From Pezizomycotina sp. ARF18 (Eukaryota; Ascomycota): DNA of 64,000 nucleotides. The DNA lies in the NCBI GenBank assembly GCA_002224055.1, contig AZLU01000010.1:304409-368408 (forward strand). The letters run 5' to 3'. This document shows, piece by piece, positions 1 to 64,000 of this stretch. Both the position numbers and the translations under genes were made by a program. Within the stretch, counting starts at the first letter, position 1. The number at the start of each line of letters is the position of its first letter. The notes beneath the pieces were generated by a model. The model saw only the letters and a list, made by a program, of their open reading frames with translations. It had not been told where the DNA came from and did not search any database.

Positions 1-918
1 TCTAAACCAGACCAGATATCGATTTTCTGTTTATCAAAAAAAAAAAACAAGAAAAAAAAAAACAAAGAAAAAAAAAGGAAAGAAAACCGTATTATCTTTT
101 CTGATCGCGAGTCCAAAGCTCTTAAGCATAATTTCTACCCCGCAGAAATTGACGGAGAACTTCTTCGTAAATTTACCATCCGATAGCAACAACGCCTTGA
201 ATGCTGGAGATATAATTTTTAAAGAGAAATGAAGTAGAAATACAGATCCTCCAGATAACCGGAACCGATGAACAAGTATATGGGACTCTCCGGCACGTCT
301 TATTCATCGAATGAATCTTAATCAAACTATGTACGCGCAAAGAAGAAAAATAGATAGAAATTGAATAATACATCTTCTATTAAAAAGAGAAGAAACGAAA
401 TGAAACCGTGTTTAGGGTATATTTTATATTGTAAAAGAGTTTCGAAAAATGAAATGAAATCAGTTCCTAAAATGCAGATAAAAAGTCGAAAGAAAAGAAA
501 AGCCTGGGATAATAAAAACATAAAATCACCATATATGCATAAAAGACACGCTGGACAATGATAATGCTATATAAGACAATACCATAACTGCCTACTTTCT
601 TACTTGAAAAATGACGAAGAAAAAACGCTTAACCAAAGGGTATAAAAACAGAAGTTGACATGATACCTAATCGTGAAAATTCTTAAGCTCGTCTCGTTCG
701 TGTCCAGTATGAAAGAAAAGAATATTTTTGTAATCTTAGCTGATATCTTGTCAGTGATGTCGCTATGCGTGAAAAAACAAAAACAAAAACAGATCCCGTT
801 AAAAATGATATCCCAGTGGTATATAGAGACAATAGCAAGCCAGTATCCCAGTTAAAATATATAAAACCGAGAATAAAGAAAAAGGGCTATTTTTCCCAAT
901 GAGAAAAAGAACTCCGTT
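1..918. other. Intergenic, A-rich, no gene seen
   Basis: A-rich stretch with broken poly-A runs near 38-75. Only short open frames without convincing composition or splice signals are present. It lies beyond the 3' end of the minus-strand gene that stops at 919. Confidence 0.5.
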
Positions 919-3607
919 TTATTTCTTTGCCTGCCCAGAAGAACCAGAGCGAGAGTGTTTGAAATTCTCGGCGCCGCCCTTGAACAAAGCCGAAATCCAC
1001 CGGACCTCGAAGAAGTCTCCGTACGCGCCGTGGGGATCTTCGACGACGACGCCGGTTCGTTCACAGGTAGTATTTCCAGTAGTAGCGTTAAGCTTAGCAG
1101 CCTCAGTGCGAACGACGGGACCCCCTTTGAAGACTCCTCAATGACATTCGTAAGTGGCTTCGCACTTTACCTTCAGATCTCCTCTGCTGCTTCTTCTCCG
1201 CCAAACCTCCTCGAGGACTTTATTATACCGCTCCGAAACCTCCAACCACCTCTCCGGATCTCAACGCCCGAGCGCCTCATATACTCAACGACGAATTGGC
1301 TCCTGGGGAGGTCCAAGTACGCCCAATTCTCAAGGTTACCGTGACGTTCTTCCGGCTGCAGGATTTTCATGTCCGGTCCTCCGCGCTTGAGCTGCTTCAT
1401 GAAAGTTTCTTCGAACTCGTGGTTGGCGGTGATACGGAGTTTGTTGAATTGCTCCATGGCTTCGTCCAGCTCGTCTCCGGAGAGATCGTCCGGGTCGAAG
1501 ACGTCGGCGTAATCGTCGTCGTAGGATTCACCTTTTTTCCATGACACCTTTCATGAATTTGGCCCATTTTTCGCGGCCGTATTCGTCCATGTCCTGCCAG
1601 AGGTTGCGGCAGAGCTTGTCGCGGGTAGCTTTGGTGAGACCCTGTAGTCATTGAGAATATTTGTTAGCAAGATATATTTCTGAAATGGAGTCATATACAG
1701 CAGACTTTTCTAGTGAAAAGAGAACAACCACATGATGGCGTTCAACGGATGAGGAGTTTGTCTGCAGACGAAAAACTCAAAGAGAGCGGTCTTACATCTC
1801 GTCATTATGGCGGCGGCTGCGGCCCGAAATACTGCCACCCGCTCCGGAACGTTGAAATGCGGCGGAGCCTTATCAGTAAGCTGCCCGTCGATATAAGCCT
1901 GATAGTCTCAGGAGCGATAGAAGCAAAGCCAGGAGGCGGGAAACGAAAGAACAGTATTGGAAGCAGTATCGTTCTCGGAGGACTTTCCCTTGAAAATAGC
2001 AGAGTACAAAGTACTCCCGATCATCCCCAAAGTTGACTGTTCGGTTGGAGACTTTGCCGCTTCGGAATCCTTCGACTTTTCACCGCCTTCCTTCTTCAGA
2101 ACGGGAAAGTAGCTCCGGCAAGTTCGCGGCCGGAAAGTTCATTGTACTCCCTAGCCTTCTTATTGGCGTCGAGTGTCTGCATGAAGCCCTGGTTATCGAT
2201 AGAGTTGCGTTTAGATTTGATCTTCGGAGACGTCGGCTCCGATTTCTCGCGGACCCATCGGTTTTGATAGCGGGATTATTGACGGCGCCGATATCACTAG
2301 ACGCGACCCTTTTCTTGGCAGCCGTATTTCTCGATCGGAGCGAGGTTACCTCGCGGGACCTCCGAGGGCTTTTCCGGACAGATACTGCTCCACGTACTTC
2401 GTATCCGTGTCCTCCCTCAGCGGAGGGAAGGAGTAGTACTGCCCTGCCGTGTCGTGCGGCAATACTTTAGGCCTGTAACTGCGGCGTATTTCTTTCATTT
2501 CTCGATGCTCGCCGCTGGCAGTAAAGGGTCCATTTCGAAAATCCTTCATATTCTTCATCTGTTTTCATTTTGACTCCAAGCGTTCCACGGCAAAATCTTG
2601 GATCCGAAGGCTCCTTCTTTTCGCTTTCCCTTTCTCAAGAGGCTGCTTAGGAGGCGGGGGCGGAAGCTTGCTAGCGTCTTGTTCGTCCGGATCGAAATCC
2701 CCCATCGGCTGCATCTGCAGAGTTCTCGGCTTCTCAACGACGCGTTCAGGAGGAGTAAGCTTGCCGTACTTGGTCCTTGGACCGCTCTTGCTTACTTCGC
2801 GCCTCTTCTGCTCGAATTCCGTAGCGAAATCCGACTGCAAGCTCTTTCCCTTCTCCAAGGATTCTCTGCGGCCGCGACCTTTCCATTGCAATGGCTCGGG
2901 GAGGCCAGGTTCGAAGCATTCTCTTTGCCGGATGTGGTTCCTTTTCGAGGGGCGGAGTGCGCATCCTGCAGAGTCCGCCGCCGCGCCGGCAACAAGCTTT
3001 CCGGAAGCAGGATGTTAGACTGAAGTTCGTGCACATATTAGGTTAGCAAGGGAATCAACTAGTCAATAAAACAAAACACGACGAATCGAAAGCAATAAGA
3101 AGGAAACAAAGAAAAAGCACAAACTAAATGTAATCAAATGCAACGCGCAATTGTCTTGATAAAATCCCGTACTCCGTAGTAATCCAAACCCGAGCATTGG
3201 TCGAAAAGTACTCCGCATAAGGTAGTTTAACTTACGGGCGGAGAATCTGGCTTCCTCAGGAACGAATCATCAACCTTCGCTCCATCTTTCTTAACCTCGG
3301 GTTCCTTGACTTCACCCTTGTTTTCCGCCTTCTTCACTTCGCCTTCTTAACGGCAGGGCTCTTGGCCGCTCTTTTTTGTCGGAATTCATATCTGAGTCTT
3401 CTTCGGATGATGGCGACCTGTATCTGAAGAACTCCAAGGTCCAAAGCTCCTGCGCGGTCGCGGAGATAACAGTTCAGCGTTAGATACCTTTTCTGAATAA
3501 CAACCTCTTGGTTTAGAGTGAGGAGGAGGCGCGACGGTGATATCGGGCACCGGACTATCCTCCTTACTCCACCACCCTCCTCGAGATCTCTGCGTCGAGG
3601 GTGGCAT
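919..3607 (-). CDS. Large charged protein of unknown function, multi-exon
   Basis: I do not recognise this protein. Reading starts at the ATG at 3607 (MPPSTQRSRGGWW) and ends at a TAA at 919 (SGSSGQAKK). An intron at about 3020-3235 has a GTAAG donor and CAG acceptor; a second ends at about 1642. The predicted product is near 800 residues: a basic, Lys/Glu-rich N-terminal half, then a segment containing LPHDTAGQYYSFPPLRED (near 2450), a more ordered stretch with KAPPHFNVPERVAVFRAAAA (near 1830), then GREKWAKFMKG and an acidic patch DDDYADVFDPDDLSGDE (near 1500), and a last block with AYGDFFEVRW (near 1000). The reading frame changes at six or more points, each time with protein-like sequence resuming in the next frame, which fits missing single bases. 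The conserved-looking C-terminal third suggests a folded domain; function is unknown. Confidence 0.6.
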
Positions 3608-4658
3608 AGTGTATTTCTTCTGTCTGATGGAAATAGACTTGTTTCTGTGGAATAAATAAAGAGGAAGAAAGGAAGAATAGGGAATAAAACGTATAAAAAA
3701 GAAGAGCAAAATCTGTAGAAAACATGTTATTGATACCTGTGTGAAAGTGGGAAGTTGCTCCCCGAGTGAAGTACTTTTCCTGTACCTAATGGATCGTAGA
3801 CGAAATTCAATGTTAGCAAATATTATTTCACCGATAAAGAGCGGCGCAGAGGGGAGCGCGATGGTCAGCGCTATTCACGTCAAACTATCGAATATATCAA
3901 AATACGGTCGAAGATTCAACCTTACTTGATCGAGATATATCGAGACTTTGGCGGTCTCTCAGAAACTTACCCTTACCACAATCAATAGTAACATTATACT
4001 TGTCGATGAATCGACTGGTGTTATCAAGCCTCGATAATATAAGTGAAGCGGATAAGTATTCATACAAACAACTGCTATTATTGCAGATTTTTATCCATCT
4101 GGGTTGTTGTTTGCTGTTTTTATATTATAAAAGTGTGTTTTGTAGGTGAACTGCTAGCTCGTTAAGCCGGAGTATTTTTGTGAAGCAGCTCGCTGTTTTT
4201 ATTTTTCAGGAAAGCGTGCAGAACGTGCATATCCATCTCACGGTCGATTTTTCACTCTGGCTTGATTCTTTCATGCCATCCCATGCGGTCTCTTTGACTA
4301 GAGAACCAGAATTAACGAAGCTTAGTATACTTAATCAGTCAGTATCGCATTTTCACCGATTGGAACACCTTGGTTACATTTCGCTACTTCTTGGTCCCTT
4401 ATATGATAAATTCACAAAAAAAATAGCAAAGCTTTTTCTACCTCAAAAGGCTCTGAGTTACGCACGATGCAAGTATCGATTGCCTTTCTCAATCTCCGCG
4501 ATACAGCTAACTATCTCCATCCAAAGCACTATCAAACCAAATCTCTAAATAAAATAGAACACACAAAAGCTAACGAATACCCACTCCACTCCAACGGATA
4601 ACTCGGCTTTGTCTCGAACCTCATATACCTCTTCTTCTCCTCCTCACCTTTACTCTTC
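3608..4658. other. Intergenic, likely promoter of the 0.9-3.6 kb gene
   Basis: A/T-rich region. One longer open stretch at 4180-4548 (+) has no ATG at its start and no coding look. The C/T-rich tract at 4610-4790 lies at the 3' end of the next minus-strand gene. Confidence 0.4.
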
Positions 4659-5283
4659 TTACCACCACCACACCGCCACCGCCGCCAGTATAACTCCTAC
4701 CATCCCACCACTAGCACTCTTCCTCTCTCTATCCTTAGCATCCACTTTCTCCCTAAAACCCTCGCAGCAGCACGTTCCCTTTCACCAACACCAGCATGCG
4801 AACTCATAGCCTTCGCGCGGCGGAACATATCGCTCAACCGCTTCTCGCAAGACACGCCGGGACGGGAGCGGCGCCATTTGGGGTCCGCTTTATTCAGCGT
4901 AACGACAGTGGTTTTACGGTGAAGAGTTTTAGTACGGCGTGTGTTTGTCAGTGTTAGCTAAGCAATTAGGACAGGGAGTGACGAGCGCTCTCATTTTCAT
5001 GCGCCGAGAAGGGAGGTCGCTGTCTGAATTGGAGGATAGCGAATCGCGGCGGCGCTTTTCGGCGCGCTCTTGCTGCGCGCGGGAGGGGCGAGGGGTTGGT
5101 TATGTTGGTGGATTTTCGGACGCCGTTTGGCTTTTTGGGGAACTATTTGGGAAGAGATGTCAATTTTGGACATTTCTTCCATTTGGGGCGAGGGGTTAAT
5201 ACTAAGACTAGGGAAAGGTTAAGAAGAAAGAGGATGAATACTTACACTGCCTTAGCAGTAAGGCTAGCAGACGAAGCAGACAT
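4659..5283 (-). CDS. Small basic protein with C-terminal membrane tail, unknown
   Basis: The start is the ATG at 5283 (MSASSASLTAKAV). A GTAAGT donor at 5245 and a CTAG acceptor at about 5208 define a very short intron (about 38 bases) that joins in frame to LSINPSPQMEEMSKIDISSQ. The next part is basic and Ser-rich (SKSAPK, RRDSLSSNSDSDLPSRR), followed by MKMRALVTPCPNC with a CPxC pair, then RRSRPGVSCEKRLSDMFRRA. The last block is Lys/Arg-rich and ends in a hydrophobic tail, GGMVGVILAAVAVWWW, before TAA at 4659. The frame has to shift about three times, as in neighbouring genes. The tail suggests a tail-anchored membrane protein of roughly 190 residues (inference). No family is recognised. 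Confidence 0.5.
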
Positions 5284-8177
5284 GTTAATAGCTGCTTCAG
5301 GAAGAACTACAGGTTCATTGTAGTGATAGACCTAGAGCAAGAAATATGAGATTGGAAGCACATCTTTCTCCTACTTTCATTTAGGAAATCTTAAGTAGGG
5401 GAATAAAATTGAGGAAAGAAAGAAAGATAAGGCCCGAAAGAGGAATCTACTCATTTTATACCCTCTACCAGGCATGCCATGAGTCCACCCATTGCTTCTA
5501 CATTCTACAGCAAAAAGGCTAATTTTTCGTATTTTTCTATTTTTCCTATGCAATGCTCTCATGACCTTGAAACCGAGTATTATACTTGCATTCCGTTGCA
5601 AGTTAAACAAGATCTTGTGACGAGTTCTACAGATTATATAGCTATTTCAATGGAGTTTTCTATGATGAAACAAGTAGTAAAGTTCGCGATACTAAAAGCT
5701 TGTGTTTTGCAATGTTAACTGTAAATGAACGCGACATACTACAGAGTTGCTAATATAGAACTTTAGTTGACACGCGTCTGTGAGATATTGCGATCATCTT
5801 CATCGAAAAGTAAGAAAAAATATAGCTTAGACTGCATCAATAAATCAAAGATCTGACAATGTACGAGAAATTTATCCAATGATTTGTTACTCCGCAGTGA
5901 TCATCGTGAACAAGTTAGATGTCCTTCGCTATAATTATATTATCGTTTTATTCCCAGTTTTTTCAAAAAAAAAAAAAAAAAAAAAAAAAACTCGCGATCC
6001 AGTAAGAACGAAGACATAAATAACTTGATGGAATCATTATTTGCAGTCTTTCTTTTTTCAATCTCAAGACTTCTTTCGTATACGTATAAACATCCAGTTT
6101 TAGTACAAAAGATGCCATCCTATCAGTAGTAGCTTTCAAATGCTTTAACTATTGGAAATGATGCTCCCCACTATTTGCACCACCTCCGCATCTCCTCCGA
6201 AGAATATATATACATTATAGCCCCCCGGTGGATCTCCGCCGACCCCAAACCCCCGATTCGCTACCTCCCATTGCTCCCAACGTCGTCCCTTGGCGACTAT
6301 ACCTGATTCGTCGGGCGGGTTTAGAATCCAACCTCCAAACTTTCTTTTCTAAAACAAAAAAACAACAAACAAAGAAAAATAAACCAACCTCCGGGTCAAA
6401 TCTCACGATGCTCTTGTGAAAACATAGAATGTGGTGGAGAAAGTGATAATTTCGGATGTAATAGACGCGACCGGTCGACCAGTAAAGTCATTATATATAT
6501 CTATATACTACCGAAACAGAAATCTTTCACATTGATACAGAAAAATCTTTTGGATTTGTGATGGAAGTCTCTCTTTTATTGGCTTTGGAGAAACTAGTTG
6601 TGATTTGTGATTGGACTGCTACTATTCCCTAAACCAATACAATAAAAAAGAGAAGCCGTATAAAAATCCCAACCAAACCCATCACATAGCGCGTCTCAAA
6701 ATTTTTGTAATAGCAAAGAGAAAAAATAGAGTGTGAAGTAGTAGTCCACTGTTTCAAATACAAGACAAAACAAGTAATCGCAAAAAGAACAAGGCAGAAA
6801 AAGAAACTTGCGTAGTAAACAACTCTCCTCCCATTTGCCGTTAATGTGGATACATTCCCAATTCTCCATATCTCCCTGTGGTGCAAAAAGGTGTCCACCC
6901 GAGTGTTTTGCTTCGTAGGATGATAAAAGGGAAAAAGGGGTGTAGATGTGCAGAAGTCGTAGGAGTGTGTTTTTGTGTGATGAGAGAGAGTCCTTCTCTG
7001 ATAGGAATCCTCCGTCTTGTACAACAAAACAAAAAAGATGAAGTAGAGACTCCGCCAGCGGTAGTCAAAATGGTAAAGAAAAAACAAACGAAATGAACGA
7101 ATACAGGATAGAAACAACATGTAATAACGAAACAAACTTTTGTGGTTTCAAATTTTTTGGGGTTTTCTGTACTCGACCTCTACAAGTAGTAAATTATAGG
7201 ATGAAAGGTGGCCAAACTTTTCATGATTGGGGGCTGTACTACTCATTCTCAGCAAAATACTTTTTGAAGTTTCAAAAAAAAAAAATTTGAGGGTTTTGGT
7301 GGTTTTCATTATTTTCAAATATTTTTTTTAAAGTTTTTTCTGTGCTCGACCTCTACAAGTAAAGGAGTTAGATGGTATATGAAGTGAGCTTAGATGTTTT
7401 CAAGTTTTTTTTTTTTTTTGAAGACTTCGTGGTTTCATATTTATTTAGTGTTTTTTGTACTCAACATCTACAAGTAGATGGAGTGAATGATTATAATGTG
7501 AGGGTTTTTGGTTGTCATATTTTTTTGTCTTTCTTTGAGTTTTCTGTACTCGACCTCTACAAATAGAGGAGTTTTTTCCCCCCTTTTTTTTTTTTTTTTT
7601 CTGTAGATGCCTGGATGATGTAAATGGTGGATGAAAGGTGATCAGTCTTTCAAGATATGAAGTGTGTAGTGTTCTTCCTAAGGCAAATACTCTTTTTTTT
7701 TGTATAAGCTTTTTCCGTATATAAGTTTTCTTTTTTTTTTTTTTGGGGTATTTTTCCGGTTTTTTATAATCTTCCCTCTTGATCTTTCTTGCTTAGTAGT
7801 GATGGATGAGAATGAGAAGTGTGGAGTAAGAAATAAAGATGTAACGATGAGAAAGAAGGAGATGTAAGTAGTAGTAAAAAGATGAGACGATGAGAAAAAG
7901 AGATGTATGTGATAGTAAAACGAAATCCCAAACCAGAAACGCCTTTAAAAAAACCCCAATGTAGCAATCAAATGAAGATTGCTCCTACGAGAAAAAAAAA
8001 CGAGTAAAAAGGAAACGCCGTCGCTTTGTGATATATAGGAAGTAAGAAAAAGAAATGTTCGCCGTGCATTGTAATGTAAAATGTCCCGTGTTTGTTAATG
8101 AATCCGTAAAAGATAAAAGAGAGAAAAAACGCTGTTGTTGTTATTAAGAGAGATTGAACGGTTTGCTTCCTAACCCT
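5284..8177. other. Intergenic with poly-A/T runs and a short direct repeat family
   Basis: It holds a poly-A run at 5966-5990, AT-rich low-complexity DNA and the repeats at 7160-7570. Open frames here, including a 168-residue Phe/Tyr/Leu-rich one at 6629-7135 (-), look non-coding. Confidence 0.45.
7160..7570 (+). repeat. Four diverged direct repeats with core CTGTACTCGACCTCTACAAG
   Basis: The core occurs at about 7167, 7340, 7456 and 7544, with one to four differences, separated by 173, 116 and 88 bases of T-rich DNA. Each is followed by TA or AA and a GGAG/GGATGA-type stretch. It lies downstream of the minus-strand gene ending at 8178. No role is known. Confidence 0.7.
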
Positions 8178-11100
8178 TAGACCGGGGCGCCTGGGTTGGA
8201 CACTTTCGTTCTGAGAAACAGCCTGCTTGGTGGCTCTTTGCTTCTTTGGCTGTAGCTGGTTATCGTTGTCCTCTAGAGCGTCGTTAGCCTTGCGCTTGTG
8301 GCGGGAGCGAGAGTGGTCTTTGGTGCAGCGGCCTTGGCTGGTTTGGGCTTTGGAGCGGCCTTGGTCGCCGCCTTGCCATTCTTAGCCTGTTGAAGTTCCT
8401 CAACGCTCTCCTCAGCATCATTAGACTTAGTGGCGCTCGCCCTCTTGGTCACCTTGCCCTTACCCTTTGGCTCTTCCTCATTTTCGTCGGTCGCCTTAGG
8501 CTTGTTCGCGGCCGCCTTCTTGGGGCGGGAGCATTGGCCTTAGTCAGTCTTCGCTTAACAGGGCTTTGTCCTTCGCTTGACTACCTTCGGCTTAGCAGCC
8601 GCTTTCTTCGGCTGAGCGACACCTTTGGCCTTTTTGGGCCGCGGCTCCTTCTCGTCATCATCAGCGACGGCTTTGCGCTTGGTGGCCCTAGTCTTCGCTG
8701 AGCAGGTTCGGGACAGCAGAGGCTCCACGGGTACGGCGAGCTGACTGAACGGGCATGGCAGGCTTGGGAGCGGCATCCTTCTTGGCTGCAACACGCTTGG
8801 AAGCGCGAACTGGCTGGACGTCTTCAGCGTTAACGACTTCCCAGTAGCAGTCGCTTCGTGTTGAGCTGCTGCAGCTGCGGGGTAGCGGAGGCTCCGCGAC
8901 GAGTGGAACGCTTGAGAAGCTCAGAAGCTGCAGATTTCTTGCGGGTAGCTCTGGTAACCTTGGGCTTGGGAGCTTCGGCAGCTTCAGGCTCAGTAGATTC
9001 GGTAGCGTTGGGTTCAACAACTTCAGTAATCTTTCCAGCTCTGCCAGGCTTGACGGGAGCAACGTGCTCTTCGTCTTCATCGTCAGAGTGAACAGTCCTG
9101 GCGCGCTTGTTGCCGTTGAGCTTGGTGACAGTAGACTCAGGAATCGGGGTGGCGTTGCGAGAGGTGACCTGGTAATCTTCCTCGCGAGACCCTTGCGGGG
9201 AATGGACTTCTCGGCTTCAACGACCTTCTTCGCCGCAGCGCGCTTGGTGACGGGAGCAACGGCTTCGTCATTTTCATCGGCTTCAATGATAGTGGAGAGA
9301 TCGGCTTTATGATGATGAGAGTTTTCCTGATCCGCAATTTCTGTGGTGACGGGAGCGACAGCTTCATCGTCTTCGTTGTCGGATTCGATGATAGTTGAGA
9401 GATTTGCGTTATGAGGATGAGATTCCTCCTGATCCACAACTTCGGTGGTGGTCGCAATGTTGCTGTCAACATCAGTGGCGACATTGACAAGTTCGTCACC
9501 ATCAACACCATTAGACTCGGGGTTTTCGTTGTTGTCATCCGCGAAGGCATCAGTGTTCAATTGGTCCTGAGCCTCATAACCAAAATCGTCATCGATGTTA
9601 CGACCGGAATCGGCAGGGTAATTCACAGCGAAATCGCGATCCGAATCATCTGAATCAGAATCACTAGAGATGGAAGAGTCATCCGATCCGGAATCGTCGC
9701 CTTTGTTGGCTTCGCGGAGGTGGTGAACATGCTCATGTTAGTTTCTCCCTGATTAGCGACCTCGGCGGTGGTGCCGTTGTCCAAACGAAGACCAGACCGC
9801 TGTTGACGGATTCAAGGGCGGCGATAGCATTGGACTCGGGAGTCTCAACGTTCTCCTCGTCGACCTTGGTAGTGGTGCCGTTACCATTATCGGTGATAAG
9901 AGGGAGAGCTGCGGGTTGAACCTCGTCGTCCGAATCCACGTAATCGGGCAAATTATCGTTCAACCAAGAATTGCTGTTGGTACCAGTCTCAACAGCAGTG
10001 GAGCTCATGTTCTCATGAGTCATTGGGAGATCACCAGCTTCTGCCTCGTCGTGATCGGACTTCTCAAGGTCGAGTCGGACTCAGACTCGTCACAATCAGA
10101 CTGATGGAATCGACATAGTCATAGAGGGAATCCTCAGAATCGGAATGCTCGTCGTTACCGTTCCCGGCAGCAGCGGTGGCCTGAGTAACGGGCGCCTTGC
10201 CCTTCCCTTTAGCGGTGGAAGCCTTGGTAGTAGCAGCTGGGGCCTTGTCCTTGCCCTTTCCATCACCGTTGGTGGAAGCGGTGGTCTTCTTGGTGTTCCC
10301 TTTCCCAGAAGACTTGGTGGTAGCTGCGGCTTTCTTTTGCTTCCCTGGCAATCCTGGCCTCATATCTCTCGTCGTCCGAATCGGGGATGTGGATGACGTC
10401 AGTGCCGCGCTTGAATCCTCCCTTCCTGGCAAGCTTGGCTCGTTCATGGTCGCCGTTCTCCTCGTAGAGATCCGCAACTTCATCCAGTTAGATCCAGGAT
10501 CGAGGCGCTTAGGACGAAGGTACTTGGCGAATTCATCTTCCTCATCGGAGGGATCGGAGCCGGGATCCTCGAGCTCTTCTTCGCGAGGTTCTTCGAAGTC
10601 GGCATCAGCCTCTATGTCACGGTCGTCACCATCGTCAGGAAGAGGTTCGTGAACGGTCTTGCTGCGCTTCGGAGTAGGACCTTCGGCGTGGATCTTGGAA
10701 AGATCCTTACGCTTTGATCCGGCGCCGATGAGCTTGTTGGCAGCATCCTCGGAAGTTTGGGGGTAAGTGATTGTAGCGCGGAAATTGAAGAGTTCAGGAT
10801 TTCCAGAGATCGTGTTTTGGTTTGAATCTTTAGGGTGGAAATCCTGTGATCTCCGGAATTCTCAATGCATTTAGAAGACCGGTGAATAAACCCTTGGTAG
10901 AAATCTGTGGTACGGGAGCCGGCTTGGGTTCCTCGGGCCTGCGTTCAAACTCCAACATGGGGTCCGGCTCGCCCCTGGCAAATGCCTCCTCCCTGATCTG
11001 GCGACTGGCTTCAGCACAGGTGATATGCCGCAGATAGGTAGGCCTTTATCCTCCTTCTCGCGAGTATAGCCGAGCTCACGAGCTTCTTTATGGGTTTCGA

Positions 11101-14100
11101 TCCGAGTACCTGTTCCGTTGGGCATCGACTTGGAAGCCTGAGCCTTGACGGACTGAGGAGCCCCGACGTTGCTGGTAACCTCGGTGTTGTTGGTTGCCCT
11201 AGCCTCGTTCTCGGCGGCAGCCCTGGCTCGAGCGGCTCTCCGCTGCTCGTTTGCGCTGACGTTCTTCCCTCGCTGCTTCGCGCGCTTTTTCCCTTTCCAG
11301 CTTGAGCTTCTTCTCCTCTTCAGCTTTCTCCCATTTTCTATCGTGCGTCACCCAGCACTGTTTCTCCTCATCCCAATGATGCTTGTCCGGACGCGCCTGC
11401 CAATTGCCATGGATATCTATGTAAAAGGTCTGGGACTCTGTGAATGGCTCCACAGGCGGCGGCTTGTCGTACGGCCCGTCACTTCCTTCCTGATCACTTT
11501 CCTCCCGATCACTGTACTCCTGATCGCTGTCCTCCTGATCAGTCGGTTTGGTGTATGGCTTAAAAACGGGAATTGACAAACCCGAGCCGGACGCAGCGCT
11601 ATCTGCAATCTCCTGTGGGATCTCAATTTCCGCATCTTCTGAAGCTATGGCTTCCGTCCCATCTGCAGCTTTAGCCTCCTCTGAAGCTTCAGCCTCCTCA
11701 GCAGCTTTAGCAGCAGCTTCCTCGGCTTCAGCAGCTTCCTCCTCTGGTGTTTCTGCAGTTTATACTTGGAAAGGTACTTGCCCGACTTTGGGAACTTGGT
11801 TTTAACTTTGACATATCTCAAACCGGTCTGTAAATCTTTCCTTTCAATCTTTTGAGGAATAATCGGATTTCCCCTTTATCCTTTTGAACTTTTTCCCACG
11901 ATCGAAGGTCGACAGAAGGATCCTAATCCTTCAGCCAAGCTTTCTCTTCTTTCTCCCTCATCTCAGATTCAGTTTTACCCCTGTCCGCGGGATCATCGTA
12001 ATCCCTGATGCGGTGTGCAGCGCCTCATGCGCATCTTTCGTCTTCTTCTTTTCGACTGCTTCATTGATCTTGTCGATGGTGTCACGCATCTCCAGCTTCT
12101 TCTTCTCGGCGAGAGCGTTTTCAATCTGGATTTCCTCCTTTGCAGTCAGGGGCTTTTTCTTCAGGAGCGTGTCCACCGTTTGCTTCCTGCTCGTGCCCTT
12201 AGCTACGAGTTGCTGCTCCCTTTTTTGCATTTCGTCCTCTTCAGTCAGCTGTCGAGGCTTGCGCTGTACACTAGGAGCAGCAACGTAGGGGTGCCTGGCA
12301 GCGGTGTTTCCCTGATGAGCCGGCCTATTCTGTCCATTATTGGGCTGGCGATCCCTAGCTTCCTGCTGTAAATTGAAAGAAACGTTAGCATATTTCTTCT
12401 GAGCAATGCTTAAAGCAAAGACGTTAAAGAAAAAGAAACAAGACATGAGGAACGATTGCTACATACCCTGACATTCTCATTGCCGCGAGCCTGCTGGCCA
12501 TTTTGAGAACCCTGCTGAGCAGTGTCATTGGCGCGAGCTTGCTGCTGACCACTTTGAGAACCTTGTTGAGCAGCCTATTAAAATAATCAGTAAATATGTC
12601 CGAAGTAAGGTTTAGAGGAGGGAAGAAATAAATAGAAAAGAGCTCACCTTAGCGTACGAATGACAATTGTTGGCCTGAGCACTCCCAGAACCCTGCTGAG
12701 GGGGCTACACAAGTCAGCATCGAGATGAAATCACAGTGATTGCTAGAATATAAAGGATGTTTAAGACGTACATGTTTAGACGTGGACCATGTTTGGACGA
12801 GCAGTGGAGGCCGCCTGCCCCTGTGACCAGAACCCTGCTGCTGAGGCTTTTGTACTTATCAGTAAAGCAATTCAAACAACCTTGTGTTTGAGGTGAAGAT
12901 CAAAGAATCAAGATAAACTCACCATGGAATTGGGAAGAGCGACAGCAACTTTACCCGAACCCTGCTGCTGGGGCTTTAGATGTTATCAGTAAAAACCATT
13001 CCAAAAATTCATTTCCGTGAAGAAACAAAATATCAAGAGAATCTCACCTTATTCTCGGGACGAGCATTAGAAGCGGCTTGTCCACTATTTCCAGAACCCT
13101 GCTGAGGCGGAGAAGGCTTTTACGAAGAAATCAGTATTAACTACTCTGAAAAACTCGTGTTGAGAGAAATAACTTGAGAATCAAAAGAATGGAACTTACC
13201 TGGGCATCGGCATCGGTTTTGGCACTCTCGGCCTTGAGAAGATTCTCGAGATCGGGGCGTTTCGCAAACAGTTCTCCAACAAAGTCTGGGACATTGGTGG
13301 CAGGTGGCGGCATCTTTAGAGCCTCGGCGTAGCGGCGCTGCTCGGTAGCTTTCTGCTCGGCAGCTTTCTTCTGCTCCTGCTGACGGATTTCCTCGGGGGT
13401 GAAGGGAACAGTCATTCCCGTGGCCTCTTCTGCTCTGCGGTCATAGCAAAAGGATTATATGTGGGAGGCTGGTAAACCTCTTGAGCAGGTGCCGCCTGAG
13501 CCTGGTTGCTAGGAGCGTTAAAGGACTGCTGCTGCTGGGGCCTCTGCTGTTCGTTGTTACGCTGCCCATGCTGTCCAAAAGGCCTGTATTGTTGTTATGG
13601 CCATGATACTGCTGCCCGCCGCGGCGGTTCCTGTTCTGTCCATTGTTACGGTAATGGAACTGCTGCCTATTGTCATAATGATTGGACTGCCTGTTGTCAT
13701 GAGGCTGGTAGCTCTGTCCGGCGTTGTGCCCCTTGTGGCCGTGCTGCTGCTCAGAAGAACGACCATTGAAATCATTAGGTGGAGGGAGCGCGATAAGGCC
13801 TCTTGCCAGAGACCTGAACGTAATTGCCGTTGTTATTCCAAGACGGCTGGCCGTTCCCTTTCTTGGTGGTCTTGATTTTTTTTTAAAAAAAAAAAAACAG
13901 ATTAGCCAGTGTTTCATAGAAGCGGATCATCACGAAGCTCGCAATATGCAATAGATAAAAAAATAAGAAAGGCTAGCAACGAGCAAGCCAGCAAGACATA
14001 TCGACCCATTATAACAACCACGAGGGGATGGTTCGAGCTCCAAAAAAAAAAAAAAAAAAAATAGAATAATGAACATTCTCCAAACGAGCAATAAAAAAAA

Positions 14101-14853
14101 AAGCTTCGCGCAAAGAAATTCTTTCAAGGAAAAATAGATAACATCCATATGAAAAACCACAAGTGTACTCACCTCCCAATTATCCGACTTGATCTGATCT
14201 GCCCTAACGCGCTGCTCCTCAGACGCCTCCCACATGCGCTCCTTGTGGCGTTGATCGCTCTCCTGTTCACGGCGAATAGCAGCATCCCTGTAGGATTTCA
14301 TCCCTTCCCTGGGAATCCTGGAGCTTTCATAGCGTTCAGTGGCCTCACGAGACATGGACCTAGTCCTGCCGCTCTGCTGAGCCTCGTGGTGGCTCTTCGC
14401 GTAATCCTCAAGCCTCATTGGTCCCTTTCCTCCCTGAGTCTTGTCCATGGGGAGATAAAGTGGGGACTGGTGACCTGACCTCTTGTCCTGTGTTTTGCGG
14501 GGGGATAAAGGTTAGCAATATGTCGCAATGAAAAAGCAGAATCTTGAATATAGAGAATATTTGCCATAGAAGCAATAGAAGGAATCGAAAGTGTAGATAT
14601 TAATATGCCATCAACAAGTTTTTAACGGAATATTCCGCAAGCGCAATGGACTCTCCAAGTAATTGAATACACAAAACATCGTAAGCACATCGAAACTGAA
14701 TACATATATTCAAAAAGGGGACAAAAATTTGTAGATCGGCAAACGGTGCGCCATTGACCAGTAATAAGAATGAAACTCGAAATCAAAGGAACAAACGCAA
14801 TGAACCTAAGAAGAAATACTTACAGGGTTTCCTTCAGGGTTGTAGTAAGGCAT
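8178..14853 (-). CDS. Giant low-complexity modular protein, multi-exon, unknown
   Basis: I do not recognise this family. Exon 1 is 14824-14853 (MPYYNPEGNP), with a GTAAGT donor. Exon 2, 14173-14487, encodes a charged segment (LYLPMDKTQGGKGPMRLEDY, later KERMWEASEEQRVRADQIKS). Next comes a Gln/Asn/His-rich exon (13.44-13.87 kb), a helical segment ending KTDADAQ at 13200, and five repeated mini-exons (12467-13116). A long exon follows (from 12365) with a Lys/Glu coiled-coil-like part, an Ala/Glu-rich acidic part, QDSDQEYSDREESDQE-type repeats and FYIDIHGNWQARPDKHHWDE (11.4 kb). The 8.2-10.9 kb part alternates acidic DYVDSDDE modules with basic PKKAAAKPK modules. The stop is near 8178, uncertain. 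The product may be about 2000 residues; whether it is one gene or two is open. The frame shifts many times. Copies of its modules lie at 40 and 53 kb. A nuclear, nucleic-acid-related role is inference only. Confidence 0.55.
12467..13116 (-). repeat. Array of five repeated phase-0 mini-exons (PQQGSG units)
   Basis: Exons at 13048-13116, 12923-12973, 12772-12846, 12648-12704 and 12467-12574 encode 23, 17, 25, 19 and 36 residues. Each begins with P/A and QQ(Q)GS, e.g. PQQQGSGKVAVALPNSM and PPQQGSGSAQANNCHSYAK; the last contains two units. All five are exact multiples of three with GTRNGN-type donors and AG acceptors, so any can be added or skipped without changing frame. Introns are 67-76 bases, and several share an ATCAGTA motif just inside the acceptor-side end on the plus strand. 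The unit length is 127-143 bases. Confidence 0.8.
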
Positions 14854-14869
14854 CTTTCTGATTATTAGA

Positions 14870-15360
14870 CCTGTTTTAAACGGATATAAGAAAACTTTTG
14901 AAAAAGTGATGACTGTAATAATGATTATTAGCAATGCTCAGTATCACTTAAGACAAGTAAATAGGAAAGTGGTAATTGTGTACTAGACCGATCCGAGCAA
15001 AGCTCCAGGACCTTTCACAAGCATTTGAAATAAAAGTTGATTGCGGATAATACTTACGAGGGTGAAGAAAATAGATGTAAGGCGGATTGTGATGAAAAAT
15101 GTTTTGTATAACAGAAACTGAAATGTGATGACTGTAACAGAATTATTATTAGCAGCGCTGTGATATCACGCAGGACGAGTCGTAGAAGGTATTATAACGA
15201 TCTTAACAAAGCACCAGGATCTTTTATAAGCAGTTAAATAAGAAAGACGACCGCAGATAGTACTTACCAGTAAAAGTTATGAGACGGATTTTAGTGATAA
15301 TTTTTGTATAACAGAAACAAAACAATATAAAAAACGCAATAGTAAGACTGTAATAATAAA
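14870..15360 (-). repeat. Two to three tandem units of about 205 bases in the 5' region
   Basis: Blocks at about 14990-15190 and 15195-15360 align along their length: a GATC..AAAGC.CCAGGA.CTTT..AAGCA stretch, then a minus-strand GTAAGT-like donor (at 15057 and 15262), then TTTTTGTATAACAGAAAC. A partial third unit at 14872-14960 matches the TGATGACTGTAA..ATTATTAGCA part. The conserved donors suggest repeated 5' UTR exon/intron units of the gene starting at 14853 (inference). Confidence 0.65.
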
Positions 15361-15904
15361 AAAAAGGACTTTCTTTTTTTTTAACTTTTTATCTTTTTCA
15401 AAGCAGTAAAAATGTAATAATTGAGACGGTTCGACAACAAACGGTCTCTTGTCTTTTTCTTTATAAAAAAAATCGATAACTTCTTTCTTAACAGTTTTCA
15501 CCCCCAAAAGAATCTTTCTTTCTTTCTGATAGATTTGTCAAGTGGTTTAGTAACACGAGAGAAAGGAAGAGTGAAGTAGTAAAACGTATAGACGTTGTTA
15601 GCAGTTTTTTGAGAGCTTTGGAAGAGAATTTTCTTTTTTTGTGAGAGCGCTTTTTAGAAATTTTGTTTGTGTTAGTTGTTTCGTGGTGGCGAGAAGGGGA
15701 AAAGTTTCTGGAGGGGCATGGTGGGAGGTGAGTAATTGTAGTTAGCAGCAAAAAAAAAAATGTTTTTTACTAAGGGCTAATTCTTTTTTTTTTTTTTGTC
15801 CCTTGGCAGTTTTTATAGGCAGAATAAATAAATAAAACAACTTCACTGTAATAGCCCTTATTATTATTATTTTTATATTTCAATGTTTGCTCTTAGGGCT
15901 CGAA

Positions 15905-16320
15905 ACCCTCCGTGGTGGGTTTTCTTTAACTCCTGTAACTTCGTGTTCACGATCTTGTACATTCTGCTTGTTTTCTGTAGATCTAAATTGGGCTTATTGA
16001 ATCAGTCCTCTATACTAAATCCGTTATGCTAAACCTAACTTAAGATTTTTCTCGTCATCGGGACGCACACCCTAAAAGTGTGGGCGAGTTTCCACCTTGT
16101 ATGACTTTATGTTCACCGTCTTGTGTATTCCACGTATATTCTATATTCATACGTGCAATCCCAATTTCATTCCCCTAACAGCGTACACTAAGTTCAACTC
16201 ATCGTCCCAGGATATTTACCCCGCATTGCGAGTGAATTCTTCACCTTCCGTAACTCCATGTTCTCGATTTTGTAATTGTAAAATTGAGCTAGTGTCCTCT
16301 ATATACCTGATTCAACGTTG
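15905..16320 (+). repeat. Three diverged tandem repeats, period about 145-165 bases
   Basis: Three blocks at about 15908-15964, 16075-16134 and 16220-16279 share a plan: a TTC.CC/TTTAAC segment, GTAACT or GTATGACTT, TGTTCACGATCTTGTA or a close variant, followed by a CTAA..TCAAC-rich linker. Identity is moderate and no open frame spans them. Confidence 0.55.
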
Positions 16321-18021
16321 ACTCACATCCACTTGATAATCTGTATTTAGTCTAACTAAAGGTAGTTCTTAGTTCTGAGAAATATAACACTGGGGCTCAC
16401 TCTGGCAGGAGACTGGGCTCATGAGAATCTATGTCTGCGACATGAACCGTATAGATTGGTTTTTGTTCCATGGATCCAATTTGCTGAAGAATTTTTCTTC
16501 GTCGCCAGTTTTCATTTTCTTATTTTTTTTAAACCTCTAGAATACACAAGTTCAAATAATGATGTACGATCGAGTACCGCGGAGACTGGCGACTAAGCAC
16601 GCATGTGTTCGACTGAGGGCCTTTTGAATATGTATAAAAATACAGACTTATCCATCGGTAAAAATTATACAGGCTCATAATCCCCAATGAATATTATTTT
16701 CAACACGAGAACAATATTCCATTATATTACAACGTTAAATGTGCACTCCCACTATAAAAAACGTGTATACCGATGATGCACAGTCTAGAAAAAAAAGGGG
16801 GGGGGGCGTACAGATACGTGCTACAGGCTTAAGTATTTAATGATAGATAATCTTTTTTTTTTTTGCGTTCGCCAGTTTCGACGCTATTTAATGCAAGGTA
16901 ATTCACGCACATATCTCAATTCCTACAGGCACAACGATTTTGTTGTCAAGTCGTGTCAACGATTCCATTCTAAGAGGCGCTATGCTAAAGGCTAGATAAC
17001 AGTCTCGCTGGAGGACCTTCTGATCAAGTAGGAAAAAAACAAAGAAGCCGAAATAATAAAGGGAAAAGGGAAGAGAAAAAGAGGAGAAAGAACAAAAAAT
17101 GGGGCGGGATTAAAGTTAAAGAATAGAGAGACAAGGGAAGAAAATGTGGTGAAGAAAAGGTTTTCGCTAAGGGTTACAGAGTAGGTAGTAGGTTTGAGGA
17201 TTGTTAGGAGGTAAGTTATGGTAAAGGTGTCTGTTTGGTAGGCGGTCGTCAAGGGGGTAAGTATGAGTAGGAGAATCAGGCAGTTGCGGGGTTACACAAA
17301 CGAATGGCTTATATATTTCCCGTATAACCATCGAAGTACTGATGGTGTATGTGGTGGGGTAAAAAACAGTGGATGAGGGTTGAGGGGTAGTGAATGACAA
17401 AGAAATAGTGGCTAAGAAATATTTTCAGGACAAGAAACAAAATCAAAAAAAAGGAAAGAAACATGCAGAGTTAAGGGATAAGATCGTTATATAAAGACGC
17501 TAGAATGAAGACTGGAATATAGTTGAACACAATGAACAGTTATTCACCTTATTGGTGTGCTTGTGTCGTGAGATTTTGATGAAGTACTCAACCAAATGCT
17601 TAAAGAAAAAATCTTGAAAAATATTGTGATGGCAAATAAAAAAGACAAAAGAAAGGACGCTAAGGGAACAACTGGAAAACGATAAACGTTGTTTAAAAGG
17701 AAACACAAAAATATCCTCGGTGTGAACTATTCCTGAAAGAGTCCACAAGTTGATCAAAACTCCGGTGTCGTCATTTCACGGCTGTTGTTGACCATGAAAT
17801 AGTAGTAATTGCATCGTAAAAATAGGCGGACAAATTTTTTTTTTTTTTTTTTTTTTTGCGTATCTGTGGTTAAGAAATTCCAAGATGTGAAGGTGAATCC
17901 GAGATTTAACCGTTCTGGTCGCCTTCCAAGAATTCATTCGAGCGCTCTCCTTCCAAATGCTTGTACTTAAAACCTTTGATACCGCCATTATGCAGTGGTT
18001 TTTTGCGTTTGGCAACGTGCC

Positions 18022-19894
18022 TCACCATACCTTGATGTTTGCCATGGACCTAGAGCCGCTTCCCTTAGACAATATACCTCGATTTGCTAGCTGATGCGGT
18101 GCTTTGTCAAGGGACCCCTGTCGAGATTGTGGAGAGGCTCGATGAGTGTAGTCAATCCGAGAATACCGAGAGGTTGATTGCGGCGACTCACGGAGCTCAG
18201 CAAGTCTGCTGGCGAATTGAGCGGCGCGTATCGCGCTAATTGGAGTCGGCGTACTTTGATGTGTACCAAAGCTATGGGAAGAAAGTGGTTTGGTGGAATG
18301 GATCGATGCCATCTCAACACCGCAGTCCTCGCTTGAGTCAGAGGAAGGACTGCGGACATCGTTCCGATAGACGGTTTGCCCTTGTGGAGTGGAGGCTCCT
18401 TGGCGTTGAGAGGATTTCTGCCGAATGGCTCATCACTTGGACTCTCCTTGATGCTGGCGAGGGAGGGAGGCATAGCGCAACTACTACTTCTCCTCCTTCT
18501 ACATTTTCCAACTTCAGAAGGAGCCGCCTCCATCGAGGGCGTTTTGATCCCAAGATACATGGATATATCTGGGTTGATTGGCGACATGTCTCGTCTGGGG
18601 AGCTGTCATCGTTGTCGCTATAAACTGAAATATCTGGATGGACTGGTGACATCTGTTCATCCTCGGATTTACTCTCCGCGACGACGCTGACAGAAATCTC
18701 CAGAAGACTAGGAAGAAGAGCAACCGTTTCCTTCGGAGCAATCGTTTCTTCGGTCCCTGGAATGGCTGCGGAAATATAGTTCGGTTCGATGGGGAACATT
18801 TCTTCGTTGGCGGCATCTTCGGCGGCGCATTGGAGAGCCATCTGGGACATCGGCTTTCCGGGCTGACCAGCCATACCTTGTTTGACAGCCATGACAAGGA
18901 ACTCATCTTCTTGCTCAAGGGACTCAGCGCTAAATTCGGACTCGGTATCGCTTTCCCAGACGGTGTTTATAGGCGGGGCGCGACGGAGTACCGGCCTCTG
19001 GTTGTAGATAGGCATTCTGTTGGTGGCTAGCAGCTTATGCGAGCGCCTATAAATTTAAAAGACCATCACAAGTTAATAAGAAGTTCAAATACCTTCTTAA
19101 GAAGCCCCCCCCCAAAAAAAAAAAAAAAAAAAGCATACCTTCCGTCGAAGAAAAGACTTTGCAAAGCCGGCATTTTCCCTCCGACTTTCGAAACACCGCC
19201 GTGCCACATTTGTCCATTCAAGTCTGCGGAGTATCCCATACCAAGCGCCTTAAGCTTGCGGGTAAGGGTAGTTTCATCTTCCAGATTGTTCAGACGCCGA
19301 GCAAACGAAGGCTTCATGCCCATGTTACGGTAGGCCATGACCCTCCACTGTGGTGCTGTGATAATGTGTTCCTCTAAAGATCCTGCCTGAAGTGGGCATG
19401 TTGGGTTCCCGTTCCAAATTTTTCGTCAGGACGGCTTCGTTGAATTTGTGAGAGGCATCGGCCCTGATCTGGTTGGTGAAAGCCATTTCCTTTTCCAGCC
19501 ACTCCGTATGTTGTCCCAGGTCAACCGGTGCAGGAGTTGTGTCCGGTTCTGTGTATTCTTTGGTGTCACCGTAGCCGAGGGCGAAATGAACGACGCCGGT
19601 TTGTTCCTTGTCATCGATGATACCATCGAGTTTGGGATATTTCTCGAGCGCAGAGCTGAGGAGAGACTTTCTGGATTGTGGCGTGAGGTATCTGCCGTCC
19701 ATGACCAGCTTGGAGAGCGATTCGTCCTCAGTAGGGGGTGGCGGCTTCTTCATGAAAGTAGCTCGGCCCGCTTTGACGCAGGCGTCGCATGGGTGGAGGT
19801 CGACCTGATCCCTACTATTCTTGCTGCAAGAACAGGACCTGGCAAAGGTCGTATCCCGGTGGAACAACCGTTGAAAGTCGTCGTGACGATACAC
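18022..19894 (-). CDS. Charged protein with SPxxPDIS repeats, unknown
   Basis: The start is the ATG at 19894 (MYRHDDFQRLFHRD). A Cys cluster follows (CSCS, then HPCDAC, suggestive of a metal site), then a helical region (LTPQSRKSLLSSALEKYPKL) and HTEWLEKEMAFTNQIRADAS. One intron at 19047-19138 has a GTATGC donor and TAG acceptor. The second exon is acidic and Ser/Pro-rich, with a repeated motif (MSPVHPDIS and MSPINPDIS, near 18.58-18.65 kb), then a basic tail ending in GSRSMANIKVW before the stop at 18022. Frame changes of the one-base type occur near 19.39, 19.34, 18.59 and 18.37 kb. I know no relative. The N-terminal Cys/His-rich part and disordered tail could suit a nuclear adaptor, which is speculation. 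Confidence 0.6.
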
Positions 19895-21063
19895 ATATTG
19901 CTGGTTGCCGAAAATAGTATAGAGTTTGAAGTAGATGTTTGTTATTTATGGAAGGGGATCTCGTGTCTCTCTTCCTGAAAAAGGGAAGATAAATAATACG
20001 ATCGGGATGGAGGACGTGATCTTCCTAATAGGAGTTTTTGCGGAGTTTTGTTTGAAGGAATGGATGCTGAGGCCGCGATGATCTTCAAAAGCGGCTTCGG
20101 GGGAGATAAGCGTATTCTTTCTGAGATTTTCTTTTTTCAAAACAGAATAAAATAAGATAAAAATGTGAAAAAAAAAAGGACGCTCGACCCTTTCTTTCTC
20201 TTCTCAAAGGTTCTGGAAGGGAAGGCGATGATGCTAAGGGGGGGGGGGGGTGAGAATATCGGTAGTGAAAAAGAACAGTAAGAATGCAATACCGCAAAAA
20301 GATGCCCAAATAACAGTGATAGAATAAGGATGCTGATAAATATCAAAGGATAATAAACGACGCTGATGAAAAAACAACAAGTCGCTGCACTCGACCAGAA
20401 CTACTTCAAACAACGGATCGAGAAGACTCTAACGCGGAGAAAGTGTTAATGATCAAATAATCAAGAGAAAGGTAGAATAACAGAAGAAAATAAATATAAG
20501 TATTCTCCGAGAGGTGAGCTTTGCGATCCGTTGTGAGGAGGATAGCATAACACAACCCCGATTGAATCGATGATTTTTGATAAGAGGGATATTTGTTTGA
20601 TTCTTTTGTTTGTGATGGTGATGAAAAGGTGAGATAAAGGAAGAGGAGAGAAAAAAAAATAATTACAGTACCCTTTTTTTTTTTTTTTTTTTTCTTCTTC
20701 CTTTTTCCCCAAAGGCGCGCATATTTTACCTTTCCCTATTGCACTGAAAAATCAATTTATGACTATTTTCTTCTAGAAATCAAAAAGTATTATTTTCTGG
20801 TATGCTAGCATTGTTCACGAGACATGTGCGGTGATAGAGTTCTACAAGTTTTTTTTTTTTTTAAGCTCTCTAAAGCGTTTGGTCAGGAGGGAAACGCGCC
20901 TTCTAACTCTAATTATGTCGTTGTTGTGGTGGTGATTTCGCTTAGATCGCGACCTTCAATTCACAGATCGATCATCTTATTATTGCTCTTTTTTTTTTGG
21001 TGGTCGAGTCTGGCCTGTTTGTTCTTGCAAGATATATCGTTTACCAGTATAATCATAATCGTC
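19895..21063. other. Divergent intergenic region, likely promoters
   Basis: It separates a minus-strand gene and a plus-strand gene, so it should hold both promoters. It contains a G run at 20239-20250, a T run at 20672-20692 and another near 20851. No gene is supported. Confidence 0.4.
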
Positions 21064-21969
21064 ATGAACTTTCGCTTCTCTACCAAGGACAAGAAGAATC
21101 ACGATCCTGAAGAGCTAGATCCAAACTCGCTCTTGTTTCACTAGGTCTAGCTTCGTGATATGACCTTTTTTTTTCGTTTTCTATTCTCTCAGACGTTCCC
21201 TACCATTTCCTTGCTTTACAGAAAATAAAATTAGTTAAAAAGAATCGCTTCAGTCCCGTACCTATTTCCTTTGAGACTTCCGTCGCTGGCATGTACAGGT
21301 TCAGGTTGCAGCCCAGAAGCGTGAGCACCGAGCAACCAACGCTTCCTCCGAGCACAGTGCTTCGAGTCCCAGTCCTGTGCCAGCGAGCTTCGTCCAGCCA
21401 GGCCGGTCTGTAGCCAGCGCCTACGAACCGTCCAGATACCCTAGGCATGGCGGACGGACGAACTACCAAACAATCCTCCCTTCTTCGCTACAGGAAGCTT
21501 ATAGCAGCAGTAGCGGCGGCGCATACAAAACTACACCACCGACCAGCCATAAACGATACTACACGCCCATAAGCACATCCTACGGCAGCGGCTTCCTCGT
21601 GAGGCGTACGATTATACTCCGGCGGTCTACATCTAGATCCCCTAGCTCGTCTCCTCCAGTCATCTTTGTCGCCTAAACCAGGTAACAGAAACTCGAATTC
21701 TTCAAACTCGGGACGTCATCACCGATACCACGCGGCGCGGCCATCGTATCGCTTTAGGCATCGCTGCTTGTTCTTGATCCTTTATTTTTTTCGCACTTTA
21801 TCTCTGGAAGGGTCGAAGAACAGGCGCTCGTCGATGGTTGCTGCTATGCGGAGGCTGCCGGACTAGGCCAGGAAGTCAGGACCACGGTCGAATTTGGACG
21901 CGCGACCAAATTCGCTTGGATGACCGCACTAGGTGCGTGGAATACTACGACGCTGCCAAAGACGGTGAG

Positions 21970-22009
<40 letters not shown>

Positions 22010-23481
22010 CTCCCTCTCTCCCTCTCTCCCTCTCTCTCTCCCTCTCTCTCTCTGGGTATTTGTTTTGTAACCTTTGCAGAGTATTAATTCTATCTCTACG
22101 ACACTAGGCACTATCACGTCAGGCTCGTCCTCACAGTACGCTCTCACGCCAGGAGGATCCACGGCCGCTCCGTTTTCGGTGATGGTGCAGCCAGAAAACC
22201 ACAGCGTCACCTCTGGTTTGAAGGATATCCACGGTAAGGAGCAGATCTGATTAAATTCCATCATTGATTATGAATAACAATTTTAAATTTTTTATACTCT
22301 CTCCAGAGGGCTTTCGACCAGAAAACCTTTACATCCCGACGGCAAATACGCCGCCCCTGCTGCTACCGTTGCAGCTGCGCCCGACGTCTCCTCCGACGCA
22401 GATCACGCTCGAAGACGTCGTCCGCATGGAAGCCGAAGAAGCCGCAAAATCCTACAAGTCCGTCGGTTTCCGCCGCCGCATCTCCAAAATTCCTTACACA
22501 CCGCGACCGCCTTTCGAACCAGAACAAACTTCAGCAGCAGCCACGCCGAGAGCAATTACTCCTCCGCAGCATCGAACAGCAGCGGATCCTCCGCAGACAT
22601 CGACTACTCCGTCGAAGCGGCGCGTACGGTGGTATATATCCTCCAACGGCCACCGCTTGACGCCGTACGTACACTCGCCGGTGCACAGCCGCCCTTCGTC
22701 GAACAGGAGCTCGTACGTTGCCCTCACGAAGCTCACGGAAGGGAAAGTGCAGGAAGTATACGATCCCGGCGAGTGTCCTGCGCGCTGCGGGTCTACGCAT
22801 TCTTTTGAATTGGGAAGTAATCCGCGGGACGACAACTTCGGAAGGCTCACGAAGAGCTCGCTGGAGATGCTGCAGAGTAATAACAGCGACAGCAGTTCAC
22901 CCGCGCGGTGCTTCGAGCCGGATGATTCGGAGCAACATACGCCGGCTATTGCGGTCAATAAGCAGCACGTTCACTTCCCCGGCGACGGCGCGGCGGATGA
23001 CGACATTGACGTTGAAGTTCTGATAGAGGTAATCGCACGCTCGCTGCGTGCGCGTTACACAGACCCACACTTCCAAACTTCCGAAACACCGCGATTCAAC
23101 GAAAGTGCGGAAGCGAAAGCGGGAGTATCACCCCAACGAAGCGTGCATATACCGCACGAGTACCCCCAGACGTGCGAAACACGGTTCCATCGGGTCGGTG
23201 TTTACTTCCCTGCTCTCATCTTCTCCACCGATACAACCACCACCGCCGATGCCGTTACGGAGCCCGCCGTCGCCTCCGGAGATTAGAGTGGAGGAGTACC
23301 CAGAAGCCCGGATACGTATTCGTAGGTGGTAAAATACGGCTGCAGCAGCAGCAAAATCTTTTTTCAGCGAGGAGGACGTGAAGAAGGCGGTGGATAAGAA
23401 TAATGCGGAGAAGATGAGACTGCGGAGGGGAAACAGACGAGTGTCAATCACGGATGCCATGGGGTTTATAGCGGTGGTGTA
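21064..23481 (+). CDS. Ser/Pro-rich multi-exon protein, unknown
   Basis: The likely start is the ATG at 21064 (MNFRFSTKDKKNHDPEELDP). Later exons are: about 21299-21678, Ser/Tyr-rich (SLQEAYSSSSGGAYKTTPPT); 21811-21964 (VEEQALVDGCCYAEAAGLGQ ... GAWNTTTLPKT); 22080-22233 (SINSISTTLGTITSGSSSQY ... GLKDIH); and 22307-23481. The last two junctions preserve frame exactly (exons of 153 coding bases in phase 0, then 154 bases). The final exon reads EGFRPENLYIPTANTPP, a helical ITLEDVVRMEAEEAAKSYKS, then Ser/Arg-rich disordered sequence, a Pro run (PPIQPPPPMPLRSPPSPPEI), and ends SITDAMGFIAVV. One-base frame changes are needed in the last exon. No domain is recognised. The junction between the first two exons is not resolved. 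Confidence 0.6.
21970..22052 (+). repeat. (CT)n microsatellite inside an intron
   Basis: About 80 bases of CT repeats, with CCCTCTCT interruptions, fill most of the intron at 21965-22079, just upstream of its CAG acceptor, where they act as an unusually long polypyrimidine tract. Confidence 0.9.
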
Positions 23482-24634
23482 GGCCTGTGAAGGATACTAG
23501 GAGCTGTACGGCGGGAGGATGCTGAATCATTGCATTCAGAGGGTGGGAATTATTGAGTTTTTTAAGTTTTTCTGTTTTTTTTTTTTTTTGTCTTTTTGTT
23601 CACACGGTTCGTTTCGTATTGTTTTGTTACTTTGGGATATCCTTCTTTTTGTCCTTTTTTCTTTTTGTTTCTTCGTCTCTTTCGTCGCAAACAAAACCTA
23701 TTCCTTTTTTTTTTTTAATTCACTCCTTATCTCCATATATATTAAGTAGCAAGACGTTCATTCTAGCCTCCAGCATTTTGGTTCACTAGTGTTTAGAGTA
23801 ATAGATTCAGCCCTTTCTTCCATTTCCACGAGTTGTGAGGACGCACTTACGAAATGGACGGGTAGTTTACAGGATCGAAAGATAATGATCCTTAATATCA
23901 TCTCACTAAGAAAACACAAGTATTAAAAAATTAACAAGACGAAAAAAGGAAGCATTAAGTACAATCTCTCGAAAGGTTTTATAAGAACAATAATGTCGTA
24001 TCGAAAAAAAAAGAAAAAGCAGTTATACAGAAGCAAATGAGCCTCTGATGAAAAAATAAAGAAACGAAAAGATCGGCAGCTAATAACACGAGCCACCACT
24101 TCAACTCGGCAGTTTAAAATAAGCTGAGGATTTTAGTTAAAAACGCGAAAGGTGATAAAACTCCATCAAAGCGCCTTTTTCCAACAATCAACATCATCAG
24201 ACCGATACCAAGCCATCTTATACAAGGCGAAAATCATAATTTAAAAAAATTCAATAAAGAAAGAAAAGAAGAAGGGCATTATAGAGAAAGAAACGAAAGT
24301 GAGGAAACCCTAAAACAGAAACATGACGCCGCCTTTCTTTTCATACAAACAGTGCCTACATCTTTCGTACTTCTGCAGCAGGAAAACGAGAAAGAAAAAA
24401 GAAAAGGAAAGGAAAGGAAAGGAAAAACAAAGAAGGAAATGGATAATACTTCTAAAATAATTTTCATCGGGGAATTATTATCAAGCAAAGAGCAAACATC
24501 CTGAAGCAGCAAGAAAAAAAAATAATCTGAAAGGAGCAAAAGCAACAAGGAGAATAAAGAGCGCAATAATAATAAGAGTAATAAAAAAGGAAAGCAAAGA
24601 GAAGAAAAAGCAACGTTGAACTCCTGGTAAGTAA
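23482..24634. other. Intergenic between convergent genes
   Basis: It lies between the plus-strand stop at 23481 and the minus-strand stop at 24635, so it holds both 3' ends. It is T-rich to 23730 and A-rich after 23930, as expected for two opposed transcript ends. No gene is supported. Confidence 0.45.
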
Positions 24635-27600
24635 TCAAAGCGTGCTCCCCGAAGGAAAGGCTCCATGCACGGTCCTGCGGCGTCTGATCGCTTTACTACG
24701 ACGAAGACTCCCCGTAGGTCTTTCCATGAACACATGGTTACCGGCAGCACTCCAATCCAAGTTAATGTTCTCCATGGTCAGCCTCTTCCGTACGGGTTCG
24801 AAGTTCTCCTACCCAGTACGGACTCGTAACCCTAGCGAGATCCTGGGGATAGTCGACGGCAGCAAATATTTAAGTCCCGGAGACGAAAAAAGCGAAGAAA
24901 GACCCACACGAATACCATCAAGTTTCGCGGACTTCTTCGATGTAGAGAACCGTGACGCATATTACCGCGTCCTCTTGAGTTTTCGGCTTCTGGTTATGCT
25001 TGTAAATCTTCCCAGTTCTGGCGTGTGCTGATGGTGTGGCTTCTCTCAAAGCTTTAGCGACCTTCATAGCTCTAGCTACCCTCAGCGCCTTGGCCTCCTT
25101 CGCGGCGTTTGCCTCCTTTGCAGACTTGGCTTCCCTCCAAGCTTTTATTTGGCTTCCTTCCAAGCTTTAGCTTCTTTCATAGCTTTAGCCTTCTTCATAG
25201 CTTTGGCTGCCTTCAAAGCTTTGGCTTTCTTCATAGCCTTAGCTGCCTTCAAGACTCTGGCAGCTCCGAAGTTTTGGCTTTCTGGGAAGCTCTTGCTTGT
25301 GTAGGTAAATTGTCCGCCCGAGTAGGAGTAGCGCGAAGGGACTTGAACAAGTCCTTCAACTTTACAAAATGGCGCAGTGAGATCTCATTTAAGGCCTGGT
25401 TACCCTCGTTAATCTGTGCGGCAATCCGACCAACACGGGCGAGAATCGACTTTCCAATCGCATCCTTACTCATCTCAGCTTGATATAATTCGGTAACGTT
25501 GATTACCTCAATCTGTCCAAATGGTGACGGCACAGGAAATGCAGTTGGTTCTTGGAGCCTGTACGCTGGTACAAGCGACAGGCGCCGTCGCCGCAATAGA
25601 TGGGTCCGTAGTTTTGGCCTCTGCGGTTCTGATATAATTATTCCTCGCGTTCGAAGTGACGGCAGACGCAGTGCTTTTCTCCGTAGGTTTAAAGCTCATA
25701 GTGCCGTAATCAACCTTATCGTGTTTGCAGTGATGGTAGACTGAGTATTGGACTCCGCGGTGTTAGAATCCGCAGCGATGGAATCGGAACTACTGGAATC
25801 CAGAGTACTGGGCCGAAATGAACCTCCAAGCTAACGCCTGTTATCTCGCCAACGCCAGGAATGCTGGTGGTTTAGTAACCGATACTGTAGTACCAAAGTG
25901 CGTGTAAGAATCGGTCTTCTTAGGTTTCTCCAAGGTAGACTCATTTGTCTGATCCTTCCTCTTGAAATTCCTGTAATCGAGTCCTTGACGGATTTGAAGA
26001 TATTCGTCTTGCCACGGGAAGAGTGCTGGCGATTCAACAGCAGTAATAGCGGGCTGCCGGTCTTTGGCGTCCTCAGAAATTTTCTCTTGGAGTTCCTCAT
26101 AAGACGGGTCTCGCTCCGCTTCCCTCGATGGATCGAGCCATTTGTCGTGGCCGACGACGTAGTCCCGTCGTGAACCGGCACGCTTCGCTGCGGTAGCTAG
26201 AAAAGCCTGTTAGCGTACATTCGGAATTTTAATCAGCAAAAGCGAAAGTAAAAATATCTCTACACATAATTCATACCATGAGACAATCCATTCCGAATAA
26301 GGCCAATCGGAGGTCCAGGAATAGGAGCGGCATCAAGCTTCTTCGAAAGATCAGATGTATCAGGCACGCTTGGTGCTGCCTTTGGTGTCTCTGGAAGAAA
26401 ACTTCAAGAAGATTTGAGGGCTCGGGTTTCCTCGGCTTGATCTGAATAGGTTTACTTCAAATCAGCAAATTATTGCAGGTGCAGTTTAGCAAAAATGGAA
26501 CGAAATTGAATGAAATTTACTTCGGAGCCAGAGTGCGATATATCCGTTTCCAGTTAGATTGTTAAGTTTCTCGCCGAGAAGCTCATCAGATTGCTCCGTT
26601 GGACTCATCCTTTTTGCAATATATTGCTCGGCACTTTCTTGCCTTGCATGACCCAAAAAGGCGTTCCGACAGCAAGAATAAGCAAACCAACATGAACAAT
26701 CCGGTTAGGTAAAGCCTCCATCTTTGCAGCGCGTGGTGCTTCGCGAGTTCAAAAGGTGACACATCCATCGTCGATCCGCGATTCCTCATACCCGCCAATT
26801 TTTGTTGGTAACGATAACGGGCCGGAATGTTCAAGTGCTCGCCATGCTGCGGGGGTTGGGATCGATAGGCGCTTTGGAGTAAATTTGCTTCCGTGGATGA
26901 GATAACATACCAGCGTCTTGGCGAACACCCTGGCGGAAAGCACGTATCTGCTTAGGATACGAGCTGACTGGAGACCTTTGGTGCATGAGCCGCTCATGAA
27001 CTCGTCGTAAGATTCCGAGTCCACCTCTCCCCAATGACTTCACCTTTCTGGTATCGTCCTTATAGGTGTTACCGTTTTCATCCTGACATCGAAGTTTGGA
27101 TGCATAGGATCGAAAGTTCTGGGGTCGGGCTCGATCGTTTCACGACGCATGGGGAGGTGCTTACGGACGCCGCTACGAACATCGAAGCTAGTAGGATAGG
27201 CAACCGGATTGGTGAAACGTGCATCGTAGTGGATCTCTTCGTCCCTCCATGCAAATGAGAAACTAGCGGCTCTTGGCGACGTTTTTTGAGCAAAGCCGCT
27301 ATGTCTTCGAGTTGGATTTTTGTATCTTTTCTGCCTTTGCGCAAGCTTCAGCCTTCTTTTGCTCGGTTCCCGGGCTCCGCCGCGCTTCCGCTCTGACCTT
27401 CCATAATGGCCGCGTCGAAATTGTCTCTATCGAAACTTCCGATTTGCTCCTCAGGGGCATGCTGCGAATTGAAGGGCTGGGCTAACAACCGGCGTGCCAT
27501 CAGGAACTGCTGGACTCGTCGTTTGGTACATGACCAGAGTTGTGCGTTTCCTCCGGGGTTAGGTGTATGTACTGGTACTTTCTGGAGGTGGTCTTCCAGC

Positions 27601-28083
27601 TCGACTACACTAGCAATTCTCCTTCCAAGTAAATTTTGGGCAGATGCTTCGGCGGTATCCGCATCCTGAGATTTCGGGTCATTTTCCTTCTGTTTAGTAG
27701 GCCTTATGAAATGGCTGTCACCTGTTGCGCTCTCGTCCGCGGGAAGACATCATATTCTCCCAAATATGATTGGCTGCCCCTGCGTTCCATGACTGGTTGC
27801 TGCTCGGGCATGCCTGGGAGGTAATGAGGTTCGTCTCTGGAAGTGGAAAATTCCGACTCCGGATTGTCTTCAACTTTGGAAGAGGTCCGGATGTACCATT
27901 TGGATAGGTGAACTGCGGCCGCTCACGTCCTCGTCGCTGCGATAGGACTTTTTCCCGGTAAACAGATTTGACAGGCCGGATATTCGATGGGGTTGCCTCT
28001 CGCTCTGGGAATCCAGCAAGTAGTCGCGACTCGATGTGAAGCGGTCCTTCTCTCCTTTCTCGATGGCTCGGGGACGAATCCAT
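24635..28083 (-). CDS. Lys/Ala hexapeptide-repeat protein, multi-exon, unknown
   Basis: The start is the ATG at 28083 (MDSSPSHRERREGP), just behind an 18-base C run on the coding strand. The N-terminal third is disordered (PSNIRPVKSVYREKVLSQRR). A more ordered part follows with DARFTNPVAYPTSFDVRSGV (27.2 kb), SSYPKQIRAFRQGVRQDAGM (26.95 kb) and RYRYQQKLAGMRNRGSTMDV (26.8 kb). After introns near 26.2-26.5 kb comes YVVGHDKWLDPSREAERDPS (26.1 kb), then a helical stretch, INVTELYQAEMSKDAIGKSI (25.45 kb), and about twelve Lys/Ala hexapeptides at 25.03-25.26 kb. The C-terminus is placed at 24635 (VHGAFPSGSTL), with 24918 as an alternative stop. Numerous single-base frame changes are present. The hexapeptides resemble basic helical tails of histone H1-like proteins, so nucleic-acid binding is plausible but unproven. 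Confidence 0.55.
25030..25260 (-). repeat. 18-base tandem repeats coding K-x-A-K-A-[MLW] hexapeptides
   Basis: On the minus strand the units read KAAKAM, KKAKAL, KAAKAM, KKAKAM, KEAKAW, then after a one-base frame change REAKSA, KEANAA, KEAKAL, RVARAM, KVAKAL. The DNA unit is CTTCATAGCTTTAGCCTT-like on the plus strand. Confidence 0.8.
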
Positions 28084-29193
28084 CGGGGGGGGGGGGGGGG
28101 GGAAGAACGTGAATATTAGCACCGCAGAGAGCTTCAACAAGTATTTCCTAAGTAATCTTTGGCTCCGTACAGGTCTGATAAATACTCTCAGCGAGATCGT
28201 GAGAAAAGCTTCCCTCAGAAGAATAGAAATGAGATACCAATATGAACTAAATTAAAAAGAATATGAGTCGATGATGATGCTATGCTTTTTCTAAGGTTTT
28301 CCTTTCCAGAAAGGGGAAATAAAACTATACGACAGCTTTTTTGATTTATTTTCTTGCTGATCCCGCGGAGTCAACACAAAAAATAACCTTTTTTCGTTTT
28401 TTTTTTTAAGATTTTTGTATGAATTCCCCACGTTGTCGTCGGCTTCCCATCTTGACCACAAATTCCTTTAATATTGGAAAATCACAAGAGCGTACCCACA
28501 ACAACAACAACAACGCCAACACTCCATCCGTTTCTGTATCAGAAACATTGACTACCAAAGGCGAGAATACACAGAACTTCAACTTCCTCAGCGAAATCTC
28601 CAGTCGATCGTAACTCCGCATCATCACATTATCGTGGGCTCGGTTAAGAGTTAAGTTGAATGTTAACTCAAATCTAAAAAAAGCTAGCACATAAACTCGC
28701 CGATTCTCCGGCTCATTTTACTTGTTTCGCACTCCTCGAAGCGTTAGATTCAATTATCTGCTACTAATATGCTTGCATGACTACCTAACTATGCGCATAG
28801 GAGGGTTCCTAAGTAAACGAAAGTACTTCATCCTTACCTTTATTCGATCCAGTCGAAGCTTGATCTGATTCTTCCATCCTCGTATGCGACTTGGAATGAA
28901 ACGCAACCGCTCACAAAACAAAGTTCAGCAGATACCGTGGGGCGTTCGTGATGAGCTACATGTCGGCTCGAACGAATCGCAAAGCTCTCGTACGTCGACC
29001 ACAGGCTTCCTCTCTTGCGGGCGAGTTGCGATTCTCTCTGTCTTTTTTTTTTTCTTTTTTTTTTTGTCTCGAGCGCTTTCACGGCGTGTATTTGTAAAGT
29101 TGAAAGAAAATAGACAAACGGTGGGCAATTCTTTCCAGCCGTGTCGTCTACCATTATAACCTTACTGCAAAATCCAACTAATATTATATTAAG
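28084..29193. other. Upstream region of the hexapeptide-repeat gene
   Basis: It begins with an 18-base G run (28085-28102) directly before the minus-strand start codon. It contains short CAA and T-rich tracts (28498-28513, 29043-29065). No gene is supported. Confidence 0.4.
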
Positions 29194-29496
29194 ATGGAGA
29201 TAATAGGCGCGCTCGACTTGCAATTGAACCTACTGGAGGACTTCAAAACAACCCGTGTTCCACCTGAAACGGTTGCGGACGGATTTCAGACACAAGGACA
29301 TAACCCCGCCAAGGAAGTCGTCAAGGTTACTCTCGATCCTCGACTAACCGAATCTTCGTCCTCGAATCAAATGTTGATGCGATCACACTGGGCCCCTTCA
29401 GCAAGATACCATTTGCTCAACGTCGTCTATACCCGTGGACCTGCAAGATTCGCTTTCCCTGTTTATTTTTTTTTACCATTTCCTTGTCTGTTTTGA
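29194..29496 (+). CDS. Hypothetical short open frame, doubtful
   Basis: A 100-codon frame beginning MEIIGALDLQLNLLEDFKTT and continuing VVKVTLDPRLTESSSSNQM and HWAPSARYHLLNVVYTRGPA has a mixed, protein-like composition. Its end runs into T-rich DNA, which suggests an unrecognised splice site or a relic. I do not recognise it. The opposite strand is also partly open. Confidence 0.3.
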   Translation: MEIIGALDLQLNLLEDFKTTRVPPETVADGFQTQGHNPAKEVVKVTLDPRLTESSSSNQMLMRSHWAPSARYHLLNVVYTRGPARFAFPVYFFLPFPCLF

Positions 29497-29889
29497 TCAT
29501 TTGACTAGATGGCTGAAGCTAAGATAATCTAAACCTTTCAATTTGCCGGGGGTTTTGGAGAAATTCACGCCTTCACTAACTCAGCATGAAAAAGAAGGAT
29601 TGTGAACTTGACCGAACGCAAAAGATGTCCGATCCCTGACATCGTATCCCAGGAATTGTGCGCATGTGTTCTTTCCTCCGGAAGAAAGAAATCGCGATCC
29701 CTTGCCATAATTTTTGATCCGTTCAGCGCCAGCGAGGGGCTTGGGAGGGAAAGCCAGCCGCGCCAGGCAATTTGAGCAAACCTTGGCCTTTTTACTTGTT
29801 TACCCCATGGAGGTTCAGTTTGTTGGCGCAGAGAAGTACGTCATGAAGATGAGCAAATTGGCTCAGAGCAAGTTGTATTCCGCCCTTTT

Positions 29890-30220
29890 CATCAATAATG
29901 CGTGAATGCGAAGGCTTTATTGTGGTGTTCCCCTCATCTTGGTACCTTTTTCCTTTCATCATGACGTTAGCTGGCGTCGTCGGAGAAAACTTCCGATTGG
30001 CGATAAAGCCCCCAAATTCGACAACGCCACTTGCCACAGAAGGTCTAGCCACTATCGATCGCATCCCTGCCGCTTGTGGCTAGTGACGCGGGACCATTTC
30101 CCGACCTCTTTCCAACTTCAATTGGCGAAGGGAGATCCAGTCTGTTACTCAAAATTCGAACCCCTGTCCCTGGGTATTAGGCGATATCACCAAAATGGGT
30201 CATTAAATCGTCATTCATAG
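29890..30220 (+). pseudogene. Possible relic, faintly peroxiredoxin-like
   Basis: Overlapping plus-strand frames give GENFRL, IGDKAPKFDNAT and TEGLATID in succession, an order like the start of 1-Cys peroxiredoxins (RLGDxAPNF..TTEG). No PVCTTE active site follows where expected, and the frame changes repeatedly. The opposite strand (29792-30064) is equally open. Host-gene relic or chance; low confidence. Confidence 0.2.
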
Positions 30221-30771
30221 CTCATTCGTCTCAATTACTGTGTACATTTAAACCAAGCTTAGCCTAATCAAGATAAGAGAACTACTTCTCGTTTAGATCT
30301 CCTTGTGCTTCTACCGGCTTCGTAGGATTAGCAATGAAAGAGCGTGGACATGGAAGCGTGGAATATTTTTTGCTTTTCTTCTCTGGTCGTATCTGGTTCC
30401 TGAGGTCGACAGCTGCGACGTCATGTCAATCCGAAAGAGGCCATCTCTGCAGGCTTTTCGCGCGGGGAAGTGAACAATCACCTGTGAAAAATGTGTAAGG
30501 ATACTGTCATTATTATTTTTATTTGCTATAATTTGTTTTTTGTTTTGTCGACTTATAGAGCAAATTAAATTACTTAGGTGGTTGCTGTCGAACCTCAGCA
30601 CCATCGGATGTAATTATATAAAGAACTCTTTCCTCCCACCTCAAACCTATTCTTCTCTTCCTTTCTCACCATTATACAACAACAACAACAACAACAACAA
30701 ACCCCAAAAGAATACAACAAAACTAAAACGCCAAAGAAAAAAAAAATCACATACAACAATAATAAATCATC
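30221..30771. promoter_or_regulatory. Upstream region of the dehydrin-like gene
   Basis: It contains C/T-rich DNA at 30630-30670, an (AAC)n run at 30677-30700 and A-rich leader DNA ending in AATCATC just before the ATG at 30772. Pyrimidine-rich then A-rich leaders are typical of highly expressed fungal genes (general knowledge). Confidence 0.4.
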
Positions 30772-31995
30772 ATGAGTAACATCGTCAACAAAGTCAAGGA
30801 AGCCGTCACCGGCCATCCTTCGGGCACCACCCACCACGGCCACGATACGGCTGGTAACACCACCGCTGGCGCCGGAACTACCGGTACTTACGGTACCGGC
30901 AGCAATGTTCATGGTGGAGCTACTCACACTGCCGGTCCTCACAGCTCCGACATGGCCAACAAGGTCGACCCCGCGTCGACTCTGATCTTGACGGATCGCG
31001 CGCTATGGGCACCGGTAACACCACTACTACTGGTACTTCTGGATACGGAACGGGACCTCACACTAGAACCGGTCATGGATCGTCCAACACTGCTGGCCTT
31101 CACAGCTCCAACTTGGTAAGTTATTGTTTGCCCTCATCTTTTCAGCAGATATAAGCTTTTCACAATATCATTTCCACAAAAGAACAATAAACTAATATTT
31201 TTTGTCACAAAATAGGCCAACAAGCTCGACCCCCGTGTCGATTCTGACTTAGATGGCTCTCGCACTATGGGTCAGGGTTCCACTGCCTACGGAACCACTG
31301 GAACCACTGGCACTGGAGCGTACGGAAGTTCGGGAGCTTACGGATCTTCCGGACCAGGCCCAGCTACTCACACTGCTGGTCCCCACTCCTCGAACATTGG
31401 CAACAAGGTCGACCCCTCGTCGACTCTGATTTGGACGGCCGCGGTTCTCAGCGCATCGGTGGAACCACTGGATCCGGTTACGGAGGCACCATCGGCACCG
31501 GTGGAGCCTACGGAGGTACCACCGGCACCGGTGGAGCCTACGGAACTTCCTCGGGAGCCGGCCCTCACTCGTCCGGCCTCGCCAACAAGCTTGACCCTCG
31601 CGTCGATTCTGATACTGGATACGGCACTGGCGGTGCTGGCACTACTGCTGGAACCTACTCCGATACGGAACCCACTCCGGACACGGAACCCACTCTGGAG
31701 CCGGCCCGCACTCTTCCGGCCTCGCTAACAAGGCTGATCCCCGCGTCGATTCTGACACTGGCTATCACACCGGCGGAGCTGGCACTGGCACTCACACCGG
31801 CCACCACGGCGGTCATCAGCACGGTGCTGCCGGAGGTGTTCAACACGGTGACAGCACCGGACCTGCCCCGCACACGGCTGGTCCGCACAAGAGCGACATG
31901 ATGAACAAGCTTGACCCCGCGTCGACAGCGACCTCGACGGCAGCAAGACTCTGGGCCAAGACAAGACGTTCTCCGGGAGCGGATCTGCTGTGTAA
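30772..31995 (+). CDS. Dehydrin-like stress protein with DPR repeats
   Basis: It starts MSNIVNKVKEAVTGHPSGTT and ends KTLGQDKTFSGSGSAV with TAA at 31995. One intron runs from 31116 (GTAAGT) to 31215 (TAG). The protein consists of about six units of the form HTAGPHSSNxANKxDPRVDSD, linked by Gly/Thr/Tyr/Ser-rich spacers and a His-rich spacer near 31.8 kb. This DPR motif defines the fungal dehydrin-like proteins described in Aspergillus fumigatus (DprA to DprC), soluble disordered proteins linked to oxidative, osmotic or pH stress tolerance. The raw frame breaks at about 30967, 31411, 31661 and 31914. At three of these the codons for D-P-R have one C fewer than the intact units at 31227, 31593 and 31737, so the breaks are very likely sequencing errors. 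Expected length is about 370 residues. Confidence 0.8.
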
Positions 31996-34699
31996 GAAAT
32001 CATTAATATTCTCCCAGTACGCTCCAGAGCTCTCCCAAAGCAAGATAACAATCTCTCATTTTTTGAATATATTGGCTAATTTCCAGTTATTCTGTCCATA
32101 TATAGTAAGCAAGGTGTCGATACTTATGACGCAGCCCAAGTTCCTCCTCTCAATTCCAGAAGGACCCTGGACACCACTCTGCGACCATGGGTAGCAGGCA
32201 GGGATCTATATAAGTTCCTTTTTTTACTATCGAAAACCTGTTTTTTTAAGCAAAGGGGTTTTTTTTTTCTAACTTCTTATACCGCGGGCTTTTTTGCTAA
32301 ACGACATGCAATCCTATATGAAATAGGAGATGCAAATTATTATCAAGGGAATAACGGGGGTTTTTTTTTGTCTTTTTTTTTCAATCAAGGAGTTTTTGTT
32401 TTTTCACGAAAGTTATGTAGCATAATGGATGCGCACTTTTTTCCAAATATCATCAAATACTAAATTCGATGAAGAAAGTTCAGTAAAACTGGCTTTCCCC
32501 AATTAACAAGAAACATTAACAAAATCCACTCTTCCAGACACGTCGTGATATAAATTGTCGTGATATGAATTTCTTGAAGCTTTCTCTCTCAAGATGACAA
32601 ACCGCCTCGTGATATGCAACGTTAACAGCTGGCTTTTGTGTAACCGACGTCTCATCCAGCCTGATGTCATAACGAAAGCAATATTGGACGGTGACCTTGA
32701 GCTATGTATATTTTTATTCTTTCTCATATGTTTTTTTCTCAGATTGGATAGTTTCCTCTCAAACTGACTTTGGCTATATCTTAAGTACTTTATGTCCTTT
32801 ATAAAGAAAAGAAAAAAAAAAAAGAATTTCCCCTAGGCTACTAGAAGTTACTCTTCGCTATTTACAACCACGCTTGCTGTATATCATGCCCAGCCTCTTT
32901 GAAATTCACCAGCAAGGAAGGTATACCACCATCCTATTCAAAAATGTTCATCTGTTGTTAATCTAGCTTTGAGTGCAGTGGCCGTAGATGCTATAAGCAT
33001 CAAAAAATTGAAATATATACCGAGCGCTCGAGCTAGTGTATTATCTGAGCTCTACCCTTACAAATATCCAGACGCATTTATATATAAAGGCACAGTCATG
33101 TTACATTATTTATACACTAGGAACTACTAGTCTAGATATATTGCCTTTACCTTTCGATATCAAACGGGACGCAAGCATTCTTGAATATTTGGGGTAATAT
33201 ATATATACCGTATATGCGATCCCGATATCCTAAAAAAAAAAAAATTTTTTTTTTGAGAAAATGGTGTAGTTAATTTGCATATTCAATAAATATAGCTTAT
33301 AGATATATAGAACAAAAGAAACTGGATCCGGAAAAGCTGAGCTCGAATATGTACAGTATTGATACTAGTATATACAATTCATCCTCTGCCTTTTCCTATT
33401 TTTTTTTTTTTTTTTTTTTCTTTTTTTCTTTTTTTTTTTAACAAAAAAATTTTTTTGCCCATGCGGTCAGAGGAACAGCGGAAGGCTAGTTGTCGCACAA
33501 AATCTCAGTGCCCTATGCCGCATTATATACTTGCTCAAGAGCTCGAGCTCAAGCTCCGGTATAAATATCAATAAATCTGACGTCAGTCTTGAAGCTTCAG
33601 TTACATAAATAAATCATATTGGTTTATTTTTCTAGCTCGATATCCTGCTATATATCAAGGGATCGAAGCATCCAATATGCTGTTTCATGAACATTATTTA
33701 TTGAGCGAAAATTCTGGTTTTTGATTTCAAGCTTCGATATCGTGCAATTATAAAAACGCCATGGAAAGCGTAGCTAAGTATATACAATTCCAGAAAAATA
33801 TGCAAAGATAGCAAAAAAGACTAAAATTAATCCACCGTTATATTTTTTGAAAAATATAGTCCCTAGCTATTGGATCCGAATAGCTAGCGAGCTATAGGTA
33901 GCTACTGCACCTTGGGTAGGGGATTCGTAAAACGTGTGGAAAAGAGTCAGTGAAGTCGTTGTACCTACTTACCAAACATAATCTCATGAAACTGTATGTG
34001 CCTAAATGTATTTCCATTGCGTTTCCGCATTCTTGAAAAAGATGAAGAGAAAAAATAGAAGTAAAGGTGAGCTTGTTATTTAAACAATTTTCGCGATGTC
34101 ATACAACTGACAGCAATAGTAATTGACAAATAAGAAAAAGGCAGTAAAGAAAACACCCTGAAGAAAACCGATTATAACCCAATGAAAAAATATGGATTTG
34201 AGCAAAAAAAGAATAACCTCGAAAGATAAGTAATAGGAAAAGACGGAGGTGACCTTAAACAGTATGAATGGAATAGAGTACAGAGAAACAGAGAATAGTA
34301 GCGTGATGTATACCTCATAAGCAGGAAGATAAAAGAATGCAGATGAAAAAGTGAAACCCCGTGATCCTCAAGAAGCGATAGAAGGAAAAAGACAAACGCT
34401 GAGAAGTCCCTCCAAGGAAAGAACAATAATCATAAGAAAAAAATCCCCATACATTAATGTCTAAAGAATGAGAGAAGAGTTAAAAATCAACAAGAGTGCG
34501 TAACCAGCCGTGGATTAAAATAAAAATAAAGGCCGTGTTGTGTTTTAAAAAGAACCCCTCTCCGGTCGAAATAAAATGAACTCCCAAGGAAAAAAGAATT
34601 TATAAAAAAAAAGTGAAAGCCGGAACGATATCAACTTTGTTAAAAGAAAGGTTGTAGAAAGCTAGGTGTCATGAATCATGGCAATATTGATGAGATGAT
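31996..34699. other. Intergenic, AT-rich, no gene seen
   Basis: Between a plus-strand stop and a minus-strand stop. T and A runs lie at 32213-32395, 32808-32824 and 33398-33442. Around 33.0-33.9 kb it is rich in TATA, CTAG and GAGCTC-like short palindromes. Short open frames only. Confidence 0.45.
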
Positions 34700-35557
34700 T
34701 CATTTCTTAGCGGGGCGGCCGCGCTTCTTTCCATCGGTGCCCTTCATCTGCTTGGTTCCAGCAGCCTATGAGTAATTTCAGGTAATGTTAGCTTTATTCA
34801 TCGTAAATATATGTAGCATTGAAAAAAAAATTTTTTTTAATGATATATATGGTCCACGCAAGCTGCTAACTGCGCTTGCTGGTACCATTCCAAAATTTTG
34901 AAGCACTTTCGCGAAACCGGAGATATATATATGCAGCTTTTTCTTGGACGAGAACCGAAGGAGCGCAATGAAACTAAAAAGTGGGAAGGGGATGCGAGAA
35001 AAAAAAATATTGGAGCGCTTTCGGTAAAATTCAAAAGCACAACAAAACAAAAATAAAATGAAAAACCAAAACAAAACAAAAAATGTGATAAAAAGGGCAA
35101 GAAAAAAAGGAGCAGGAAAAGAAATAATAATAGAAAAAAGCGTTCAAGAGCTTACCTTCTTGGCAGGATTCTTGGTGACGGCGCCTTCTGCCTTCTTTAC
35201 TGCGCCTTCGACCTTATCTTTGACGGTAGTCTTGCGCTTGGGGGGGCAGCAGTCTTAGCTTAGGAGCCGCCGCAGTCTTAGTTTTGGTGACCTTCTTAAT
35301 ACCGCGACCGCGACCCTACAAAAGCAAAAAAAAAAAAAATAACGTGATTAGCAAGAGCTGAAAAGCAAACTAGAAACTTCCCACTGCGAATCCCACCAAG
35401 CCGGAAATAATCGCACAATTTCATCTAGAATGCGATGAACAAAGAATAGTGAATGACTTACAGTAGTAGCAAAGGTTGTGCTGCTGTAGAGATCAGGTTG
35501 CTTCCTGTCACGGCCAGAGCGGCGCGGAGTGGCGGTGGAAGGTTTGGTGGCAGCCAT
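34700..35557 (-). CDS. Small AT-hook (HMGA-like) DNA-binding protein
   Basis: Three exons: 35462-35557 (MAATKPSTATPRRSGRDRKQ ... FATT), 35156-35315 and 34700-34765. Exon 2 starts GRGRGIKKVTKTKTAAAPK and ends KKAEGAVTKNPAKK; exon 3 encodes AAGTKQMKGTDGKKRGRPAK plus a final K before TGA. KKRGRP is a canonical AT-hook core and GRGRG may be a second. The product would be 107 residues, Lys/Ala/Pro-rich, without a folded domain, and likely binds the minor groove of AT-rich DNA in the nucleus. Exon 2 is 160 bases where 162 are needed. One G is missing in a GG pair (near 35260) and one C in the C run at about 35240; restoring both gives a continuous KRKTTVKDKVEGAV reading. Exons 1 and 3 are exact multiples of three. 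Confidence 0.8.
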
Positions 35558-36358
35558 TTCAATGTTCGGGTTTTTTTGTTGAAGATGGGGGATTTCGGGA
35601 AAGGACTTCTTTCTTTCGAAAGGAAAGTTGAAAAAAGGACGATAAGATGCGATAAGCTTCGATGACTTCGAGATCAGTATAAATTGCTAGATAATCTTTA
35701 TACCGACAACGAGATGGGAGAGAATGCTTGATTGATCGAGAGATGAAGTTTTTAATTCTTGAAAGAAGAAAAGGAGTTTTCGAAGGATTGTTGTTGTGAG
35801 GGGAAAAGAAAAAAAAAGAAGAGAAAGAAAAATTGTTTTTGCGACTTATTTAAATAATAATAAAGAAAAAGAAAAAGAAAAGAAAAAAGAATGGGACGTT
35901 AGTGGGGGACGGTCAAAAATAAATAAATAAATAAATCGAATAAGAGAGGGAAATAAAAATAAAATTAAAAAAAAAAAATGGCTGGGTGACGACCGGCTGC
36001 TTCTGCTTTTGAACTCGTGGTCCCCTCCCTCCCTTTTTTATTATTTTTGATACTGCTTTTTTTTCGCCCTTTTCCTTCTCACACACTTATTTGATTATTT
36101 CCTTTCGAGATTGCTGTGATAAATTAAATAAATACGTAGGTAAAAATTGGATAGGTAGAAAGATAAATCAATGAGCTGAAGATGTATAGGAAAATGTAAT
36201 GAATTTGTCAGAAAGGAAAGTGGTGGAATGAGCTTGCGCGGAAAGAAAGGTGACTCTGTGGTGAGTTGGAAAAAAATCCTTCGTCCTCTTTCTTTTTTTC
36301 CCCTCGATGTTTCTCACCCTCTCTAGTGGTGTGAAGTGCAGAGAAAAATAAAACAATA

Positions 36359-36392
<34 letters not shown>

Positions 36393-38548
36393 GAAAGAAT
36401 AATAGAAAGAATATAATAACAATAGAAAGAGAATTAATTCACACACACACACACAGCTTTTGGTAAAAATAAAGACCAGCGGCCCTACATGAAACCTGCA
36501 TGACCAGAAAGCAGCAATGGCGAAACTCTATTCTCGTCCCTTTCCTTTCTTTCTTTCTTTCCTTTTCTTTTACCACCACCCCACCCTTCCACCGTCAAAC
36601 CCACGTTAGAGAGATAAACGGGCAGTTGACAGGCATTAGCGGAGGTGTGTCCAGCTCCGCACTTCTCTGCGATCTCTGCCAGATCTTTGAGCCTCGGAAG
36701 AGAAAAAGACCATTGGTGAGCAGGTGAGAGAGCAGCCCAGCTTTTTGTTGACCTCCATTTTTGCCATATAGTTGAATTTCTCAAAATCCTCTTGCTATGG
36801 CTTCATAGATAAATGATGTGAATTGCATCTTCCGGCAGGAACGAAAATCACGAAGCAGACAGGCCTTAAGCCCAAAGGGAACCAATGTCAACGAGTATCA
36901 AAGGCACGATTGCGCGACATGCGTTAACCCAGTCAGCCCTCTTCGAACCGAGAGGGCTGTGTATTTTGATTGTTTGACCAGGCCTCGTTCTCGAGCTTTC
37001 TAACACATCGCCATCCAAGACAAGCTCAACAGTCATCAGCGCAAGTTTTTTCCATTCGAAAAGGCATACAATGCAATAAATATCTTTACTGTTATTATAA
37101 AAAACTTTTATATATATGTAAAAGAGGTCTAAACAAGAAACGGAAGGACAATTACACAATGGAGAATAAAAAAAAAAAGAACGGGAAATTTTTTTTTAAT
37201 GGGTTGTGCGTATCTTCCCCGCTTTTTTTTTTTTTTTTTTTTTTTTCAACACACCCTTTGTGAGGGATTCGTTCGAGACGGTTGCCACGTCGCAACACTG
37301 CAAAACTGCAAAAATAAAATCCAATCTGAACCCTCCCTCGCGGAAGGGATTATTATTATTATTATTATTATTATTATTGAAATTCTGCTGACTCGATCGA
37401 GCTTGCGTTAAGATATGAACCCGTTCGTTTTCGTTCTATATATTGGCCTCAATAATTTTTCCCTTGATGTTGTTTATCGTTATCGACTTTTTTTTTTGTG
37501 TCGCTGATTTCGCAAGCCTTCTCCGTCGCTTATTCGATGAATTCCTTTGGACAATATCACGAGCTTTTTCCCCGAAAACCCCTTGTGCTTCTGTTTGAGA
37601 TTATATTGAGGCGAATAAATATTCTTTCTCTGTACTGAACTATTTGCTCTTCGTTGTTCTCTTGACATTAGAAATTTAAGGCGTAGCTGAAGTTGATGGT
37701 TATTAGCTTCTCCTTTCCCTGTTCTCACAGTTTTTGACCAAAAAAAAAAAGTAGGAAGGAAACAAGAAGATCAGAATATATTTCTGCTTTGGCCTGTTTT
37801 TCGACATATATATATTATTATATTCACACATGTATTTACCGAATAACTTAAGATTTCCCTCGTTCTTTCTTTTGTTTCTTCCTATTTTTCCTATTTTTCT
37901 TTTTCTTTATGTAATTGTTTTTTGTTTCGTTTTGCGTTCGCGAGAGATCACGAGAATACCAAAACAGAGTAAGCATACAAGAAAAGAAAAAGAAAAAGAA
38001 AAAAAAAAGCTTTTTCTCTCATATATCCCTTCCTTGGTAGTAGAGAAGCTAGGCAAGAAACAAATTTCTGCCTCAATTCGGCAACCTTAAGGAGAAGGTC
38101 TCCAGAACACAGAAACGTGATGCTTTTTTTTTTTTTTTTTTTTTTTTTGCGTTGGCGTGCTTGAGGAGGCAAGCCTTTTAAGTCTTTAAGAAAAGGTAGA
38201 GAAAAATTAGAACGCTTTTCAATGTACAAAGTTTTTTGTAACGGGAGTCGTGATCGCAGAAAGTCGTTCGATAAGATCATTGTTTCACAAGCCATCAGCT
38301 CTCTTCCATCTCACTCTCCCCATCTCTCTCTCCACATCTCTCTGCCTCTTTTTTAATTCTTATCTTGTTTGGTCTATCCTCTTCATCAACACCATTTGCT
38401 AGGGGTTCTATTTATGGATGGATGGATGTCACAAAGATAGAAAATGATCAAATATGATTAACTCTGTAAATGTTTGGCCGAGAATGACGGTAAACCATGG
38501 AGGGAGTGACTTCACTAAAAGTCGTTCGTGATCATGATCTTCTCAAAT
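35558..38548. other. Intergenic with many simple repeats
   Basis: The first kilobase is the likely promoter of the AT-hook gene (purine-rich to 35950). Simple repeats: (TAA)n at 36358-36391, (CA)n at 36443-36455, T run 37223-37246, (TTA)n 37349-37379, T run 38124-38148, (GGAT)n 38415-38428. A 99-codon minus-strand frame at 36485-36784 (KDLAEIAEKCGAGHTSANAC) reads protein-like but has no supporting neighbours. Confidence 0.5.
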
Positions 38549-39179
38549 TGAGATTTAAAATCGGGACTTGATATTTTGGAACCCCATTTATTATATCAGG
38601 AACCCCCCCCCCCCAAAAAAAAAAAATTTAAAATAAAACATGTGTTTATACCCTACAAACGTATCTTCTATCCCCCGAAATATTTATTATATTTCTTACC
38701 TTCTGCTCCACCGTATAGTAGCCTTTACCTCATGGTACTGTGACGCCTCCCACGGCTTTCTATGGCCTCTGCTGCTGCTGCTCTCCTATGGTCTCAGCTA
38801 TTGCTATTCTTCCTTGGCCTATGCTACTCTCGCATGGCGTTCACTACTCCCCTATAGCGTCCATTACTATTTTAGGGCTTTAAATGCTCTGTATTAGCTG
38901 TATACCTGATTAAAGACAGCTACGATAGGTAGTCAAAGACTATAAAGAATTAACAGACGCTATGGGAGAGCAGCAGCAGTAGCAGTAAAGGCTATGGGAG
39001 GCCGTGGGAGGCGTCATAGAATCGTAAAAATAATAATAATAATAATAAAAAGAGGCTATTACACCGTGGAACAAAGGAAAGAGGCAAATCTTGAGAGATA
39101 CTTATACCGCGATATAGTTTTGGGAGGTCCTAAAATAACAAATTGGGGTCCCGAAATATCAAGTCCTTTTTAAATTTCA
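38549..39179. mobile_element. Foldback (inverted-repeat) element, MITE-like, about 630 bases
   Basis: The two halves are inverted copies. Left end TGAGATTTAAAATCGGGACT matches the complement of the right end (TGAAATTTAAAAAGGACT); then GACTTGATATTTyGG.ACCCCA; and inside, TGACGCCTCCCACGG (38741) against its complement at 39002-39016, followed by a shared CTGCTGCTGCTCTC stretch. Arms are roughly 250-300 bases with a short central spacer. There is no open frame, so the element is non-autonomous. A clear target-site duplication is not visible. A C run (38603-38614) and an (ATA)n run (39030-39050) have expanded in the arms. Confidence 0.8.
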
Positions 39180-40083
39180 ACATGCAGTGGCATGGTTATA
39201 TCGTTTAGGAGTAAGTTGAGTAAAAGCTATAGCTATTGAATGAATTACTTCGCTCTAGCCGAGTCACCTTCCATAAAAAAAAATTCACCAACACAGTTAG
39301 AATAATATAACACTATAGCTACTAAGTAGATTTCAGTGAGATGCGTGAAGACAAATTTTCGTGAAGACAAATTTCCCACTAGTTCTTGTATTTTCTCCTC
39401 GAGACTTAAAGATATCCTCATTTTATCAAATTCTTCCAAGAGAAACAAGAAGAGGAAGGTGAACTTTTATTAGTTGTGACCTTGGTCAACTCGTTACGAA
39501 AGAAACGCGGTGCTTATATTGATGTTTATTCCAAAGAAAAAAAACATAAGTAATCGAATATGGATCTTGCTTATGAATACGAACTCATTATATATCAGGC
39601 ATTCAATTTCTCCGAGAGGAACCGTACATCCTTCAAGAAGCATCGTTCTCCTCTGACTATTGTCCTCTTCGACTTCCCATGCTCTATCCGAGATATGATA
39701 GTGCTTCCACGAAACCCTTAAGGTTCCGGGGGACCTAAATAAAAGGAATCCGCCTAAGTGATCCCCACATTTCTGAGAAATCGATCTTTGGTATCGAACC
39801 TCCTTCTCTTCTAAGCGACTGATGACGCGTAAAAAATATCTGCATGGGAAAGATGTTAGCAAATACTTCTTCAACACAGATAATAAAAGATAAATGAAGC
39901 ACACGATGTACCAAGCCGATAGATCGAGGTAATCTATAGGATCCTTGGAAAAGCGGACAAGAAATTCAACATTTAATACACGAGAAAAAGAAGAAGAGGT
40001 CTTCAATAGAGGCACACAATTAAGTAAGATGACGAGGAGATCGTTATGACTAACCGGAATCTTCTTTGTTGCTGTTTTGAGTA
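39180..40083. other. Intergenic, includes a small direct duplication
   Basis: A 15-base direct duplication (GTGAAGACAAATTT) lies at 39344-39376. A 199-codon minus-strand open frame (39494-40093) has mixed, AT-driven composition (long Leu/Ile/Phe tail) and no motif; I do not call it. Confidence 0.4.
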
Positions 40084-41009
40084 TCAGTACCATGGCGAGG
40101 ATTTGTTTTGCTTGTTATAATAAATCCGAAGTCTATCTTTCTGGGCTTCTATCTTGCCTTTCTTGGCCTGCTGAGGTTCTTCGACGCTATCATCAGTAGC
40201 CTTCGACCTAGTAGCGGAGCCCGCTTGGTGGCGGTAGCCTTGCCCTGCCCTTACCCTTCGGCTCTTTGTCATTTCCGTTGGTCGCCTTAGACCTGGCAGC
40301 GGTAGCCCTGCCCTTACCCCTGGATTGCTGAGGTTCGTCGGTCTTAATCAGCCTACGCTTCACGGGAGCTTTATAGTTCGCCTTGGCTGTCTTAGGCGTA
40401 GCAGCGGCTTTCTTGGGCTGAGCAGTCGCTTTGGTCTTCTTGGGCTGAGGTTCCTCATCGTTATTATCTTCTGCGGCGGCCATGGGGATGTTAGGAGCTG
40501 TAAATAGACGAAACAACAATCCGAGTATAGTACGAGGATGTGACAAGCTAGCTAGTCCCATTATTTTCATCATAGAAAGACAATACAGTTTGCGGACGAT
40601 GCTAGACAATCAAGAAAGCAAAAACAAATGGGAACTCACTGAGGCTACTGTATGCCGGAGTCATAAACATCGATATCGGGAATATGTACATCGTCGTATT
40701 GGCTGGATCTATATCGAGAACATCGACCTCATAGTCCGCTTTTCGGTTCATATCGACGTCATGGTCGACTCTTGGATCAATATGCGAGATTGGATATAGG
40801 AATTTTAAGCTAACGAGATAATATACCGTAAACAAAGGAGGTTAGTAGCTGAATGAATACAGATATTTTCTTGAAAAAAGAACGACTTGCAGAGTAACAG
40901 ATTATATGCAAATAGACGCAAACTCAAAGATCCCGGTCGATGAAATACAGCAGAGCAGCTATACGAAGGACGAAGAAACATCGGCCGACTTACACATATC
41001 AAGAAGCAT
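40084..41009 (-). CDS. Short paralogue of the giant gene's basic C-terminal modules
   Basis: A short first exon (MLLDM, 40994-41009, GTAAGT donor) can be followed by an acidic exon at about 40640-40825 (SHIDPRVDHDVDMNRKADYE) and a basic exon from about 40500: MAAAEDNNDEEPQPKKTKAT, AQPKKAAATPKTAKANYKAP, VKRRLIKTDEPQQSRGKGR and, after a one-base change, ATRSKATDDSVEEPQQAKKG. The last parts align with the 8.3-8.7 kb modules of the giant gene (EEPRPKKAKGVAQPKKAAAK, VKRRLTK, ESVEELQQAKNG). It is either a small separate gene or a truncated duplicate. AP/K-rich sequence like this is typical of histone H1-like tails; nucleic-acid binding is inference. Confidence 0.45.
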
Positions 41010-41432
41010 GAAAATTACCCTTGAGCTCTTCTGAAAAAGGATTGGATTCATAAGCAGGATTTGCAAGACTATGTTTATGGCTGGAGGAAATGGGATTCTG
41101 CGGCCTTGAGATAGGGAGCAGTTTATGATCGATAGAGGAGAGAAGTCTAGAAGAAATTGGCCTTGGGTGGTTGTTTTTTGTTCTATGTAGTAACCAATAT
41201 CTTCATTAGCTAGCTAATTACAAGAAGAATAAGAAGACGAAGAAGTTTACAATAGTAAAAAGAATATAAGATATAAACAAACATTCTCCACAAGTCTCTC
41301 TCCTTCCATACATTTGGCAACTTAGGAGTTTTCCAGATCTATCTCCCATCTCCGTGTATCTAGAATCTCCCACAACCTTCTACCCGAATCCGGAAATGTT
41401 CTAGAAAAAGAAGGGAAAAGGGAATTAATTAT

Positions 41433-42150
41433 ATGCCAAGCCTTATTACCTTATTTTCTGCCCCGCTATTAAAAAAAAAAAAAAAAAAAAAAAAATATCG
41501 GGGAAGCCCCACCGCCGATACCGCCTAAAAATAAACATTTCGAGCATCACGGCTTTTTTAAATCGCGATCAGGCAGCCAATGTCAAAGTCATCTCTACGC
41601 GTCCCGCAACGTACCCTTCAGCTCCGTTAAAGCTGTTTGCGTCATTGGGCGAGGAACGAGCCCATTCTTACTGGGCTCCACTTCGAAAAAAAAAAGGGGA
41701 AAAATCTATCACGTGACCTGGCCGGAGGTCAGGTACGTGATTTCAGTCAACCTCTGCTTTGACCCTCCGCCGCCCGAGGCACGAGGGCGCGGATACTGCA
41801 TTGCCTCTGCCTGAGGGAGTCAGTCTGAGGGGGGCGTGGGGGGAAGGAACGACCCCCAGTATGTAATAATTTATACTATTATAGCGTATAAAATATATAA
41901 AAAAACACTAGCTATTACTACTGCCCGCCATCAACACTACTGCCAGGCGCTACTACTGCCTTGGGTCTGGGGGCAGCCCTCCAGCCATGCATCTACAATA
42001 TTTTAGACAGCTACTAGCATAGCAAACCTCGCCCATTTTGGTACACGGAACCATGGCTATCCCTTGTATATATATATCCAGATATTCTTCTTTCTCTTCA
42101 AAGAAATCTCGTTTCTGTGCATGTTATCACTGTTAATCCCTTTTCCTTTT
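41433..42150 (+). repeat. Diverged copy of the PLP2 upstream region, split by an insert
   Basis: 41433-41641 aligns with 48962-49168: ATGCCAAGC, TTTTCTGCCC, an A run, GCCCCACC..CCGATACyGCC, TAAAAATAAA, CATCACGGCT, CAGGCAGCCAA, CGCGTyCCGCAA and AAAGCTG are shared in order. 42055-42150 then aligns with 49170-49260 (TATATATAT ... TTATCACyGT). Between them, 41642-42054 is about 410 bases without a counterpart, rich in CACGTGACC, GGGGG and TACTACTGCC. Confidence 0.7.
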
Positions 42151-42169
42151 CTAGTCCCACCTCTCCGCA

Positions 42170-42530
42170 GTCACGGCCCTGCTGACGCCACCGCTAGCCC
42201 GGCAATGACGCTCTCCACCACGCATTAGTCTCGCAGGTTGTTCGGCGCGCTGCTCTTCGTGCGCGCCGTGGTGACCTCTCCGGGAGGTCTCCGGGAGGAC
42301 GTTCTGTGACGAGGTCACCAGGGCGCGCGGCTACTCTGACGTCCCCACGGCTGCTGTTGCCGACGGAGGTTGACCGTCCCGGGGATGGGAGCTGGAGCAG
42401 CTGAAGCGCGTCCTGCTGTTCGTGATGAACGTTTCGTTCGTTGGGGATACGTCGATGCGGGCGTGCGCGGCGAACATGAAGGAGGGACGCTTTAACTTGC
42501 AACGCCGACAGGTGTTTTGAGCGGAGTTGC
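42170..42530. other. GC-rich island, possible broken coding sequence
   Basis: A sharply GC-rich block in AT-rich surroundings, placed after the copied PLP2 upstream region just as a gene would be. Plus-strand frames give LEQLKRVLLFVMNVSFVGDT and RACAANMKEGRFNLQRRQVF, ending in TGA at about 42520. The minus strand is open for 102 Arg-rich codons, probably a shadow. It does not resemble PLP2. Product unknown. Confidence 0.35.
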
Positions 42531-45496
42531 TAGGGATGCGGAGAGGGGCGCGGGGGAGTTATTTTTGTCTTGCATGGAACTATGAGGAGTTGATCTTTTT
42601 TTACTTAATTTTTTATTATATACTTCGGGAGAAGCTGAGTGCGAAACAACAGCCATTGCTATCAGCAATTATCAGCAGCCGTCAAGCAATAATACTAATA
42701 TTCAACAGCAATATCAACGCCACCAAGTAATTATTAACGGCATTAAGCTTTCTTAACGCCATCAATACTATTTTAAATCGATAGTGTTGCTGCTGCCAGC
42801 GCTGCTACCGGTGCTGCTATTGTCGGCGTTGCTGCAGATTATACACAGTAGGCCATAGGTTCTTTTCTTATTCATTAAAACAAGAGCTTTTGCTATAGTA
42901 GTTTATATACAAGTGCTGTTTTGTTTTGCTTGATAGCGCGAGAAACCAAGCAAAGCGACTTTTGGAGGAGGAGGCCTTAGCCAAAAGGGGGGGATCTCCT
43001 AGAGATTCCCTATATATATTGATAAATTTGCATTATAATAGCGTTGCTGTTTAAGCGTTTCGTTCAACGGTGATAAAGTTATATTCGCCGCCGCGCGACC
43101 GATACAACTTATCCATTCCCTAATTTTTTCCCTCCTATTTTGCATCACAAACTAAAATAAAAAGCTTAATCTGAGACGCCCGTATTTGACACCACATTAT
43201 AATCAATAAAACTTGTTCAAGTAGTGCTATTGAAAATCATTAGACCTTATCGGTAATGAGAATACAAGTGAACAGGAGAAAAAAAAAAAAGGGACACGGC
43301 AAGAAGGAAAGTGTAGAAAGAAACAATCAACGCGCAAAAGGGGAAAGGCAACCCTTATAAACTCGAGGTTTGACAAGGATTTTCTTATACTGCCCGGCAA
43401 ATACAGTAAATATCTCAACGAGAGCTAATTGAGCTCTGAGTTGTAGCCAATATCTATTTGAGACTATTGAGGAAGTTTATATCGAATGATATGAAGTCAA
43501 AAGAAAGTTCCAGTAAAATATACCCGATTGTCCGTATAGATTATACTTATATTATATCAATTAAATTTACGTGTAAGGAAAAATATATCAGTTATTGCTC
43601 TACTAGTTCAGTGTACTGACGCCACGATACACGCACGTTGGGATGCTATATCAATAGCATTCAACAATCTTATCGAATATTACGATTTAATTAATTGCTA
43701 TATTAGTACCCTTATTGATTACGATTACTATGATTAAGTTTTTAGGAGCTTGATCAAATTAAAACATCGGCTAGAGCTTCGGAATATAATACCTTATTAA
43801 ATCGGTATTATAGTAAGCACGTCTCTTCTCTTGAATAGTCGCTTGTATACTATCATCTGTATAATATTAGTATTTGCAGCTTTATTCGACAATATATATT
43901 TTAACAAAACTATCACTCGTATACTAATTATTACGACGAAATATAATATATCTATAATTATAAACTGTTTTGAAGAGGGAAGGAAATGCACTTCCCTTTG
44001 TGTAGTTGCTTCTATAGTGGTAGTTAGTCTGCTATTATAGGATACGCTCGCTTTTCAGCTGGATAATACGCATGTACGATATAGGAGAACCAAGTAGCTA
44101 TAGACCAACCAGAGGAAACGAAGTATAGGCGGCCCGGATTCCAATCGTCAAATACATTTTTGACAGGGGTGGTTGCAAGCCCAGGCCCATGTTCCGACTC
44201 GCTTTCGGTGTTAGCCGCCCAATCGACTGGTCGCTCGTTCCGAGAACGAAATCGAAAAAAAAAAGGCGCCCAGTCGCGTGAGGTATTACCGTATCGATAC
44301 CAATTAGCCCTTTTTTTTACTTGGGAGGAGCTTATCTCTCACCGCCACCACTTTTTTTTTTGATTTGTTTCCACAGATCTGGTGGGAAAAAAAAAAAAAA
44401 AAATTAAAATTAAAATAAGCTGGCGATAAATATTTGGAAGTGAACTGTGACCGAGAGTGCCACTGAATGGTATGAATGCCTAACTTTTCCCCTGAAGTGA
44501 AAAACCAACGTATACGGAGTAAGAGAGCGAAATTAGGCGATCCAAAAAAAAAAAAAAAAAAAAAAAAAAGGGATTCCACGGGTAATTCCACGACATCAAC
44601 GATACCGGTAATAATATCGCGAGCACTGGCCCTTTCCACCAAAAGTTACTTACATTAGTAGGCCCCCGTGGAGATACAAAGCGCCACAAATACCTAAGTA
44701 TTCCAAAAATGGCTCGGCAAAAGAAAACATGGAAGCTTAGCAAACAGCGAACCGGAGGGGCTGAAAGGGGTTATTTTGATATGATGTATTAGAATAATGT
44801 AATTATATCATATTTTTCCCTTTTTTTTTCTGTATAGAAACAATATTATGTATTTATATAAGTAAGACAGTCTGGGACACCCACGAAGTACATACATACA
44901 GTCAGTCTACAATATAGAGGGGCCTGTAGTGGAGCTACATAAGATAGTGAGTCGTATCAAATTATTGGGGCCCCTTTATTTTTACCATGTAAAAAATAGC
45001 AAGTTTGAATAGCGGCAAACCGCATCGATTTTGACCCAAATTATACCACTCCACACGATACCTAAAACATATGAAGGAAAAAAAGGCGCCAAATAGGTGG
45101 TAAAATACCTCAATTTAATCCTAATATCTTGGCAGTATCGCTTAATTTGGGGAAAAATACGCCACTCACGTGACTATAATTTACTGGTATAGTAATTTTT
45201 ACGAGTAAATTTAGCCCAATAGCCAGTGGTATTATACTTAAGTATATTAAAGGCGTATTAGAAAAGCCCCGGGCCTCCCGATGCCATTCCATTCCATTCT
45301 ATATTGTAAACTGAAGTAAGGGTTCCAAGACTGATATATAGTTAGTTATAAGTACTTAAGTAGATCTCCTTTTTTTTCCCTTTTCTTTTCCCTCTCTATT
45401 CTCATCTCTTGATCGTGGGTTTTTTTTTTTCCCTTCTCACGTTAACGTTGGATTTTATAGCTCCCTTCTCGCTCTTTCTCCTCGATCACGCTCCTT

Positions 45497-45528
<32 letters not shown>

Positions 45529-45562
45529 TTTTAGCGTGCTTTCTTTTTCTTATTATTATTGT

Positions 45563-45611
<49 letters not shown>

Positions 45612-45817
45612 CCATTTCTCCGTCGTCTCCAAGAGACATCGAACACCCTCCTTACGAAGCACTGCACTGTCTCATTCACTTACAGATGCAGAAAGCTTGA
45701 GGGTTGTTCTTCCACCGTGCTACATTCTTTCTGAGACCTATTATCCGTTTGGCTCATCAGCCATTGCGAACGTGTACCGTATTTTTTTTTTCTCCCTGGT
45801 CGTTCCTTATTGCAAAA
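42531..45817. other. Intergenic, AT-rich, sulfatase-like gene promoter at the right end
   Basis: No gene is supported. A/T runs lie at 44389-44404 and 44546-44569. The last 500 bases, upstream of the ATG at 45818, are pyrimidine-rich with (TTTA)n at 45495-45524, a long T run at 45566-45595 and an A run to 45611: probable promoter and leader. Confidence 0.45.
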
Positions 45818-48542
45818 ATGCTGCTCAACCGACTGTTGCGGACTGTGGTCCCACAGGATGGCCAGCGCTTCAGGTTCGTCCTGGCATTGCTCGGCATCGT
45901 AGTGTCCAAGTCGGTACACATGTGCTTCTCGCTCGGGGGGACACCCGTGACGACCGAGTGGATCGTTTTCTTCCCTACCTTCTGGGTGTACGAGGTCCTC
46001 GCCCTCGCCCTCATGAGCTTCGCTATATACCTTCCCCGGGTTTCACCAACCCGGGAGGCGGGTCTTAAGCCTCTTCGCCTTCGTTTTTGTCGCCTTCTTC
46101 GGTTACTTCCTCCCTTTCTTCTGCGCGTTCGCGGCCAGCGGCGAGGTGTGGCTGTACCACTACACGAAGCTCCTGGTGATCTGGCGGGACGCGTTCGAGT
46201 TCTCCGGCAGGGTGGACGGCGCCGCCGCCCTACTTTCGGGCCTCGGGTACGGTGACCTTATGGTCGAGTCCTTCCTCCTGCTTCTCGCCGCGGCGAGGCT
46301 CGAGCCCTGGATTTCTGGCACCATCTGCAAATTCCTGCCGTTCTTGCCGTCGTACTCGGGCTCGCAGCAAGAGTACGGCCGGCTGCCGGAGGCGGACGCC
46401 TATGATTCGGACTCCGAGTACGCGGACGACGAGGAGAAGAACATGGCCAACATCGAAGTCTACGACGGCGACAGCCCTCGTGGCACTGTGTCGAATGGCT
46501 GCGTCCGCTACCTCAACAGGCGCGGGCTTGTCTACCTCGCTGGTTTCCTCGCCCTCTGCGTGTTCTCCGCCTTCCGGCCGGCGAGGAACTACGACCTCAT
46601 CGTCTACAGCGTCCCTTAGTCTGCTTGGAAATGTTCCCCATGTTCTCGGCCCAGTCTTCCCAGCCGGGAGGCGGAGACTCGTCGATCCACTATAGCAACA
46701 GCCTCATGGCCCTCGGCTTCCCCTTCTACGAGCAGGCCGCCCTCAGGAGGCCGAGGACTTCCCCGACACCGAGTGGCTCGTCAACCTCCTCCCCAACCCG
46801 CCGCCCAAGGGGTTCAACAGGTACACCAAGGAACGCGAGGCGGCCTGGATGAAGTGGGCAGAAACCGCAACGCAGGCCAGCAAGGATGGTTCCGAGCAGG
46901 ACCTACACCTGGCCCCCGGGCTACCACCACGCTTTCGACCCTATGAAGATCGACAACCTCGGGTCCGACATTCTCCCGAACTCACCGCCGAAAACCCCCG
47001 GCCAACGAGGTAGGCAAGGCGAAGCCGCTCAAGGATGTCAAGATCCGCAACGTCATTCTCTTGAACCTCGAAAGCACGCGGAGGGATGTGTTCCCGCTCC
47101 GCGAGGGCAATGACTACGTCAACCGCCTGAAGAAAGGCCAGACGAAAGATAAGAAGTACGACGACATCGTCTCTCTCACGCCGACTGCGACCTACCTTCT
47201 CGGCAAGGAGGAGGGCAAAGGCGGAGCGGGCGGTTTAATCCTCCATGGCGCCGCGAGCCTTTCTTCGTACTCCCAGAAGAGCTACACGTGCTCCAACTGT
47301 GGCAGTCAGCCCCTCCCGGTCAGCTACATCGAGGAGAACGTCGGCGAATATTACCAACCGTGCCTCCCCATATCTTCAAGCTTCTCGGTAATACCACCAT
47401 CCTCGGTAACGCCACCGCCGCCGCTGCCGCAAATGCCACCGCCAGCGACGACGATTGGAAGAGCGCGCCCTGGATTACTAAATACCTGCAGACCCCCTTG
47501 GCGACTGGGACCGTCAGTGGGAGCAGCTCGAGCTCACCGGTTTTGAGGAGCTTCGAAAGGAGCAGGTGACCGGCCGGCACCTGGAACAGACCGACGCGAA
47601 GTTCTACAACAGCAACCCAAACTTTACCACCTCCTGGGGCTTCCCTGAGAGCGCGCTCAACCCGTATATCCGCGACGTGATCCAGACCTCCAAGAGCGAA
47701 AACAAGCGCTTCTTTATGAGCATGTGGAGCATCACCCTCACTGGGAGTGGATCACGCTTCCAGATAACATTTGGAAGAACCGCCACCTCACCGAAGAGCA
47801 TGACTGGAACGCTTACGTCAACCTCATCGGTTTCGTCGACAGCTGGCTAAAGACCCTCATCGATATGCTCAAGGAGGAAGGCGTCTACGAGGAGACTCTG
47901 ATCGTCATCGAGGGCGACCACGGCGTCTCCCCAGCAACGAGAGCCCAGAGCCAAAACTCGTCCCCAACATGAACCCGTTCCACAAGCTCTTCCAGATCCC
48001 CCTGGTCTTCCACCACCCCAACCTCCCGCCGTGCACCTCAACGGCAACGCCACCAACCTGTCCGTCGTCCCACAATCCTCGACCTTCTCCTTAACTCGGA
48101 CAGCATGGTCAAGGGATCCGACCAAGAAAGGATACTCAAAGCCCTTCTCCCATCCTACGAAGGTCAATCCCTCATCCGCCCCTTACAGCACAAGAACGCG
48201 GCAGGCCTCGAGGACTTCCGCTTTACCCTCCCGAACCCCGGAGGCTATCAGGTCATCGTCGACTCCTCCGACCCGGAAGAGACCTCCGCTTCTCCGTGTC
48301 CACGTCCCAGAGTGCGAGTACTACGCCAGCAGGATGTCCGACGACCCAACGAGGCGAAGCCCCTGACGGCGTGGACTAGGGACGATATACTCGACAAGGT
48401 TCGCGAGCGGTGGGGCGAGGGTGCCTGGGCCTGGTGCAATAAGGCCGCCGACTTGGTGGACTGGTGGCGCGTCGAGGCGAATCGGAGGTACCAGTACCGC
48501 CAGTTCGCCAAGCCCGAACCTACGGCGGCGGCGGCAACTTAA
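45818..48542 (+). CDS. Membrane-anchored sulfatase/LtaS-like protein
   Basis: Starts MLLNRLLRTVVPQDGQRF at 45818 and ends KPEPTAAAAT with TAA at 48542; about 905 residues, no intron seen. The N-terminal third has about five membrane segments (RFVLALLGIVVSKSVHMCF; IVFFPTFWVYEVLALALMSF; LFAFVFVAFFGYFLPFFCAF; ESFLLLLAAARL; VYLAGFLALCVFSAF) with an acidic loop between the last two. The catalytic domain is an alkaline-phosphatase/sulfatase fold (PF00884 type): NVILLNLESTRRDVFPL carries the nucleophile region, HHPHWEW and LIVIEGDHGVS supply metal ligands. EST in place of the C/S-x-P-x-R sulfatase motif resembles LtaS-like phosphoglycerol transferases, so a phosphotransferase or phosphodiesterase acting on membrane lipid or GPI-type substrates is as likely as a sulfatase. 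CSNCGSQPLP is probably structural. The frame shifts at least ten times, mostly at runs of C or G, best explained by missing bases. Codons are GC-ending, unlike the flanks. Confidence 0.75.
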
Positions 48543-49301
48543 GAGGAAAATATAAAAAGAAAAGAAATAAATAAAAAAAATAAAGGAGTAAATTGGGAGT
48601 CCCCTGGAAGGCGTTTTTTGTTTTGTTTTTTCTGCTTTTAAAAAAACCGGTATTTATGCATAAATATGATTATTAATATTATTGTATTCTTGCTCAAGGC
48701 AATATCTTTAGAACTTCAATCCTCCACCATCTTTGATCTACTATAGGTCGATAATATAGCGAATGAATCAATCCATCGAAAAAAAAAAAAAAAAAAGCTT
48801 CTGTGAGAAAACCTGCACATTCAGATGACGATGAATATTGATTTAAAGGAAAACTGAATATATATATATATATATATAAATTTTAGAGATTAACCAAGTA
48901 TTTATATTGTTGTTGATTTATTTACTCTTTTTTTAATTTTCGTTTGGAAAAAAGGAGTAGTGATGCCAAGCTTCCGTACATTTTCTGCCCGCCTTAGAAA
49001 AAAAAAAAAAAAAAAGGAGCCCCACCAACCGATACTGCCTAAAAATAAAACGCTCTCTTATCATCATCACGGCTATGGGATTATCACCACCGCCAGGCAG
49101 CCAACTTCAAAATCATCTTCCACGCGTTCCGCAATCTAGGACTATCTGAACTCCCTGAAAGCTGCTATCTACCTATATATATATTTCTTCTCTCTGAGCA
49201 AAATCTCTCTGCAATTTTATCACCGTCGATCCTCTACATTTCATTTCATCTTCTCCTGCGGAAAAAAATTCGAGCTTACCCCGAAGCTTCTCACCAGTAC
49301 G
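48543..49301. promoter_or_regulatory. Intergenic, PLP2 upstream region
   Basis: Includes an (AT)n run at 48859-48878, A runs at 48779-48796 and 48998-49014, and the block at 48962-49260 that is duplicated at 41.4-42.15 kb. A TATATATATAT element at 49174-49184 lies about 120 bases before the start codon. Confidence 0.45.
48962..49260 (+). repeat. PLP2 upstream block, duplicated at 41.4 kb
   Basis: Partner of 41433-42150. Shared in order are GCCCCACC, TAAAAATAAA, CATCACGGCT, CAGGCAGCCAA, CGCGTTCCGCAA, AAAGCTG, a TATATATAT tract and TTATCACCGT. Confidence 0.7.
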
Positions 49302-50416
49302 ATGGATATGCCGATAAACGTCCCTATAGACAATCCAAACGCGGATACAGAATGGTATAAACCCCTCCCCCCCAAAAAAAAAAAAACTCTCTTCTGTTGC
49401 ACCCATTTTCCGCTTTTGAATATTACTGACAGTTCTTCTACTCTGCTCACAACAATGACCGCTTTTCCCGTAAGAAATTCAAAGGAACGACATCCTGCGC
49501 AAGCACGGGGTAATACCCGAGAAGCCGCCGTCGCCGACGCCGATGATCGAAGAGGCGATAGTGGAAGCGAAGCGCCTGGCGCACGAGAACAGGTTGGAAG
49601 GGAAGGATCTGGACGAGCTCGACGAGCTCGAGGACGACGAGGATGAGGAGTTTTTGGAGAGCTACCGGTAATTATTCCCTAGCTTCTGAAAAATTTCTTC
49701 TCAGTAGACTTTTTCAGTGCCATTGGACTAACCGATGTTTTTTTTTTTTAGGCGAAAACGCATGGCAGAAATGTCCCACCTCTCCTCCAAATCCCACCAC
49801 GGCTCCGTGTACCCGCTCCAAAAAGCCGACTACGCCCGCGACGTAACCGAAGCTTCGAAAACGTACTTCGTCCTCGTGCTCATGGCCTCCTCGCTCGCGT
49901 CTAACTTCGAGTCGAACCTGGCGACGAGACTATTTCGGGAAGCGGCGCAGAAGTACCCGGACGTCAAGTTCTGCCAGATCAGGGCCGACATGGCCGTCGA
50001 GGGCTACCCGGAGCGGAACTGCCCGACGATACTGGTTTACAAGGATACGGAGATCAGGAAGCAGGTTGTTACGCTGCGGGAGTGGGTGGGGTTGATAAGG
50101 CTAGCATGAAGGGTATGCTGCATGTTTTTCTGATCTGGTTTTAGTCGACACACGGTCATATTCACGACTGCGATTCTAATTCGAAGCGAAAAAATACGTA
50201 TATTTAATGTTGGGTCCATATACTAGTCTATACTAACTGTCCTGTTCCTTTTCCTTACTAGATGTCGAGGACCTCCTCATATCCGTTAAAGCGATACAGC
50301 CCAACGACATGCGGCTCCGCCGACGGGAGGAGGAAGACGAAGAAGACAAGTACAGGTCCATCAAAACAAGTAATAACAAGGCTAAAACTGATGACGACGA
50401 TGATGACTGGGATTGA
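49302..50416 (+). CDS. PLP2: Phosducin-like protein 2 (thioredoxin-fold CCT cofactor)
   Basis: Four exons: 49302-49354, 49485-49667, 49752-50112 and 50262-50416, all GT..AG, with TACTAAC branch site at 50231. Exon 1 gives MDMPINVPIDNPNADTEW, exon 2 continues NDILRKHGVIPEKPPSPTPM with the helical EAKRLAHENRLEGKDLDELD, as in fungal and animal PLP2/PDCL3. Exon 3 holds the thioredoxin-like domain (KADYARDVTEASKTYFVLVL, then FCQIRADMAVEGYPERNCPT and ILVYKDTEIRKQVVTL), lacking a CxxC active site as expected. Exon 4 ends in an acidic tail, DDDDDDWD. Length is about 250 residues, the usual size. The family assists the CCT/TRiC chaperonin in the cytosol in folding actin and tubulin, and yeast PLP2 is essential. 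Near 50104 one G appears missing (CTAGCATG for CTAGGCATG), which stops the raw frame just before the last intron; otherwise the gene is whole. Confidence 0.9.
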
Positions 50417-52818
50417 GCGTATCGATGTACATTATAGAATATCTCTACTATAGACTTTTTAAAGCTATAAAACAACCTTGCATTTCCAATCAATATGAAT
50501 ATTGCTCGATAATGGTTTATTCATTTTATGCGACTATTTTGTTCCTTTTGAGAACAAAGTTACGTAGCAGATATGGAAGAACGGGATTTGTTTTACGCAA
50601 AGGATGGCATGCAATGTCAAATATTCTCAACAATAATCCTTCTTCAATCACAATTGATTGTTTCCATTATCAGACGGAGTTTTCTATCCTCCGCTGGTTC
50701 ATGTTTCCCGGATACTCTGCCCAACATTCTATTCTCACAGACGTTAAAATAAATTTTTATGCACCTTGACACCATCGACCTAGAGCTGATTGTATTATAA
50801 TATATACTTGGTCGCGGTAAGAAATGTGAACTATGCATCGGAGACGTCACTAGCTGTTTTTGGACATATCCGCCCCCACAGACAACCCCGATTGAGTAAC
50901 ATGTTAACCACGCACTTTCGACGGCGACGATACATTTCATTATGCGGTGTCAGGTTAAACCGTTGGAAGAGCATGGTCCGGTTTAAATATGCTTTTGTGA
51001 GGAAAGTTCTCTTCTTCAGAAGTTCTGTTTTATACGACGTTCCTCCTCCTTTAGGCGTTTTGGATATTAAGTATATATGGGTCATCGTTCTTGTGGCCTA
51101 TTGGAAGAGGAGGCCTCATGTAGTTTTTACATGACTTTTTCAGATTGCTGCACACTAATCCCTTTTTATCGATCGCACATAGTAGGATGTCACAGGTGAA
51201 TAAACGCCGTCGGAGACATAGCTCGCTATCATATTGGCAAGCACCGCTTGACGCCTTGTCGCATAACGGTGTAATTAGTTCCCCTGGACCCTCTCCGAAA
51301 GAAAATTCACCAGATAGAAGTTCGAGAGTGTACGATTTCGTTCTCAAAAAGACACAATATATCAGAACATACCTCAAAGCGCTAAAGCTTGCCTTCTAAA
51401 AACACAAAAACATCACTCTAACTTCGTCGCGCCGTAATATTATATTCGGGCCATTCTTTAGTTTGTAGAATAGCTTACTACTGCCGATGAGGTGAATCCG
51501 ATTGTGTTTGAACCCGTGCCTCCCTCGAGCTCAAAAGTGTAATCCGTATAGAGCTAGTACTGCTGGACGGTTCTGCGAGGATACGCTCTTGATAGACGTC
51601 TCTCAAAACTATAATTTGCCCCCGTATTGAAAAACGCTACTCCGAATCAAATTACGCGGTATTGAAAGGAAACGCCGTATAAGCTTGTTCTACTTCCGAT
51701 GAGCCTCTATGAACCACGTTTTGTCCTCGAGGAATCAGTACTATCACTTCAGAAACTATGAAAGTTTAGTTGAGAGGAGGATCTCATGCGATTTTAGTAT
51801 GATTTCTTCAGGCTGTTGCTTGCGAATGGTTTTCTATACGCTGCTGCGCCTTTCAATGCACAACGAACGAATAAACGTAGTCGCGAATATGGCTTGCTGT
51901 GAACTCCGCAAGTACGTTGAGGGAGGTACTTTATTATCGAATCTAGGAAAGGCTTTCTGTTAGACTGTCAAAGCAACTCACCGAAGAGAGATAGAGAATA
52001 TGAAAGCTTCCTTCTCAGGCAAATAATCGAATGGATATGCTAGAGGCTCATGTACCCGGTAGAATAGGAAATATCAATCTTAAACGTCGCGGCCCAATAT
52101 ATCAACCTCTATAGACTAGCTCGCTGCTGCAAACATGCACCATCTTCCGTACAGTTCGAACCCTTCTTTCGAAATGGAAGCTTTCCCTTGTCTTTTTATC
52201 TACTCTGAATAATCCATTTACGTATCCCGGGCTAGGAAACGCCTATAGAACGAACACTGTATAGCTTCTATCTGGAAGCGTCATATCTCATATCTAATGC
52301 CCTAAGGATTAATTTAAGACTCAAGCTGATGCTCAATAGCTGTATCATGCGCTGCCATCGTGTTTTTGTTTAAAATCATTAGCTACTACGCTTGACTACG
52401 AAATATCTAGCTTGGACATTCTGTAGCTTCTTTCAAGTGTGGGCTTGATTTATCTTCGGGGTTGGTGAGCTCATTTCTTTTTTTTTCCCCCTAGAAATAA
52501 GTATCCAAAACCAATCAACAACATATACGGGACTTTACGCGAAGGGAGAGTCATGTAATATTTTGGCCAAAACGAATGGACGTATAACACTGAACCAAGA
52601 GCTGATCTCCACATGTTCGCTCTACATCAAAATTTGAGCCAGTAAAGCAGTTTTCTATGTCGGAAAAGATGTCGATAGACAGCCTTTAATATCGTTTGTA
52701 TGCTTGCTTGAGGCTACGCTACGCGCCAGATAGCACTCTTTATTTAAAGGCTATATCTGGTGATAAACCATCGGTTTCCTTTCTATCTGATTGTAACAGA
52801 TAGTCCTGCCTTTGAGAA
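50417..52818. other. Intergenic, degenerate repeat DNA
   Basis: No gene is supported. The right half (from about 51650) is one copy of the roughly 1 kb direct repeat. A shorter stretch at 51180-51260 (GTGAATAAACGCCG..GAGACATAGCTCGCTAT) resembles part of the same repeat. Confidence 0.45.
51650..52570 (+). repeat. Left copy of a diverged direct repeat, about 0.95 kb
   Basis: Blocks match 53600-54550 at a constant offset of about 1.97 kb: ACGAACGAATAAACGTAGTCGCGAATATGGCT (51866) against AACGAACAAACCTAATCGCGAAAATGGCT; AGAGATAGAGAATATG against AGGCTTAGAGAATATA; and AATCAACAACATATACGGGACTTTACGCGAAGGGAGAGT against a near match at about 54488. Identity is moderate overall. Confidence 0.55.
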
Positions 52819-53462
52819 TTATACCAATAAAGAATTCGCAATACCTAAATGAGGGCATATGGTAATGAATGCCTTCAAGTGTACTTCTTTAGGGTCAGCT
52901 TTTTCCATTGTGTCTTTATACTTTGGCAAATATACGAGCTGGTTTGTAAATAGCTTTTTTTCTAGAGTCCTTGCCTTCCCTATTAGCCTGACGGAAAGTG
53001 GTGAACATGCTGTCCTGAGAAATGACAGTCTCATATCATCGGTGAACCTAGAATTGTTGTTGTTGCCGGGTTCAAGGGCAGTGATGGCGTTGTTCTCCGG
53101 AGTCTCGACGTTCTTTTTATCGACAACCTCGGTGGTGGTGCCGTTATCATTATTGATATTCAAAGGGAAACAGCTAGTTCAACCTCGTTATGGGAATCGA
53201 CGTAGTCGGGCAAATCATCGTTAAAACCAGAATTATTGTTGCTGCCGGTCTCAACGGTAGTGGTAGCCATGTTCTCCTGAGCCTTGTCAGTCTCCTTATC
53301 AGCAACCTCGGTGGTGGCGCCGCTATCGGTATTGATATTCAAAGGGAGATTAGCTGGTTCGGCCTCATCCTGATCAGTATCGACGTAGTCAGACAAATCA
53401 TCGTAAGTTTTATGGTTGTGCGCGGCGTTGTGATGGGATCTTAAAGGGACGTTTATCCCCAA
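52819..53462 (-). pseudogene. Relic of the giant gene's acidic DYVDS modules
   Basis: Minus-strand reading gives two tandem copies of a module also present at 9.75-10.0 kb: DDLSDYVDTDQDEAEPANLP, TTVETGSNNNSGFNDDLPDY, VDSHNEVEL, then NDNGTTTEVVDKKNVETPEN and NAITALEPGNNNNSRF. The giant gene has TAVETGTNSNSWLNDNLPDY, VDSDDEVQPAALPL, NGNGTTTKVDEENVETPESN. The relic lacks the basic modules, and its 5' part (KARTLEKKLFTNQLVYLPKY) has no counterpart seen. A frame change lies near 53160. It looks like a duplicated fragment without its own start. Confidence 0.65.
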
Positions 53463-53599
53463 ACTTTACCCTCTTTGGTGTGCGTAACTGTAAAGATCCA
53501 CGGTCCGAACTGTGAACACTATACTGTGGTAACTTCCGGGCGAATTTGGATGTATCTGCGCCCGATATTCCCTTTGAGCGATAACCCGTCTCTGAACCA

Positions 53600-54550
53600 A
53601 TCAAATGCAAATTCAGTTATACGTAGTAGGTCGTTATGTTGCGCGAGCTTGGCACATTTAAATAGAGGTTTATAGATAAACGGGGTTTCTCTAGAAGTTA
53701 ATTCCGTTATAGCTGCCCTTTTCGCCTGTGAACGATGAGATGGTTTGAAAGGTTTTTATCTCGTAATGGTGTGATTTTATTGCGTCGCTTTATTCAGTCC
53801 TTTTTATCTGCCGAGTAGGATTATGAAACGAACAAACCTAATCGCGAAAATGGCTCACTATATTGCCTGACGACAGCTTGAATACCGTTGTTGAAGGAAT
53901 AAAGGACCAGCCCCACCGATATCTGCTTCAAGATTCATTAAGAGAGGCTTAGAGAATATATGGCCGCCGGTTTTGACGCGAGTAACGGGTTGAAATATAC
54001 TCTTAGCTGCTCAGGGTTGCCTTTGGAAGAATAGAGAATATCAAGCATTATTTCAACGGTCGGGGTTTACCCCGTGCATTTCGTCAGAACAGTGTCCCCA
54101 CCGCAGACCTGAGATGTCTCCTATTTATCATCTAACTCGTACTCCTGTAGGTTAGCTATACCGCACTCCGCTCAGCATTTTGAATAAATTATTATTATAT
54201 ATACGGATGGGCAAACTAAGAAGCGGAACTGTCCATATAAGGAGTTCTTTATACAAAGTTTCCGTCATATTTTTCTTCAATGTTTGAAGAATTTGTTCAA
54301 TAGCGGTAGTATCGTTCTGTGCCGTATTGCTCTTTTAACTTAATGACTACCATTTACTATGGTCGAGTACTAATATCCGGGGATGTAATTTTGAAACCTT
54401 CAAACGTAGGGTTGATATCTGCGAGGCTTAAGAGTCTTTTTTTTTTTTTTTTTTTTTTTTTTTGCAAGAATAAGCATGCGGAAGGTAATCAACTACTGGT
54501 ATGCATACGGAAATTTACGCGAAGGAGAGTTATCAGTTGCCTCTGTTTGA
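53600..54550 (+). repeat. Right copy of the roughly 0.95 kb direct repeat
   Basis: Partner of 51650-52570. It contains a 29-base T run at 54438-54465 at the same relative place as the shorter T/C run at 52477-52491. Confidence 0.55.
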
Positions 54551-57500
54551 ATTTCTTTGCTTTAAATCGGAAGGTTGGCTAATATGAGGCGGCATGTATG
54601 GTCAGTGTAATTGGAGACAGACTCTTCGATATCTTCGCTTGCCGCACATAATTTTGAACATATGAAGTGGTCTGAAATTCTGGGTTTCCTTCCCTTTGAT
54701 TTGGACGGATGACAGTCCCTTCGAATATGACAACTGCGTATTTTTCAGGGGCAGATTTGTTTTGAAGTACAAATTCTATCCGTTTTCATCTAGCTGCGTA
54801 GTTCCGCCGTATGTGGTTGCTTGGGTTGCTGTCTATTAGCTATTATCTGGTCATCGTCCCTATGGACTTTGCTCGTAGGAGAGAATCTGACCGAAAAACT
54901 GGGAAATCATTTCATGTGTTGTTCGAATACATGTACGAGCACCACTCTTCTTTGCAACTAACATACGACTATTTCTCCGATTTAAGTATCGGCTTTTTCC
55001 GCCAATTCTTTGTTGTTCTAGCGCATCCTTGATCTGTGAAACTTCTTCTAGTCCTTTCCGTGGTTTTTATACCGGGAAATGGAATGAGTTAAAGCCTCAA
55101 CGCGCATATTTTTTGCATGAGGAAAGTCGTGTGCTGTTTTTATGTAGCTTCTAGCTAGTTCAAGCAATCGAATATAAGTTCGGAAGAATGCGCTAATAGA
55201 TATTTGATATTATCCCACTCCGGGTCTACCTTGGTAACCCTTGGATTGGGTCCAACTTTTTCATATGATCGGTGCGAGAGAGGTTGGCTCAAAATCGTGT
55301 ACGCCGGTAATGGCAGTGCTCAATACACTTCGAGAGTAGAATCATCGATAGAAAGACGTAAGTGGAAAATTAGAACACCTTACCCACCTTGATTCGTTCC
55401 TAGATACGACGAGTACTCTGTATCGCGCGCCAGAATCTTTTCCGTCTTGCCTACTAGTTATTTTTAAGTTCACTTTTTCGGGGATTCCAAATTCGAAGTA
55501 TCTATTGATCTTTATAGAAAATGAAATACTAACGAAATTCAATACTGAGAAACAATGTAGCCACTGAAATATGTAGAGTATTGCTGTAAGCAACAGGTTG
55601 CTCGTGCTCGTCCCGAGGACAACTGTTTAGTTACTGATCTCGAATTCTGCTAGATATGTTTCGCTGTTTCTCCTGTCTAGAGTACCTACAAGCGTGCCTA
55701 TCCGCAGAGATTCCATACAGTTGATATGCTCCGAAAATGTTTGGCTAGTAACGATGCAAGACTTTTGTGTAATATACCTAACTCTAGCAGCAATGCAAGG
55801 ATTGTTCCATAGCGTATGACCCGATGTCATGCCCAATTCGTGAGCTAGAAATTTCCGGTGTGATCTAGCGAACAGATGACCTCCGGATTAGGTTTATTCT
55901 GCTTACACCTCGCAGATTCCCGCAGTATCAGCGCCCGACGAGGTTCCGGAAAATGCATATAACCCCCCGGCAAACGGTCGATTTTAGCGTCTAGTATCAA
56001 TTTCTTCGATCGTTTTGTTTACTTTAGGCTTCAACAGAAGTCATCATTTCAATTCTTCTTTACTTTTTTCCCGTTTTCAGAATTGCGTACGTTGATGGTG
56101 CCAAAAGCAAAGCACTGTTATAATTCGAAGCCTATGGTCTAAGAAGAATGCTTCCGCGTTCTAGGTTTATCGCGTCTGGAGCCCTTCTGAGTGTGTTTAT
56201 GTGGATAATCCTCGGACTGCGTCTTATGAGGAGCCTGCTGCGAGGCGTAGGTAGCCTGAAGCCAATGCGGTTTTGTATGCATCGGGTCTTTGAATCCCGA
56301 ATGTTGTAGAATGGCTCGGTTATTGACCAAAGCTTTATAATATTAGACGAGAAATCTCATCCGAGCTCAACAATGCCGAAGCAACTGTCTCCCAAGTCAC
56401 GAGTGGCTCGAGGCTTGAATTGCCGTTATGGAAAAGAAGGGATTTCCTCGTTGCACATCGTTACATCTTGAAAACTGCGGACTTATCCCTGTAGTATCCC
56501 TACCCGCAAATACTATCTTTTCTACAAAGTTATCTCGCCTCCGACGTCTGGTTCTACGTCGTCTATAGGCCGTGCCTGATGAAGCCACAAATTTTCATTG
56601 TGATCGATAAAATTTTATGGTGGCGGTCGGTATAGTTCTTCACTACCTAGTATATGTTTAATGGCAACTTTCGCTTCTTATCTGGATCGTCTGTGTTCCC
56701 TACTTATTCATATCATCTCTGCAGACCGTCTTAATTCTATAATTATGTCATCGCCGCCGACAGTACTCGCGAATATAAGCGCAATATCGTCTTTTAAAGT
56801 TCTCCTTTGTATCAGAACTCAACCATCTTCCCCGACGAGTAGTCCTATATATTGTTGTTCTAAATTACCCGCACCATAAGAATGTTTCCAGCGTCTGAAG
56901 TTTTGGAACTCCTTCCAAGATTCCAGAATATCGGTTTCGCGGAGATTTTTCCTCGTAGTAAGAGTAGAGCACCCAGAAGTATGTCGGGAAACTTCGCGCG
57001 AATAACGCGCCTAAATCTCTTCTCATATTTAATGCATTACAACTCTTGCGTGCAGCGACCTATACCGTGGACTGACACAAATGCGCACCAATGGAGGCTC
57101 TTCCCCTGGTGAACCTATCCAGCTTCAGGCTCTCGATTATATATATAGAGCGCCAAGTAAGGACTCACGATTCATTATCTTTTGCGCGAAGATGGTCGGC
57201 TTGTTGATAAGATTATTATAGCCAGTGGTTAACCTGGCATTCTAATATACCGGCTATGATAGCACCCTTGTGACGATGGGTATTATTACATCTGCGTAGA
57301 GCTATTCCGACACGGTATATGACGCATCGAGTCGTTTCGTTTTACTGCCTACCTCACGAGCGTATTGCGGCCGTTTTTTGCCGATCTTTTGAATATATCA
57401 ACATCTAACAATAAAAAAAAAAAATAGTAAATCGTTTGCCGTAGTTGTAAAAATCGTAATTTAGTTAATTTCCCTCAAGCTGTCTCAGTATTATGAGTTT

Positions 57501-59148
57501 TTGAACGCACGAGAAGAAGAATGAGCTCGAATACAATATATACCAATCCTACACTATGTCAGTGTGGAATTGATGGTATCGAAGCTTGTTATTAGAAACA
57601 GGACTTTTATTGTTGCTGATCAGGGCTGATAGCATAGTCAAGTTTATTAAAATTTCTATTGAGTACTTAATGGTTGTATATTATTGTGAGAAGCGTACTA
57701 CTAGTATTGACACCACCTCGCCAGCAAAGAAATACAATAATAATTTATTACTTATTTACTTGAGCCTGTGTCATAAATTCAACATCAGGAGGTGGGGAAG
57801 CAACTCGAGTCTCATTTCATTACCTCTCGTTCGGAAGATTTTCATTATGAAAAAAAAAAAAATAATAAACAATTTTGATGTACGATATCATGAGTAGTCC
57901 ACTTATTTGTAACTCGGATTAGCCTAGAAAACTTCAACTTCCTCTGTTTCAACACGATATCGATCACGTCAAAAATTCGTCATCAAACTCACTAGATCGA
58001 CAAAAGCCGAGGCGTTCGGTGTATATCGTAGCATAAAGCCTAGCGTGAACGCGATTATCTGGCTCTTATAACGTCAAAAGGACGTGCAAGGCTGAAAATG
58101 CCTAGTGTGGTGTATCGCAGTTATCGATATTAGGTTTTACCTTAGTTCATTTATCGTAAAGCATTCGACTATCCAACTATCGATGTCTCAATTATATTCC
58201 AGTTAATCATTCCAGGGCTGTAAACTGAGCGTTGAGAAGTTCATACTTGTAGAATCGGTCTTTTCTTTCCTATTCCAGACGCATCTCTATTCCAATTAGG
58301 AGTATATCGCGCAGTCTATTATCTTCCAGCAATTAATATCAAATTCATCAGATTTATTACTTGGTGCGAATTATAGTAGTAAATTAGAAAAAATAATTTA
58401 GGTATAGTGACGTTTTTTTTTTTCTTTTCTTTTCTTTTTCGGTGCTCTTTTAGGGCTCACCTTGGTGCCTTGTCTATCTATTCACGAACAGGTATAGTAT
58501 AAATGAAAAGGAACCGCCAAATATCTCCAATCATGCAGGTATTCCAAAGGAAAAAAAAAAAAAAAAAAAAAAAACAGGCCCTATCCAAAACCATGCATCA
58601 GAAACCACGAATTGAAATCTGGAGAAGCAAAAGTTGCTGACTAGAGATGTTGATCTTCCGCTTCTTCCTCCCGCACCTAAAGGGAAAGCTAGCTTCATTC
58701 TTGATTTGTACGCGGACCTACCGTGGAGGAAGTAAAGAGACAGTATACGGTAGCCTGATATTTTATCGATATGCATGCATCTACATGGGTGGTGTACAGG
58801 TGAATATCCAACTTACCAGACTCGATGCATAAGCGAATATCGTATATATTCAAACCTTGAACGGATGAAAATCAACGAAGAGGAAAAAACATATGCGGCC
58901 TCGGTAGCATGAGATTCACGCACGCACGATTAGATCTACAAGAACGAACCTAATCTTGACGCTTCGGCAATCTAGAAGAGAAGCCTACTTGCAAGTCACT
59001 AAAACAAAAATCCCGCTAAGATTACGATAGGAACCTCCGCTTCGTAAATCAGTGAGATAAATGCTAAGGAGAAAAAAAAAAGAAGAAAAGCATTCTTCAT
59101 AATCGTTAAGATCTTGCATGAAAAAAGATCCCAGGAATTATATTATTC

Positions 59149-59197
59149 TCACTCCATGTTCCTTCGGAATATATTTCACTCCATGCTCCTTCGGAAT
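59149..59197 (+). repeat. 22-base tandem duplication
   Basis: TCACTCCATGTTCCTTCGGAAT is repeated with one change after five intervening bases. Confidence 0.85.
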
Positions 59198-62100
59198 TGT
59201 CTAAAGCACTCACTAACCTGTATTGGAAACCCAAGACTATATCAAGTTATTAACCGAGTGAAATCATGGAGAAGGCATCCTTTACTTGGAAGACATCCTA
59301 GGAAATCTCACCCAGATCGATTATTTCCATTGCATACATAAGAGACATTGAGATACTTACCCGCTATCGAGGAAGATCTAAAAGGCCTTGGCGGTTGCGG
59401 AAGGAAGGTGCGTACGTAAGCTTCCGAAGCTTTTTACATACGTGAACGTATGCAAGAGCAGGATACGATAAGAGATAGAGGTATTCGCCGAACTTCAATG
59501 TTCTGTTCAGTGGCCTGCAAATTCCCCAGGCAGGGCTTGTTTGAAACAAGCCACAGAAGCGATCTGCAAATACTTATCTGGTGGTGAAGAAACAAAAAAC
59601 AAATAAATACTTTATAAGCCACAAAGGGAAAATAAGGCCCTCTCTCCAATAGATAATGTGGAAGGGAAGATAGGCAGTAAACGTGGAGTTGAAAGTTGAA
59701 ACCGTAGGTGTCGTTGTAAAATGTGCTTCCTTGCATACATTATTAAAGAAAAACAAAAATCCCAAGAAGCAATAACGAGCTGCTTTAAGGTGCCCAAGGA
59801 AAGACATTTTAGGAGAATAAACTATTTGTCTTTTCAATGCATAATAAACGCAACCAAGATTCAGTAAGTTTGGATAAATTGAAACACTTTAACCAATGAA
59901 AAGTATTGAAATTTTTATTTTTTGAATCGTTGATTGTTTTGAGACAAAATGTCTCATAAATCAAAATGCTGCTATCGCTAGTTTTACGAAGCGGTTTGGC
60001 AAGGATCAGCAATTTTTCTTCCCAAGCAAAACAACCACCGTTCTGTTCTTAGAAGGAGCGAATGGCTGAGATATATTAAAATCTCATTTTCAACTCGCTA
60101 AAGTAGGTTGAAATAGCGAAAAAGAACGAGATCCAGTCGATAGCATTTGGAATTTCAAGGTAGTTCTTTTTCTTCTATTTGACGTATACCGTTGCATTTG
60201 CATTCGCATTTTCCGGCGTTGACAATTCCGATGTTATCGTTGCAGCACCCGAGATCAGCATGAATCCTCTCATGAGGGATAAATAAATAAAAAACCTGTT
60301 TGAACGTAAGCGATCCTCAGCTTTATCAAATCGCCCAGTTTTTTTTCGGCGAGACAGTTACCACTTTCTCCAGATAGAAGAGGAATTTACAATAGGAAAA
60401 ACTTTCAGAATAATTAATTAGAATAACAAGGCTGAGCTCACCAAGAAGAAGAAGAAAGACCAAAATGGAACATTCAGCATAGAGAATGGCTTGTTCTTCA
60501 GCTTGTAGTCAATACTTTCTCAACATCCAAATTCGAGCTGAGACTAAACCTTTAGTTGCGATCATCCTGTCTAACACCTATCTCGCAACGAGCCGTGTCT
60601 ATCCAAAGACTTCAAACAGCCTAATCAGAGAGTGGGGAAATAAAGACATGGTGGTGTTCCTCGGCTGGGCGGGAGTTCCATAAAGACGTTAGCTGCGAGA
60701 GAAACCCAAATAAACAAAAATCCTGAATTTTCTTGAGAACACACCCTAACGTACCTCTCTTGATTAAGGGGGGTTTCAAGAACGAATGCTATGCTTCTAT
60801 CATTCCTTCTATTCTAGCCCCTTGTTAAATCGACTTGGTATTCATTCTTTTTTTTTTTTTTTTTTTTCAGTCTTGCTCTCCTTGGCACCGTTTTCCCCCA
60901 CGTGGATGCTTCTTCATCTTGGTCACTGACTCTGGTGTGGATGGGGTTCCTCGCTTATGATCCCGTTGACCGGGGGGTGATGAATCGGCTCTTACCTGCG
61001 GGGAAATTTTAGGCTAGTGTTTATTGCCACGCCCTAGCAGCACGCTCCTACCAGTGTTGAAACAGAGCCGAAACGAATTCCCCTTTAAAAGTATTTTCTT
61101 TTGCGGGGTAGTTACACCGTTTTCGATACTGCAAGGCCATTAGCTAAGACAGCAAGGAACAGAGATCCCCCTGCTCTACCTTGTTAGGTGGGTAAAAATC
61201 CCCGTAAGAAAAAAAGGCGTGCGACTTACGTGATACCAAACGAGTCAAGTCATTCTGGATCAAAAAGTAAGATTCTCATCGGTGGGTTCTAAAAACGTGA
61301 GACCCATGTTGGCCTGTGCTGACAACGTGGCCCGGAAGGTGGATTTGACGTCTCCGCTGTGCAGCAATTACCTCAGACAATGATTTATATCACCATTCTA
61401 TTTTAAAATTTCGTTAGCAGTGGCGAAGATGAGCCGGTAAATGTATCAGATCCTAGCGGTTCAGTATTGCCAATCTGTTGTTGCTAGGTGAGATTGAATT
61501 TTGTCTGAGAAAGCTCCTAATGCAGTAAGACTCTGCGCAGCCAAGATAGAAAATAATCTGCTTTTATATTCTATCGGAATAGCTCCCGGTCACCATGTCA
61601 GTGACCTTAGAGTCATGATGAGCTGAATGGAGCGCCTGTAATCCTCGTGTCGCACATATCCAGTGACCCGGCTGTCCGACGTAGAGCAGATGCTTATTGG
61701 GACTGCCATAAAAGTAGGTCAAGAGGACTCACTGCCTAGAAAAAAAAAGTAATAATAAATAAAACAAGTGAATAAAAAGAAAATATTACCATTCATCCAC
61801 TGCGGGCAGAATAGACTTCCGTTACTGAAGACGTTCTTGTTAGTGGTGGGGCTTCAAGGTACGACAGATCTATTCTTAGCGATGAGGTCCGCGCACCTGA
61901 GAAAAAAAAAATATTCAAGGGGTGGTTCGTGCGTGCATCTTTTCCTGCTTCCTGCACTGCAGGATCCACAACTCGCGGCATCAGCCACGTTTCTTTAGTG
62001 TCTCTCTTTGACCACGAGGTTTAAGCTGCCGCATGTTCAAGAGCACACCAGAGAAACGAGGCACCAAAGAAATACGGGGCGAGTGAAATCAAGAGAAACA

Positions 62101-62990
62101 CTCTGCGGTAAAAGAGTGGGGCGATGGGGGTAGAAAAAAAGCGCCACAGCGTCGAAAGGAGGTCGAAACAAAAGTTAAACTAAACAAAAAGAAAAGAAGA
62201 AACAGAGAGAAAGCGGTTAAGCGAGAACGATTTGCATCGTCTTCCAAGGCACGGCGGATAACGCAGTCAGGAGCCGTTTGGCGTTTGGATCTTTATCGGG
62301 TGTAGGGATAACGTATGGAGTGTTCGGAACAACGCTCCTAGTGATTAAAAAAAAAAACATCTTCGTTTCGAACGTTTCGGCGTGAAAAGTCTCCGGTAAA
62401 GCCTGTCGTAGGAGGCTTTCTCAACATCTTTCCGCGACACTGTCGCCAAATTTATCTTCTCCCTTTTTCCTTGGGGTCATTTTGCGTTCCAAAACAGATT
62501 TGTTCTGTAGTTGCGCTGGTCAGTTTAATAGTACTTCAGCAAAACGAGAGGATTTGTCAGAAAATCGAGGTAGAGAGAAAGGCAGGAGCTTCTCCAATGT
62601 TTCCTTCCTACGGTAGCGAAATTAATAGAAGAAATTCATATTCATGTCCAAAAGTGTAAGTCATGGCTTGTAAAGAAGGCAATATTGCTTCGTGCGGCTC
62701 ACGCCAGTGTCACAATCCTTTGCCTTGGCCCTAAAGCGTGGGGGAGTGAGGCCCATCGTGAACGAGTTGATTGCCACAGCTTGTCTTAAAGATAAAGCAG
62801 CTTTAACGAAAAGGCAGATTAGAATGAGACTCCCGCTGATAGGGCATTGCGTATACAGGTATGGGGCCCGCTGCAAAGCTATGTCAGAATAAGGAAAAAG
62901 GATGATCTCTAGCTCTCTAAGGATCGAAATTTGCAGCAGGCAGGTTGTTTCTGCTTTGGCGTTTACAATAAGTTAAAATAAAATAAAATA

Positions 62991-63054
62991 AAAGCAATAA
63001 AATAAACAAGAAAATAAAATAAAAAGCAATAAAATAAACAAGAAAATAAAATAA
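62991..63054 (+). repeat. 32-base tandem duplication, A-rich
   Basis: The unit AAAGCAATAAAATAAACAAG plus AAAATAAAATAA occurs twice in direct succession inside an AAAAT-rich tract. Confidence 0.85.
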
Positions 63055-64000
63055 AATAAAATCCCTTACAGCTTCAGGTTGCAGGGTGGTCACCGCATCA
63101 AAAAAAAAAAAATTGACGTCCTTCAAAACTCCACTACCAAAAACTAGCACCGCCAGAATAACAGTACTAGTATTTTCCTACAATCTCGTTTAGTTTCATC
63201 ATTCCTTCCTTCCGAACTCACAGATCTTTCTTCGTATCAGAGGGGAAATAAGCAAGACATTGCTAGAGAGGGTTCAGATCATTTACTTGCTGCTGCTTCT
63301 ATATCGTCCAGTGAAGAAAGTAATTGTATATGCATACGCCATGAAGCGAAGCCGTATAAAACATAACGGAGGGGAAAAAAAATAAGGGTAACTGCAGCAC
63401 TAGCTCGTTGCATCAGGTAATATAACTTGTAATAACGGTACAGGATACTAAATAACGTAATGTAATATGCATATATGGGGTAATATAACGCTATTTGTCA
63501 ATATTAGGCGGATACATTTGGTATACAAGCTCTAAGCTACATCCAATAGGGTAACTACTCCTCATAATTGTATTGTTTAGTATAAATCATAGATTGTTCA
63601 ATTTACCCCGTACGCCAACGTCCGTGCCCTGCTTGCTGATCTTTCTCCCTCTAGTATATTGGAAATTAAATCCCTAGTAGTAGCTGAATGTATGTCATTT
63701 AGTAAACGTGGACAAAGTAGAAAGCATTTTAGTAGATTATCGTTGTCAATCCGGTTTCAAGATCAAGAGTTAACCAATAGTGTGAAGAATGAAAAGTCAT
63801 GTAGCTACATAGACCAATTAGAATATAAAATATAGTGATATTGATTGCCATTCATTATCTTATCGTCAATTCCTAACAGGGCGCTGTTACTTTAATACTG
63901 TGAAACGCTTGCCCAAGCAAGAAGTCTAGAATAGACCATGTGTAAAGTACTTCAAAGTTCGTCCTAATAAAGTAAGGCTCCTTGTTTCAATAGCACTATT

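Follow-up and report, generated by a model that had tools for sequence, protein, structure and literature searches.

A tandem exon-intron array in a fungal gene, probably grown by internal duplication of an intron with its following short exon

The window (the whole 64-kb stretch of DNA analysed here, from a 46.36-Mb assembly in 408 contigs) carries on its minus strand a candidate gene that contains a run of five short exons, E1 to E5, with introns between and on either side of them. One RPB2 stretch of the assembly matches six fungal RPB2 sequences at 365 to 371.9 bits, while the next group reaches 302.9 bits at most, and the rDNA motifs are probably those of a filamentous ascomycete. The features are given below in the order in which the gene reads, with window coordinates; exon and intron boundaries of the array were picked by eye from splice signals, and thus with those signals in mind.

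Exon A, 14824..14853, minus strand: likely start MPYYNPEGNP, then a GTAAGT donor; by eye
Exon B, 14173..14487, minus strand: 315 nt, phase 0 on both sides; by eye
Exon C, 13200..13870, minus strand: coding stretch upstream of the array, Q/N/H-rich, with several frame changes; by eye
I0, 13117..13199, minus strand: 83 nt, before the first unit; donor GTAAGT, branch ACTGAT
E1, 13048..13116, minus strand: 69 nt, PSPPQQGSGNSGQAASNARPENK
I1, 12974..13047, minus strand: 74 nt; donor GTGAGA, branch ACTGAT; last 32 nt also on contig C59
E2, 12923..12973, minus strand: 51 nt, PQQQGSGKVAVALPNSM
I2, 12847..12922, minus strand: 76 nt; donor GTGAGT, branch ACTGAT; whole intron also on C59
E3, 12772..12846, minus strand: 75 nt with a GTACGT donor; tail out of frame relative to its sisters; doubtful exon
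I3, 12705..12771, minus strand: 67 nt; donor GTACGT, branch GCTGAC; unlike the other array introns
E4, 12648..12704, minus strand: 57 nt, PPQQGSGSAQANNCHSYAK
I4, 12575..12647, minus strand: 73 nt; donor GTGAGC, branch ACTGAT
E5, 12467..12574, minus strand: 108 nt, a pair of repeats of 51-nt period that no intron separates
I5, 12366..12466, minus strand: 101 nt, after the array; donor GTATGT, branch GCTAAC; unlike the unit introns
Downstream coding stretch, 11967..12365, minus strand: K/E-rich

An earlier description of the same DNA (the original prediction) had placed the array at 12467..13116, and the outer coordinates found here are identical. Its five exons of 51-108 bases return as candidate exons of 69, 51, 75, 57 and 108 nt, and its units of 127-143 bases as exon-plus-next-intron lengths of 143, 127, 142 and 130 nt. 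Each exon was said to encode one variant of (P)QQ(Q)GSG. All five do open with such a form or with AQQGSQ: PQQQGSG or PPQQGSG in general (in E1 after PS), AAQQGSQ and TAQQGSQ in E5. The rule of one repeat per exon breaks at E5, where two repeats meet at an intronless junction, so that the array holds six repeats in five exons.

The upstream coding stretch ends at 13200 with ...AESAKTDADAQ and the downstream one opens at 12365 with QEARDRQ..., which places the array product between Ala/Glu-rich and Lys/Glu-rich stretches. As read, the array translates into 120 residues, 20% of them Gln, and Gln, Gly, Ser, Asn, Ala and Pro together make up 74%. The gene probably extends beyond the downstream stretch and its product is probably long, of low complexity and disordered; we infer that the array is a disordered linker lengthened through block duplication. 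No Pfam family scored over the cut-off with any of five frames of the gene region or with the joined array (the exon B frame gave Phage_Mu_F at 0.019 and Noda_Vmethyltr at 0.088, both below cut-off), nor with ten more frames from other parts of the window. A PDB search with the joined array found no relative, and protein searches for paralogues with the array flanks and with exon B to C gave only the gene's own locus among the matches listed.

The tandem array is real. A repeat finder recovered five copies of a 41-nt sequence, in register with one another and covering the branch site, the acceptor and the beginning of the exon, spaced 130, 142, 127 and 137 nt, four of them with 61-85% identity to the reference copy. 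Among 100 dinucleotide shuffles of the 901-nt region none contained any 41-mer with three matches, against the five copies observed. When the 64 kb were divided into 141 overlapping segments of 901 nt, the two lying over the array ranked at the top with 4 copies each (not five, because their edges cut the array), followed by three segments with 3 copies. Alignment, repeat finder and shuffles agree that neighbouring array exons are homologous. Tandem Repeats Finder, run over 8000-17000, reported within the array only the 51-nt pair of E5 and missed the 130-nt period.

In each of the six introns that bound the exons the donor fits GTRNG, and each contains CTRAY, the fungal branch consensus, starting 14-24 nt before the intron end. 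The motif would be expected in 1-8% of shuffles of each array intron, a figure to be read with the related introns counted as dependent on each other and I3 and I5 as independent. By eye, an ACTGAC branch also occurs in one polymerase-gene intron of the same assembly. None of the six intron lengths is divisible by 3, a stop codon appears in the upstream exon's frame in every intron except I3 (5/6), and the introns are T-rich by eye, unlike the exons.

Whether the introns are related to each other was judged from 28 pairs altogether, each compared with 400 shuffles, the controls being two polymerase-gene introns delimited by eye. With splice signals included, the score of the six pairs among I0, I1, I2 and I4 was reached by 0, 0, 0, 0, 0 and 1 of 400 shuffles, and that of the best of the nine pairs involving I3 or I5 by 14. 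This form of the test is generous, since high scores were likewise obtained for 3 of the 13 pairs that included a polymerase-gene intron (2, 3 and 12 of 400). Once the donor and branch parts had been removed, four of the six I0/I1/I2/I4 pairs stood at 6, 7, 12 and 15 of 400, the pairs I0-I4 and I1-I4 at 40 and 86, and the remaining 22 core pairs at 30 or more. Judged from these alignments, I0, I1 and I2 are of common ancestry, and I4 probably shares it; for I3 and I5, pairwise alignment against 400 shuffles made no kinship to other array introns visible. The introns between units measure 67-76 nt; the predicted likeness among introns holds for I0, I1, I2 and probably I4, and gives way at I3.

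A search of the genome with the array DNA identified a second block, C59:12248-12440, which matches the array at 83% over 193 nt. It comprises the last 32 nt of I1, E2, the whole of I2 and the start of E3; its copy of E2 is 63 nt long, 12 nt more than E2 of the array, and reads PQQQGSGNNGQAVANARPNPM. Because the block keeps the succession of intron end, exon, intron and exon, an exon and its intron have on at least one occasion been transferred together. Searches for copies of the array, or of I2 with its exon edges, elsewhere in the genome gave only this block among the best candidates. A pattern modelled on the PQQQGSG start had five matches in the genome, two in the array, two in the C59 block and one on contig C212, and a control pattern had none.

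As a separate observation, the C59 block (positions 1501-1693 of locus L002) follows an unrelated reading frame, which takes its stop codon from the I1 branch region; that reading frame has no Pfam match.

With the six repeats of the array and the two of the C59 block, eight copies of the QQGS core can be compared. Their first and second codon positions are invariant, and three of the four third positions vary. Such synonymous-only variation is weak evidence of coding constraint, because invariance was the ground on which the core was chosen and because the codon that follows it varies at all three positions.

We favor the possibility that the array arose by repeated internal tandem duplication of an intron plus the short exon that follows it, and on sequence grounds we consider this origin likely. 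The original prediction had spoken of exon-intron units copied as blocks; that idea is borne out by the likeness of I0, I1 and I2 (weaker for I4) and by the piece on C59, and it does not extend to I3 and I5. An intron, I0, already comes before E1, and for this reason we take the copied block to be an intron with the exon after it. Unequal crossing-over or slippage between adjacent units would have produced the copies, and these may have been tolerated because every block preserves the reading frame, each unit adding about 17-25 residues of Gln/Gly/Ser-rich linker. Later, I3 would have been replaced or have diverged, E3 would have lost the common frame while its donor shifted, and E5 would have gained or kept its intronless double repeat. 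On this reading the array exons are probably spliced in constitutively.

E3 is the least certain member of the array. In the alignment its tail is one base short early on, the tail's reading frame differs from that of the sister exons, and the site matching the E2 donor reads GTCCAC. The exon is open only if the donor is GTACGT, 16 nt past the site homologous to the E2 donor, and it is then 75 nt long and in phase 0. The one-base gap and the 16-nt donor shift thus compensate each other, which is either real evolution or luck; the exon may be defunct or may have been misread. Together with the several frame changes in the upstream exon, the out-of-frame E3 would be in keeping with a decaying or non-genic array, that is, a damaged gene in which splicing and translation of the repeats have ceased. 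We regard this as unlikely. In the same assembly, conserved polymerase genes look, by eye, broken about as often or more, so the frame changes in the array gene may be sequencing errors, and four of the five exons are intact and have good splice signals. In RPB2, for instance, comparison by eye with the protein gave about nine frame changes in about 0.9 kb of coding sequence. The assembly seems rich in indel errors; array exon lengths may therefore be one base off, and frame-based claims from this assembly call for care.

Two further polymerase genes also look broken by frame changes when inspected by eye (the polymerase loci are L014, L015 and L016).

A different route to the same layout would be the independent insertion of a multiplying intron into each repeat of an intronless coding minisatellite, in the manner of introner-like elements. 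Such elements occur in ascomycetes such as Capnodiales (PMC8469720), and E5, in which an intronless double repeat adjoins intron-bearing repeats, is what this route could leave behind. Nevertheless, we think it very improbable, as every insertion would need to have hit the same position in the repeat. Furthermore, the best genome candidates contain only the gene itself and the C59 block, and the latter carries exon sequence as well. Fungal introner-like elements have been described as symmetrical or as stably folded (PMC8469720), while none of the six array introns folds with a stability above the mean of its own shuffles (z 0.03 to 1.28).

The predicted phase 0 at both ends of all five exons applies to E1, E2, E4 and E5 and is doubtful for E3, given the frame of its tail and its donor shift. 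We do not count this symmetry as independent evidence, because block copying that preserves the frame forces phase 0 and because exon B of the same gene, at 315 nt, likewise has phase 0 on both sides. The proposal that the units are cassettes yielding a ladder of protein isoforms through exon skipping draws on the same property: E1, E2, E4 and E5, with E3 on the reading given here, have lengths divisible by 3 and are in phase 0, so skipping would preserve the frame. Against it, the symmetry results from the copying itself and is found in exon B too, and short introns suggest splicing by intron definition. Exon skipping is also reported to be comparatively low in fungi (PMC6142364), and we hold such a ladder to be very improbable. 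The broader notion of a fast-changing cassette array, with isolates differing in unit number, a skipping ladder and blocks exported to other genes, has in its favor the hint of export given by the C59 copy beside an unrelated reading frame, and we regard it, too, as very improbable.

There is precedent for the internal tandem duplication that we prefer. In Arabidopsis TOUCH3 and the cases of Gao and Lynch 2009 a whole intron was copied with exons inside a gene (both as cited in PMC4974935); multiplication of an existing intron by internal tandem duplication is thus an already known way for genes to lengthen, and the statement in the original prediction that no described fungal gene has this build was too strong as regards mechanism. 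Among the papers listed by literature searches, mostly without subscription papers, we saw no description of a fungal gene in which introns separate almost all repeats of such an array. The array resembles TOUCH3 and the other cases in that exon and intron were apparently copied within one gene, and differs from TOUCH3, with its two duplications, in its larger number of copies, in the shortness of its exons, in coding for a low-complexity protein and in being fungal (PMC4974935). The fission yeast genes SPOG_01682 and SOCG_00815 are likewise fungal, and in them, too, a tandem duplication coincides with phase 0 introns, but there a 24-nt repeat itself forms the new intron (PMC3629103), whereas the array introns look unlike the exons and seem to have been copied whole. 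In the Rogers model a duplicated AGGT exon segment gives rise to an intron, whose sequence would then derive from the exon; the array introns, by eye, are T-rich and do not resemble the exons.

Other systems share single features with the array. Schistosome micro-exon genes also have short symmetric exons, and some members have an internally repeated exon-length pattern; about 80% of their coding region consists of exons of 6-36 bp, and their products are mostly secreted or exposed, with protein variants confirmed (PMC5825161). The array exons, in contrast, measure 51-108 nt and are flanked by longer exons. SP7-like effectors of arbuscular mycorrhizal fungi combine low complexity with imperfect tandem repeats and have a conserved intron before the first repeat (PMC11333574); in the array I0 precedes the first repeat and further introns part the repeats. 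We rejected membership of the SP7 kind on composition, because Asp, Tyr, Lys, Ser and Gly amount to 75-80% of those effectors (PMC11333574) and to at most 35% of the 120 array residues (Ser 15, Gly 15, Lys 4, Asp and Tyr no more than 4 each). The AGL proteins of Glomeromycotina are fungal tandem-repeat proteins with introns as well, but with one or two near the signal-sequence boundary and not one per repeat (PMC8786786). With fungal introner-like elements the array shares the presence of several related introns in one fungal genome (PMC8469720); we disfavor that class for lack of copies in other genes among the best candidates and of a stable fold. A report on internal duplication in Magnaporthales (PMC5897359) was set aside as being, in the part available, not about introns.

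If the array did arise by tandem duplication of intron and exon together, it would be a compact example of an existing intron multiplied along with a coding repeat, in which several stages can be seen together: introns that are still alike, one that has diverged, a donor that has shifted, a double repeat that lacks an intron and a block that was exported. Should unit number vary among isolates, intron multiplication by tandem duplication would be directly datable in a fungus.

Several other repeats were seen in the window. When window 8000-12400 served as DNA query, two partial matches elsewhere were listed, and both fall on sequence that lies downstream of the array. A 150-nt stretch at about window 10694-10842 has an 80% copy at C13:325205-325357 (locus L018), and window 8372-8662 is related to 40153-40468, with 69% identity in this search and 72% in another comparison. 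Also downstream of the array, the coding-like stretch at window 9801-10019 is matched at 77% by 53032-53404, some 43 kb off, which is itself tandemly repeated at 77%. On the minus strand at window 7153-7566 there are four 37-nt copies of a CTACTTGTAGAGGTCGAGTACAGAAAAC-like sequence, spaced 173, 115 and 89 nt, which sit in A/T-rich and probably noncoding sequence. At window 30918-31786 a coding-like frame with HTAGPHS repeats carries direct repeats within it that are 36-104 nt long and 83-94% identical.

Two observations concern other contigs of the assembly. At C257:15500-19500 (locus L036), on a contig of 56.5 kb, an 879-aa open frame resembles a divergent RNA polymerase second subunit; with the other frames beside it, the contig looks plasmid- or virus-like by eye. 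At about 752-1207 of locus L028 the small-subunit rRNA gene carries, close to its 3' end, an insertion of about 450 nt, which from its position is probably a group I intron.
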